Part shown: in pieces, positions 1-41,471 of the stretch
How positions within the stretch are numbered: the stretch's first letter is position 1
How the letters are laid out: each line of letters opens with the position of its first letter
NCBI GenBank assembly: GCA_024226335.1
Contig: JAAELY010000183.1
Span: 1-41,471, forward strand
DNA: 41,471 nt
From: a bacterium
GTDB lineage: Bacteria > Myxococcota_A > UBA9160 > SZUA-336
Direction of reading: 5' to 3'
Notes under the pieces: generated by a model
Told to the model about the DNA's origin: nothing
What the model saw: the letters and a program-made list of their open reading frames with translations, nothing else
Databases searched by the model: none
Translations under genes and position numbers: made by a program

Positions 1-1
1 C

Positions 2-406
2 CGCGTGGCAGACCCGAGCCTCGCCTCCGTGAGCCTCTACGATCCGGTGAACTATCCGGATGCGAACAACCATTACGGCCTGCTGTGGTGGAACAACGCG
101 GATGGCACTCTGCCGGGCGTGCCCCTGGATGCCTATTGGAGCTGGGGCCTGTACGAGAGTTTCATCATCGTGATTCCGAGCCTCGATCTCGTCATCGCAC
201 GGGCCGGAGCTGGCTGGACTCCGGGTGGGACTTGGAATGCAGACTACTCGGTACTCGCGCCATTCATTGATCCGATCGTCGAAGCGGCGTGCGGAAGCGG
301 CGGCTGCACGCCCGTTCCCGCTCTGGGAAGGGTGTGGACGCCCACCCTGGTCGGGATCTTGCTGGCTTGCTGCGTCCAACGACTGCGCCAGGCGGGACGA
401 GCATAG
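2..406 (+). CDS. Beta-lactamase-fold serine hydrolase, C-terminal part with anchor-like tail (5' truncated)
   Basis: The reading frame is open to the left edge, so only the last ~135 residues are seen. The stretch YGLLWWNN, followed by a Pro-Gly loop, WSWGLYESF and then IPSLDLVIARAG, is typical of the C-terminal end of class C beta-lactamase / EstB-like serine hydrolases, where a YGxxWW strand and a V-P-x-LDLV-x-R strand flank the active-site cleft. The catalytic SxxK and YxN motifs would lie upstream, outside the window. After a Cys/Gly-rich linker the protein ends in VPALG, a hydrophobic segment of about 12 residues and an Arg-rich tail, which resembles an exosortase-type or IPTL/VPTL-like C-terminal sorting signal. 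This suggests an exported, surface-anchored enzyme; the tail assignment is weaker than the hydrolase call. The following 160 bases to gdhA hold no recognisable gene. Confidence 0.75.
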   Translation, partial: RVADPSLASVSLYDPVNYPDANNHYGLLWWNNADGTLPGVPLDAYWSWGLYESFIIVIPSLDLVIARAGAGWTPGGTWNADYSVLAPFIDPIVEAACGSGGCTPVPALGRVWTPTLVGILLACCVQRLRQAGRA

Positions 407-563
407 AGCCGCATGCCGCTCGGTGCGCGGGGACGCTATTTGCGTATGTACTCAATGGTGCAAACCGCAAAGTCCCCCGGCAGATCCCGCTCCGAGTTGA
501 CAGAACACTGCTTACCGAACGTTCGTCCAGGAACGCAGGCCGTTTCCAAATCCCCCATTGCGA

Positions 564-580
564 GAGTCGTTACACGACTC
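564..580. other. Short perfect hairpin over the gdhA stop codon
   Basis: GAGTCGT, three bases and ACGACTC form a perfect 7-bp stem that overlaps the TAA stop of gdhA. No T-run follows on the minus strand, so it does not qualify as a standard intrinsic terminator. It may still protect the 3' end of the transcript, or it may be chance. Confidence 0.25.
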
Positions 581-1925
581 CATACGCGACCATTGCGTCG
601 GCAACCTTGATGAACCCGGCGATATTGGCGCCTTTCACATAGTTGATGTAGTCGGAGCCGGGTTGTTGCCCGTACGTTACACACTGTTCGTGAATATTTG
701 TCATGATTTCGCGCAGCAGGTTCTGCAGCTCAGCTTCCTTCCAGGTGATTCTGGCGCTGTTCTGACTCATTTCGAGTCCGGAGATGGCTACACCACCAGC
801 ATTGGCTGCTTTGCTAGGCGCGAACAATAATCTTGCTGCGATGAAATTTTCAATCCCCCTCTGATCGGTGGGCATGTTGGCGCCTTCGGAAACGCCAATG
901 CAACCATTGTTGATCAACAGCAAGGATTCATCTGCGCTGATCTCATTCTGGGTTGCGCAGGGAAATGCCAGATCGCAGGGAATCCGCCAGGGGCGTTCAC
1001 CGGCAAAGAATTCGACTTGATATTCAGCGGCGTACTCAGACAATCCTGCGCGGCGACTAGTCTTCAGATCGATGATATAGGCGAGCTTATCGGCATCGAT
1101 GCCATCCTTGTCGTAAACAAAACCTGACGAATCAGACATGGTGACGACTTTTGCACCGAGCTGGTTGAGCTTTTCCACGGCATAGGTAGCTACGTTACCG
1201 GCTCCCGACACCAGGCATACTCGCCCGTCCATGCTTTCGCCGCGATGCTTGAGCATGTCTTCCATCATGTAAACGGTGCCATAGCCGGTGGCCTCGGTAC
1301 GAATCGGGCTGCCGCCGAATTCCATGCCTTTGCCAGTCAATACCCCAGTGAAACGATTGCTCAGGCGTTTGTACTGACCGAACAGAAAGCCGATCTCACG
1401 GGCGCCAACCCCGATGTCACCGGCGGGAACATCGATTTCCACACCGATATGTCGATGCAACTCGGTCATGAATGACTGACAGAAGCGCATGACCTCATTG
1501 TTCGATTTGTCCTTGGGATTGAAATCCGCTCCCCCCTTGCCACCGCCCATCGGCAGGCCGGTCAGACTGTTCTTGAAGGTTTGCTCAAAGGCCAGGAATT
1601 TCAAGATGCTGAGATTTACAGAAGGATGGAAACGTATTCCGCCCTTATAGGGACCAATGGCATTGTTATTCTGAACCCGATAGCCCCGATTGACCCGGAT
1701 GTTGCCGCTATCATCTTCCCAGCAAACACGAAAAATGATTATGCGATCCGGCTCGGCGATGCGGCGCAGAATTTGGGTCTGGTGGTAGATCTCTTTGTCG
1801 CTGATGAACTCAAAGACATTTGACGCTACTTCGAAAACGGCTTGATGAAATTCGGTTTCACCGGGATTGCGGCGCTCGACGCCCGAAATGAAGCTTTCCA
1901 GGTTTACATGATCTGAAACGGCCAC
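570..1925 (-). CDS. gdhA: NADP-specific glutamate dehydrogenase
   Basis: A 451-residue protein, close to the ~447 residues of the hexameric bacterial NADP-GDH family, which reductively aminates 2-oxoglutarate to glutamate in the cytoplasm. Visible signatures are YKGGIRFHPSVN (about 93-104), LPMGGGKGGADF with catalytic Lys130, DVPAGDIGVG with Asp170, the Rossmann motif SGAGNVATYA, and C-terminal FAPSKAANAGGVAISGLEM. The start is GTG at 1925. A GGAGG lies 10 nt upstream, and the N-terminus (NLESFISGVERRNP) matches the family's start. The gene is monocistronic between unrelated genes. Hand-counted rows give about 48-53% GC, against roughly 60% or more in neighbours, and codon choice is visibly more A/T-ending, so acquisition by transfer is likely. 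The 200 bases upstream hold no clear gene. Confidence 0.97.
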   Translation of the reverse strand: MAVSDHVNLESFISGVERRNPGETEFHQAVFEVASNVFEFISDKEIYHQTQILRRIAEPDRIIIFRVCWEDDSGNIRVNRGYRVQNNNAIGPYKGGIRFHPSVNLSILKFLAFEQTFKNSLTGLPMGGGKGGADFNPKDKSNNEVMRFCQSFMTELHRHIGVEIDVPAGDIGVGAREIGFLFGQYKRLSNRFTGVLTGKGMEFGGSPIRTEATGYGTVYMMEDMLKHRGESMDGRVCLVSGAGNVATYAVEKLNQLGAKVVTMSDSSGFVYDKDGIDADKLAYIIDLKTSRRAGLSEYAAEYQVEFFAGERPWRIPCDLAFPCATQNEISADESLLLINNGCIGVSEGANMPTDQRGIENFIAARLLFAPSKAANAGGVAISGLEMSQNSARITWKEAELQNLLREIMTNIHEQCVTYGQQPGSDYINYVKGANIAGFIKVADAMVAYGVV

Positions 1926-2128
1926 AGTCAGCTCGCCTCCACAGACTGAAGGTTGGTTGGAAAAGGATGATTACTAACGAAACACAATTCTGCGGCCATT
2001 TTCTACTTGGGCTCCGATCCGCTCCCCCGCCGATCGAGCCGGCGCTCCCCTATCCCGAGCCCATTTCCGAGCGGCAATACCTGCGAGTTCTCGAACTGAC
2101 AGCTCATCTGCCCGCGTGATCTCGACGC

Positions 2129-3181
2129 CTAACCGGTGAAGGGCATGATCGCCCCGAAGGCGACGGACGTGAACGCCGCCTGGAACAGCGCCGCTGTCCA
2201 GGGATTGGGGCTGACTCGCGATAGCCGATAGGCGACCAGTTCGAAGAGCGCGAAGAAGAGCGCAATCGGCGCAACACCCAGCAGAACCACACCGGGGAGG
2301 AGACCGCTGAGCGCACCGCCGAATAGGGCGGCGAGTGTGAGCAGCTTTCCGACGATCGGCAGCCAGACCCCGGTTCGGCCGGGTCCGCGCAGCACCCATT
2401 CCAGTACACCAAAATAGGGCAGGAGGATCAGCGTGCCGAGTGCGCACCAGACCAGACGGTGGGATGCGGGGAAGAGATTGTTGTACGAGTTTGCCAGGGT
2501 TCCGATCGCGACGTACGCGAACGCGAACAACAGCCCGCCCGCGATCCAGGTGCGATAGTCGCCCAGACCCTCGGCTCGCGCGCGGCCGTAGCGCCCGGCG
2601 ATGACCAGCAGCAGCACACCCGCCAGACCCAGGAACGCGAATAGTTCGCGCACCACGAGCATGGGCATGAACTGCAGGATGCCTCCGGAGATGCGCGCAT
2701 CGGTCGCACCAATCAGTGCGCTCACGAAGAGCAGTACGGCGAGCAGCGAAACCAGCCAGACAAGAGGCCGTTGGGGAGCGGTCTGCACCACTCGCCGGCC
2801 CAGTGGAGCGATTGCCTCGGGCAGACCCCAGAGGAGCACCACGCTCGCGAGCAGCCCGAGCAAGGCCCAGCTCGCGCGGGGATCGCTTCCGCTCAACTCC
2901 GGGCGCGCCGAGACGCCCGGACCGACCGACTTCGCGATCCAGGACGCGATGCGATCCGCCGCTTCCTGTGCAGTCAAGATGGTCAGGTGATCCGCGCCGT
3001 CGACCTCGCTGACGCGTACTGCCGTACCGCGTTCAAAGTCACCGTAGGTACGGTTGGCCACGAGTTGGGCCTGTCCGGTGAGCCTGGCACCCACGGCACG
3101 GCTTCGCGAGGCGATGCGCGCCGGGTCCCCGGATCCCCAGATCAGCAACACGTTCGGAGGCGGATAGGGACCGGTCGGCAT
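2129..3181 (-). CDS. Membrane-domain half of a frameshifted alpha/beta hydrolase
   Basis: This frame begins in mid-domain: its first ~95 residues (NVLLIWGSGDP, then VSEVDGADHLTI) are the C-terminal part of an alpha/beta-hydrolase fold, including the late strand and the catalytic-His loop (GADH). After that come about eight or nine hydrophobic segments ending in AAFTSVAFGAIMPF. It continues the hydrolase of 3039-3692, but in another frame. The frames would join into one protein of about 520 residues if the C8 run at 3185-3192 had seven bases. I therefore see it as the second half of one gene rather than an independent gene; the apparent ATG at 3181 has no credible ribosome-binding site. The fused product would be a membrane-tethered hydrolase of unknown substrate. 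Confidence 0.7.
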   Translation of the reverse strand: MPTGPYPPPNVLLIWGSGDPARIASRSRAVGARLTGQAQLVANRTYGDFERGTAVRVSEVDGADHLTILTAQEAADRIASWIAKSVGPGVSARPELSGSDPRASWALLGLLASVVLLWGLPEAIAPLGRRVVQTAPQRPLVWLVSLLAVLLFVSALIGATDARISGGILQFMPMLVVRELFAFLGLAGVLLLVIAGRYGRARAEGLGDYRTWIAGGLLFAFAYVAIGTLANSYNNLFPASHRLVWCALGTLILLPYFGVLEWVLRGPGRTGVWLPIVGKLLTLAALFGGALSGLLPGVVLLGVAPIALFFALFELVAYRLSRVSPNPWTAALFQAAFTSVAFGAIMPFTG

Positions 3182-3692
3182 TCGCCCCCCCCGAGATCGC
3201 GATCACACCCGCCACTCCCGTATCGCGTTGGGCGTGCTCGAGTACGGCCGACGCACCCATCGAGTGACCGGCCAGGACAATGCGCTGCCCATCGTAGTGC
3301 GGTTGCATGCGCGCGTAGAGCAGCGCGGCATCGATATCGGCCAGCAACCCTCCGGCCGATGCAGTCCCTGCAAACGGATTGGCGTTCTGGCCGTGGCCGC
3401 GAAAATCCGGCGTGATGACCGCATAGCCGGCGCCCGCGAGACGCCGAGCGAGGGTGCTCATCATCTGGATATTCCCGGAAAAGCCGTGGCACAGAATGAC
3501 CACCGGAATCGGGCGATCGAAATCCGAAGCGGCGTGGTGCCCGCGAGCGGGTCCCGGCTCCCAGATCGCCACAGGAACCTGGCCGGGAAGCATCTGGAAG
3601 CCGTGGGCGACCCTGCGCGACTCGAAACTCAGGCCGATGAGCGCGGCCAGCAGGGCGACGGCCGCCACCCAGTATGGGAGACGTCGGATCAC
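3039..3692 (-). CDS. Alpha/beta hydrolase, N-terminal half (frameshifted)
   Basis: The first ~170 residues are a clear alpha/beta-hydrolase N-terminus. An N-terminal membrane segment (VAAVALLAALIGLSF) is followed by VVILCHGFSGN (oxyanion loop), VITPDFRGHGQNAN and the nucleophile elbow AGHSMGASA. From about residue 171 the frame leaves the family sequence (low-complexity Arg-rich residues to the stop at 3039), because of the homopolymer at 3185-3192. The true C-terminus is in the overlapping frame 2129-3181. The start is GTG at 3692, with no Shine-Dalgarno but with a TAGCAT hexamer exactly 6 nt upstream, shared with the divergent gene at 3715. Probable role: membrane-anchored esterase or lipase-like hydrolase, substrate unknown. 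Confidence 0.75.
   Translation of the reverse strand: MIRRLPYWVAAVALLAALIGLSFESRRVAHGFQMLPGQVPVAIWEPGPARGHHAASDFDRPIPVVILCHGFSGNIQMMSTLARRLAGAGYAVITPDFRGHGQNANPFAGTASAGGLLADIDAALLYARMQPHYDGQRIVLAGHSMGASAVLEHAQRDTGVAGVIAISGGANADRSLSASERVADLGIRGPGAHRLAKPCRGCQAHRTGPTRGQPYLR
3185..3192. other. C8/G8 homopolymer at the frameshift point
   Basis: Eight consecutive C on the plus strand (G8 on the coding strand). With eight, the hydrolase frame reads ISGGAN then runs into unrelated sequence. With seven it reads ISGGRMPTGPYP and continues through the rest of the hydrolase and membrane domain. One base of length variation therefore decides whether the full protein is made. Assembly error, true mutation and slipped-strand phase variation are all compatible. 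Confidence 0.85.
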
Positions 3693-3698
3693 GCGGCC

Positions 3699-3708
3699 AT
3701 GCTAGCAT
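3699..3708. promoter_or_regulatory. Palindromic extended -10 between divergent start codons
   Basis: ATGCTAGCAT is its own reverse complement. On each strand it reads TGCTAGCAT, an extended -10-like sequence. On the plus strand TAGCAT ends 6 nt before the ATG at 3715; on the minus strand it ends 6 nt before the GTG at 3692. Neither gene has a Shine-Dalgarno. A single symmetric element could therefore start two leaderless transcripts. No convincing -35 is seen on either side. The promoter activity is inferred from sequence only. Confidence 0.5.
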
Positions 3709-3714
3709 TCCTTC

Positions 3715-4794
3715 ATGAAGCGGGAAGACATCGATACGCCGGCCTTGCTGCTCGACCTGGATCGCGTCGGCCGGAACATCAAATCCATGGCGAGCTTTTT
3801 CGCGGGGCGCGACGCGTCGCTTCGCCCACACTTCAAATCGCCGAAGTGCGCCGAGGTGGTCAAGCTACAGCTCGAGGCCGGTGCGATCGGCATCACCTGC
3901 GCGAAGCTCGGGGAAGCGGAGTCGATCGCGGATGCGGGCATCCGGACTTCGATCCTGATCGCCAATCAGATCGTCGGGCCGATCAAATCCAAGCGCGCCG
4001 TCACGCTGGCTGCGCGCGTACCCGAACTGATCGTCGCGGTCGACAGCGCGCAGCAGGTCGAAGCACTCGATGCGGCTCTGAAGGATGCGGGCGGCGAGGT
4101 GCGTCTGGGAGCACTGATCGAAGTCGACTCTGGTATGCATCGCTGCGGTACCGAAACAGCGGAGCAGACGGTGGAACTGGCCCGGCGGATCGTGGCGAGC
4201 GCTCTGGAGTACCGCGGAATCATGGGCTACGAAGGTCATGCTGTCCTGATTCCCGACGCCGCCAAGCGCAAGGAACTGGCCGAAGCGGCCACGACCTCAC
4301 TCCTGGAACACCGACAGGCACTGGTCGAGGCCGGTCTGGAACCCGAGATCGTCAGCGCGGGGGGTACCGGAACACACGATCTGACCGGAAGCAGCCCCGG
4401 CGTAACCGAAATCCAGGCGGGTAGCTATGTGTTCATGGACGGGGCGTACGGCAAGGTTCGCAAAGAGTTCGAACCCGCGCTGACCATCGTCACTACCATC
4501 ATTCACCGGCGAGGCCGTCTTCTGGTCACCGATTGTGGCGTGAAGGCACTCAGTCAGGACTTCGGTATGCCCGAGGGAGCGACTCTACCACTGCGCTGTG
4601 TAGGGCTATCCGAAGAGCACGGACACATCCTGATCGACGAGGGAGAGGAACTCGATCTACAGCCCGGTGATCGCATCGAGCTACTGCCGAGTCACAGCGA
4701 TACCACGATCAATTTGCACGAACGCTACTACGCCCTGCGCGGTGACGATGTCGAGGCGGTCTGGCCGATCATCGGACGCGGGAAGTTCGTTTGA
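3715..4794 (+). CDS. D-threonine aldolase / DSD1-family PLP enzyme
   Basis: A 359-residue protein with an alanine-racemase-like N-terminal barrel. The start DIDTPALLLDLDRVGRNI and the PLP-lysine motif RPHFKSPKC (Lys41) are hallmarks of D-threonine aldolase and eukaryotic-type D-serine dehydratase. HAVL near residue 182 and SAGGTGTHDLT (phosphate binding) follow. The C-terminal half has PSHSDTTINLHE and GRGKFV, where the His and Asp correspond to the metal site of this family. The likely reaction is PLP- and metal-dependent cleavage or elimination of a D-beta-hydroxy amino acid, giving glycine plus aldehyde or a keto acid. Which of these it performs cannot be fixed from sequence. The gene lacks a Shine-Dalgarno and is probably leaderless from the palindrome at 3699. 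It is followed after one base by the next gene, so it heads a three-gene operon. Confidence 0.85.
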   Translation: MKREDIDTPALLLDLDRVGRNIKSMASFFAGRDASLRPHFKSPKCAEVVKLQLEAGAIGITCAKLGEAESIADAGIRTSILIANQIVGPIKSKRAVTLAARVPELIVAVDSAQQVEALDAALKDAGGEVRLGALIEVDSGMHRCGTETAEQTVELARRIVASALEYRGIMGYEGHAVLIPDAAKRKELAEAATTSLLEHRQALVEAGLEPEIVSAGGTGTHDLTGSSPGVTEIQAGSYVFMDGAYGKVRKEFEPALTIVTTIIHRRGRLLVTDCGVKALSQDFGMPEGATLPLRCVGLSEEHGHILIDEGEELDLQPGDRIELLPSHSDTTINLHERYYALRGDDVEAVWPIIGRGKFV

Positions 4795-4795
4795 A

Positions 4796-5710
4796 GTGAG
4801 TCCGCGCGTCGTCATCACGGGTGCGAATAGCGCCGTCGGTCAAGTCGTGCTCGAACGGGCTTTGTTGCGCGACGATCTCGAGGTCATTGCGGCCGTGCGA
4901 TCGGAGCGGGCCGCAGGGGAACTGCCCGTGATTCCCGAAGATCGCGGACGCATTGCACTGATCGACTACGCCTCGCCCGAGACGCTCGCGAAGGCCTTCG
5001 CGGACGCGAGCGCGCTGATCCACCTGCCCGGTTTATTGATCGAGAGCGCGACTTCGAGCTACGAAACCGCCAACGTCGAGACGACGCGCGCTGCAGTCAA
5101 TGCGGCGAAAGCTGCGGGGCTTGCGAAACTCGTGCTGGTCAGTGCGGTGGGTGCGGATATCACCTCGCGGAATCGCTACTTCCACAGCAAGGCCAAAGCC
5201 GAGCAGATGGTGGCCCAATCCGGCATGCCGTACACCATTTTGCGCTGTCCGATGGTGCTGGCCTGTCGTTCGCACGGCGTTCGCGCGCTCGTCCGTGAAA
5301 CCGGTCAGAAGCTGCTCCTGCTCAACAACGGTGGACGCCATCGGGATCAACCCATCGACGCGCGCGATCTCGCCGATGGTGCGCTCAATGCAGCGTCTGA
5401 TACGGGCTGTGCCTGTAATCAGGTACTCGATACCGTCGGTCCGGAATCCATGCCGGTCCACGCCGTGATCTCGTGCGGCGCTCGCTTGCGCAACGTCAGT
5501 CAACGCATCGTTCCGATCCCGACCGGTCCAATCAAGCTCGCGCTCGCTCTGAAGCAGCGTCTTGCAAAAGGCGGGATGACTCCTGAAGTGATGGAGGTCA
5601 TGGAGTTGGACGTCAACCTCGACGCCAAACGCGCCGCACAGGCCTTGGGAATCGAACTGCGCCCGCTGGATGAAACTCTGCGCGAGAGCTTCGCGCTCTG
5701 GGAGGAATGA
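4796..5710 (+). CDS. NAD(P)-binding NmrA/epimerase-like protein (atypical SDR)
   Basis: 304 residues from a GTG at 4796, one base after the previous stop; GGGAAG about 9 nt upstream serves as ribosome-binding site. The protein starts with a Rossmann motif VVITGANSAVGQ, then shows an NAD-binding strand, LIHLPGLL, and KLVLVSAVGADI followed by RNRYFHSKAKAEQMV. The last part is the S/YxxxK region in which this subfamily has YFHSKAKAE. LRCPMVLA and PIDARDLADGAL follow, a layout shared by NmrA-like and complex-I NDUFA9-like atypical short-chain dehydrogenases. A longer upstream start at 4667 would overlap the preceding gene by over 120 bases and is unlikely. The substrate is unknown. The stop overlaps the next start (ATGA at 5707-5710), indicating translational coupling. 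Confidence 0.8.
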   Translation: MSPRVVITGANSAVGQVVLERALLRDDLEVIAAVRSERAAGELPVIPEDRGRIALIDYASPETLAKAFADASALIHLPGLLIESATSSYETANVETTRAAVNAAKAAGLAKLVLVSAVGADITSRNRYFHSKAKAEQMVAQSGMPYTILRCPMVLACRSHGVRALVRETGQKLLLLNNGGRHRDQPIDARDLADGALNAASDTGCACNQVLDTVGPESMPVHAVISCGARLRNVSQRIVPIPTGPIKLALALKQRLAKGGMTPEVMEVMELDVNLDAKRAAQALGIELRPLDETLRESFALWEE

Positions 5711-6705
5711 TGAGCCAGGCAGAGGGTGGCCGAAAAAGCGGGCGCCGATCGCTCATCCTGCAGACTCTGCCGTGGCTGATCACGATTGCCTGCTTCGGGT
5801 TCCTGTACAGCCGGCTCGCGGGGCCGGCCGCCCGAGAAGGCTTGAGTGTGTTTGCCTATCTGACAAGAGCGTTCGCGAGCGTCGACTGGCCGAATTGGCT
5901 GGCGCTGATGGTTCCCTACTCGCTGCTGTTCTTCCTGGTCGACTCGTTGATCGTCTGGCGGGTCATCAACTGGTTCAACACCCGCGTCAGCTACGGCGAA
6001 ATCCTGCCGATCCGCGGAAGCAGCTACATCTTGTCGATCGTCAACGAGCAGGTCGGCAAAGGCGCGATGGGCCTCTACCTGAACCGGCGCTACGGGGTAC
6101 CGGGCTGGGAAGTCGGCTCGAGCATGCTGTTCATCATGTTCTGCGAGTTCTACTACCTGCTCATGTGGGCGACGATTGGCTACGGGATCAGCAGCGATCA
6201 ACTGCCCGAGGAGTTCTCCGCCATCCCCTGGATTGCGGGCGCGGCCGTGGCTGTATTCGTGGTCTTCACGGCGTTTTTCAGTGGCGCACTTCTGAAGGCC
6301 GGCAAACTGCGCGATCGACCGCTGTTTCGCGCGTTCCGTCAGGCCAGGCCATGGTACTACCTGGTCGTGATCCTGCTGCGCTCTCCCGCGCTGATCGCGG
6401 CCGTGTTCATCTACAAATCTGCAGCGGGATTGTTCGGGCTCGAGACGACGCTACTGCAGATGCTGGGCTTTCTGCCGATGATCTTTTTCGGCGCGGCGAT
6501 GCCCCTTCCCATGCGCTCGGTCGCAATCACGCTCTGGGCGGAAGTGGTCTTCCCCGAGCAGAAAGGCGAAGCAGCGGCGTTCGGCGTGGTTCAGCATAAC
6601 TTCTTCATCTTCTTCAACGCCGCCATCGGACTCATCTTCTTGCGTCGCGCGAATCGCGAGCTTTTCGGCGAGATTTCAGAAGAGCCACAGCTCGATCCAC
6701 AATAG
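5707..6705 (+). CDS. Polytopic membrane protein, possibly lysylphosphatidylglycerol-synthase TM-like
   Basis: 332 residues with about seven hydrophobic segments: a first near 17-35 (LPWLITIACFGFLYSRL), then clusters near 60-80, 135-160, 175-200, 220-240, 255-275 and 300-315. Segment spacing and the soluble loop INWFNTRVSYGEILPIRG recall the UPF0104 / lysylphosphatidylglycerol synthase transmembrane (flippase-like) family. I see no diagnostic motif, so the family call is tentative. It is coupled to the preceding gene by an ATGA overlap and is the last gene of the 3715-6705 operon. Its last 74 bases overlap the 3' end of the convergent CDP-alcohol phosphatidyltransferase gene. Confidence 0.65.
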   Translation: MMSQAEGGRKSGRRSLILQTLPWLITIACFGFLYSRLAGPAAREGLSVFAYLTRAFASVDWPNWLALMVPYSLLFFLVDSLIVWRVINWFNTRVSYGEILPIRGSSYILSIVNEQVGKGAMGLYLNRRYGVPGWEVGSSMLFIMFCEFYYLLMWATIGYGISSDQLPEEFSAIPWIAGAAVAVFVVFTAFFSGALLKAGKLRDRPLFRAFRQARPWYYLVVILLRSPALIAAVFIYKSAAGLFGLETTLLQMLGFLPMIFFGAAMPLPMRSVAITLWAEVVFPEQKGEAAAFGVVQHNFFIFFNAAIGLIFLRRANRELFGEISEEPQLDPQ

Positions 6706-7186
6706 ACAGCACGGTCGTAATCACCAGCAGCCGCGCAACCCAGATGGTCGGCGCCAGTAGATAGTCGTTCCCCATCCCGAAGAGGATGATCCCGCCGATC
6801 GGAACGAAGTAGAGCACACCGTTCCAACGACCTAACTGGCTCATGCGCAGTTCGCGCTTGCCGTGCCCCCAGATCGAGTCGATCACGTACTGAAGAAACG
6901 CGATGGCCACCAGAATCGGCAGCGCCCAGGGAAGAAGTCCGCGCGCGGCGGCGGCCACGAGCCCACTCATCACGAACAGGAAGTCCGCAATGTGATCGAG
7001 TGCGCGGCCAAAGGAACTCTCGCTGCCCGTGCGTCGCGCAATCGGGCCGTCGAGCAGATCGGTGATGATCGCCAGTGCGAAGACCACGGCGGCGATGCGC
7101 ATCGACAGACGATCTCCGCGCGAGATGAGCAATGCAAATGGCATCACCATCGCCAGCCGCGATGCGGAAAGCACGTTGGCGATCAT
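6632..7186 (-). CDS. CDP-alcohol phosphatidyltransferase family protein
   Basis: 184 residues. The family signature D-x2-DG-x2-AR-x8-G-x3-D-x3-D is complete: Asp43, Asp46-Gly47, Ala50-Arg51, Gly60, Asp64, Asp68. These acidic residues bind the metal used to transfer a phosphatidyl group from a CDP-linked lipid to an alcohol (glycerol-phosphate, inositol and similar acceptors). Five or six hydrophobic segments fit the family. The length is typical of short PgsA-like members, but the acceptor cannot be named. The start at 7186 overlaps the exonuclease stop (ATGA at 7183-7186). The N-terminus IANVLSASRLAMV matches PgsA-type starts, so upstream in-frame starts are rejected. The 3' end overlaps the convergent membrane-protein gene by 74 bases. 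Confidence 0.9.
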   Translation of the reverse strand: MIANVLSASRLAMVMPFALLISRGDRLSMRIAAVVFALAIITDLLDGPIARRTGSESSFGRALDHIADFLFVMSGLVAAAARGLLPWALPILVAIAFLQYVIDSIWGHGKRELRMSQLGRWNGVLYFVPIGGIILFGMGNDYLLAPTIWVARLLVITTVLSIVDRAVALLKSRRKARDSRDARR

Positions 7187-8067
7187 TCGCGAAACCGCGG
7201 CACGCGATCGAGCACCTTGTTCACTCCCAGCCTCCCGAATAGCGCGGAGAGCTGTGCCTTCTCGGCACCCAGGTAGCGAAAGTTCTCCAGCGAGGAGTCG
7301 ATGGGCAGATCGTCGCGCATGCGCACCAGTTCGCGCGACAGTGCGATGGCTTCGTCGGCTCCGGCCAGTTTCCGGGCAATGCTCTTGGCACCGCGCAGAT
7401 CCACTCCGACCCATTCCGCAGCGTCGCGAGGGATCTCTTCGATCGATCCGAAGTGATTGAGCAACGCGGCAGCGGTCTTGGCACCGATTCCTTTTACCCC
7501 GGGGATACTGTCGACTGAGTCGCCGACCAGTGTCAGAAAGTCCGGGATCAGTTCGGGCGGCACACCCATGCGCGCCTCCATCTCCTTCACCCCCGAGGCT
7601 TCTTCCTTCTTCAAATCGAAGAGCGCGACGCGATCGCAGACCAGCGCACCCAGATCTTTGTCCGCAGTAATGATCATGACGTCAGCGCCCTGATCGACGA
7701 GCGCCCCGACCAGAGTGGCGATCACGTCATCCGCTTCGTATCTCTCCAGCTGGCGCACCGGAATTCCCAGGGCCTGCGTGACCTGAGCGCAGAGCTCGAA
7801 CTGCGGTTCGAGCTCTTCAGGTGCTTCGGTACGACCTTCCTTATAGGACTCGTACAGCTCGTTGCGAAAGCTGGTCATCGCGTGATCATAAGCCGCAACC
7901 ACGTGAGTGGGCGCCTGTTTCGTCAGAAACTTGACGAGCGCCGAGGTATAACCTCGGAATGCGCCGATCGCTGCACCATCGGGCGTGCGCAGGTCCGGCA
8001 TGCTGTAGTACGCGCGAAAGATCTGATAGTGCGCGTCGAGTATCCAGACGAGGGGACGTCGGCTCAT
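7183..8067 (-). CDS. Stand-alone 5'-3' exonuclease (Pol I N-terminal domain / FEN-like)
   Basis: 294 residues, the size of the isolated 5'-nuclease domain of DNA polymerase I. The metal-binding acidic residues are visible: Asp11 in ILDAHYQIFRAYY, Glu111/Asp113/Asp114 in YEADDVIATL, Asp136/Asp138 in ITADKDLG, and Asp183/Asp186 in VGDSVDSIPG. The last is followed by the helix-hairpin-helix GVKGIGAKTAAALL that grips duplex DNA. The helical-arch basic region SFRNELYESYKEGR is present. It should remove 5' flaps or RNA primers during repair and replication. It overlaps the upstream acyl-CoA dehydrogenase gene and the downstream phosphatidyltransferase gene by ATGA. That is an odd operon for a nuclease, with nothing in the sequence explaining the link. 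Confidence 0.92.
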   Translation of the reverse strand: MSRRPLVWILDAHYQIFRAYYSMPDLRTPDGAAIGAFRGYTSALVKFLTKQAPTHVVAAYDHAMTSFRNELYESYKEGRTEAPEELEPQFELCAQVTQALGIPVRQLERYEADDVIATLVGALVDQGADVMIITADKDLGALVCDRVALFDLKKEEASGVKEMEARMGVPPELIPDFLTLVGDSVDSIPGVKGIGAKTAAALLNHFGSIEEIPRDAAEWVGVDLRGAKSIARKLAGADEAIALSRELVRMRDDLPIDSSLENFRYLGAEKAQLSALFGRLGVNKVLDRVPRFRE

Positions 8068-9215
8068 GAACCTCTCTGCAACTGCTTGGCGATCGTCTGG
8101 AGCTGCATGTTGCTCGTTCCCTCGTAGATCTTGCCGATCTTCGCGTCGCGGAAACGCTTCTCGACCGGGTACTCCCGGGTATAACCAGCTCCGCCAAACA
8201 TCTCGACCGCCATGGACGTGACCCGCGCCGCAACCTCGGAACAGAAAAGCTTGGTCATCGCCGCCTGGGTAAGAAATGGCTCCCCCGCGTCCTTGAGCCG
8301 GGCCGCGTTGTAGACCATGAGTCGCGCCGCCTCGATGTCGGTCGCCATGCGCGCGAGGTCGAACTGCACGGCCTGGAAATCTCCGATCGGTCGACCGAAC
8401 TGTTTGCGCTCCGCGGTGTAGGCCAGCGAGTCGTCGAGCGCTCCCTGCGCAATTCCGACCATCTGCGCACCGATTCCGATACGACCCTCGTTGAGCGTCT
8501 CGATTGCGATCTTGTAACCCTGTCCGACCTTGCCAACGATACTGTCCTTCGGAACACGCACCTCTTCCAGGATCAGCTCGCACGTCGAACTCGCGCGGAT
8601 GCCGAGCTTGTCTTCCTTCTTGCCGATCGTGAAGCCGGGCATGTCGCGCTCGACTACGAAGGTAGTGATGCCGCGATAACCGGATTCCGGATCCGCGTTC
8701 GCCATGACCAGAAAGATCCCGGCCTCGGCCGCGTTGGTAATCCAGAGCTTGCGCCCGGTCAGTACGTAGGCATCGCCGTCTTCGACCGCGCGGGTCTGGA
8801 GCGCAAAAGCGTCGCTACCCGAGGCCGCCTCTGACAACGCGTACGAAGCAACCGTGCCCCCGGCCATCGCGCCCAGAAATCTCTCCTTGAGCAAATCACT
8901 GCCCCAACGCAGTAACGCGTTTGCCACGAGCGTGTTCTGCACGTCCACGAGCACACCGACCGAGGCATCGGCCTGTGAGATCCCTTCGACGGCGAGCGCC
9001 GACAAGAAAAAGCTCCCGCCCGCCCCTCCCCATTCCTCGGGTGTCTCGATTGCCATGACACCGAGTTCGAAGAGCATCTCCACGACCTCGGGATCGTAGT
9101 GGCCCTGCTCGTCCATCTTCGCAGCGCGCGGTGCCAGCTCGCGCTCGGAAAACTCGCGAATCGTCTCGCGAAAGATCTGTTCTTCATCACTCAGAAGCGT
9201 AAGTGCGCAGCTCAT
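8064..9215 (-). CDS. Acyl-CoA dehydrogenase (short/branched-chain type)
   Basis: 383 residues, normal for the family. It has the FAD/substrate signature YALSEAASGSDAFAL, then TGRKLWITNA and KLGIRASSTCELILEEVRVP. The C-terminal helix RFRDAKIGKIYEGTSNMQ places the catalytic base at Glu365. Closest in style to short-chain or short/branched-chain dehydrogenases: a soluble flavoenzyme introducing the 2,3-double bond of an acyl-CoA and passing electrons to ETF. AGGAA precedes the ATG by about 5 nt. It is the first gene of a minus-strand operon with the exonuclease and CDP-alcohol phosphatidyltransferase. The 186 bases upstream, shared divergently with 9402, must carry both promoters; no strong match is seen. 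Confidence 0.95.
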   Translation of the reverse strand: MSCALTLLSDEEQIFRETIREFSERELAPRAAKMDEQGHYDPEVVEMLFELGVMAIETPEEWGGAGGSFFLSALAVEGISQADASVGVLVDVQNTLVANALLRWGSDLLKERFLGAMAGGTVASYALSEAASGSDAFALQTRAVEDGDAYVLTGRKLWITNAAEAGIFLVMANADPESGYRGITTFVVERDMPGFTIGKKEDKLGIRASSTCELILEEVRVPKDSIVGKVGQGYKIAIETLNEGRIGIGAQMVGIAQGALDDSLAYTAERKQFGRPIGDFQAVQFDLARMATDIEAARLMVYNAARLKDAGEPFLTQAAMTKLFCSEVAARVTSMAVEMFGGAGYTREYPVEKRFRDAKIGKIYEGTSNMQLQTIAKQLQRGS

Positions 9216-9401
9216 GGGTTCCTCACTGTCGGAGCCGGGCTCGATGCCTCGGGACCGGGGCGGGAGGATAGCCCAGAGATCCGGCGAGACTCTCGCCGCA
9301 TACCCGTTTCATCTGCGGGCTCGCCGGGTCGATGTTTCAGATGTCGATCGTGGTGAAGGAGTCTGGCGCCGCCGTCCGCAACCGATCAGGAGTGGATCCC
9401 T

Positions 9402-10190
9402 ATGACTCAGAACACTCGAGTTCGAAGCCTCTTCTGCGCACTGTTTTCCGTGCTGTTGATCAGCGCGGCCGCGAGCTCGGCCGGAGCCGACGAGTTCTAC
9501 CGCTGGGTGGACGACAAGGGCCAGAAACACTTTGCCGACTCCGTCTACGGCGTACCCGAGAAGTACCGCGATCAGATCGACGATCTGCGCGACAGCTTCG
9601 ACCAGGGAGCCGACCTGTCGGTGATCGACGGGCTGGACGAGCGCTACGCTCCAAAGACCCCCGAAGGACAGGCCGAGAGCACCCCGACAAAGGCCCAGTT
9701 CGATCCAGAGAAATTCATGGGCCCTGACGGGCCGGACTTCGACGCGATCATGGACGCCATGGGTCCGCTCTCGGTAGCCGCCATGGCGGGCATCGCCGGA
9801 GCCCTTCTGCTCTTCGTGATTGTGGGTCTGGTCATTGCCGCCTTCTTTCTCAAGATCGCCTGCCAGATGGTGGGCGTGGAAGAGGCTCCTTCCATGCCCA
9901 AGGCCATGGGCGTGACCCTTCTCCAGGGCCTGCTCAGCGGACTGGCCCAGATGACCCTGCAGGTCGCACTGGTCCCCGATCCGCAATCCATCAGTGCATC
10001 CGGGGCCTTGGGACTCCTCAGCCTGAATGCGGGAGTCGGCTTTGCACTCAACATCGCGGTCTTGCGCGGGATGGTGACGGACTCCCTGGGCAAGGCGATC
10101 GGAGTGCAGATCACGATCGTCATGATCGGCTTCGCCCTGGGTCTGGCAATCGGCATCCTGGCACTCGCCGCTTCCTGCGCCGGTGCTTGA
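9402..10190 (+). CDS. DUF4124-domain protein with multi-pass membrane C-terminus
   Basis: 262 residues. A Sec signal peptide (SLFCALFSVLLISAAASSAGA, cleaved near residue 29) is followed by a DUF4124 domain (FYRWVDDKGQKHFADS, about 32-60). Then comes an acidic/Pro-rich linker to residue ~115, and three to four hydrophobic segments (about 122-150, 165-185, 197-225, 235-260). DUF4124 is a small beta-rich periplasmic domain common in proteobacteria, with no assigned biochemical role. Here it precedes a membrane region, which is less usual than the short soluble forms. AGGAG lies about 9 nt before the ATG. It appears monocistronic. Confidence 0.8.
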   Translation: MTQNTRVRSLFCALFSVLLISAAASSAGADEFYRWVDDKGQKHFADSVYGVPEKYRDQIDDLRDSFDQGADLSVIDGLDERYAPKTPEGQAESTPTKAQFDPEKFMGPDGPDFDAIMDAMGPLSVAAMAGIAGALLLFVIVGLVIAAFFLKIACQMVGVEEAPSMPKAMGVTLLQGLLSGLAQMTLQVALVPDPQSISASGALGLLSLNAGVGFALNIAVLRGMVTDSLGKAIGVQITIVMIGFALGLAIGILALAASCAGA

Positions 10191-10296
10191 TTGCAACGCC
10201 CACTCGTGCCCAGACCGGCCCGAATCACTCGTGCGCGGGGAATTACACCCTGAGATCGATAGAGGGCAAACCGGCACCCAACAATCGATTTGGGCC

Positions 10297-10312
10297 GGGG
10301 TGTGTCCCCTTT
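10297..10312 (+). repeat. GGGG-TGTGT-CCCC hairpin followed by TTT
   Basis: A short G4/C4 hairpin with a TGTGT loop and a three-base T tail lies between the DUF4124 gene and rnd. The stem is too short for a confident terminator. Similar GGGG...CCCC intergenic palindromes occur as dispersed REP-like elements in related genomes, but only one copy is present here. Confidence 0.3.
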
Positions 10313-10339
10313 CACACATCTCGTAGACGTCTTCTCTGC

Positions 10340-10368
10340 TTGGCCAGAACCGAGGGGGCCGTTAGAAT
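10340..10368 (+). promoter_or_regulatory. Sigma70-type promoter candidate for rnd
   Basis: TTGGCC (10340-10345), a 17-base spacer and TAGAAT (10363-10368) give a good -35/-10 pair. Transcription would begin near 10375 and leave a leader of roughly 75 nt before the rnd ATG. Confidence 0.45.
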
Positions 10369-10451
10369 CCACGTCCCTTGCCTGGGTCGCTGGATCTCCC
10401 TCCCGCGTCGCGCTTCAGGCGTCAGCTAAAGAAGGAATCCTGCAAGGCCCC

Positions 10452-11699
10452 ATGTCCGATTACGGGTTCATTGATACACCCGAAAAGCTCGAAGATCTCG
10501 CGAAGAAGCTGGGTAAAGAGAAGGTGATCGCCGTCGATACCGAGGCGGACTCCTTTTTTCATTACTACGACAAGCTCTGTCTTCTGCAGGTCGGCGCGCG
10601 TGCGGGCATCTTCCTGATCGACCCGCTCGCGCTGGGCGAGAACGGGCTCGATCCGCTGAAGCCCGTGCTCGAAGATCCCGGCGTGCGCAAGATATTCCAC
10701 GCCGCGGAGTACGACCTGTACATGCTCTTCCGCAGCGCCGGCATCCGCGTTCGCAACATCTTCGACACGATGGTCTCTGCGCAATTGCTCGGGTATAACG
10801 CCGTCGGCCTGGGCGCGTTAGTCGAACGTCACTTCGATGTGAAGCTGTCCAAGGATCAGCAGCGCACGGACTGGTCGCGGCGCCCGCTACGTGAAGCCCA
10901 GACAGAGTACGCCGCTTCCGACGTCATCTACCTGATCGAGATCACGGCGAGGCTCGAAAAGGAACTCAAGGAAAAGAAGCGCCTGGCCTGGGCCCAGGCC
11001 GAGTTCACGACTCTGGAAGAACGTGTCTGGCCCGAGCGCGAGTTCGACAAGCAGGGCTATATGCGCATCAAGGGTGCGCGTAAACTCGATCCACGCGAAC
11101 TCGCCATCATGCGCGAAGTCTTCATGATGCGCGACAAGCGCGCGCGCATGCTCGACCGGCCACCGTTCAAAGTCCTGGGCAACGGCACATTATTGGATCT
11201 GGCACAGAATCCACCCGCCACCCGGCGCGCACTCGGCAATCGCAAGGGCATCACCGAACTCGTGCTGCGGCGCATGGGCCAGGACTTGCTGGAAGCGGTC
11301 CAACGGGGCGTGGAAGGCCCAGAGCATCCGCCGCTGACCAAGAAACCGCCGGTAAACAACGGCCGGCGCCGCCTGGATCGCCGAGGCGATGAGCGCCTGG
11401 CGCAGCTCAAGAAGTGGCGAGCCCGACGCTCGAAGGAACTGGAACTCGATCCGGGCGTCTTCTGTCCGAACGCCGGGCTGGAGGAGATCGCATGGGCCAT
11501 GCCCAAAGACCTGGAGGCGCTACGCGCTCTCGGGCCGATGAAGGGCTGGTGGGTCGACGCGTTTGGCGCGGAGGTCCTGGAGGTTTCAGCCAACGCGCAG
11601 GAACACGCTGCCAATCTGCCGCAGTCCAACGATGGTGGTGCCAGGCGGAACCGGCGCGGACGTCGACGCGGCTCGCGCGACAGTTCCTCGAAGGATTGA
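10452..11699 (+). CDS. rnd: Ribonuclease D
   Basis: 415 residues. The DEDDy exonuclease domain is complete: Asp29 and Glu31 in IAVDTEAD, Asp88 in FHAAEYDLYML, and Tyr153/Asp157 in TEYAASDVIYL. Two HRDC-like helical regions follow (about 210-290 and 315-385; e.g. ELAIMREVFMMRD and RLAQLKKWRARRSKEL), as in RNase D proper. The last ~25 residues are a basic, probably disordered tail (RRNRRGRRRGSR) not found in E. coli RNase D, possibly adding RNA affinity. The role is 3'-5' trimming of tRNA and other stable RNA precursors. The start at 10452 is chosen because upstream in-frame codons (from 10290) are unlike the family. Ribosome-binding support is modest (AAGGAA about 13 nt away). Confidence 0.93.
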   Translation: MSDYGFIDTPEKLEDLAKKLGKEKVIAVDTEADSFFHYYDKLCLLQVGARAGIFLIDPLALGENGLDPLKPVLEDPGVRKIFHAAEYDLYMLFRSAGIRVRNIFDTMVSAQLLGYNAVGLGALVERHFDVKLSKDQQRTDWSRRPLREAQTEYAASDVIYLIEITARLEKELKEKKRLAWAQAEFTTLEERVWPEREFDKQGYMRIKGARKLDPRELAIMREVFMMRDKRARMLDRPPFKVLGNGTLLDLAQNPPATRRALGNRKGITELVLRRMGQDLLEAVQRGVEGPEHPPLTKKPPVNNGRRRLDRRGDERLAQLKKWRARRSKELELDPGVFCPNAGLEEIAWAMPKDLEALRALGPMKGWWVDAFGAEVLEVSANAQEHAANLPQSNDGGARRNRRGRRRGSRDSSSKD

Positions 11700-11834
11700 C
11701 GAACCTCGCAGAAGCGCGGTTCCGCTCCGCTGAACACGCTTGCGACAGGTCTGTGGGCGGGCGGGGATACAGGCAGGCTGGTGATTCCACTGGCGGAGAT
11801 ATGCACTCTCGGGGCGCACTGAGGTATTTTCGCG

Positions 11835-11868
11835 GGAGCCATCCGGCTCCGGGGAGCCCCTCGGGGAG
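11835..11868 (+). promoter_or_regulatory. Two stacked hairpins and SD in the pepP leader
   Basis: GGAGCC-ATCC-GGCTCC (11835-11850) is a perfect 6-bp stem with a 4-base loop. A second small stem (CCC...GGG, 11857-11866) runs into the GGGGAG Shine-Dalgarno (11863-11868), 6 nt before the TTG start of pepP. Folding could mask the ribosome-binding site; regulation is speculative. Confidence 0.3.
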
Positions 11869-11874
11869 TCCGAT

Positions 11875-13179
11875 TTGATCGTTCCGATTTCCAGCGACGA
11901 ATTTGCGCAGCGCCGTACCGAGTTCCAGGCCCGGCTGGGCGATGGAGTGGCTCTGATCGCTGGCGAGACCCTGCGGCGCCGCTCGAACGACACCGATTTC
12001 CCGTTCCGCCAGAACTCCGACCTGTTCTATTTGACTGGCTTCGACCAGCCCGAAGCCGTGGCCGTGTTCAGCGCCACTCGTTTCGAATTCTTCGTCCAGC
12101 CGCGCAATCCGGAGATGGAGACCTGGAACGGCCGCCGGCCCGGCGTCGAGGGTGCCCGCGAACTCTACGGAGCAGACGAGTCGTTCGATATCGGACGGCT
12201 CTCTGAAAGACTCCCCGGCCTGATCGAGAATCGCTCGCGCCTGTTCCACACGTTCGGATTGGATCAGGGACTCGACGCCAAAGTAGTGGCGGCTCTGGCC
12301 GATGTTCGCGGGCGCGTACGTCGCGGCGTCATCGCTCCGGGCGCGATCTTTTCTCCGCATGACGTTTTGCACGAAATGCGAATTCGCAAGTCCGAAGCCG
12401 AACTCGCGTTGATGCGAGAAGCCGCCGACATCTCACTCGAAGCTCATCAGGCGGCGGCGAAACTATGTCGTGCGGGAGCCTGGGAGTATGAGCTGGAAGC
12501 GGCACTGCTTCACGTGTTTCGGCGGCGTGGGGGTTCGGGTCCCGCGTACAGCTCGATCGTCGGCTGCGGCGAAAACGGAACGATCCTGCACTACACGGAA
12601 AACCGCGACCCGCTGTCCGCGGGAAAGCTCGTTCTAATCGACGCAGGTGCTGAACTTCAGGGTTACGCCTCGGACGTCACACGCACCTATCCGGTCGACG
12701 GCGAATTCACGGGCGCGGGGCGCGACGTCTACCAGGCCGTGCTCAACGCCCAGACCGCGGCCATCGACGCAATCCGACCGGGTGTGAAGCTGCCGCAGAT
12801 TCACGAAGCCGCAGTGCGAAGCCTGGTCGGTTCACTGGTCGATTTGAAGGCTCTGGAAGGTGAACTCGACGAACTGATCGAGAAGGAAGCCTACAAGCCC
12901 TTCTACATGCACGGCACCGGACATCTACTGGGCATGGACGTACACGATGTGGGCAACTACCACGTCGAAGGCAAGCCTCGTCCGCTCGAGCCCGGAATGT
13001 GCTTCACGGTCGAGCCCGGCCTGTACTTCAGCGCGACCTCCAAGGAAACGCCGGAGCACCTGCGCGGGATCGGCGTACGCATCGAAGACAACATCGTTAT
13101 CGGCAACGACGGGTTTGAAATTCTGACTGCCGGCATTCCAAAACGCATCGACGAGCTCGTTGCGTGGATGCGCGAATAG
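11875..13179 (+). CDS. pepP: Xaa-Pro aminopeptidase (aminopeptidase P, M24B)
   Basis: 434 residues, matching bacterial aminopeptidase P, which removes an N-terminal residue preceding proline. The N-terminal AMP_N domain shows FPFRQNSDLFYLTGF (about 42-56). The pita-bread metallopeptidase domain has all dinuclear metal ligands: Asp256 and Asp267 (LIDAGAELQGYASDVTRTY), His350 (HGTGHLLGMDVHD), Glu380 (FTVEPGLY) and Glu404 (VRIEDNI). The start is a TTG at 11875, supported by GGGGAG 6 nt upstream; no ATG or GTG gives a complete N-terminus. The acs gene begins 10 bases after its stop, so they are probably co-transcribed. Confidence 0.95.
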   Translation: MIVPISSDEFAQRRTEFQARLGDGVALIAGETLRRRSNDTDFPFRQNSDLFYLTGFDQPEAVAVFSATRFEFFVQPRNPEMETWNGRRPGVEGARELYGADESFDIGRLSERLPGLIENRSRLFHTFGLDQGLDAKVVAALADVRGRVRRGVIAPGAIFSPHDVLHEMRIRKSEAELALMREAADISLEAHQAAAKLCRAGAWEYELEAALLHVFRRRGGSGPAYSSIVGCGENGTILHYTENRDPLSAGKLVLIDAGAELQGYASDVTRTYPVDGEFTGAGRDVYQAVLNAQTAAIDAIRPGVKLPQIHEAAVRSLVGSLVDLKALEGELDELIEKEAYKPFYMHGTGHLLGMDVHDVGNYHVEGKPRPLEPGMCFTVEPGLYFSATSKETPEHLRGIGVRIEDNIVIGNDGFEILTAGIPKRIDELVAWMRE

Positions 13180-13188
13180 GGGAGACGC

Positions 13189-15153
13189 ATGGCCAAAGAC
13201 ATCGCAATCGAATCGGCGCTCAAGGAAAAGCGGATTTTCAAGCCCGACAAGGACTTCTCCAGGAAAGCGAATATTCCCGGACAGGCGGCCTACAACCGCA
13301 TGGTCAAGGAAGCCGAAAAGAGTCCCGAGCGATTCTGGGCGCGAATGGCCAAGGAGAACGTCAGCTGGTTCACTCCCTGGAAGAAGACCCTGAACTGGAA
13401 GCCACCCTTTGCGAAATGGTTCGTAGGCGCCAAGACGAACGTCAGCTACAACTGCATCGATCGGCACCTCGAGGGCGATAACTCCTGGCGCCGCAACAAG
13501 GCGGCGATCATCTGGGAAGGCGAGCCCGGAGATGAGCGCGTACTGACCTACGGGGATCTGTCTCGAGAGGTCAACAAGTTCTCCAATGTACTACTGGAGC
13601 GTGGCATCAAGAAGGGCGATCGAGTCATCCTGTACATGCCACTGGTTCCCGAGCTCGCGATCGCCATGCTCGCGTGCACGCGGATCGGCGCAGTGCACTC
13701 GATCATCTTCGGCGGATTCTCGGCTGACTCGATCCGCGATCGCGTCATCGACGCGCAAGCGAAGCTCGTGGTGACGGCCGATGGCGGCTGGCGGCGCGGT
13801 TCGATCGTGGAATTGAAGAAGATCGTCGACGAAGCACTCGACGGCGCGCCTTCGGTCAGCGATGTGATCGTCTACAAGCGAACTCGCCAGAACATCCTCA
13901 TGAAGGATGGCCGCGACCATTGGTGGCACGACCTGATGGAAGACGCTTCGGCCGAGTGCAAGCCGGTGAAGCTCGATTCCGAACATCCCCTCTTCATTCT
14001 GTACACCTCGGGTTCGACGGGAAAACCCAAGGGAATCCTGCACACGACTGGTGGCTACCTGACGCACGTGGCCACGACGGCGAAGTACATCTTCGACCTG
14101 AAAGAGGACGACACCTACTGGTGCACAGCCGATATCGGCTGGATCACGGGCCATTCCTATGTCGTGTACGGGATACTCGCCCACGGGGCGACTACCGTCA
14201 TGTACGAAGGTGCACCCAACTATCCCGGGGTCGATCGTTTCTGGCAGCTGGTCGACAAATACAAGGTCACCATCTTCTACACCGCACCCACGGCAATTCG
14301 CTCCTTCATGAAGTGGGGCGACGAGCATGTCAAGAAGTACTCGCTCAAGTCACTGCGCCTGCTCGGCACGGTCGGGGAACCGATCAATCCGGAAGCGTGG
14401 ATGTGGTACCGCAAGATGATCGGCAAGAATAAGTGTCCGATCGTCGATACCTGGTGGCAGACGGAGACCGGAGGAATCCTGATTTCGCCGATTCCCGGTG
14501 CTGTGGCGACCACACCGGGTTCCGCAACCCGACCCTTCCCCGGGATCTTCCCGGATATCGTCAATGAAGCGGGCGAGTCGGTCGGACCCAATGAAGGCGG
14601 ATTCCTGGTGCTGACCAAACCCTGGCCCGGCATGCTGCGCGGCATCTACGGCGATCCCAAGCGCTACAAGGAACAGTACTGGTCCAAGTTCAAGAACCTG
14701 TACTTCGCCGGTGACGGCGCGCGCAGAGACAAAAACGGAAATTTCTGGGTGATGGGACGCGTCGATGACGTGATGAACGTCGCAGGCCACCGGCTTTCCA
14801 CAATGGAGATCGAGAGCGCATTGGTTTCCCATAACGCTGTGGCCGAGGCTGCAGTCGTCGGCCGACCCGACGATCTGAAGGGAACGGCCGTCGTGTGCTT
14901 TGTTTCCCTCGATGGCTCCTTCAAGGAGGCCGAGGGACTCGAAGACCTGCTGAAGAAACACGTGGCCAAGGAGATCGGTCCGGTCGCACGACCCGACGAG
15001 ATCCGCTTTACCGACGCTCTGCCGAAGACGCGCTCCGGCAAGATCATGCGCCGCCTGCTGCGCGATATTGCCGCCGGTCGAGAGACGGCGGGTGACACGA
15101 CCACTCTAGAGGACTATTCCGTTCTTGCGAAACTCCGCGATGACGACGAGTAG
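13189..15153 (+). CDS. acs: Acetyl-CoA synthetase (AMP-forming)
   Basis: 654 residues, standard length. Adenylation core motifs: [17 protein letters not shown] (P-loop-like A3), [25 protein letters not shown] (A5), [17 protein letters not shown] (A7/A8 hinge) and [12 protein letters not shown]. The C-terminal [13 protein letters not shown] carries Lys618, the catalytic lysine that is reversibly acetylated in Acs proteins. The enzyme converts acetate, ATP and CoA to acetyl-CoA. A GGGGAG that overlaps the pepP stop is 5 nt from the ATG. No acetyltransferase or deacetylase partner lies nearby. The next gene, an M23 peptidase, follows within about 40 bases. Confidence 0.97.
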
Positions 15154-15194
15154 TCGCTCTGTGCCGCATGACGCGGCCCGAAGGGGGATCTGAT

Positions 15195-16520
15195 TTGCGT
15201 GTTCTCTGGCTGCTGTTGATCGGACTGCTGGGACTCGGTGCGGGTTATCTGATGACCCGCTTCGAGCAGGCCGAGCCGCAAATTCGAACGCTGGTTGCGC
15301 CTGTCTGGGTTGGCCAGGAATACGAGCACGAGTTTCGCCTATCCGATGAAGGCACCGGACTCGAGGCGATGCGTGTCTGGCTTTCGACCGGTGATCAGGA
15401 GTACGAACTCCTGAACGAGACCTACCCCGGCAATGTGTTCACAGGGGCAGATATGCGGGTCGAGCGCGCCGCGACTGCGAGCATCAAGCCGAAGGAACTG
15501 GGCCTGGGGGACGGACCCGCGACCCTGCACGCCTGGGTGCGCGACTGGTCGTGGAGCGGGAATACCCAAGAGGTCGAGATCGAAATTCACATCGACACCA
15601 AAGCGCCGCGCGTTTCCCTGGCCACCGGGCTCACCTACGTGCGACGCGGCGGTTCCGAGATGGTCGTGTACTCGCTCCGGGAAAAAGTGAAGAAGCACGG
15701 CGTCGCCCTCGGCGATCTGTTCTTCCCGGGGTTTCCTCACCCGGAGGATCCCTCCGTTTTCTTGGCGCTCTACGCGTTGCCGCCCGATCTGGAAGACTCC
15801 ACTCGCCCGAAAGTCATCGCAACCGACCTCGCGGGCAATGAATCGTCCGTGGGTCTGACGGTCGAACTGATCGATCGCAGCTTTGCCAATGACACGATCC
15901 GGCTCTCGGATTCGTTCATCAACCGGAAGATCGGCGAACTGCTCGGTTCGGCCAATGGATCGTCTCCGGTCGAGAACTATCTGAAGATCAATCGCGATAT
16001 GCGAAACGAGAACGCGGCCACGATTCGCGAGATCACAAGCCAATCGAGTGGCGACCGGATCTGGAGCGGGCGCTTTCTTCAGCTACCCAGCTCACAGCGT
16101 CGCGCGGGTTTCGCCGAGCGTCGAACGTACATGCACAACGGCAAGCCGGTCGACAAACAGACGCATCTGGGACTCGATCTGGCCTCGACATCGCACGCGA
16201 AGGTTCCGGCCGCCAACGACGGTGTGGTGGTGTTCGCCGACGATCTCGGGATCTACGGCAATTGCGTGATCCTCGACCACGGTCTCGGACTCTTCAGTCT
16301 GTACGGACACCTCTCGGAGATCGCGGTCGAGAAGGGACAGGTCGTTTCTCTCAGGGAAGAACTCGGCAAGACCGGCGCAACCGGACTGGCCGGGGGCGAC
16401 CATCTGCACTTCTCCATGATCGTGAGCGGCCTGTTCGTGGACCCGCTGGAGTGGTTTGATGAGCGCTGGATCAACGAGCACATCGAACCGAAGCTGCGAC
16501 GCCCGACCAAGGAGAACTGA
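15195..16520 (+). CDS. M23-family (LytM-type) metallopeptidase, membrane-anchored
   Basis: About 441 residues. It begins with a single hydrophobic segment (LRVLWLLLIGLLGLGAGYLM) acting as signal anchor. A long beta-rich periplasmic region of about 290 residues follows, with Ig-like features (HIDTKAPRVSLA, ATDLAGNES). The C-terminal M23 domain has zinc-ligand motifs HLGLDLAS and HLHFS, plus NCVILDHGLGLFSLYGHLS. The role is endopeptidase cleavage of peptidoglycan cross-links, or, if it works as a factor, activation of amidases. I prefer the TTG at 15195, because AAGGGGG (15181-15187) sits 7 nt upstream; an in-frame ATG at 15168 would add nine residues and lacks a good ribosome-binding site. mutY starts 4 nt after the stop. 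Confidence 0.88.
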   Translation: MRVLWLLLIGLLGLGAGYLMTRFEQAEPQIRTLVAPVWVGQEYEHEFRLSDEGTGLEAMRVWLSTGDQEYELLNETYPGNVFTGADMRVERAATASIKPKELGLGDGPATLHAWVRDWSWSGNTQEVEIEIHIDTKAPRVSLATGLTYVRRGGSEMVVYSLREKVKKHGVALGDLFFPGFPHPEDPSVFLALYALPPDLEDSTRPKVIATDLAGNESSVGLTVELIDRSFANDTIRLSDSFINRKIGELLGSANGSSPVENYLKINRDMRNENAATIREITSQSSGDRIWSGRFLQLPSSQRRAGFAERRTYMHNGKPVDKQTHLGLDLASTSHAKVPAANDGVVVFADDLGIYGNCVILDHGLGLFSLYGHLSEIAVEKGQVVSLREELGKTGATGLAGGDHLHFSMIVSGLFVDPLEWFDERWINEHIEPKLRRPTKEN

Positions 16521-16524
16521 ACCC

Positions 16525-17601
16525 GTGAGCTCGCTCGAGGCGAGCACACGCAATCGCATCCGACGGCGCCTGCTGAGTTGGTACAAACGCTCGCGACGCG
16601 ACCTCCCGTGGCGACGAACCGACGATCCGTATCGCATCTGGCTTTCTGAAGCCATGCTGCAGCAGACCCGCGTCGAGACGGTCATCCCCTACTACGAACG
16701 CTTCTGCGAGCGCTTCCCAACGGTCGAGGCCTTGGCCGCTGCAGATGAACAGGACGTACTGCGCGAGTGGGCCGGTCTGGGCTACTACGCGCGCGCGCGC
16801 AATTTGCGGCGCGCCGCCCAGATCGTGGTTGCCGAGCATGGCGGACGCGTCCCCAGCGACGCAGATGCCCTCTCCGCCCTTCCCGGTGTAGGACCCTACA
16901 CCGTGGGTGCACTGCGCAGCATCGCCTTCGCTCAACCGGCCGCCATCGTCGACGGCAATGTTACGCGCGTGATTTCGCGGCTCTTCGCCGAGCCACATCT
17001 CCCGACGGCAAGCGTCTGGAAGATCGCAGCCCAACTGGTTCCGGGAAGAGAGCCGGGTCTGTTCAACCAGGGGCTCATGGAACTCGGGGCGACGCTGTGC
17101 ACCCCGCGCCAAGCCCGTTGCAGCTCCTGTCCGTTGCGGGACGACTGCGAAGCGGGCGCTCTCGGCACGCCCGAGAAATTCCCCGCGCCGCGAACAAAAC
17201 CTCGGGTTCCCGAAGTGAACGCGATCTGCGGATTGTTGCGGCGGCGCGACGGCGCCCTGCTGATGATGCGCCGACCCGCACGCGGATTGCTGGGCGGCCT
17301 GTGGGAGATGCCCTCCGTACTCGGCGAGGACCCACGCGCACTCGTCGAGCAGATCGCCCTCGCCACGGGGCTCAACAGCCAGGCCGGACCGAAGCTCGGC
17401 GGGGTTCGCCACGTTTTCAGCCATCGCGCCCTGACTCTGAGCGTTCTGGAACTGCGACGCGTCTCGGGCCGCCTGCGAAGCGCGCTCTCCGACCGGGCGC
17501 GCTGGTGTAGCCGCGCGGAACTCTCCCAGCTGCCGCTGTCGAAACTGACGCGCAAAGCACTCGCCTGCAGCACCGGCACCGGCCCAGAGCCCGACGGGTA
17601 A
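16525..17601 (+). CDS. mutY: A/G-specific adenine glycosylase
   Basis: 358 residues. The catalytic domain shows WLSEAMLQQTRVETV with Glu42, the helix-hairpin-helix LPGVGPYTVGAL, and VDGNVTRVISRL with catalytic Asp143. The 4Fe-4S cluster ligands Cys192, Cys199, Cys202 and Cys208 follow the C-x6-C-x2-C-x5-C rule. The C-terminal ~130 residues form the NUDIX-like domain that recognises 8-oxoG (NAICGLLRRRDGALLMMRR, GGLWEMPS). It removes adenine mispaired with 8-oxoguanine. The start is GTG at 16525, with AAGGAG about 10 nt upstream; an upstream in-frame ATG at 16456 would overlap the previous gene by 65 bases and is rejected. Confidence 0.96.
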   Translation: MSSLEASTRNRIRRRLLSWYKRSRRDLPWRRTDDPYRIWLSEAMLQQTRVETVIPYYERFCERFPTVEALAAADEQDVLREWAGLGYYARARNLRRAAQIVVAEHGGRVPSDADALSALPGVGPYTVGALRSIAFAQPAAIVDGNVTRVISRLFAEPHLPTASVWKIAAQLVPGREPGLFNQGLMELGATLCTPRQARCSSCPLRDDCEAGALGTPEKFPAPRTKPRVPEVNAICGLLRRRDGALLMMRRPARGLLGGLWEMPSVLGEDPRALVEQIALATGLNSQAGPKLGGVRHVFSHRALTLSVLELRRVSGRLRSALSDRARWCSRAELSQLPLSKLTRKALACSTGTGPEPDG

Positions 17602-17611
17602 GCCCCCATTT

Positions 17612-17621
17612 TTGCTAATCT
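17612..17621 (+). promoter_or_regulatory. Extended -10-like element upstream of the Smr gene
   Basis: TTGCTAATCT ends 6 nt before the ATG at 17628, inside an unusually AT-rich stretch. There is no Shine-Dalgarno between. The layout fits a leaderless transcript. It is almost identical to the element before aroC (TTGCTAAGCT). Confidence 0.45.
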
Positions 17622-17627
17622 TTTGGC

Positions 17628-18194
17628 ATGTCAGAGGGCAAGCGCAAGAGCGGCGCGGACGAAGACGCCGGTCTGTTCGCCGAGGAAGTCTCGGACATTC
17701 AGCCACTGGAGCACGGGCAACTGCCACCGGCAGTACAGGCCCCCGCGCCGATTTCCCTGTCACAGCGGGAACGCGAGGTGATCCGAGAACTCGACGCGCT
17801 GGTCTCGGGCGAGCTGCCTTTTGAAATGGAGCAGTCCGACGAGTTCCTGGAGGGAGCCGTACCCGGCCTGGATCCACAAGTGCGGCGGCGCCTGCGTCGA
17901 GGCGAATACGCCGCCCAGGAGAACCTGGATCTGCACGGCAGCGACCGCGAAACCGCGCGCGTGCGCGTCGAGAAGTTCGTCGCCAGCGCCTTTGCGCGCG
18001 GATTGCGCTGCGTCAGGATCGTGCACGGCCGGGGCCGCAACTCCCCCGGTGGCGAGTCTGTCCTCAAGTCGAGCCTGCCACGCTGGCTCGCACGCGGCCC
18101 GGCCCGCAATACGGTCCTGGCCTACACGAGCGCCCTGCCCGGCGACGGAGGCACCGGAGCCACCTACGTACTACTCCGCAAGAACAAATCGTAG
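17628..18194 (+). CDS. Smr-domain protein
   Basis: 188 residues. The N-terminal ~95 residues are polar and variable. The C-terminal Smr domain (about 100-186) shows its signatures [32 protein letters not shown] and [12 protein letters not shown]. Smr domains, also found at the C-terminus of MutS2, nick or bind nucleic acid; in recent work on related proteins they cleave mRNA at stalled ribosomes. Which applies here is unknown. No Shine-Dalgarno precedes the ATG, while a TANNNT hexamer sits 6 nt upstream. It lies between mutY and aroC on the same strand. Confidence 0.88.
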
Positions 18195-18200
18195 GTTGGG

Positions 18201-18210
18201 TTGCTAAGCT
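18201..18210 (+). promoter_or_regulatory. Extended -10-like element upstream of aroC
   Basis: TTGCTAAGCT ends 7 nt before the aroC ATG at 18218, immediately after the Smr gene stop. No Shine-Dalgarno is present. This is the same arrangement and nearly the same sequence as at 17612-17621. Confidence 0.45.
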
Positions 18211-18217
18211 CATCGGT

Positions 18218-19312
18218 ATGGGTTCGAGCTTCGGAAAACTGTTTCAGATCCACACATGGGGCGAGTCCCATGGCGGAGGGGTCGGCGTGATGATCGACGG
18301 CTGTCCGCCGCGCATCTCCCTGGACCTGGAAGACATCCAGCTCGAGCTCGATCGGCGCCGGCCCGGACAGAGCCGCCTGACGACGCCCCGCCAGGAAGAG
18401 GACAGGGCCGAAATCCTCTCGGGGGTGTTCGAAGGAAGAACTCTCGGCACTCCGATCGGCATCTTGGTGCGCAACAAGGACGCTCGCCCGTCGGCCTATG
18501 AGCACATGCGCGATGTCTACCGACCGTCGCACGCGGACTACACCTACGAAGCGAAATACGGCATTCGCAACTGGCAGGGCGGCGGTCGCGCCAGTGCGCG
18601 CGAGACGATCGGACGTGTAGCCGCAGGTGCGGTCGCGCGACAGGTGATGCGCGCGTTCGGCCTGGGCGAGGTGATCGCCTTCGTCAGTCAGGTACATACG
18701 ATCGAAGCCAAATCCGACCCCATGAGCGTGACGCGCGAAGCGGTCGAAGCGACGATCACGCGCTGTCCGAATCCCGAAACGTCCGACGAGATGATCCAGC
18801 GCATCGACGAGGCGAGCAAAGCGGGCGACTCCCTCGGCGGCGTGGTCACCTGCGTGGCTCACGGCGTACCTCCCGGCCTTGGCGAGCCTGTGTTCGACAA
18901 ACTGGAAGCCGACCTCGCGGGGGCTCTGCTTTCACTACCGGCGTGCAAGGGTTTCGAGATCGGCTCGGGATTTTCGGGGACAACCCTGACCGGCATCGAG
19001 CACAACGATCCCTTCACGGTCGAAGACGGTCGCGTGCGCACGACATCGAACCGCAGCGGTGGCGTACAAGGCGGCATCTCTAATGGCGAGGCCATCGTCT
19101 TGCGCGCCGCTTTCAAGCCGACCGCCACGATTCACAAGCAGCAGGACACCGTGAATTCGAAGCTCGAAGCGGTGAAGCTCGAGGCCGAGGGCCGCCACGA
19201 TCCCTGTGTGTTGCCGCGCGCGGTTCCGATGGTCGAAGCCATGGTGGCGCTGGTGCTCTGTGATCACCTGCTACGCCAACACGCGCTGGCGGGACCTCCC
19301 GAATCGTCCTAG
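18218..19312 (+). CDS. aroC: Chorismate synthase
   Basis: 364 residues, normal length. It carries the family signatures [17 protein letters not shown] (His18 region), [45 protein letters not shown] and the C-terminal [16 protein letters not shown]. The two active-site histidines and the FMN-binding Arg/Ser-rich loops are intact. The enzyme makes chorismate from EPSP using reduced FMN, the last shared step of aromatic amino acid synthesis, in the cytoplasm. No other shikimate gene is adjacent. Probably transcribed at least partly from its own leaderless promoter. Confidence 0.97.
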
Positions 19313-19377
19313 CAGGCCGGGCCGTGCCGCGACGCTGAACTCAAGCGACAATCCCGCCATACCGATAGGCCGAAACG

Positions 19378-20364
19378 ATGTTGATCGACTCAATCGCACT
19401 GGGAATCCTGGTCATCTTCGTGATCCTGGGTCTGATCCGCGGCACGCTTGCCGGCGTGCTGCGTCTGACAAACCTGATCCTGGCCTACGTCATTTCGTAC
19501 TTCGCGAGCGTGTCGCTCGGCGATATGGTCGGCCAGCAACTGGGAATGAGCGGGTGGATCGGGTCTGTCATTGCGGGTTGCGGCTCCTTCGTCATCGCCG
19601 GCCTCGTACTCTCCGTGATCTCGTCGATGATCCTGCGCGGCGATCGGGCACGCGTTGCCGAAGAAGGGCGCAGTGCCATCGATCGTCTGGGCGGCGGCCT
19701 GATCGGCGGATTTCAGGGCGCACTGCTCGTGTTGCTCCTGGGCGTACTCGGCAACTGGTTGCAGGTCGCCCAGACACTCAATGCCGATCCCACTTCTCCG
19801 ACGTCGGCCGGTCCGGGCTTCGAGTCGCCGCGCGAGTCGGTGCTGACCGGAATCACCAGCGAGGTGGTCGAAGCGGCGACGTCGGCCGCGATGGGCGATT
19901 CGCCCGAAGCGAGAATCACCGCGAATCTAGCTGCGCGACCCGCCGAGACCATGGAGAGTCTGCGGGAGTTCGTGGAGAGCCCCCAGGTTGCAAGCCTCCA
20001 GAACGACGAGCTTTTCTGGCAGTACGTGTCGACGGGCGCGGTCGACCAGGCGCTCAATCGCGGTAGCTTTCGCTCGATCTCCCACGATTCCAACTTGCGC
20101 GGCAAGCTCGCCGACCTGGGCCTGATCAGCGAGGAGGCGCGCGAGGATCCGGCCGCGTTCCGGGCCACCAGTCGCGATGCCCTCCTGCAGATCGGCCCCA
20201 AACTCGAAGCGCTGCGCAATGACCCGGAGCTCCAGGTACTGGCCGCAAATCCGGAAATTCAGGCCGCGCTGGCCAGCGGCGATTCGCTGCGCCTGCTGAC
20301 GAATCCAGAGGTGCGGGCGTTCATCACCAAGGTCACCCGCGAAGGCTCACCGCAGGCCAACTGA
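19378..20364 (+). CDS. CvpA-family membrane protein with long C-terminal extension
   Basis: 328 residues. The first ~135 residues have four hydrophobic segments in CvpA order (DSIALGILVIFVILGLIRG, LILAYVISYFA, IGSVIAGCGSFVIAGLVLSV, LIGGFQGALLVLLLG), with the RG turn typical of the family. The remaining ~190 residues are helical and polar, with repeats of the type FVESPQVASLQND, LRNDPELQVLAANPEIQ and LLTNPEVRAFI. This domain is not part of E. coli CvpA (about 160 residues). CvpA is linked to colicin V production and envelope stress tolerance; the molecular role is unclear. No strong Shine-Dalgarno is seen. Confidence 0.75.
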   Translation: MLIDSIALGILVIFVILGLIRGTLAGVLRLTNLILAYVISYFASVSLGDMVGQQLGMSGWIGSVIAGCGSFVIAGLVLSVISSMILRGDRARVAEEGRSAIDRLGGGLIGGFQGALLVLLLGVLGNWLQVAQTLNADPTSPTSAGPGFESPRESVLTGITSEVVEAATSAAMGDSPEARITANLAARPAETMESLREFVESPQVASLQNDELFWQYVSTGAVDQALNRGSFRSISHDSNLRGKLADLGLISEEAREDPAAFRATSRDALLQIGPKLEALRNDPELQVLAANPEIQAALASGDSLRLLTNPEVRAFITKVTREGSPQAN

Positions 20365-20373
20365 ACGCCTGGC

Positions 20374-20784
20374 TCAGGGCAGGATCGACCAGCCCGCCAC
20401 GGCCGCAGCCAGCGCCAGGAGCATTCCGAGAGATCCCAGAAGCGCGTGAACCGTGCGGAAACCGCGCTTTTCCGGCTGCCCCTCCAGCCGCAGGCCCAGC
20501 GTCGCTGTGATCGAAATGGCCAGAAGCGTCCCGCCGACCAGCCAGGAATGGACGGATTCCAGGACCGGCTTCTCGCGCAGCCAGGCCTGCGAGGCCAGAC
20601 CCGCCGCGCAACCCAGGATCAGAAGAGCCGCAAACAGCCGCGCCCGACGGGCGTGGCGACCGGAATCCACCTTCCGGTGGGTGAGCCCTGCCCGGCGGAT
20701 GCGCAGACCTTCCCGCAGCACCCACAACCCCAACACAAGGACGGCGAGCATCGCGATGGGGTGTGCATAGGCCAGCCAGATCAC
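20374..20784 (-). CDS. DUF4079-like four-helix membrane protein
   Basis: 136 residues with four hydrophobic segments: YAHPIAMLAVLVLGLWVL, LFAALLILGCAAGLASQAW, VHSWLVGGTLLAISITATLG and VHALLGSLGMLLALAAAVAGW. Conserved His residues lie near membrane ends (HP at 8-9, H79, H113), as in DUF4079 / cytochrome b561-like proteins, where they may bind haem. That role is inferred. The GTG start at 20784 has no Shine-Dalgarno; TAGGCT lies 8 nt upstream. It is convergent with the CvpA-like gene (9-base gap) and divergent from the PAS gene. Confidence 0.72.
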   Translation of the reverse strand: MIWLAYAHPIAMLAVLVLGLWVLREGLRIRRAGLTHRKVDSGRHARRARLFAALLILGCAAGLASQAWLREKPVLESVHSWLVGGTLLAISITATLGLRLEGQPEKRGFRTVHALLGSLGMLLALAAAVAGWSILP

Positions 20785-20853
20785 CGCAAACGAGCCTACA
20801 GACAGAAATGCGACTGGTCCACCCGACGAGAAACTGTTATTCGACTACTCTCT

Positions 20854-21612
20854 ATGGGGATGGGTGAGAGAGCAGCATTGCGAGCGGCGGTGCTCCATAT
20901 GGAGCGCTATCGCTCGGCGATAGAAGCAGAAGTGAATCGCCGTCTGGGTCGTTCCGAGCCACCGCCGGAAACGCGCAGCGAGATCGTGCGACGTTTTCGC
21001 ACGTATTGCCGTCTGGCCAGCATCAGCCTCGACACGGCCCGACCTTCTCTCGACGGTCTGGGTGGCAATTCATCGACTTCGCTCGAACTGGCCGTGAGCA
21101 AGGCGGTCGAGGTCGCGTGCGAGTGCGACCCAGCGCCCGAAGTTGCCGAGGCGCTTCGCGACATGGAATCGCGTTTCCGTACGGGTGTGCGCCGCATCAT
21201 GCAGCCCAGCGAGTCCAATCGCCCCAAGCGAAGCCGCAAACGCCGCACGCCCAATGCGGGAAAGCGCGTGCGCGGCGCGATCGATCGCATCTCCGACTCG
21301 TTCATCGCGCTCAACCTCGACACGAGCAGAATTTTCGACGTCAATCCAGCAGCCGAGGCCCTTTTTGGAATCTCTGCCCAGAAACTGCTCGAATCGACGC
21401 TGTCCCAGTTCATCGCGCCCCAGGATCAGCAGTGCTTCGAACAACTCGAATCGCGCCTCGACGCGGGTGAGGAATCGGCCCCCCTCGAACTGATCTTCGC
21501 GCGGCCCAATGGCGACTTCGTACCGGCCCAGGTCGCAGTCGCCAACCACATGATCGCCGGCAAGCGCCTCGCCATCTTCACGGTGCGCGAGAACTCCAAG
21601 GCTTTGGTCTAG
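20854..21612 (+). CDS. PAS-domain protein without output domain
   Basis: 252 residues. The N-terminal ~105 residues are helical and contain a conserved-looking repeat of Arg/Glu-rich helices. A basic linker (NRPKRSRKRRTPNAGKRVR) follows. The C-terminal ~110 residues form one PAS domain (RISDSFIALNLDTSRIFDVNPAAEALFGI, LEESTLSQ-like dimer strand region, FVPAQVAVANHMI). No kinase, cyclase, phosphodiesterase or HTH follows, so it may signal through a partner. The start is uncertain: ATG at 20854, or ATG at 20860, which has TACTCT 8 nt upstream; neither has a Shine-Dalgarno. Confidence 0.65.
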   Translation: MGMGERAALRAAVLHMERYRSAIEAEVNRRLGRSEPPPETRSEIVRRFRTYCRLASISLDTARPSLDGLGGNSSTSLELAVSKAVEVACECDPAPEVAEALRDMESRFRTGVRRIMQPSESNRPKRSRKRRTPNAGKRVRGAIDRISDSFIALNLDTSRIFDVNPAAEALFGISAQKLLESTLSQFIAPQDQQCFEQLESRLDAGEESAPLELIFARPNGDFVPAQVAVANHMIAGKRLAIFTVRENSKALV

Positions 21613-21652
21613 CCCGATCGCCGTGGCGCAGAACTGCTCGCGCTACCGGTCG

Positions 21653-22381
21653 CTACTCCACGCGTAGGAGAGCGCCTTCGGGAATTTTCTCGACCAGCGC
21701 ATCGACGGCGCGCGTCAGATAGCTCTTGTCGCGCGATTCGAGCGTCAACATGGTGCGGTAGTCGGTGTCGGTCACACGCGGATAGCTGCCGAGCATCAAC
21801 TCCGGGAAGTCCTCGAGTAGATCGTGCAGGTCCTGGGCGATATCGCTCTCGATGCAAGTGACGAACACACGGCGCAAGAACACCTGACGGCCTTTGAAGC
21901 GATCGCGCGCCGATTCGAACTTGGCCTGAAGCAAGCGCGGAATACCCGGAAAGATGTAAACGTTGCGCATGCAGACCAGGGGAAACCAGAGGTCGCCGCT
22001 CTCGATCAGTGTCGATCCCTCGGGCATCTGACACATCTTCAACTGGCTCTCGTTCGGTTCGGCGCCTTTGAGCGCATCGCGAAGAAGGACTTCCATGCGT
22101 TCGTGGATCACGAGCTTGGTGCCGAAAGCCTTGGCGATCGACTCCATGGTCACATCGTCGTGCGTCGGCCCCACACCGCCCGATGTCAGGACGTAGTCGT
22201 AGTTCTCGGAAAACGCGAGGACTTCGCGGGCGATCGTGTCGACTACGTCGGCGATCACGAGTACGCGCTCGACGTCCACCCCCTGTTGGCGCAGGGCCTT
22301 CAGCAGATAGGGAGCGTTCTCGTCCTCTACCTTGGCGCTGAGGATCTCGTTTCCGATGATCATGATACCGGCGGTAGACAT
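21653..22381 (-). CDS. CinA N-terminal / molybdopterin-binding-domain protein
   Basis: 242 residues, matching the stand-alone MoCF-biosynthesis-fold (MoaB/CinA N-terminal) proteins often annotated competence/damage-inducible protein A. Typical elements are IMIIGNEILSAKVEDEN at the start, DYVLTSGGVGPTHDDVTMESIA (the GGxGPTxDD substrate loop) and FPGIPRLLQAKF. The C-terminal pyridine-nucleotide deamidase domain of full CinA is absent. The related archaeal/eukaryal domain acts in FAD synthesis; in bacteria the role is unsettled. The ATG has no Shine-Dalgarno, but the minus-strand TGCTAGGAT ends 7 nt upstream. Confidence 0.85.
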   Translation of the reverse strand: MSTAGIMIIGNEILSAKVEDENAPYLLKALRQQGVDVERVLVIADVVDTIAREVLAFSENYDYVLTSGGVGPTHDDVTMESIAKAFGTKLVIHERMEVLLRDALKGAEPNESQLKMCQMPEGSTLIESGDLWFPLVCMRNVYIFPGIPRLLQAKFESARDRFKGRQVFLRRVFVTCIESDIAQDLHDLLEDFPELMLGSYPRVTDTDYRTMLTLESRDKSYLTRAVDALVEKIPEGALLRVE

Positions 22382-22388
22382 CGAATGA

Positions 22389-22397
22389 ATCCTAGCA
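22389..22397 (-). promoter_or_regulatory. Extended -10-like element upstream of the CinA-type gene
   Basis: Reads TGCTAGGAT on the minus strand and ends 7 nt before the ATG at 22381. It belongs to the same TGCTARNNT pattern as the elements at 3699, 17612 and 18201. Confidence 0.45.
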
Positions 22398-22542
22398 GGC
22401 CGCGAAGAAACTCACTCGATTCCGTAGAAGACCCCGATCGGGTCGGTTCGAGCGGCGGATATCTTCTATGCTCTGGCCTGCGCCGTGCGCATTCACGAAG
22501 ATCTCAACGTGACGGCCGAATACTGGGGCCGCGGGAGTCGTT

Positions 22543-22899
22543 TTGCGCGCGTTATTGATCGTGGATCACGGAAGCCGCCGCCCCGAGGCGCACGAGCACC
22601 TGGAGGGAATCGCGGCCCTCGTGCGCGAACTCGAGCCCGGAATTCGCGTCTACGCCGCACACATGGAACTGGCCGAGCCCTCGATCCATTCCGCCGTGGA
22701 TCGGGCGGTTGCCGATGGAGTCACGGAAATCTGGGTGCATCCGCTCTTTCTCGTTCCGGGGCTGCATTTGAGCGAGGACATACCGCGCCTGGTCGAAAGC
22801 GCCGCGACCCGACACGCCGGTATCGAGGTACACGTGACCGAGCCGATTGGCCAGTTACCGGACATTGCACGCCTGATCCTGCAGACTGTCGGCCGCTGA
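22543..22899 (+). CDS. cbiX: Small CbiX-type sirohydrochlorin chelatase
   Basis: 118 residues, the size of single-domain CbiX-S proteins. It has [15 protein letters not shown] with His9 and [17 protein letters not shown] with His75, the two metal-site histidines of CbiX/SirB chelatases that insert cobalt or iron into sirohydrochlorin. The start is a TTG at 22543 supported by GGGAG 6 nt upstream. No other tetrapyrrole gene is nearby; dapL follows after 38 bases and is probably co-transcribed. A TATGCT at 22467-22472 is a possible -10 for the pair. Confidence 0.88.
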
Positions 22900-22937
22900 A
22901 CGACCGCGCGAGAAGATCCCTACCCGAGAGGAAAGCC

Positions 22938-24173
22938 ATGGCCCGCATCAACGACAACTACCTGAAACTCGCCGCGGGTTATCTCTTTCCGGAAATCGGG
23001 CGGCGCGTGAAAGAAGTGCAGGACCGAAACCCCCAAGCCAAACTGATCCGTCTGGGCATCGGCGATGTGGTGCTGCCCTTGCCGCTGGCGGTGCGCGACG
23101 CCATGCATCGCGCCGTCGACGAACTGGGCAGCGAAGAGAGCTTCCGCGGCTACGGTCCCGACCAGGGCTACGATTTCCTGCGCGAAGCAATCGTAGAGCA
23201 CGACTACAAGGCTCTGGGTGTAGACGTATCGGTCGACGAGATTTTCGTTTCCGATGGCTCGAAGTGCGACAGCGGAAACATCCAGGAGATTTTCGCCAGC
23301 GATGCGACGTTGGCGGTCACCGACCCGGTCTACCCGGTCTACGTCGACACCAACGTCATGGCGGGCCGCACCGGAGCGGCCGACGACGACGGAGCCTACG
23401 CAGGGGTCCTCTATCTTCCCTGCACCGAGGCCAATGGCTTCAATCCCGAACTGCCTTCACGGCCAGTCGACATCGTCTACCTGTGCTACCCGAACAATCC
23501 CACCGGCACCTGCGCCGATCGCGCGACCCTGAAATGCTGGGTCGATTGGGCGCGCGAGAATTCTGCGGTGATCCTCTTCGACGGTGCCTACGAGGCCTAC
23601 ATCAGCGACCCGGAAATTCCCCACTCGATTTTCCAGATCCCGGGCGCGCGCGAAGTCGCGATCGAGTTCCGCAGCTACTCGAAGATGGCCGGCTTTACCG
23701 GTGTGCGTTGCGGCTACGTCGTGGTACCGCGCGAACTGGTCGGCCGTTCGGCTTCGGGCGAGAACGTGGAACTTCACTCGCTCTGGGCCCGACGCCAGGC
23801 GACCAAATTCAATGGCGCGTCCTACCCGGTTCAGGTGGGAGCGAGTGCTTGCTATAGCGATCACGGCAAGAAGGAACTGCGCGCGAACATCGACTACTAC
23901 ATGCGCAACGCCCGGTTGATTCGCGAAGGCATGGAGGCGATCGGGCTCACGGTTTACGGAGCCGAGAACGCACCCTACGCCTGGATCAAGACTCCCGAAG
24001 GCCAGGGTTCCTGGGATCTGTTCGACCGGCTTTTGAACGACGCGCACGTGGTGGGAACCCCGGGCGCCGGTTTCGGCGCCTCGGGCGAGGGTTTCCTGCG
24101 CCTATCGGCTTTCGGCAAGCGCGATCAGGTCGAAGAGGCGATCGAACGCATCAAGCAGAACCTCGGCGACTGA
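22938..24173 (+). CDS. dapL: LL-diaminopimelate aminotransferase
   Basis: 411 residues, exactly the usual size. The N-terminus [23 protein letters not shown] is diagnostic of DapL. Other motifs are [62 protein letters not shown] and [15 protein letters not shown] with PLP-binding Lys249. It converts tetrahydrodipicolinate directly to LL-diaminopimelate, bypassing the succinylase/acetylase steps of lysine and peptidoglycan synthesis. The route is known from plants, Chlamydiae, cyanobacteria and several deltaproteobacterial-type lineages. GAGAGGAAAG precedes the ATG at a good distance. An in-frame upstream extension to 22485 overlaps cbiX and is rejected. Confidence 0.97.
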
Positions 24174-24198
24174 TCCAACCCCGCGCCGGGATCTCAAG

Positions 24199-25260
24199 CT
24201 ACGAATTCCGGATCTTGCGCACCTTTGGCATGACCGAATCCGACAGCAGCTCCATGGAGCGCAACACCTTCTTCGTCTCCAGCCCGCCCAGGCGCGTCCA
24301 GATCAGCAGCTCGTCGAATCCATAAGACTCCGCGAGAGTGCTCAACCGCTCGGCGCAATGGTCGACATCACCGCACACCATCGAAGTGCCCCCCAGGAGG
24401 GACTCGAAGGTGAGACTGCCCGCGAGCGCCTGGGTCTTGCTGTACATCTCGTAACCCTTCACGACCTGGCCTTTGTTGGCCACGTACTTCGCGATCGTCT
24501 TGTAGTACCACTCGACGGGATCCTTGAATTCCTTGTGTGCGCGATCGACCGAGTCGGCCACGTACACCATCAACAAACACGCGACCTTGCCACCCATGGG
24601 GTCGAGGCCGGCTTCTTCGCGGCCGGCCCGGTACTCGGCAATACCGGTTTGTGCCTGTTTTGGAGTCGCGCCGAATGCAGCGGACATCATCAGGTTCATT
24701 CCGGTTCGCCCCGCCATGCGGAAGGACTCCGGCGACAGGACCGCCGAATACATGGGCGGCGTCGGCTTCTGATACGGATGTGGCCGAACCTCGAGATCCT
24801 CGATGCAGTAGTGAGTCCCCTTGAAGTTGACTCTCTCCTGCGTCCACGCCTGGCGGATGATCTCGACGCCCTCGCTGAAGATCTCCCTGGATGCGGTCTG
24901 GTCGACCTGGAAGCCCCGGTACTCGAGTGGCTGATAGCCACGTCCCAGACCCAGAGTGACCCGGCCATCGCTCAACTGGTCGAGAAACGCGAAGTCCTCG
25001 GCGACACGAAGCGGGTGATGGAAGGGCAGGACCACGACGCCGGTGCCCAGCCGGATGCGAGAGGTTCGTTCTGCAATCGCCGCCAGACTGAGTTGGGGAG
25101 AGCCGCAGAAACCGTACTCCGAGAAGTGATGCTCTGCAGGCCAGGTCGAGTCGAAGCCCAGGCTCTCGGCCACGGTCATCAACTCCATCTGCTCTTTGAT
25201 GATCTCCCGTTCGGTCTTGTTGATGGGGTTCTCGAACAGATGAAGCATGCCGAATTCCAC
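24199..25260 (-). CDS. LLM-class flavin-dependent oxidoreductase
   Basis: 353 residues, luciferase-like TIM barrel. Motifs are AESLGFDSTWPAEHHFSEYG near the N-terminus, RIRLGTGVVVLPFHHPLRVAED, LDQLSDGRVTLGLGRGYQ, and YGFDELLIWTRLGGL near the C-terminus. These match bacterial-luciferase-alpha-like monooxygenases, which use FMNH2 and oxygen on aldehydes, cyclic ketones, amines or sulfonates; the substrate is unknown. The start is GTG at 25260 with CGGAGTG upstream. It is divergent from an AraC regulator over a 175-base gap, so that regulator may control it. Confidence 0.9.
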   Translation of the reverse strand: MEFGMLHLFENPINKTEREIIKEQMELMTVAESLGFDSTWPAEHHFSEYGFCGSPQLSLAAIAERTSRIRLGTGVVVLPFHHPLRVAEDFAFLDQLSDGRVTLGLGRGYQPLEYRGFQVDQTASREIFSEGVEIIRQAWTQERVNFKGTHYCIEDLEVRPHPYQKPTPPMYSAVLSPESFRMAGRTGMNLMMSAAFGATPKQAQTGIAEYRAGREEAGLDPMGGKVACLLMVYVADSVDRAHKEFKDPVEWYYKTIAKYVANKGQVVKGYEMYSKTQALAGSLTFESLLGGTSMVCGDVDHCAERLSTLAESYGFDELLIWTRLGGLETKKVLRSMELLSDSVMPKVRKIRNS

Positions 25261-25375
25261 GATTCACTCCGATGATGGCTCTGGCCACGCGCCGGGTCTT
25301 CCGTGGGTCGGATCCGGCACGATTGGCAGGTGAGCCTTCAATCTATGCTCCCCAGCCGAGACCGAAAAGGTTGCA

Positions 25376-25405
25376 ATCGGCCAGCCGAGGGGGTCGATCC
25401 GGCCA
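25376..25405. promoter_or_regulatory. Direct repeat in the LLM-AraC intergenic region
   Basis: ATCGGCCA (25376-25383) and ATCCGGCCA (25397-25405) lie in the same orientation about 21 bases apart, two helical turns. That is the spacing typical of paired AraC-type half-sites. A TAATCT (25415-25420) follows as a possible -10 for the AraC gene. A binding function is inferred. Confidence 0.35.
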
Positions 25406-25435
25406 ATTTCGCGGTAATCTAGTCGCCGAGACGCC

Positions 25436-26494
25436 GTGGCAGGGAACAACACCAGAAAAACTGAGCAGTGGTCCGGCGATGGGACCCGGGAATCGGCGGA
25501 CCCCGCCGTGGCGAGTGTTCCCAGTAGCTGGGTCCTGCGCTTCGCGGAACTACTGGACGAAAAAGGGTTTTCGTCCGATCCGATACTCCGACACTGCGCG
25601 ATCGACCCCGGTCTTTTGCAGAAGAGCGAAGGCCGCGTGACGCTGGCTCAGTTCGCCGCATTGGTGACCGAGGCGCTGCGCGTCACGGGCGATCACGGTC
25701 TCGGCCTGGACTACGGTCTTCGAGGGCGAATTTCTGATTTCGGCATCCTGGGATACGCCCTGCTCAGCGCGCGGGATCTGGGCCAGGCGATCGAGTTCGT
25801 GAGCCGCTACTACGCGATCTTCGACCCGGTGATCAGCTTCGAGTTCGAGAGCGTGCCGCCGTACATCCAGGCGCGGGCGGTCGAATCCGCTCCCTTGGGA
25901 AACTTCGAGATCTTCGCCTATGAAGCCACTCTCGCCTGCACCGCTGCCATCGCAGGCGTGGTATTGGAAGAGCCGGTGGCTCTTTCGCGATTGAGCCTGA
26001 GCTACCACGAGCCACCGCACTCCGAACGTTACCCGGCCATATTCGGCTGCCGACCGGAATTCGATGCACCCCACACCAGCATTCAATTCGCGGCCCGCCA
26101 TCTAGAGGCCAGGCTCAAGTTCTCCAACCAGGAGATGGCGGAGATCTGCCGTCATCAATGCGAGCGACTCCACGCCGCAAAGGACCAGGGCAACCTGGTC
26201 CTGCAGATTCGGGAAAAGCTGCTCGAAACCCCGGGCCACTTCCCGGCCATGGCGGATGTCGCAGCCGCTCTGGGCATGAGCGTACGCAGCTTGCGCCGAC
26301 ACCTGAGTGCAGACGGCGTGACCTATCAGGAGTTATTCGATCAGGTGAGAAGAGACCTGGCGCTGGACTACCTGAAAAACTCGTTCCTCACCGTCGAACA
26401 GATCGCTCAACTGGTGGGCTACGGCGAGGCCGCAAACTTCCGCAAGGCCTTTCGCAGGTGGACAGGCAAGGCTCCGGGCGAGTTTCGCAGCTGA
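25436..26494 (+). CDS. AraC-family transcriptional regulator (arabinose-binding-like N-domain)
   Basis: 352 residues. The N-terminal ~200 residues resemble the 'Arabinose_bd' type found in OruR/ArgR-like regulators (GLGLDYGLRGRISDFGILGYALLSARDLGQAIEF). The C-terminal ~95 residues hold the double helix-turn-helix: MADVAAALGMSVRSLRRHL (first HTH) and VEQIAQLVGYGEAANFRKAFRRWTGKAPGEFR (second HTH and signature). It is a DNA-binding activator or repressor of unknown ligand. The start is GTG at 25436 with only weak ribosome-binding support. Divergence from the LLM gene suggests that gene as its target. Confidence 0.9.
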   Translation: MAGNNTRKTEQWSGDGTRESADPAVASVPSSWVLRFAELLDEKGFSSDPILRHCAIDPGLLQKSEGRVTLAQFAALVTEALRVTGDHGLGLDYGLRGRISDFGILGYALLSARDLGQAIEFVSRYYAIFDPVISFEFESVPPYIQARAVESAPLGNFEIFAYEATLACTAAIAGVVLEEPVALSRLSLSYHEPPHSERYPAIFGCRPEFDAPHTSIQFAARHLEARLKFSNQEMAEICRHQCERLHAAKDQGNLVLQIREKLLETPGHFPAMADVAAALGMSVRSLRRHLSADGVTYQELFDQVRRDLALDYLKNSFLTVEQIAQLVGYGEAANFRKAFRRWTGKAPGEFRS

Positions 26495-26692
26495 GTCCGC
26501 GACCCCGGGGCCGGCTCTGCCACCGCCGGGGCGTATCTGCAAGCGGTCACCGAAACAAAGGCGAATCGCGTTACGCAATATGGCGTGGTTCTCCTGGAGT
26601 CGAACTCGGAGAAGTTGTCATCGCATTGACCATGGGACAGAATTCGCGATACGACTTCCGTTTAATCGATAGGCGGGCTAAAGGAGACAGAG

Positions 26693-27094
26693 ATGCTTGG
26701 CGGCAACCTCCCGAGCTTCATGATGACCTGTTTGGTATTGATGGCCGGGCTCTTACCACTCCCCGCCTTTGCCGTTCTCGAAACCGCAACAGATATCAAC
26801 TTTGGCGCCAATTCACTTACGCGTGATACCGCCACGGGCCTGGACTGGTTGGATGTCCCGTACTCGACAGGCCGAGCGTACACAGACATTTCGGGAAAGT
26901 TTGGAGCGGGGCAGGAGTTCGAGGGATACCGCTTCGCCACCATCAGTGAAGTGATCACCCTGGTGAATGACAACACCGCCTTCACCCCACCCGCCGCGGC
27001 CTCGGGGTTCGGAGTTACAGACACCGGTCCATTCGGGATAGCGCCGTTGTGGGCCCTGCTCGCAAGCGTAGCCTGGCGCAAGCTTCGCGCATAG
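26693..27094 (+). CDS. Short secreted PEP-CTERM-like protein
   Basis: 133 residues. A Sec signal peptide (MMTCLVLMAGLLPLPAFA) is followed by the motif LTRDTATGLDWLDV, then SYTDI-like text and EFEGYRFATISEVITL. This block is typical of a family of PEP-CTERM exported proteins that are usually near 200 residues long. The C-terminus has a hydrophobic segment (FGIAPLWALLASVAW) and a basic tail (RKLRA), like an exosortase substrate, but the Pro-Glu-Pro motif itself is missing. Residues after ~100 jump straight to the tail, suggesting an internal deletion or a degenerate copy. A strong AAGGAGA is 6 nt before the ATG. It is convergent with the M20 peptidase gene (12-base gap). Confidence 0.7.
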   Translation: MLGGNLPSFMMTCLVLMAGLLPLPAFAVLETATDINFGANSLTRDTATGLDWLDVPYSTGRAYTDISGKFGAGQEFEGYRFATISEVITLVNDNTAFTPPAAASGFGVTDTGPFGIAPLWALLASVAWRKLRA

Positions 27095-27106
27095 CAGAGC
27101 AGCGGG

Positions 27107-28585
27107 TTAGTTTCCCTCGCCTAGAATCCGCAGCAGCTTCGCGTAGAAATCGAGACCGGTCGCGAATCCGTCGAGACGGATCCGCTCGTCGATACCGTGA
27201 GCTCGGCGGACGTCTTCGGGACCCACGCGAACGCCGGAAAATCCGAAGACGGCATCGCTGAGGTCGCGGAAGTAGCGAGCATCGGTGCCACCGGGAATCA
27301 GAATGGGAGCGATCGGTACATCACCGTAGGACTGATGGATCGCCTCAGCGAAGAGTCGCCCCCCCGGGCCATCGAGCTTCGAAACGGGCGAAGGCTCGGT
27401 GCGCATGCTCTGGGCCCCGATCGCGACGCGCTCGTCGTCTACCGTGCGCCGCACGTGCTCGATCACCGACTCTCCCGTATCGCCGGGAAAGATGCGGAAG
27501 TTCACGATCGCGCGAGCGTGCGTCGGCAACACGTTCTGCTTCACACCGGCTTGAAAGATCGTCGGTGCGGTCGTCGTTCGCACCATCGCAGAGAAGCGGT
27601 CCTGTCTCGAGAGAACGGCCTTGATAGGCCAACCGAACAACCACTGATTCGCCAGGACGACTCGTGCGGGAAAGGAGACGTGCGGAGTCACTGCGTCGAA
27701 AGTCGCTCCGAGGTAGCCCTCGACGCGCGCCGGCATGGGATTGCGCTCGAGTCGACCAATCGCGGCGGCGAGGATGCCGATCGTCGAATCGCCGACTGGC
27801 ATGGACGAGTGTCCACCTTCGCTTTCTACGATCAGCTCCACACTCAGGGAGCCCTTCTCGGCCACACCAACGGCCACCATCGGGCGCTCCATTCCCGGAA
27901 CCAGTCCCGAGATGACGGCGCCTCCCTCGTCGAGTACGAGCGCCAGACGCTGACCGGCGGCGCGAAAGCGCTCCGCCAGAACGGCCGCGCCTTCTCGGCC
28001 CCCGAGTTCTTCATCCGCACCGCTCCACAGGTAGAGCGTTCGAGTCGGCCGGAAGCCCGCTGCAATCAACACCTCGGCAGCTTCGAGCGGTCCGATGACG
28101 CTGAGCTTGTCGTCGAAAGATCCGCGTCCCCAGATATAGCCCGCGTCCACCGTCCCTGCGAACGGCGGGTGCGTCCAGCCTTCGAGCGTCGCGGGATCGA
28201 TCGGTACGACGTCGAAGTGACCCATCATGAGCGCCGGTTCGAGAGCGTCGTTCGTACCCCTCCAGCGAAACAACAGCCCGTGATCGCCGACGACCTCGCG
28301 TTCGAGCGTCGAGTGAACGCCCGGATAGCTTCGCTCGAGGAAATCGCGGAACGCCGTGAAGGCCGCGTCATCGCGAGCGATCCCGGACTCTCGAGCGTGT
28401 GAGATCGTCTCGAATCGAAGCGACGCGGCGAAGCGTTCGACGGCTGCGGCGCTCGATTGCTCGTCGAAGAGCGACGCGCTCGTGGCCGCTTGCGAAGCGT
28501 CGTCCGCATGCGGGAGCGCACGCACCACGACGACACACACGAGGATCAGAGCAGCGACTCCGAGACCGATGAAAACGCGCTTCAT
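27107..28585 (-). CDS. M20-family metallopeptidase / carboxypeptidase
   Basis: 492 residues from ATG 28585, chosen because GGGAG lies 7 nt upstream; a TTG two codons earlier is the alternative. An N-terminal hydrophobic segment (VFIGLGVAALILVCVVVV) anchors or exports it. Zinc-site motifs of the yeast CPS1-like M20 group are present: MMGHFDVVP, WGRGSFDDK, GADEELGG and ILIPGGTDARYF, and a dimerisation domain lies in the middle (EGGHSSMPVGDSTIG). Probable function is hydrolysis of peptides or N-acyl amino acids in the periplasm. It follows the PEP-CTERM-like gene tail to tail. Confidence 0.9.
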   Translation of the reverse strand: MKRVFIGLGVAALILVCVVVVRALPHADDASQAATSASLFDEQSSAAAVERFAASLRFETISHARESGIARDDAAFTAFRDFLERSYPGVHSTLEREVVGDHGLLFRWRGTNDALEPALMMGHFDVVPIDPATLEGWTHPPFAGTVDAGYIWGRGSFDDKLSVIGPLEAAEVLIAAGFRPTRTLYLWSGADEELGGREGAAVLAERFRAAGQRLALVLDEGGAVISGLVPGMERPMVAVGVAEKGSLSVELIVESEGGHSSMPVGDSTIGILAAAIGRLERNPMPARVEGYLGATFDAVTPHVSFPARVVLANQWLFGWPIKAVLSRQDRFSAMVRTTTAPTIFQAGVKQNVLPTHARAIVNFRIFPGDTGESVIEHVRRTVDDERVAIGAQSMRTEPSPVSKLDGPGGRLFAEAIHQSYGDVPIAPILIPGGTDARYFRDLSDAVFGFSGVRVGPEDVRRAHGIDERIRLDGFATGLDFYAKLLRILGEGN

Positions 28586-28609
28586 TCCCAAACTCCCATC
28601 TCACACGAC

Positions 28610-29641
28610 TCAGGCACTGCGAAGCGCCTTCGCGATCTCTCCCCACTTCGCCAGGTTCTTCGGGTTGCGCCTCAGATCGTCCATTGCAAGATAGGTCACG
28701 ACCCGCGTGGCGATCCCCGCGTAGCGCTCCAATAATGCGTCGGCCATGTCGTCCCAGCGCGCGGCGAGCGAGAAGTGAGAGAGCATCTCGTCCGTGATGG
28801 TGTTGGCCATGCCCCCGATGTCCCCTGTCTTCATCATCTTTCCGAGCTTCTCCGTCGTTCCCGGGAAACCGAGATCATCGAACTGGAAGGCGTAGTTTCG
28901 AGTCGAGCCGTAGAACCCGATCTGAGTGCGCGCAACCTGAGTTCCGCGTTCGCGCTCCTCGGGCGTATCGCCCGGGATCGCAAAGACGGGAATGATCAGG
29001 TCGATCTCGTTCACCCCACGGCCCGCACGTGCGGCGCCTTCGGCCACCGACGGGAGCAGACGGTTCTGCAGGTAGTGCACGGAGTGCATCGGGTGGACGT
29101 GTACACCGTCGCACAGCTCGCCAGCCACACGGCACATGAGCGGCCCTACCGCGGAGATGTCGATCTTCACGTCCTCGAAGTCGTGGCGCGGTGGCGCCCA
29201 TTGCGCTGGAAGCAGGTTCAGCGAGTAGTAGGGCCCTTCGTGCGCGAGCTTCTCCTCACCTCGAAACGCGCGAATGCACGCCTTGAAAGCACCGACGTAG
29301 TCGCGCATCTGCGGTGCGGGTTTGTCGAAGATCGCCCCATAACGACGCACGACGTGGCCCCGGACCTGGCTACCGAGTCCGAGACGAAAACGGCCCTCCG
29401 TGTTCTGGGCCATTTCCCAGGCCACTTGTGCCGAGATCATCGGGCTGCGGGGAAACGCGACCGCAATACCGGTGCTGAAGGAGAGCTTCGGAGCCGCCAT
29501 CGCCGCGGCCTGGATCATCATCCACGGAACGCTGCCCGCCTCGGTGAACAACATCCCGGAAAAGTCGGCCGACTCCAGATTGACGGCGAGTTCCGCACTC
29601 TCTTTCCAAGTCAGACCGCCTGTCATCAGATCGAAATCCAT
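28610..29641 (-). CDS. LLM-class F420/flavin-dependent oxidoreductase
   Basis: 343 residues from ATG 29641, with AAGGAG 6-7 nt upstream; the in-frame upstream ATG adds 15 residues before this site. The N-terminus FDLMTGGLTWKESAELAV, GIAVAFPRSPMISAQVAWEMA, GRFRLGLGSQVRGHVVRRYG and RMRDYVGAFKA-like text match the F420-type LLM group (TIGR03617-like). Such proteins often sit in steroid and cyclic-compound catabolic clusters. It is oriented away from the TetR gene, and the two probably share the island's control. The cofactor (F420 or FMN) cannot be settled from sequence alone. Confidence 0.88.
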   Translation of the reverse strand: MDFDLMTGGLTWKESAELAVNLESADFSGMLFTEAGSVPWMMIQAAAMAAPKLSFSTGIAVAFPRSPMISAQVAWEMAQNTEGRFRLGLGSQVRGHVVRRYGAIFDKPAPQMRDYVGAFKACIRAFRGEEKLAHEGPYYSLNLLPAQWAPPRHDFEDVKIDISAVGPLMCRVAGELCDGVHVHPMHSVHYLQNRLLPSVAEGAARAGRGVNEIDLIIPVFAIPGDTPEERERGTQVARTQIGFYGSTRNYAFQFDDLGFPGTTEKLGKMMKTGDIGGMANTITDEMLSHFSLAARWDDMADALLERYAGIATRVVTYLAMDDLRRNPKNLAKWGEIAKALRSA

Positions 29642-29661
29642 CGTTGACTCCTTCTTCCGTG

Positions 29662-29691
29662 ATTCTAATGAGATCGTCCGCGGCAAGTCAT
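29662..29691 (-). promoter_or_regulatory. Sigma70-type promoter candidate for the LLM gene
   Basis: On the minus strand ATGACT (29691-29686), an 18-base spacer and TAGAAT (29667-29662) precede the LLM gene at 29641. The -10 is identical to the one proposed for rnd. Confidence 0.4.
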
Positions 29692-29712
29692 GGCCGCAAG
29701 AGGTTCCTCATA

Positions 29713-30333
29713 CTACTGCGCGAGCTCGTTCGCGAGTTCGGGCCAGCGTTCGGGGCGCAGTGCGCCGTGGAGAAACAGCCGTTTGAGTTCGCGAGCAAAT
29801 CGGCTCGTCTCGCTGCGGGCCTGATCTTCGCTCGTGCATCGCTGACGAACCATCAACGACCATACCAGGGCCGACGTCATTCCGATCACGCACAACATCT
29901 CAGCGTCGATGCCGTCCTGGCTGCGCGGGCTATCGGCGAGCCGTTCGAGAGCGGACACGTATTCATCCCAGCCGGGCTTGGACACGGTTTCGTCGTCTCT
30001 CAGGAGATGGAACATCCAGATCCGCGCGATGTCGGGATTCTCTCGGAAGTGGTGGGCAAAGAAGTCGATCTGATCACCCAGATCCCGGGTCTGGCCGAAC
30101 GTCTCGCGGAGTTCGCGCGCGAATTGCGCCCCGACCGCGTGGACCAGGTCTTCGCGTTGCCGGAAGTGCTGATAGGCGGTGCTCCGATTGAGGCCGGCTC
30201 TCTGAGCGACCGCGACGACCGTCAGTGCATCGAGTCCATCTTCTGCGACGAGCTGCTTCGCAGCGGCCAGAAGACTCGCGCGACTGGCTCGGGCGTCGCT
30301 TCGCAACGGTCGCTCGTTCGTATTGGCGCTCAT
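29713..30333 (-). CDS. TetR-family transcriptional regulator
   Basis: 206 residues. The N-terminal HTH is classic TetR: RASLLAAAKQLVAEDGLDALTVVAVAQRAGLNRSTAYQHFRQREDLV (about 18-62; recognition helix NRSTAYQHF). The C-terminal ligand domain is diverged, as usual. AGGAGGGCAC leads directly into the ATG. It is divergent from the enoyl-CoA isomerase/hydratase gene, with a 9-6-9 palindrome in the short gap, so it most likely represses that operon and perhaps itself. The ligand is probably a pathway CoA ester or acid; this is inference by analogy with FadR/KstR-type regulators. Confidence 0.93.
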   Translation of the reverse strand: MSANTNERPLRSDARASRASLLAAAKQLVAEDGLDALTVVAVAQRAGLNRSTAYQHFRQREDLVHAVGAQFARELRETFGQTRDLGDQIDFFAHHFRENPDIARIWMFHLLRDDETVSKPGWDEYVSALERLADSPRSQDGIDAEMLCVIGMTSALVWSLMVRQRCTSEDQARSETSRFARELKRLFLHGALRPERWPELANELAQ

Positions 30334-30365
30334 TGTGCCCTCCTGGGCTAAATCCTACACCATTG

Positions 30366-30394
30366 TTGCATTTAGTAAGTCCAACTTCTATGTT
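30366..30394 (+). promoter_or_regulatory. Promoter candidate of the catabolic operon
   Basis: TTGCAT (30366-30371), a 17-base spacer and TATGTT (30389-30394) lie 7 nt before the ATG at 30402. With no Shine-Dalgarno present, the first gene would be leaderless. The -10 lies inside the palindrome. Confidence 0.45.
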
Positions 30395-30400
30395 GGACTT
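30377..30400. promoter_or_regulatory. TetR-type operator: perfect 9-6-9 palindrome
   Basis: AAGTCCAAC (30377-30385), spacer TTCTAT (30386-30391) and GTTGGACTT (30392-30400) form a perfect inverted repeat between the divergent TetR and enoyl-CoA isomerase/hydratase genes. It covers the proposed -10 (TATGTT, 30389-30394) and stops one base before the ATG at 30402, so bound protein would block both polymerase and initiation. No second copy was noticed in the window. Confidence 0.75.
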
Positions 30401-30401
30401 G

Positions 30402-31211
30402 ATGAGTTCCTCTCCCCCCGATCCATCCATTCGCGTCAGCCGCCAGGGTGGGGTCGTGACGATCAGGCTCGATCGCCCCGAGAAGCGGAACTCGTTGACG
30501 CCGGCCCTTTTCGAGGCACTGGGGGCCCAGTTCGATGCCGTGGCCGCCAACCCCGAAGATCGGGTCCTGATTTTGACCGGAGCCGGTGAGGCTTTTTGCA
30601 CGGGAGCGGATCTGAGCGGGGGCGGCGACGCCGCCGAGCGCCTTGCAGGGGGACCTGTTTCTCGCGCCCAGTGGACGCGCCAGACCACTTCCGCCGCGCT
30701 CTCCCTTCACCGGATCGGCAAGCCTACGATCGCCGCGGTAAACGGCACGGCCGCAGGCGGGGGCTGCAACCTGGCGCTCGGTTGCGACATCGTCTTTGCT
30801 GCGGAGTCGGCGCGATTCAGCGAGATCTTCGTGAATCGCGGACTCGCACTCGACTACGCGGGCACCTGGTTGCTACCGCGCCTGGTAGGTCTGCAGCGAG
30901 CCAAGGACCTGGCTTTCAATGGCGCTCTGATCGACGCGCGCCAGGCCCTGGAGTTGGGACTGGTGCTCGAGGTCGTTCCCGATCACGCACTCGCGGCTCG
31001 CGTTGCGGACTACGCGCGGGTTCTCGCCTCCAAACCACCGATCGCGCTCGGCCTGATCAAGAACGGCTTGAATCGCGCCACAGCCTGGGACTTTGAAACC
31101 GCTCTCGAGTACGAGGTAGAGGCGCAGTCTCAATGCCTCGGCACACATGACTTCCGCGAGGCCATGGCCGCGTGGATGCAGAAGCGCGAAGGCAACTACG
31201 AAGGTCGCTAG
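30402..31211 (+). CDS. Enoyl-CoA hydratase/isomerase family protein
   Basis: 269 residues, crotonase fold. The oxyanion-hole motifs are AFCTGADLS (about 65-72) and GTAAGGGCNLALGCDIVFA. The glutamate that in true hydratases follows the second motif (GGCE) is Asn123 here. The second glutamate is present (Glu141 in RFSEIF) and Asp151 sits in the LALDYAGTW loop, an arrangement seen in PaaG-like isomerases and other crotonases. It may therefore isomerise a double bond rather than hydrate. The start at 30402 is preferred over ATG 30390, which lies inside the palindromic operator. First gene of the ten-gene catabolic operon. Confidence 0.9.
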   Translation: MSSSPPDPSIRVSRQGGVVTIRLDRPEKRNSLTPALFEALGAQFDAVAANPEDRVLILTGAGEAFCTGADLSGGGDAAERLAGGPVSRAQWTRQTTSAALSLHRIGKPTIAAVNGTAAGGGCNLALGCDIVFAAESARFSEIFVNRGLALDYAGTWLLPRLVGLQRAKDLAFNGALIDARQALELGLVLEVVPDHALAARVADYARVLASKPPIALGLIKNGLNRATAWDFETALEYEVEAQSQCLGTHDFREAMAAWMQKREGNYEGR

Positions 31212-31239
31212 GCGATCGCAAAAACAAAATGGAGCCCCC

Positions 31240-32337
31240 ATGACGCTTCCGAAAACCAGCCTTGCAATGGTGCAGACGGCCGCTCGCACCCTCGAGCCCA
31301 TGGATATTCCGCTACCGGAGATCGACGACGACTCCGGTCTGGTTCGAATCGAAGCCTGCGGCATCTGCGGCAGCGATTACGAGCAGTTCGAGGGAGTCCT
31401 TCGCACACCCATGCCGGCCGTGCCCGGCCACGAACCACTCGGGGTGGTCGCCAAGATCGGCGATCGTGCGGCGCAGCGTTGGGGTGTGGACGTGGGCGAT
31501 CGAGTTGCCGTAGAGACCATGCTCTCGTGCCACCACTGCGGCCCTTGTCTCGGTGGTTCCTATCATCTCTGCAACTCGCGACGCATCTACTCCTACATCC
31601 CGCTCTCGGACGCTCCCGGACTCTGGGGGTCCTACGCCCAGTACATGTACCTCGACCCGAACTGTGTGGTTCACAAGGTCGACTCGAGCCTCGATGCGTC
31701 GACGGCCGTGATGTTCAATCCTTTGGGTGCGGGCTTTCGCTGGGCCGTCGAGATTCCGGGAACCGGCCCGGGTGACACCGTTCTGATTCAGGGTCCCGGG
31801 CAACGAGGCCTGGCGAGCGTGCTCGCCTGCCGCGAGGCCGGTGCAGCGAAGATCATCGTCACCGGGCTCGAAGCCGACGCCCAGAAGCTCGCGCTCGCGC
31901 GCGAGTTCGGAGCGCACGCCACCATCGACGTCCAAAACGAGAATGTCCGCACTCGCGTCAAGGAACTCACCGATGGACGCGGAGCCGATGTGGTCGTCGA
32001 CGTCTCTTCTTACGCCACCGAGCCCGTCGCGCAGTCCCTCGACTACGTGCGCATGGGCGGCACGGTCGTACTCGCCGGGGTGAAGGGCTTCAAAGAGGTC
32101 CCGGGCTTTGTTTCAGACAAGGTCGTCATGAAGGAAATCACCATCAAAGGTGCGATCGGCGTCACGAGTACGGGCTACGCCAACGCGATCCGCCTGCTCG
32201 AATCGCGCAAGTACCCGGTCGAGCGCATGCACACCCACGACTTCGACCTGCGAGAGGCCGAGCTCGCCATTCGCACCCTGGCCCGGGAGATCCCCGGCGA
32301 GGAATCGATTCACTCCTGCTTGATTCCCGAAGCATAA
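31240..32337 (+). CDS. Zinc-dependent alcohol dehydrogenase (MDR family)
   Basis: 365 residues. GroES-like N-domain with catalytic-zinc ligands Cys40 (EACGICGSDYE) and His64-Glu65 (PGHEPLG). The structural-zinc loop Cys97, Cys100, Cys103, Cys111 (C-x2-C-x2-C-x7-C) is complete. The Rossmann part reads VLIQGPGQRGLASVLACREAGA, with GPGxxG in place of the usual GxGxxG, and then VVDVSSYATEPVAQSLDYVRMGGTVVLAG. It oxidises or reduces a pathway alcohol/aldehyde or ketone with NAD(P); the substrate is unknown. GGAG lies before the ATG at 31240. It follows the crotonase gene after 28 bases. Confidence 0.92.
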   Translation: MTLPKTSLAMVQTAARTLEPMDIPLPEIDDDSGLVRIEACGICGSDYEQFEGVLRTPMPAVPGHEPLGVVAKIGDRAAQRWGVDVGDRVAVETMLSCHHCGPCLGGSYHLCNSRRIYSYIPLSDAPGLWGSYAQYMYLDPNCVVHKVDSSLDASTAVMFNPLGAGFRWAVEIPGTGPGDTVLIQGPGQRGLASVLACREAGAAKIIVTGLEADAQKLALAREFGAHATIDVQNENVRTRVKELTDGRGADVVVDVSSYATEPVAQSLDYVRMGGTVVLAGVKGFKEVPGFVSDKVVMKEITIKGAIGVTSTGYANAIRLLESRKYPVERMHTHDFDLREAELAIRTLAREIPGEESIHSCLIPEA

Positions 32338-32348
32338 GGACCACGTAA

Positions 32349-33194
32349 ATGGAAGAAATCCGCAGCTGGGTCGAAAACTCACCGTACAGCAAGTTTCTGG
32401 GCGTTCGCCTCGACCATATCGACGAGAAGAGCGCGCGTTTGATCCTGCCGTATCAAGACGAGAACTCGAACCCCGGCAAGGCTCTGCACGGTGGCTGTGC
32501 CGCCTCACTCGGTGCGATCGGCGGCCAGGCCGTGGCGCGCGCTGCGCTCGGTCCCGAGTCCGGCGCCTGGCACACGGCCCAGATGCAGGTGAGCTACCTC
32601 GCGGCCGCAATCGGCGAGGACGTGATCGCCGAAGCGGAGTTGCTGCGACGCGGCAAGGAACTCTGCTTCGTTTCAATCGGCGTCAAGACTGCGGAAGGGA
32701 AACAGATCGCGAGCATCACGACCACCGTGCGCGGGCGCATGGGCGCGGAACTCGTCGAGACCGCTGCATCCAGCGGCGATCACGGGGAAAGTGATCCCGG
32801 CCCGATGGGCCCGCATATCGGCAAGGTTCCGTTCATCGGCAACCGCGGCATCGCTGTTGAACACATGGCCGGCGGAACTTCCCGACTGGTCATGCCCTAT
32901 TCGGAGAACAACGCGGACCTCGCCGGCGGAGTGCACGAAGGCGCCGTGTTGGCGCTCCTGGATACGACCGGCGCCATGGGATCGTGGGCCGAATCGGGTC
33001 CCGGCCGTTATAAAGCTTCGACCGTTTCCATGCAGCTCCAGAACCTCGCGCCCGCCCCGAAGGCCGATCTCGTCGCCTATGGTCGCTGCGCACAACGCGA
33101 CGGTGCGATTTTCTGGACCGACGTCGAGGTGGCGAGCGCGGTCGACGGTCGCATCGCTTCTCGCGGCACCGTCCTCTACCGGATCGTGACCTGA
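32349..33194 (+). CDS. Double-hotdog acyl-CoA thioesterase (PaaI-like, two domains)
   Basis: 281 residues with two tandem hotdog domains. The first (about 10-130) has the PaaI motif ALHGGCAASLGA (His47-Gly-Gly). The second (about 155-280) has AGGVHEGAVLALLDTTGAMG with His196/Glu197 and Asp205. Single PaaI proteins are about 140 residues and dimerise, so this is a fused pseudo-dimer. The likely role is release of CoA from pathway intermediates that stall, or recycling of CoA. AAGGA precedes the ATG, 11 bases after the dehydrogenase stop. Confidence 0.85.
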   Translation: MEEIRSWVENSPYSKFLGVRLDHIDEKSARLILPYQDENSNPGKALHGGCAASLGAIGGQAVARAALGPESGAWHTAQMQVSYLAAAIGEDVIAEAELLRRGKELCFVSIGVKTAEGKQIASITTTVRGRMGAELVETAASSGDHGESDPGPMGPHIGKVPFIGNRGIAVEHMAGGTSRLVMPYSENNADLAGGVHEGAVLALLDTTGAMGSWAESGPGRYKASTVSMQLQNLAPAPKADLVAYGRCAQRDGAIFWTDVEVASAVDGRIASRGTVLYRIVT

Positions 33195-33242
33195 AACGTT
33201 CCACTCGCAGGAAATAGACCCCTTTTCACGAGGAGACCCTCC

Positions 33243-34079
33243 ATGCCTATCAATCCCGATTCAGTCGGCCTAAAGGGTGAGCCCGTCCGACGCTCCTGGA
33301 AGTCCAAAGACGCACTCCTGTACGCGCTCGGTGTCGGTGCCGGAACTGAAGAGCTGGCCTTTACCACGGAGAACACCAAGGACACTCCCCAACGCGTGTT
33401 GCCGACCATGGCCGTCGTTCTGGGCGGAGGCGGTGTTCCGTTCGACAAGCTCGGGTCCTTCAACGCGGCGTTGATGCTCCACGGTGCCCAGGGCATCGAG
33501 TTGCTCGACGAGATTCCCGCGGAAGGCGAGATCGAAAGCACGGGATCGATTGGGGCGATCTGGGACAAGGGCAAGGCCGCCTCGGTGGAGATGCTCTCGG
33601 AGTCGATCAACGTCGCCACGGGCAAGCCGCTGTTCCGCACGAAGATGACCGCCTTCCTGCGCGGAGAAGGGGGCTGGGGTGGCGAGCGCGGCCCTTCGCC
33701 GACCTGGGAGTTGCCGAGCAAGAAGGCGGACCACGAGGTTCGCTACTCGACCCGGGCAGATCAGCCGCTGATCTACCGGCTGTCGGGTGATCGCAACCCG
33801 CTCCACTCAGATCCTTCGTTTGCAAAGCTGGGCGGATTCGAGCGACCCATCCTGCACGGTCTTTGCAGCTACGGCTTCACGGGCCGTGCACTCTTGCACT
33901 CGTTATGCGACGGCGACCCCGCGCGCTTCAAGGCAATGGACGCGCGCTTCTCCAAGCCGGTCATGCCCGGTGACGACCTCGTCGTATCGATCTGGGCCAA
34001 TGGAAACGAAGCGCAGTTTCAGACAAAGAATCAGGACGGCGACGTGGTCATCGACCAGGGCGTCGTGAAGTTCGCCTAG
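33243..34079 (+). CDS. MaoC-family double-hotdog enoyl-CoA hydratase
   Basis: 278 residues. Two hotdog domains: an N-terminal one lacking catalytic residues (AVVLGGGGVPFDKLG) and a C-terminal hydratase-2 domain with the full motif YRLSGDRNPLHSDPSFAKLGGF (Asp183, Asn185, His188), then PILHGLCSYGFTGR. This is the architecture of MFE-2/ChsH-type (R)-specific 2-enoyl-CoA hydratases, which accept bulky substrates. It would add water to the enoyl-CoA made by the dehydrogenases immediately downstream. GAGGAG lies about 8 nt before the ATG. Confidence 0.92.
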   Translation: MPINPDSVGLKGEPVRRSWKSKDALLYALGVGAGTEELAFTTENTKDTPQRVLPTMAVVLGGGGVPFDKLGSFNAALMLHGAQGIELLDEIPAEGEIESTGSIGAIWDKGKAASVEMLSESINVATGKPLFRTKMTAFLRGEGGWGGERGPSPTWELPSKKADHEVRYSTRADQPLIYRLSGDRNPLHSDPSFAKLGGFERPILHGLCSYGFTGRALLHSLCDGDPARFKAMDARFSKPVMPGDDLVVSIWANGNEAQFQTKNQDGDVVIDQGVVKFA

Positions 34080-34087
34080 CACCGGCC

Positions 34088-35329
34088 ATGGCTGAGATTC
34101 GCGACGAAGAACTGCGGGAACGCACCCGCGCTCTCCTCGAGGAGGTCCATCCGGACGATCCCGCCGTGGATCGCGTGACCTTCCGAGGTGCGCAGTTCGA
34201 CCACGGCCTGGGTATGGTGCATTTCCCGGAAGGGCGCGGGGGGCTCGGATTCCAGCCGAAGCAGCAACAGGTCGTCAATGACGAGCTGCGACTGCGGACA
34301 AAGACCCGTTACCGGGACTCCATCGTCAATCTGATCGGCATTGGCATGGCGGCCCCCACTCTGCTGACCTACGCATCCGAAGAGCTTCAAAAGCGCTTCT
34401 TGCGGCCGATCTTCACCGGTGAAGAGATCTGGTGTCAGCTTTTCAGCGAGCCCGGCGCGGGATCCGACCTCGCCGCACTCGGAACGCGGGCCGAGCGCGC
34501 GGGCGAAGAGTGGCTCGTCAACGGACAGAAGGTCTGGACAACGCTTGCGCATGTCTCCCGCTTCGGAATGCTACTTGCGCGCACGGACCCGGAACGACCC
34601 AAGCACGACGGCCTCAGCTACTTCATCCTCGACATGCAAGCTCCCGGCGTCGAAGTTCGGCCGCTGCATCAGATCACGGGTGAAGCCGAGTTCAACGAGG
34701 TCTTCCTGAGCGACGTGCGAATTCCCGACGATTGGATGCTGGGAAACGAAGGACAGGGCTGGCGAGTCGCGATCACGACCTTGATGAACGAGCGTGTTGC
34801 AATCGGCGGCGGTGAAGGCGTTGGCCGCCGAAAACCGATCGACCACCTGCTCGACATCTGGAAACAGCGGACTGAATCGCCAACGGCCGCCCGGGGTTCC
34901 GCCGCGCGCACAGCGGTGCAGCGCGATCGGGTGACTCAGCTTTGGATCGAATCCCGTCTTCTCGAAATAACATCGAGCCGAGCACGAACGGCGCGGCGAC
35001 AGGGAAATCCCGGACCCGAAGGAGCCGTTGGAAAGCTCACATCTGCGGAGCTGACCCAGCGGATCTACGAGGCTTGCCTCGACGTACTGGGAAGCGACGG
35101 CCTCGCCTACGCACCCGGCTACGAACTACGGCGCCCCAGCGGAATCTCGCGCGATCCCCAGGACGCCGCCATGCATTGGTATCTGCGCAGCCGCGCAGCC
35201 TCGATCGAGGGCGGAACCTCACAGATCATGCGGAATATTCTCGGCGAGCGGATCCTCGGACTTCCGAGTGAGCCCCGCGTCGACAAGGACCGCGCCTGGT
35301 CCGCGCTGCGCAAGGGGGATGCGGAATGA
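34088..35329 (+). CDS. Acyl-CoA dehydrogenase, alpha-like subunit
   Basis: 413 residues. FAD/substrate region WCQLFSEPGAGSDLAALG, VNGQKVWTTLAHVSRFGML, DVRIPDDWMLGNEGQGWRVA, and C-terminal ASIEGGTSQIMRNILGERILGLP with Glu374 at the expected catalytic-region position. The sequence style is that of FadE-type dehydrogenases from steroid and bulky-acid pathways, which work as alpha2beta2 heteromers rather than homotetramers. The next gene encodes a second, shorter dehydrogenase whose start overlaps this stop (ATGA at 35326-35329), fitting a stoichiometric complex. No Shine-Dalgarno is seen; translation may be coupled to the MaoC gene 8 bases upstream. Confidence 0.94.
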   Translation: MAEIRDEELRERTRALLEEVHPDDPAVDRVTFRGAQFDHGLGMVHFPEGRGGLGFQPKQQQVVNDELRLRTKTRYRDSIVNLIGIGMAAPTLLTYASEELQKRFLRPIFTGEEIWCQLFSEPGAGSDLAALGTRAERAGEEWLVNGQKVWTTLAHVSRFGMLLARTDPERPKHDGLSYFILDMQAPGVEVRPLHQITGEAEFNEVFLSDVRIPDDWMLGNEGQGWRVAITTLMNERVAIGGGEGVGRRKPIDHLLDIWKQRTESPTAARGSAARTAVQRDRVTQLWIESRLLEITSSRARTARRQGNPGPEGAVGKLTSAELTQRIYEACLDVLGSDGLAYAPGYELRRPSGISRDPQDAAMHWYLRSRAASIEGGTSQIMRNILGERILGLPSEPRVDKDRAWSALRKGDAE

Positions 35330-36474
35330 CGGCCGCCACTGCGCAACCCGTCGCCTCCGAACCGCTCGAACTGGGATTCACGGATGAACAGGAACAGCTT
35401 CGCGAGCTCGTGCGCAGCTTCCTGGCCGCGAACTCGAGCGAAGAAGACGTACGCGCCCTCATGCAAACGGAGGAAGGCTTCGACGAGAAGGTTTGGAGCC
35501 AGATGGCGGAAGAACTGGGCCTTCCCGGTCTCCTGATCCCCGAGCAGTTCGGAGGAGCGGGCCTAACAGCCGTCGAAGTCGGGATCGTACTGGAAGAGAT
35601 GGGGCGCACGCTCTACTGCGGCCCCTTCCTTTCGACTGCGGTGATGGCCGCGAGCGCGCTGGTCGAAAGCGGAGATTCCGCCGCTCAGGCGGAACTCCTC
35701 CCGGACATCGCAACCGGGCAGACGCGCATGACACTGGCCTTTGCGGAGCAGGGCCAGCCCGGCTTCGATCCGGAAACCCTTGCCTGCGACGCTCTGGACG
35801 ATGGGGATGGGGTGCTTCTCAATGGCGTGAAGGACTCGGTGGTCGACGGTGCCACGGCGGACTCGATCCTGGTCATCGCCCGCGGCCGCGATGGCCTCGG
35901 TCTCTTCCATGTCGATGGCGCGGCCACAGGACTCGAGCGCACTCCGGTCCCGACGCTGGACCCTACGCGCAAGCTCGCGCGGCTGCACTTCTCGAAGACA
36001 CCGGCCAGGCCGATCGCTGCCGATTTCGCGGCGATCGAAAGCACGCTCGAGCGAATCGTCGTCGCGATGGCCTGTGAGCAGGTTGGAGGAGCGCAGCACT
36101 GTCTCGACATGGCCGTCGAATACGCACAGGAGCGCATTCAATTCGGCCGACCCATCGGTTCCTTTCAGGCCATCAAGCACAAGTGCGCCGACCTGCTCAT
36201 CGGCGTCGAAGCGGCGAAGTCAGCGGCACGCTACGCAGCGGCCTGTGCGGCTCATCGGCCCGACGAACGGGCCGTCGCCGCGAGCATGGCAAAGGCGTAC
36301 TGCTCCGATGTCTACACCCGCGCGGCGGAGGAGAACCTGCAGATCCACGGCGGCATCGGCTTCACCTGGGAGCACTCCTGCCACCTCTATCTGAAACGAG
36401 CGCGAAGTTCCCAGCTTCTGTTCGGCGATCCACTTCATCATCGCGAGCACCTGGCGTCGCTCGTCGGAATCTGA
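35326..36474 (+). CDS. Acyl-CoA dehydrogenase, beta-like subunit lacking the C-terminal Glu motif
   Basis: 382 residues. The fold is recognisable: LGFTDEQEQLRELVRSFLA at the start, LGLPGLLIPEQFGGAGL, ERIQFGRPIGSFQAIKHKCADL and IHGGIGFTWEHSCHLYLKRAR near the end. Where catalytic dehydrogenases have (I/Y)EGTS, this protein reads LLFGDPLHH (Phe366-Gly-Asp368), so that glutamate is missing. The middle SEPG/E-x-GSD loop is also replaced (FAEQGQPGFD). Both features fit the non-catalytic or half-site subunit of heteromeric FadE pairs. It is translationally coupled to the alpha-like gene. Confidence 0.9.
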   Translation: MTAATAQPVASEPLELGFTDEQEQLRELVRSFLAANSSEEDVRALMQTEEGFDEKVWSQMAEELGLPGLLIPEQFGGAGLTAVEVGIVLEEMGRTLYCGPFLSTAVMAASALVESGDSAAQAELLPDIATGQTRMTLAFAEQGQPGFDPETLACDALDDGDGVLLNGVKDSVVDGATADSILVIARGRDGLGLFHVDGAATGLERTPVPTLDPTRKLARLHFSKTPARPIAADFAAIESTLERIVVAMACEQVGGAQHCLDMAVEYAQERIQFGRPIGSFQAIKHKCADLLIGVEAAKSAARYAAACAAHRPDERAVAASMAKAYCSDVYTRAAEENLQIHGGIGFTWEHSCHLYLKRARSSQLLFGDPLHHREHLASLVGI

Positions 36475-36502
36475 CGCCATCACCTGGCAAGGAGGACAAC
36501 CT

Positions 36503-37267
36503 TTGGAAAGCGAGACTCGGAAGATCGACGTCGGCGGCCACAAGCTGCGCCTGAGCGTCGCCGGAAATGGTCCTCCGGATTTTCTCTGCCTTCACGGCCT
36601 CGTCGATCGCATCGAGATCTGGAAGCGCCTGGTCGGACCGCTCTCGGAGCGGGGACGCGTCGCCTGTATCGACCAGCGCGGACACGGAGAGTCAGAGGCA
36701 CCTCCCGGACCCTATCGACGGGAGGACCTCGCGTCCGACGTATCCGCCACGATTCGCGAACTCGGAGCGGAGAAGGTCGTACTGGTCGGACATTCGATGG
36801 GCGGGATCATCTCGATGACCACGGCCCTCAGCCACCCCGAGCAGGTCGCTGGCCTGGTCCTGATCGGCACGGCGAGCCAGTGCAATGAGAAGACCGCGGG
36901 CTGGTACGAGCGAATCGCGCAGGCCGGCGAGAAGGACGGCAACGCGGGTCTCGCACAGGCCATCTACAGGGGAAGGGGCAATAAGGTCATCGAGGGCGAC
37001 GCCCAGGGGATCGCCGATGTGACGCGAACGCTCAAGAGCCTCTACGAAGATCCGCTGACACCCAAGCTTTCGGCCATCACCTGTCCCGTCCTGCTGATCG
37101 TGGGCGACAAGGACCCGATGGGACCCAAGGCATCCTCGATCATCGCGGCGCGATTTCCCGACGCGGAACTCGTGACGGTTGCCGATTGCGGCCACTGGGT
37201 GCACGTGGAAGAACCCGAAGCTGTGCTCGACGCAATCGATCGTTTCCTCGCGCGACTCGATTCATAA
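36503..37267 (+). CDS. Alpha/beta hydrolase
   Basis: 254 residues from a TTG start supported by AAGGAGG about 7 nt upstream (36489-36495). The catalytic triad is visible: Ser98 in VLVGHSMGGI, Asp202 or Asp204 in IVGDKDPMGP, and His231 in ADCGHWVHVEEP. The oxyanion loop is CLHGLVDRIEIW. It is a soluble cytoplasmic protein without signal peptide, typical of meta-cleavage-product, lactone or ester hydrolases. Within this operon it could open a ring cleavage product or lactone; the substrate is not determinable. Confidence 0.9.
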   Translation: MESETRKIDVGGHKLRLSVAGNGPPDFLCLHGLVDRIEIWKRLVGPLSERGRVACIDQRGHGESEAPPGPYRREDLASDVSATIRELGAEKVVLVGHSMGGIISMTTALSHPEQVAGLVLIGTASQCNEKTAGWYERIAQAGEKDGNAGLAQAIYRGRGNKVIEGDAQGIADVTRTLKSLYEDPLTPKLSAITCPVLLIVGDKDPMGPKASSIIAARFPDAELVTVADCGHWVHVEEPEAVLDAIDRFLARLDS

Positions 37268-37308
37268 CCCGCAGCCATTTCAGACCCCCTATCCGAACGG
37301 AGAGAATC

Positions 37309-37884
37309 ATGAGCGAACCGCGAATTCCCCTGCTTCCGATCGACGAAGCGAAGCAGGCGGCCTCCAAGATGAATGTTCACGAGGCCGTCGCCGACCTGAG
37401 CATCTTCCGCATCCTGTTTCGCCAGCCCCAACTGGCGAAACGAGTGAACGATCTCTTGATGACCTTGCTCTTCAAAGGCTCACTCGATGGACGCCTGCGT
37501 GAACTCATCATCATGCGCATCGGCTGGGCCACCGGGTCGGTCTACGAATGGACCCAACACTGGCGAATCGCACGACAGCTCGGTGTGGAAGAATCCGATC
37601 TGCTGGCTCTACGCGACTGGCAGAAACACACGCACTGGTCCGATGCCGACCGAGCCATCCTGCGCGCGACCGATGAGACCCTCGAAAACGGAGCCATCTC
37701 AGGAGAGACCTGGACCGAGTGCGCGAAACACCTGCACAGCGATGCCGAGCAACTCGAACTGGTTTGCGCCATCGGCGCCTGGCGGATGATCTCGCAGATC
37801 CTCAAGAGTCTGGAAGTACCGCTCGAAGACGGCGTAGCTCCGTGGCCGCCGGACGGGCTTCGCCCGGAAGGTGAGGTCTCCTGA
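37309..37884 (+). CDS. Carboxymuconolactone decarboxylase-like (AhpD-fold) protein
   Basis: 191 residues. The CMD core reads LDGRLRELIIMRIGWATGSVYEWTQHWRIARQLGV (about 59-93), with Glu65 and His84 conserved. The redox Cys-x-x-Cys pair of AhpD is absent (TGSVYEW), which places it with the decarboxylase-like/unknown CMD proteins common in catabolic clusters. GGAGAGAATC is the ribosome-binding region for the ATG at 37309; an in-frame upstream start at 37186 overlaps the hydrolase and is rejected. The role is unknown; it may act on a lactone or peroxide intermediate. Confidence 0.87.
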   Translation: MSEPRIPLLPIDEAKQAASKMNVHEAVADLSIFRILFRQPQLAKRVNDLLMTLLFKGSLDGRLRELIIMRIGWATGSVYEWTQHWRIARQLGVEESDLLALRDWQKHTHWSDADRAILRATDETLENGAISGETWTECAKHLHSDAEQLELVCAIGAWRMISQILKSLEVPLEDGVAPWPPDGLRPEGEVS

Positions 37885-37885
37885 C

Positions 37886-38740
37886 ATGCCGATGAATACC
37901 GAACTCGTAGGACGATCGTATCCCGAGACCCGCTATCGAGTCAGCACCGAAGCGACCCAGAAGTACGCGCTGGCGACAAACGATTTCAATCCTCGATTCT
38001 TCGAAGGCGCTCCCGACCTGATCGCACCCCCTGTGTTCCCAGTCGTCTATCACCCGCGCGCACTCGGACAGGCGATCGGCGACCCCGAGCTTGGCATCGA
38101 CTTCAAACGCGCCCTCCACGGTGAGCAGGACATGCGCTTTCACGCGCCGATCCGCCCGGATGACGAGATCACCACGGCAGCTCGCATTGAGTCGATTCGC
38201 GCAAAGGGAACGGGCGAGACCATCACGCTGGACCTGGTTTCGCACAATCAGAACGGCGTGTTGGTGGAGTCGACGCTCTTCACGCTATTCGTACGAGGAC
38301 CGTCGGGCGCTCCGAGCAACGACCGCGAAAAGAGCGCCGCCGAGCGCCCGGCTCCGGCAAGCGATCCGATCGCGCGAGTTGCGCAACAACTCGACGACGA
38401 CCAGACGTTCCGCTACTCGGAGGCGTCGGGAGATCGCACGAAGATCCATCTGGACGAAGGGGCGGCCCGACGAGCCGGGCTTCCCGGCATCATCGGGCAC
38501 GGGCTGTGCACGATGGCCTTCGTTTCACGGGCCCTCATTGACGAGTTGGCCGACGGCGATCCGACCCGACTTGCACGCCTATCGTTGCGTTTCGCTCAGC
38601 CTGTGATTCCGGGCGAAACACTCGAAACTTCGATCTGGTCTTCGGACACGCCGGGAACCTTCAGCTTCGAAACAGTCGACCCCCGCAAAGCCCCGGTTGT
38701 TTCTCAGGGTCTTGTCGAGATCCGTTCCGAGACATCATGA
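37886..38740 (+). CDS. MaoC-like double-hotdog dehydratase
   Basis: 284 residues from ATG 37886, one base after the previous stop; ATG 37892 is an alternative. The N-terminal hotdog resembles FAS1-type dehydratase domains (YALATNDFNPRFFEG, APPVFPVVYHP, LHGEQDMRFHAPIRPDDEI). The C-terminal one has FRYSEASGDRTKIHLDEGAARRAGL, in which Asp183 and His188 of the hydratase motif are kept but Asn-Pro is replaced by Thr-Lys. GIIGHGLCTMAFVSRAL follows. It is a second hydratase/dehydratase of the operon, probably with a different substrate from the one at 33243. Its stop overlaps the ligase start (ATGA at 38737-38740). Confidence 0.85.
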   Translation: MPMNTELVGRSYPETRYRVSTEATQKYALATNDFNPRFFEGAPDLIAPPVFPVVYHPRALGQAIGDPELGIDFKRALHGEQDMRFHAPIRPDDEITTAARIESIRAKGTGETITLDLVSHNQNGVLVESTLFTLFVRGPSGAPSNDREKSAAERPAPASDPIARVAQQLDDDQTFRYSEASGDRTKIHLDEGAARRAGLPGIIGHGLCTMAFVSRALIDELADGDPTRLARLSLRFAQPVIPGETLETSIWSSDTPGTFSFETVDPRKAPVVSQGLVEIRSETS

Positions 38741-40269
38741 CGCCCGGTTCAATCATCAGCGGGGAAAGGATCCTGACGCGCGAACGCTTGTTCAAGCGCG
38801 CGGGCCAGGCGTCGAGTGGTTTCAACTCTTTGGGAATCGGCGCGGGCGATGCGGTGGCCATCATGCTCCGCAACGACTTCCCGTTCTTCGAAGCGACTTT
38901 CGCAGCGGGTCGCCTGGGCGCTCACGCGGTCCCGATCAACTGGCACTACATGGGCGAGGAGACCGAGCACATCCTGCGCGATTCCGGGGCGAAGGCCCTG
39001 GTCGTGCACGCAGATCTGCTTGCGCAGATCGAAGACTCCCTTCCCGAAAACGTGACCGTACTCGTCGTTCCGACTCCGACCGAGATCCGCGAGGCCTACC
39101 GTATCGATCCCGAACGAGCGGAGGTTCCAGCGGACCGCCTGAGCTGGGACGCCTGGATCGACGGATTCCCCGACTGGGTAGAGCCGCCCCGCGATTCACC
39201 CGGTGCCATGATCTACACGTCGGGTACAACGGGTCAGCCCAAGGGCGTGCGCCGGAAGCCCGCAAACGCGGAGCAGATGTCGCTGGGCCGGAAGATCGGC
39301 GCCCAGCTGTACGGCTTCGGTCCGCAGATGCGCGCAGTGGTAACCGGACCGATGTATCACATCGCACCGAACACCTTTGCCATCGTGGCTGCGGCCCTCG
39401 GCGACCGCGTCGTACTCCAGCCCCGCTTCGACCCCGAAGAGCTACTGGCATTGATCGAACAGCACGAGGTCAGTTCACTCAATCTCGTGCCCACGATGTT
39501 CAACCGCCTGCTTCGACTTCCCGATTCGGTTCGAACTCGCTACGACCTCAGCTCGCTGACCAATGTCGTACACAACGCCGCGCCCTGCGCCCCCGAGGTC
39601 AAGCGCGCCATGATCGAATGGTGGGGCCCGGTCATCTGGGAACTCTACGGCGGTACCGAGTCGGGACCTGCGGCCGGTTGCGGAAGTGAAGAATGGCTTG
39701 CGCATCCGGGTAGCGTGGGAAAGGCCCTGCCCGGCTCGACGATTCGCATCCTCGATGACGATGGAAAGGAATTGCCATCGGGTGAGGTAGGCGAGGTGTT
39801 CATGCGCAGCGAAGCGAACTCCGAGTTCACCTACCACGGACGGGAAGACGAACGACGCGCGATCGAACGCACCGGTCTGATCACTCTGGGAGACATGGGG
39901 TACCTGGACGGGGACGGCTTCCTGTTTCTGTGCGATCGCAAGCGAGACATGGTCATCTCGGGCGGTGTCAACATCTACCCCGCGGAGATCGAATCCGTCC
40001 TGATCGGAGTGGAAAGCGTCGCCGATTGTGCGGTCTTCGGCATCCCGGACGACGAGTTTGGCGAATCACTGATCGCAATCATCGAGCCTGAACCGGGAAC
40101 CTCCCCGAGCGCCGATTCCATAAAGCTGGCGTTGGAAGGAAGGCTCGCGCGCTACAAGATCCCGCGCCGAATCGAGTTTTCGACGGAGCTTCCGCGGGAA
40201 GACTCCGGGAAGATCTTCAAACGCAAGCTCCGCGACCAGTACTGGAGCGACGAGAACCGACGCATCTGA
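38737..40269 (+). CDS. AMP-forming acyl-CoA ligase (FadD-like)
   Basis: 510 residues. Adenylation motifs: MIYTSGTTGQPKGVRR (A3), WELYGGTESGPAAG (A5), LGDMGYLDGDGFLFLCDRKRDMVISGG (A7/A8 hinge), NIYPAEIESVL and the C-terminal EDSGKIFKRKLRD with catalytic Lys492. The short N-terminus (no long lead before LTRERLFKRA) is like FadD-type ligases for bile-acid, steroid or bulky carboxylates. It would activate the pathway acid to its CoA ester with ATP. It is the last gene of the operon and is translationally coupled to the MaoC-like gene. Confidence 0.93.
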   Translation: MTPGSIISGERILTRERLFKRAGQASSGFNSLGIGAGDAVAIMLRNDFPFFEATFAAGRLGAHAVPINWHYMGEETEHILRDSGAKALVVHADLLAQIEDSLPENVTVLVVPTPTEIREAYRIDPERAEVPADRLSWDAWIDGFPDWVEPPRDSPGAMIYTSGTTGQPKGVRRKPANAEQMSLGRKIGAQLYGFGPQMRAVVTGPMYHIAPNTFAIVAAALGDRVVLQPRFDPEELLALIEQHEVSSLNLVPTMFNRLLRLPDSVRTRYDLSSLTNVVHNAAPCAPEVKRAMIEWWGPVIWELYGGTESGPAAGCGSEEWLAHPGSVGKALPGSTIRILDDDGKELPSGEVGEVFMRSEANSEFTYHGREDERRAIERTGLITLGDMGYLDGDGFLFLCDRKRDMVISGGVNIYPAEIESVLIGVESVADCAVFGIPDDEFGESLIAIIEPEPGTSPSADSIKLALEGRLARYKIPRRIEFSTELPREDSGKIFKRKLRDQYWSDENRRI

Positions 40270-40358
40270 TCGCGCTGAATACGCAGCACGAAGACCCGAC
40301 AAACGGGCAACTCGGAGAGCGCGCAAGACGGCCAGGCGGGTGTTTCGACAAATTTCGC

Positions 40359-40390
40359 GGGCTGTCCTTCCGCCGCTCCGAAGGCCCTTT
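40359..40390 (+). terminator. Imperfect hairpin with short T tail after the catabolic operon
   Basis: GGG (40359-40361) and CCTTC (40366-40370) pair with GAAGG (40380-40384) and CCC (40385-40387), with a four-base bulge and a nine-base loop, followed by TTT. It lies 90 bases after the ligase stop, where the operon should end. The T run is short, so intrinsic termination is only possible, not assured. Confidence 0.3.
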
Positions 40391-40508
40391 GTAGGTGCCC
40401 GGCCGCCCGCGCCCGTTCGAGAGCCGCCGGATTCTCCGACTGCCGAATCTGTGCCGGCCGATAATGGGCGGTCCTACTAAGTAGATAGGGGGGCGATTCT
40501 TCCTATCC

Positions 40509-40790
40509 ACCTATACGGGTCGGGTCACGGTTCCCATTTTGTGGGACCGCAAGAACGAGACCATCGTGAACAACGAGTCGAGCGAGATCATCCGGATGTC
40601 CAACAGTGAGTTCGATGCGATCGGAAACGCGAGCGTCGACCCCTCGATATCTCGTCGGGGACCGAATTACCGAAGCGGATTGGCGGCTCTTTACGACCTT
40701 GGTTCGATTCGACGCGGTCTACGTGGGCCACTTCAAGTGCAACCTCCGCCGGATCGCCGACTACCCGCACCTTTCGCGAGCCTCTGGGGC
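40509..40790 (+). pseudogene. Shredded glutathionyl-hydroquinone reductase (YqjG/ECM4-like) remnant
   Basis: Two diagnostic pieces of a xenobiotic-reductase GST survive in different frames. Piece one (about 40509-40626) reads TGRVTVPILWDRKNET then [17 protein letters not shown]. Piece two (about 40639-40780) reads [17 protein letters not shown] then [18 protein letters not shown] and IADYPHLS. In the intact ~320-residue family these are separated by roughly 60-80 residues. Missing are the N-terminal thioredoxin fold with its catalytic Cys, the region between the pieces, and the C-terminal end. There is a frame change between them and no start codon. The gene is dead; whether it was once functional in this lineage or arrived already broken is unknown. 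Confidence 0.8.
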
Positions 40791-41252
40791 TAAACACCCC
40801 CAGGGACAGGTATTCATGCACCAACGCGTCTGCCAGCCAGAAACTGGGCCCTACCTAAGAAGAATCTCAACTCCAATTCAAGGAGCCGAGAGTCTGAAGG
40901 GTCTAAGGTAGGCAAAACGCGCGAGACGGAAATCTGCAATCTCCCCCACTCCTCGATAGAACAAGTACTGGAAGCAGGATTGCGACGGGCACACCAATTG
41001 TTCGAGATGCGCGCGGCACCTTTCTCTCTGGCGATGCCCATCTTCTGACGTGCGCCAGAACGCAGTTTACTTTTCCCTGCTCCCAGAACCCCCTTCCTTG
41101 TTTGTCCGACACGCCGGTGGTCGCCAAGTCGTTCACGCCGGGGCGCTCGACCCGCCTTCGCGAGGCGATCGTCGGGGGTCAGCCACGAGCTGGCGGCTTC
41201 CACCTCCGGGACGCCCCCCCCGCCCGAGCGTCGCTGAACTACCGGAGTGTCA
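40791..41252. other. Gene-poor stretch before the MASE1 gene
   Basis: No convincing coding region. Minus-strand and plus-strand open frames here lack family motifs and ribosome-binding sites. A 7-bp inverted repeat (CCTACCT at 40850-40856, AGGTAGG at 40906-40912) and a C8 run (41214-41221) are present. Base composition is lower in GC than the neighbouring operon in places, as expected for decaying DNA next to the pseudogene. Confidence 0.5.
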
Positions 41253-41471
41253 GTGTCTACCGGTGAGCCTCTCGAAAGAGCCGAACAAAGAGAGGATGCC
41301 GGAGTGCTGGAGGCGAGGACCGTGAAATCCAAGTCGGCGGCGATCGCCATCTTGATTGGGGTCGCCTTCTATAGCGGGGCGAAGCTTGGATGGGCTCTGA
41401 GTCTACCGCCCGATCACATCGCAACGTTCTGGCCACCCAATACGTTCGTTCTTGCTGCACTCCTACTGACG
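41253..41471 (+). CDS. MASE1-domain sensor protein, N-terminus only (3' truncated)
   Basis: The frame is open to the right edge. Beginning with a hydrophobic segment (SAAIAILIGVAFYSGAKLGWAL), it continues SLPPDHIATFWPPNTFVLAALLL, the hallmark first part of the MASE1 integral-membrane sensory domain that precedes histidine kinase, diguanylate cyclase or EAL outputs. The output domain is outside the window. The start is ambiguous: GTG at 41253 (GGAG 5 nt upstream), GTG at 41304 (AGAGGA about 7 nt upstream) or GTG at 41322 (GGAGG upstream). MASE1 alignments would favour one of the later two. Confidence 0.72.
   Translation, partial: MSTGEPLERAEQREDAGVLEARTVKSKSAAIAILIGVAFYSGAKLGWALSLPPDHIATFWPPNTFVLAALLLT

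Follow-up and report, generated by a model that had tools for sequence, protein, structure and literature searches.

The window analysed here, a stretch of 41,471 nt of DNA, carries on its minus strand (29713..30333) a gene for a TetR-family regulator of 206 amino acids, with an AGGAGG Shine-Dalgarno sequence 5' of its ATG, and divergently on the plus strand (30402..31211) a gene for a member of the enoyl-CoA hydratase/isomerase family (PF00378, E = 7.7e-51; start codon ATG 30402). The gap between them, 30334-30401, measures 68 bp. The hydratase is the first gene of a probable operon, the rest of which (31237..40269, plus strand) was delimited by profile matches and partial synteny in relatives. 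It encodes a Zn alcohol dehydrogenase, a thioesterase, a MaoC protein, two acyl-CoA dehydrogenases, an alpha/beta hydrolase, a CMD-family protein, a HadA/HadB-like protein that scores below the cut-off of that model, and an acyl-CoA ligase that scores above the PRK12406 cut-off. Downstream of tetR and on the same strand (28610-29641, minus) lies a luciferase-like monooxygenase gene (TIGR03617, F420-dependent, 280.1 bits against a cut-off of 278.15), which is possibly co-transcribed with tetR and under the same switch.

The regulator contains a TetR_N helix-turn-helix domain (PF00440, E = 2e-12; 47.1 bits, cut-off 24), and its AF2 model (pLDDT 87.3) has 11 helices and an all-helical TetR-like fold. 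The 50 Foldseek matches listed are transcription regulators, many of them named as TetR-family (E-values from 1.9e-5 to 4.0e-4, TM-scores of 0.44-0.70 by query length), and include 3qbm (TetR), RutR, FadR, KstR2, AvaR1 and SmeT at 13-22% identity. In a separate comparison the protein matched KstR2 chains over residues 15-71 only. None of the 13 named NCBIfam TetR equivalog models listed, among them MtrR, ScbR, TetR, FasR, BetI, AcrR, MftR, FabR and PsrA, scored above its cut-off (best 31.7 bits, against cut-offs of 118-330). An acyl-CoA ligand is suggested by the content of the operon.

Searching 90 genomes of the class, we found the window and ten further loci at E<=1e-50, that is 11 loci in 10 genomes, and L029 completes a close set of 12. 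The TetR proteins of this set are 57-100% identical and form a clade with 100/99 support, and more distant relatives are 37-46% identical. Duplicate records were used once (L026=L003, L027=L006, L028=L005, L030=L008, L031=L012). A phylum-wide search of 377 genomes gave no orthologs beyond the loci already found, and the viral contigs searched held no relative of the TetR protein. Named relatives are Myxococcota, Myxococcales or Deltaproteobacteria metagenome-assembled genomes (MAGs), plus one entry labelled 'bacterium'.

A divergent hydratase accompanies tetR in nine of the 12 close loci, window included; none was found at L010, L011 and L029. When matches starting less than 150 nt from a better one were merged, the 11 relative loci contained the dehydrogenase in seven cases, the thioesterase in six and the alpha/beta hydrolase in six (on the tetR side in L163, L165 and L166), so that the gene cluster is conserved in part. 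The first gene is the dehydrogenase in L166 (the contig of L010) and the ligase in L167 (the contig of L011); L029 has tetR only, and L160 has tetR and the hydratase only, its contig ending inside the hydratase. The two acyl-CoA dehydrogenases of the window have weak matches only (25-37% identity) in the relative loci. At about 8160-8430 of L159 (G022:C74), a dehydrogenase match (94% identical) and a hydrolase match lie within about 270 nt; the dehydrogenase gene looks cut short and the intervening genes appear to be lacking, by deletion or assembly fault. In the distant relatives L012, L017 and L023 the divergent neighbours look, by eye, dehydrogenase- or thiolase-type, which suggests control of catabolic genes by the wider TetR subfamily.

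The initial annotation had described, in the gap between the TetR gene and the operon, a perfect 9-6-9 inverted repeat ending one base before the ATG of the first gene. Both statements are correct: this palindrome, hereafter Op2 (30377..30400, strandless, AAGTCCAACTTCTATGTTGGACTT), reads AAGTCCAAC-TTCTAT-GTTGGACTT, with 9-nt arms that are 100% complementary and 6 nt apart, and the single base 30401 separates it from ATG 30402. A second ATG, at 30390, lies inside the repeat and in frame with the hydratase. Allowing up to three mismatches, Op2 matched once in the 41-kb window and in none of 100 shuffles, and in the genome of origin (5.75 Mb) it matched, exactly, at its own site only; since the reversed-pattern control gave just 2 forward and 2 reverse matches there at the same threshold, this uniqueness alone is no evidence. 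Shuffling the gap 20,000 times produced a perfect inverted repeat of 9 bp, with a loop no longer than 10, in 29 cases. The window itself holds six distinct repeats of this kind (nine raw rows), and the case for Op2 therefore rests on position and conservation, on the grounds of which a chance palindrome is rejected. Following the pattern of its relatives, the site would be better described as CAACA-N4-TGTTG with flanks, from which the core in the window departs once (CAACT).

The idea of one TetR operator at this position stood only in part. A further site, Op1 (30350..30373, strandless, AAATCCTACACCATTGTTGCATTT), was missed by the initial annotation and is predicted from an imperfect dyad and its conservation; its dyad arms, 30348-30359 and 30364-30375, are 83% complementary. 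It lies 27 bp upstream of Op2, centre to centre. Together the sites appear as two copies of the dyad AAATCCAACA-N4-TGTTGGATTT and span 51 of the 68 bp of the gap. Averaged over the 12 close loci, dyad pairing shows two peaks, of 7.42 and 7.83 of 12 pairs (the next being 4.58), and both coincide with the centres of Op1 and Op2. Ten of these loci have two sites within three mismatches of CAACA-N4-TGTTG, spaced by 27 bp in nine and by 28 bp in L006; at this threshold L003 has Op1 alone and L008 has Op2 alone. Neither site is kept intact everywhere: Op1 is absent from L008 (0/12 pairs, Op2 having 8/12), and Op2 is badly decayed in L006 (4/12) and weak in L003 (6/12), so that two good sites are not needed at every locus. 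In L008 (G071:C37) the promoter is the same and Op2 is good, but Op1 is lacking and tetR lies farther away; this locus may be regarded as a natural single-operator variant.

The motif is tied to this TetR subfamily. CAACA-N4-TGTTG, with at most one mismatch, occurs upstream of 23 of 25 TetR loci (11 of the 12 close ones, window included, and 12 of 13 distant ones), so that the palindrome is indeed present near orthologous regulators, where the initial annotation had proposed to look for it. The miss among the distant loci is L021, a 69-residue match at a contig start with 110 nt upstream, which was left out of the identity alignment, the tree and the two-site count. At the same threshold none of 29 further TetR genes from the genome of origin had the core (2 of 29 did at two mismatches), nor did any of 2,971 random, partly overlapping chunks of the window; these control genes were the best 30 of 68 TetR_N matches, less L115, which had only 52 nt upstream. 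The 12 distant relatives counted have one strong site each (0-1 mismatch), their other matches being shifted overlaps of that site or strays with three mismatches. Residues R50, T52, Y54 and H56, in the region of the recognition helix, are invariant in all 24 aligned TetR proteins, which fits the shared core, and they may contact it. Op1 and Op2 are very probably neighbouring binding sites of the adjacent TetR-type repressor.

The operon promoter is embedded in both sites. A -35 element TTGCAT (30366..30371, plus strand) falls in the right arm of Op1, TTG being present here in 12/12 loci, and a -10 element TATGTT (30389..30394, plus strand) occupies the centre and right arm of Op2, with TATGTT in 11 of the 12 loci and TATGTA in L003. 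The spacer from TTGNNN to TATGTN is 17 bp in 11 close loci and 18 bp in L006, and the register of the -35 in Op1 and the -10 in Op2 is the same across the 12, which bears out the earlier statement that the palindrome overlaps the -10. Because the comparison allowed up to three substitutions, finding some match at every locus is in part a given. Exact matches to the pattern TGTTGCA-N18-TATGTTGG number six in the 90 class genomes, all at close loci, and there are five matches with one mismatch, three of them at close loci (one on the minus strand, G082). With up to two mismatches the pattern occurs in 59 of the 90 genomes, and the reversed control also matches most genomes and is equally common in many of them (in the genome of origin, 1+1 for the pattern against 2+1 for the control); this control was pooled over mismatch numbers and offers no separate comparison for the exact matches. 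A sigma-70 consensus scan of the gap gave no match, because TTGCAT shares 3 of 6 consensus bases and the rule demands 4. Part of the conservation of the right arms stems from the promoter itself. Moreover, the asymmetry of the right arm of Op1 falls within the -35 hexamer (TTGCAT, not TTGGAT), which suggests a compromise of operator and promoter. A mirrored TATGTT with TTGTAR on the tetR side was seen only in L005 and L029, and a mirrored tetR promoter was dropped as a general feature. Downstream of Op2, 10 nt past TATGTT, five close loci (L007, L009, L010, L011, L022) share TAGCGC (TAGCGCG in four); its carriers lack the leaderless layout considered below, and it is a conserved initially transcribed or downstream element.

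By the usual spacing, transcription from this promoter could start at G30401, giving a leader of 1 nt, or at A30402 (predicted start 30401..30402, plus strand, 7-8 nt past the end of the -10 and placed from the position of that element). Since it overlaps the -10, ATG 30390 would be missing from any message made from this promoter, and it is excluded as its start codon. ATG 30402 is supported as the start codon, as first proposed. The distance from the end of the -10 to the start codon is 7 nt in the window, in L004 (GTG) and in L006, and 8 nt in L003. Among the nine hydratase-linked loci, the other five lack an in-frame start at 7-8 nt: in L005 a TTG stands 33 nt past the -10, the start that matches the window protein lies at 97 nt in L007, 102 nt in L009 and 131 nt in L022 (with a further in-frame ATG at 55 nt in L007 and at 27 nt in L009), and the candidates in L008, at 71-125 nt, are uncertain. 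These five loci seem to have leaders. In the tree the window, L003 and L004 form a clade (100/99), and L006 stands apart, unresolved with L005 and L029, a topology compatible with one gain of the leaderless state or with several.

Read directly, GTTGGACTTG in front of the hydratase ATG contains no Shine-Dalgarno sequence, and TATGTT begins 13 nt before that ATG. In the survey by Zheng et al. (PMC3160421), the signal of TA-led leaderless genes is TANNNT some 12 bp ahead of the start codon, and leaderless genes are reported in 8 of 33 delta-proteobacterial genomes, averaging 15.8% of genes there. The genome of origin gives such a signal: in two disjoint sets of 334 and 300 crude gene calls, TANNNT stands 12 nt before a candidate ATG or GTG in 17 and 18 cases, against 4.5 and 4.4 per background position, although the background itself rises as high as 11 and 8 at individual positions. 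For the reversed motif, with which many -10 boxes likewise agree, 12 and 10 cases were counted at 12 nt. At the hydratase's own distance of 13 nt the counts are 8 (the hydratase itself left out) and 5, for a background of about 4.5, so the hydratase start is one base off the genome's peak (13 versus 12). The leaderless first message that the initial annotation suggested is supported as probable by the 7-8 nt distance in four loci and by this genomic signal; the hydratase message would probably be leaderless, as in the three orthologs L003, L004 and L006.

Taken together, a two-operator TetR repressor switch over a leaderless operon promoter is the reading in which we place good confidence, the operator and leaderless claims being taken jointly. 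Dimers of the adjacent TetR-type protein would bind Op1 (30350-30373) and Op2 (30377-30400), covering the -35 and the -10 (TTGCAT-N17-TATGTT) respectively and keeping RNA polymerase off. With 51 of the 68 bp taken up by the operators, the tetR promoter would be blocked as well, and autoregulation is likely. The protein might be released by a metabolite of the pathway, plausibly an acyl-CoA, upon which transcription would proceed from about 30401-30402 to give a leaderless mRNA (0-1 nt of leader) read from ATG 30402. The observations behind this reading are both dyads, their conservation and tie to this TetR subfamily, the constant -35/-10 register and the distance from the -10 to the ATG; from these we infer binding, repression rather than activation, autoregulation, the inducer and the transcription start. 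The simple on/off switch proposed earlier is supported in placing an operator over the -10 and is amended in that two operators would lie over the -35 and the -10.

The alternatives to this two-operator switch are of low probability, and the one with most weight concerns the message and is compatible with the operator role. It is improbable, though less so than the others, that the mRNA has a leader, either because transcription begins upstream, with the palindrome serving as a hairpin in the RNA, or because translation begins at ATG 30390 or farther upstream. In favour are the reading frame, which stays open as far upstream as 30225 and includes ATG 30390, and five of the nine hydratase-linked loci, which have no start codon at 7-8 nt and seem leadered; against this, the conserved TATGTT register makes 30389-30394 promoter DNA, Op2 of L006 is hardly self-complementary (4/12), and the -10 of L003 and L006 ends just 1-5 nt after the first in-frame start. 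We also consider it unlikely, to a slightly greater degree, that the reported palindrome alone functions, Op1 being a half-match that arose by chance. The perfect repeat here is Op2, and L008 has Op2 (8/12 pairs) without Op1 (0/12), but the two dyad peaks are about equal in height over the 12 loci, Op1 is the better dyad in five of them (L003, L004, L005, L006, L009), and Op1-type sites in G033 and G082 match the wide consensus with no mismatch.

That the TetR protein is an activator or a weak repressor instead of an occluding repressor has a small probability: some members of the family do activate a neighbour, AtrA being an example in the cited section of PMC3511530, but the orthologs share a register in which Op2 lies over the -10 and Op1 over the -35, as would suit occlusion rather than recruitment. 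Least probable of all, and only barely worth retaining, is that a different regulator, for instance the AraC-type protein encoded at 25436-26494, occupies the sites and that the TetR protein acts elsewhere. An AraC-type gene does lie near tetR in two of the 11 relative loci (L159 and L167), yet the motif follows the TetR clade even at L010, L011 and L029, where no divergent hydratase was found, and it is present in 12 of 13 distant TetR relatives and absent, at up to one mismatch, from 29 other TetR genes. In these two loci the AraC-type gene is within a few kb of tetR and its product is 73% and 66% identical to that of the window, a hint of a second pathway regulator.

The initial annotation also proposed to define a regulon by searching for the palindrome elsewhere in the genome. 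This search was run, and the wide consensus, with up to three mismatches, matched in the genome of origin at Op1 and Op2 only (control 0), for which reason the regulator looks local and its regulon seems confined to this locus. In the 90 class genomes it gave 35 rows, namely 26 at close loci, three at distant ones (G023, G053) and six elsewhere, for a control of one row, it being understood that a palindrome can count on both strands. Five of the six stray rows lie in stop-free stretches of 849, 564, 1,554, 1,710 and 282 nt, the sixth (G071:C87) being left out of this measure; the true site lies in 1,020 nt by the same measure, and stop-free length therefore does not discriminate. A genome-wide regulon was considered and rejected: the looser pattern TCCAACN5TGTTGSA, at two mismatches, matched 53+62 times and its reversed control 39+41 times, a modest surplus to which Op1 and Op2 contribute on both strands, and with the wide consensus Op1 and Op2 alone were found. 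Elsewhere in the same genome (G000:C156:4313-4345) there are two near-copies of GCCAACAAATYTGTTGSC, one of them perfectly palindromic, with starts 15 bp apart, a possible operator pair of another regulator.

A familiar counterpart is the control region of tetR/tetA of the Tn10 type. Two of its features are present here: a divergent gap, of 68 bp, and two like operators. In the part of PMC3511530 that treats it, a divergent TetR-type gene and its target likewise face each other across a short gap, of 81 bp compared with the present 68 bp, with two palindromic operators bound by dimers; its operators, however, are of 15 bp, whereas the predicted dyads here are of about 24 bp with a different core (PMC3511530). 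Moreover, the target there is an efflux pump and here a catabolic operon, whose first message is probably leaderless. According to the same section, divergent TetR-type genes with gaps below 200 bp mostly repress their neighbour (PMC3511530). Control of ring catabolism by the TetR family is described in the cited portion of PMC5348764 for the KstR/KstR2 steroid genes of actinobacteria (kstD3 of Rhodococcus ruber), and kstD3 is similar in having two putative tandem KstR sites around its promoter and a first gene predicted in silico to be leaderless (PMC5348764). The KstR motif TnnAACnnGTTnnA nevertheless has two bases between AAC and GTT, whereas Op2 here reads AAC-N6-GTT, and by eye no AACnnGTT, as in the KstR operator, occurs in the 68-bp gap. 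In Mycobacterium tuberculosis, Rv3160c-rv3161c offers a further likeness, a TetR-like repressor whose efficient binding in EMSA requires two inverted repeats together with the -10 region, as given in the cited part of PMC7810876; its repeats are nested (inner and outer) and the regulator lies inside its own operon, unlike the tandem sites and divergent gene found here (PMC7810876). Unlike TA-led leaderless genes in general, the -10 here would double as an operator arm, at a distance of 13.

The proposed switch is well conserved and of a type that is common in bacterial gene control, and the general understanding of TetR regulation is unchanged. A target, an operator and a start codon are now assigned, with good support, to a regulator of a lineage seen, by its named relatives, through MAGs; the single palindrome first noticed is half of a conserved double site, and the orthologs share a promoter but differ in their leaders. 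Our literature queries, in which the motif string itself was not included, returned no paper on this TetR subfamily. With a confidence that falls somewhat short of even, we propose that uncultured Myxococcota possess a so far undescribed TetR subfamily with the core CAACA-N4-TGTTG, comprising a single-site branch and a two-site branch whose sites straddle the -35 and -10, and that in some two-site members the start codon coincides with the transcription start, so that the message is leaderless and operator, promoter and start are fused in about 55 bp, while close relatives have the same switch with a leader. If this is true, these loci would constitute a natural series on the gain or loss of leaderless genes under an unchanged repressor.
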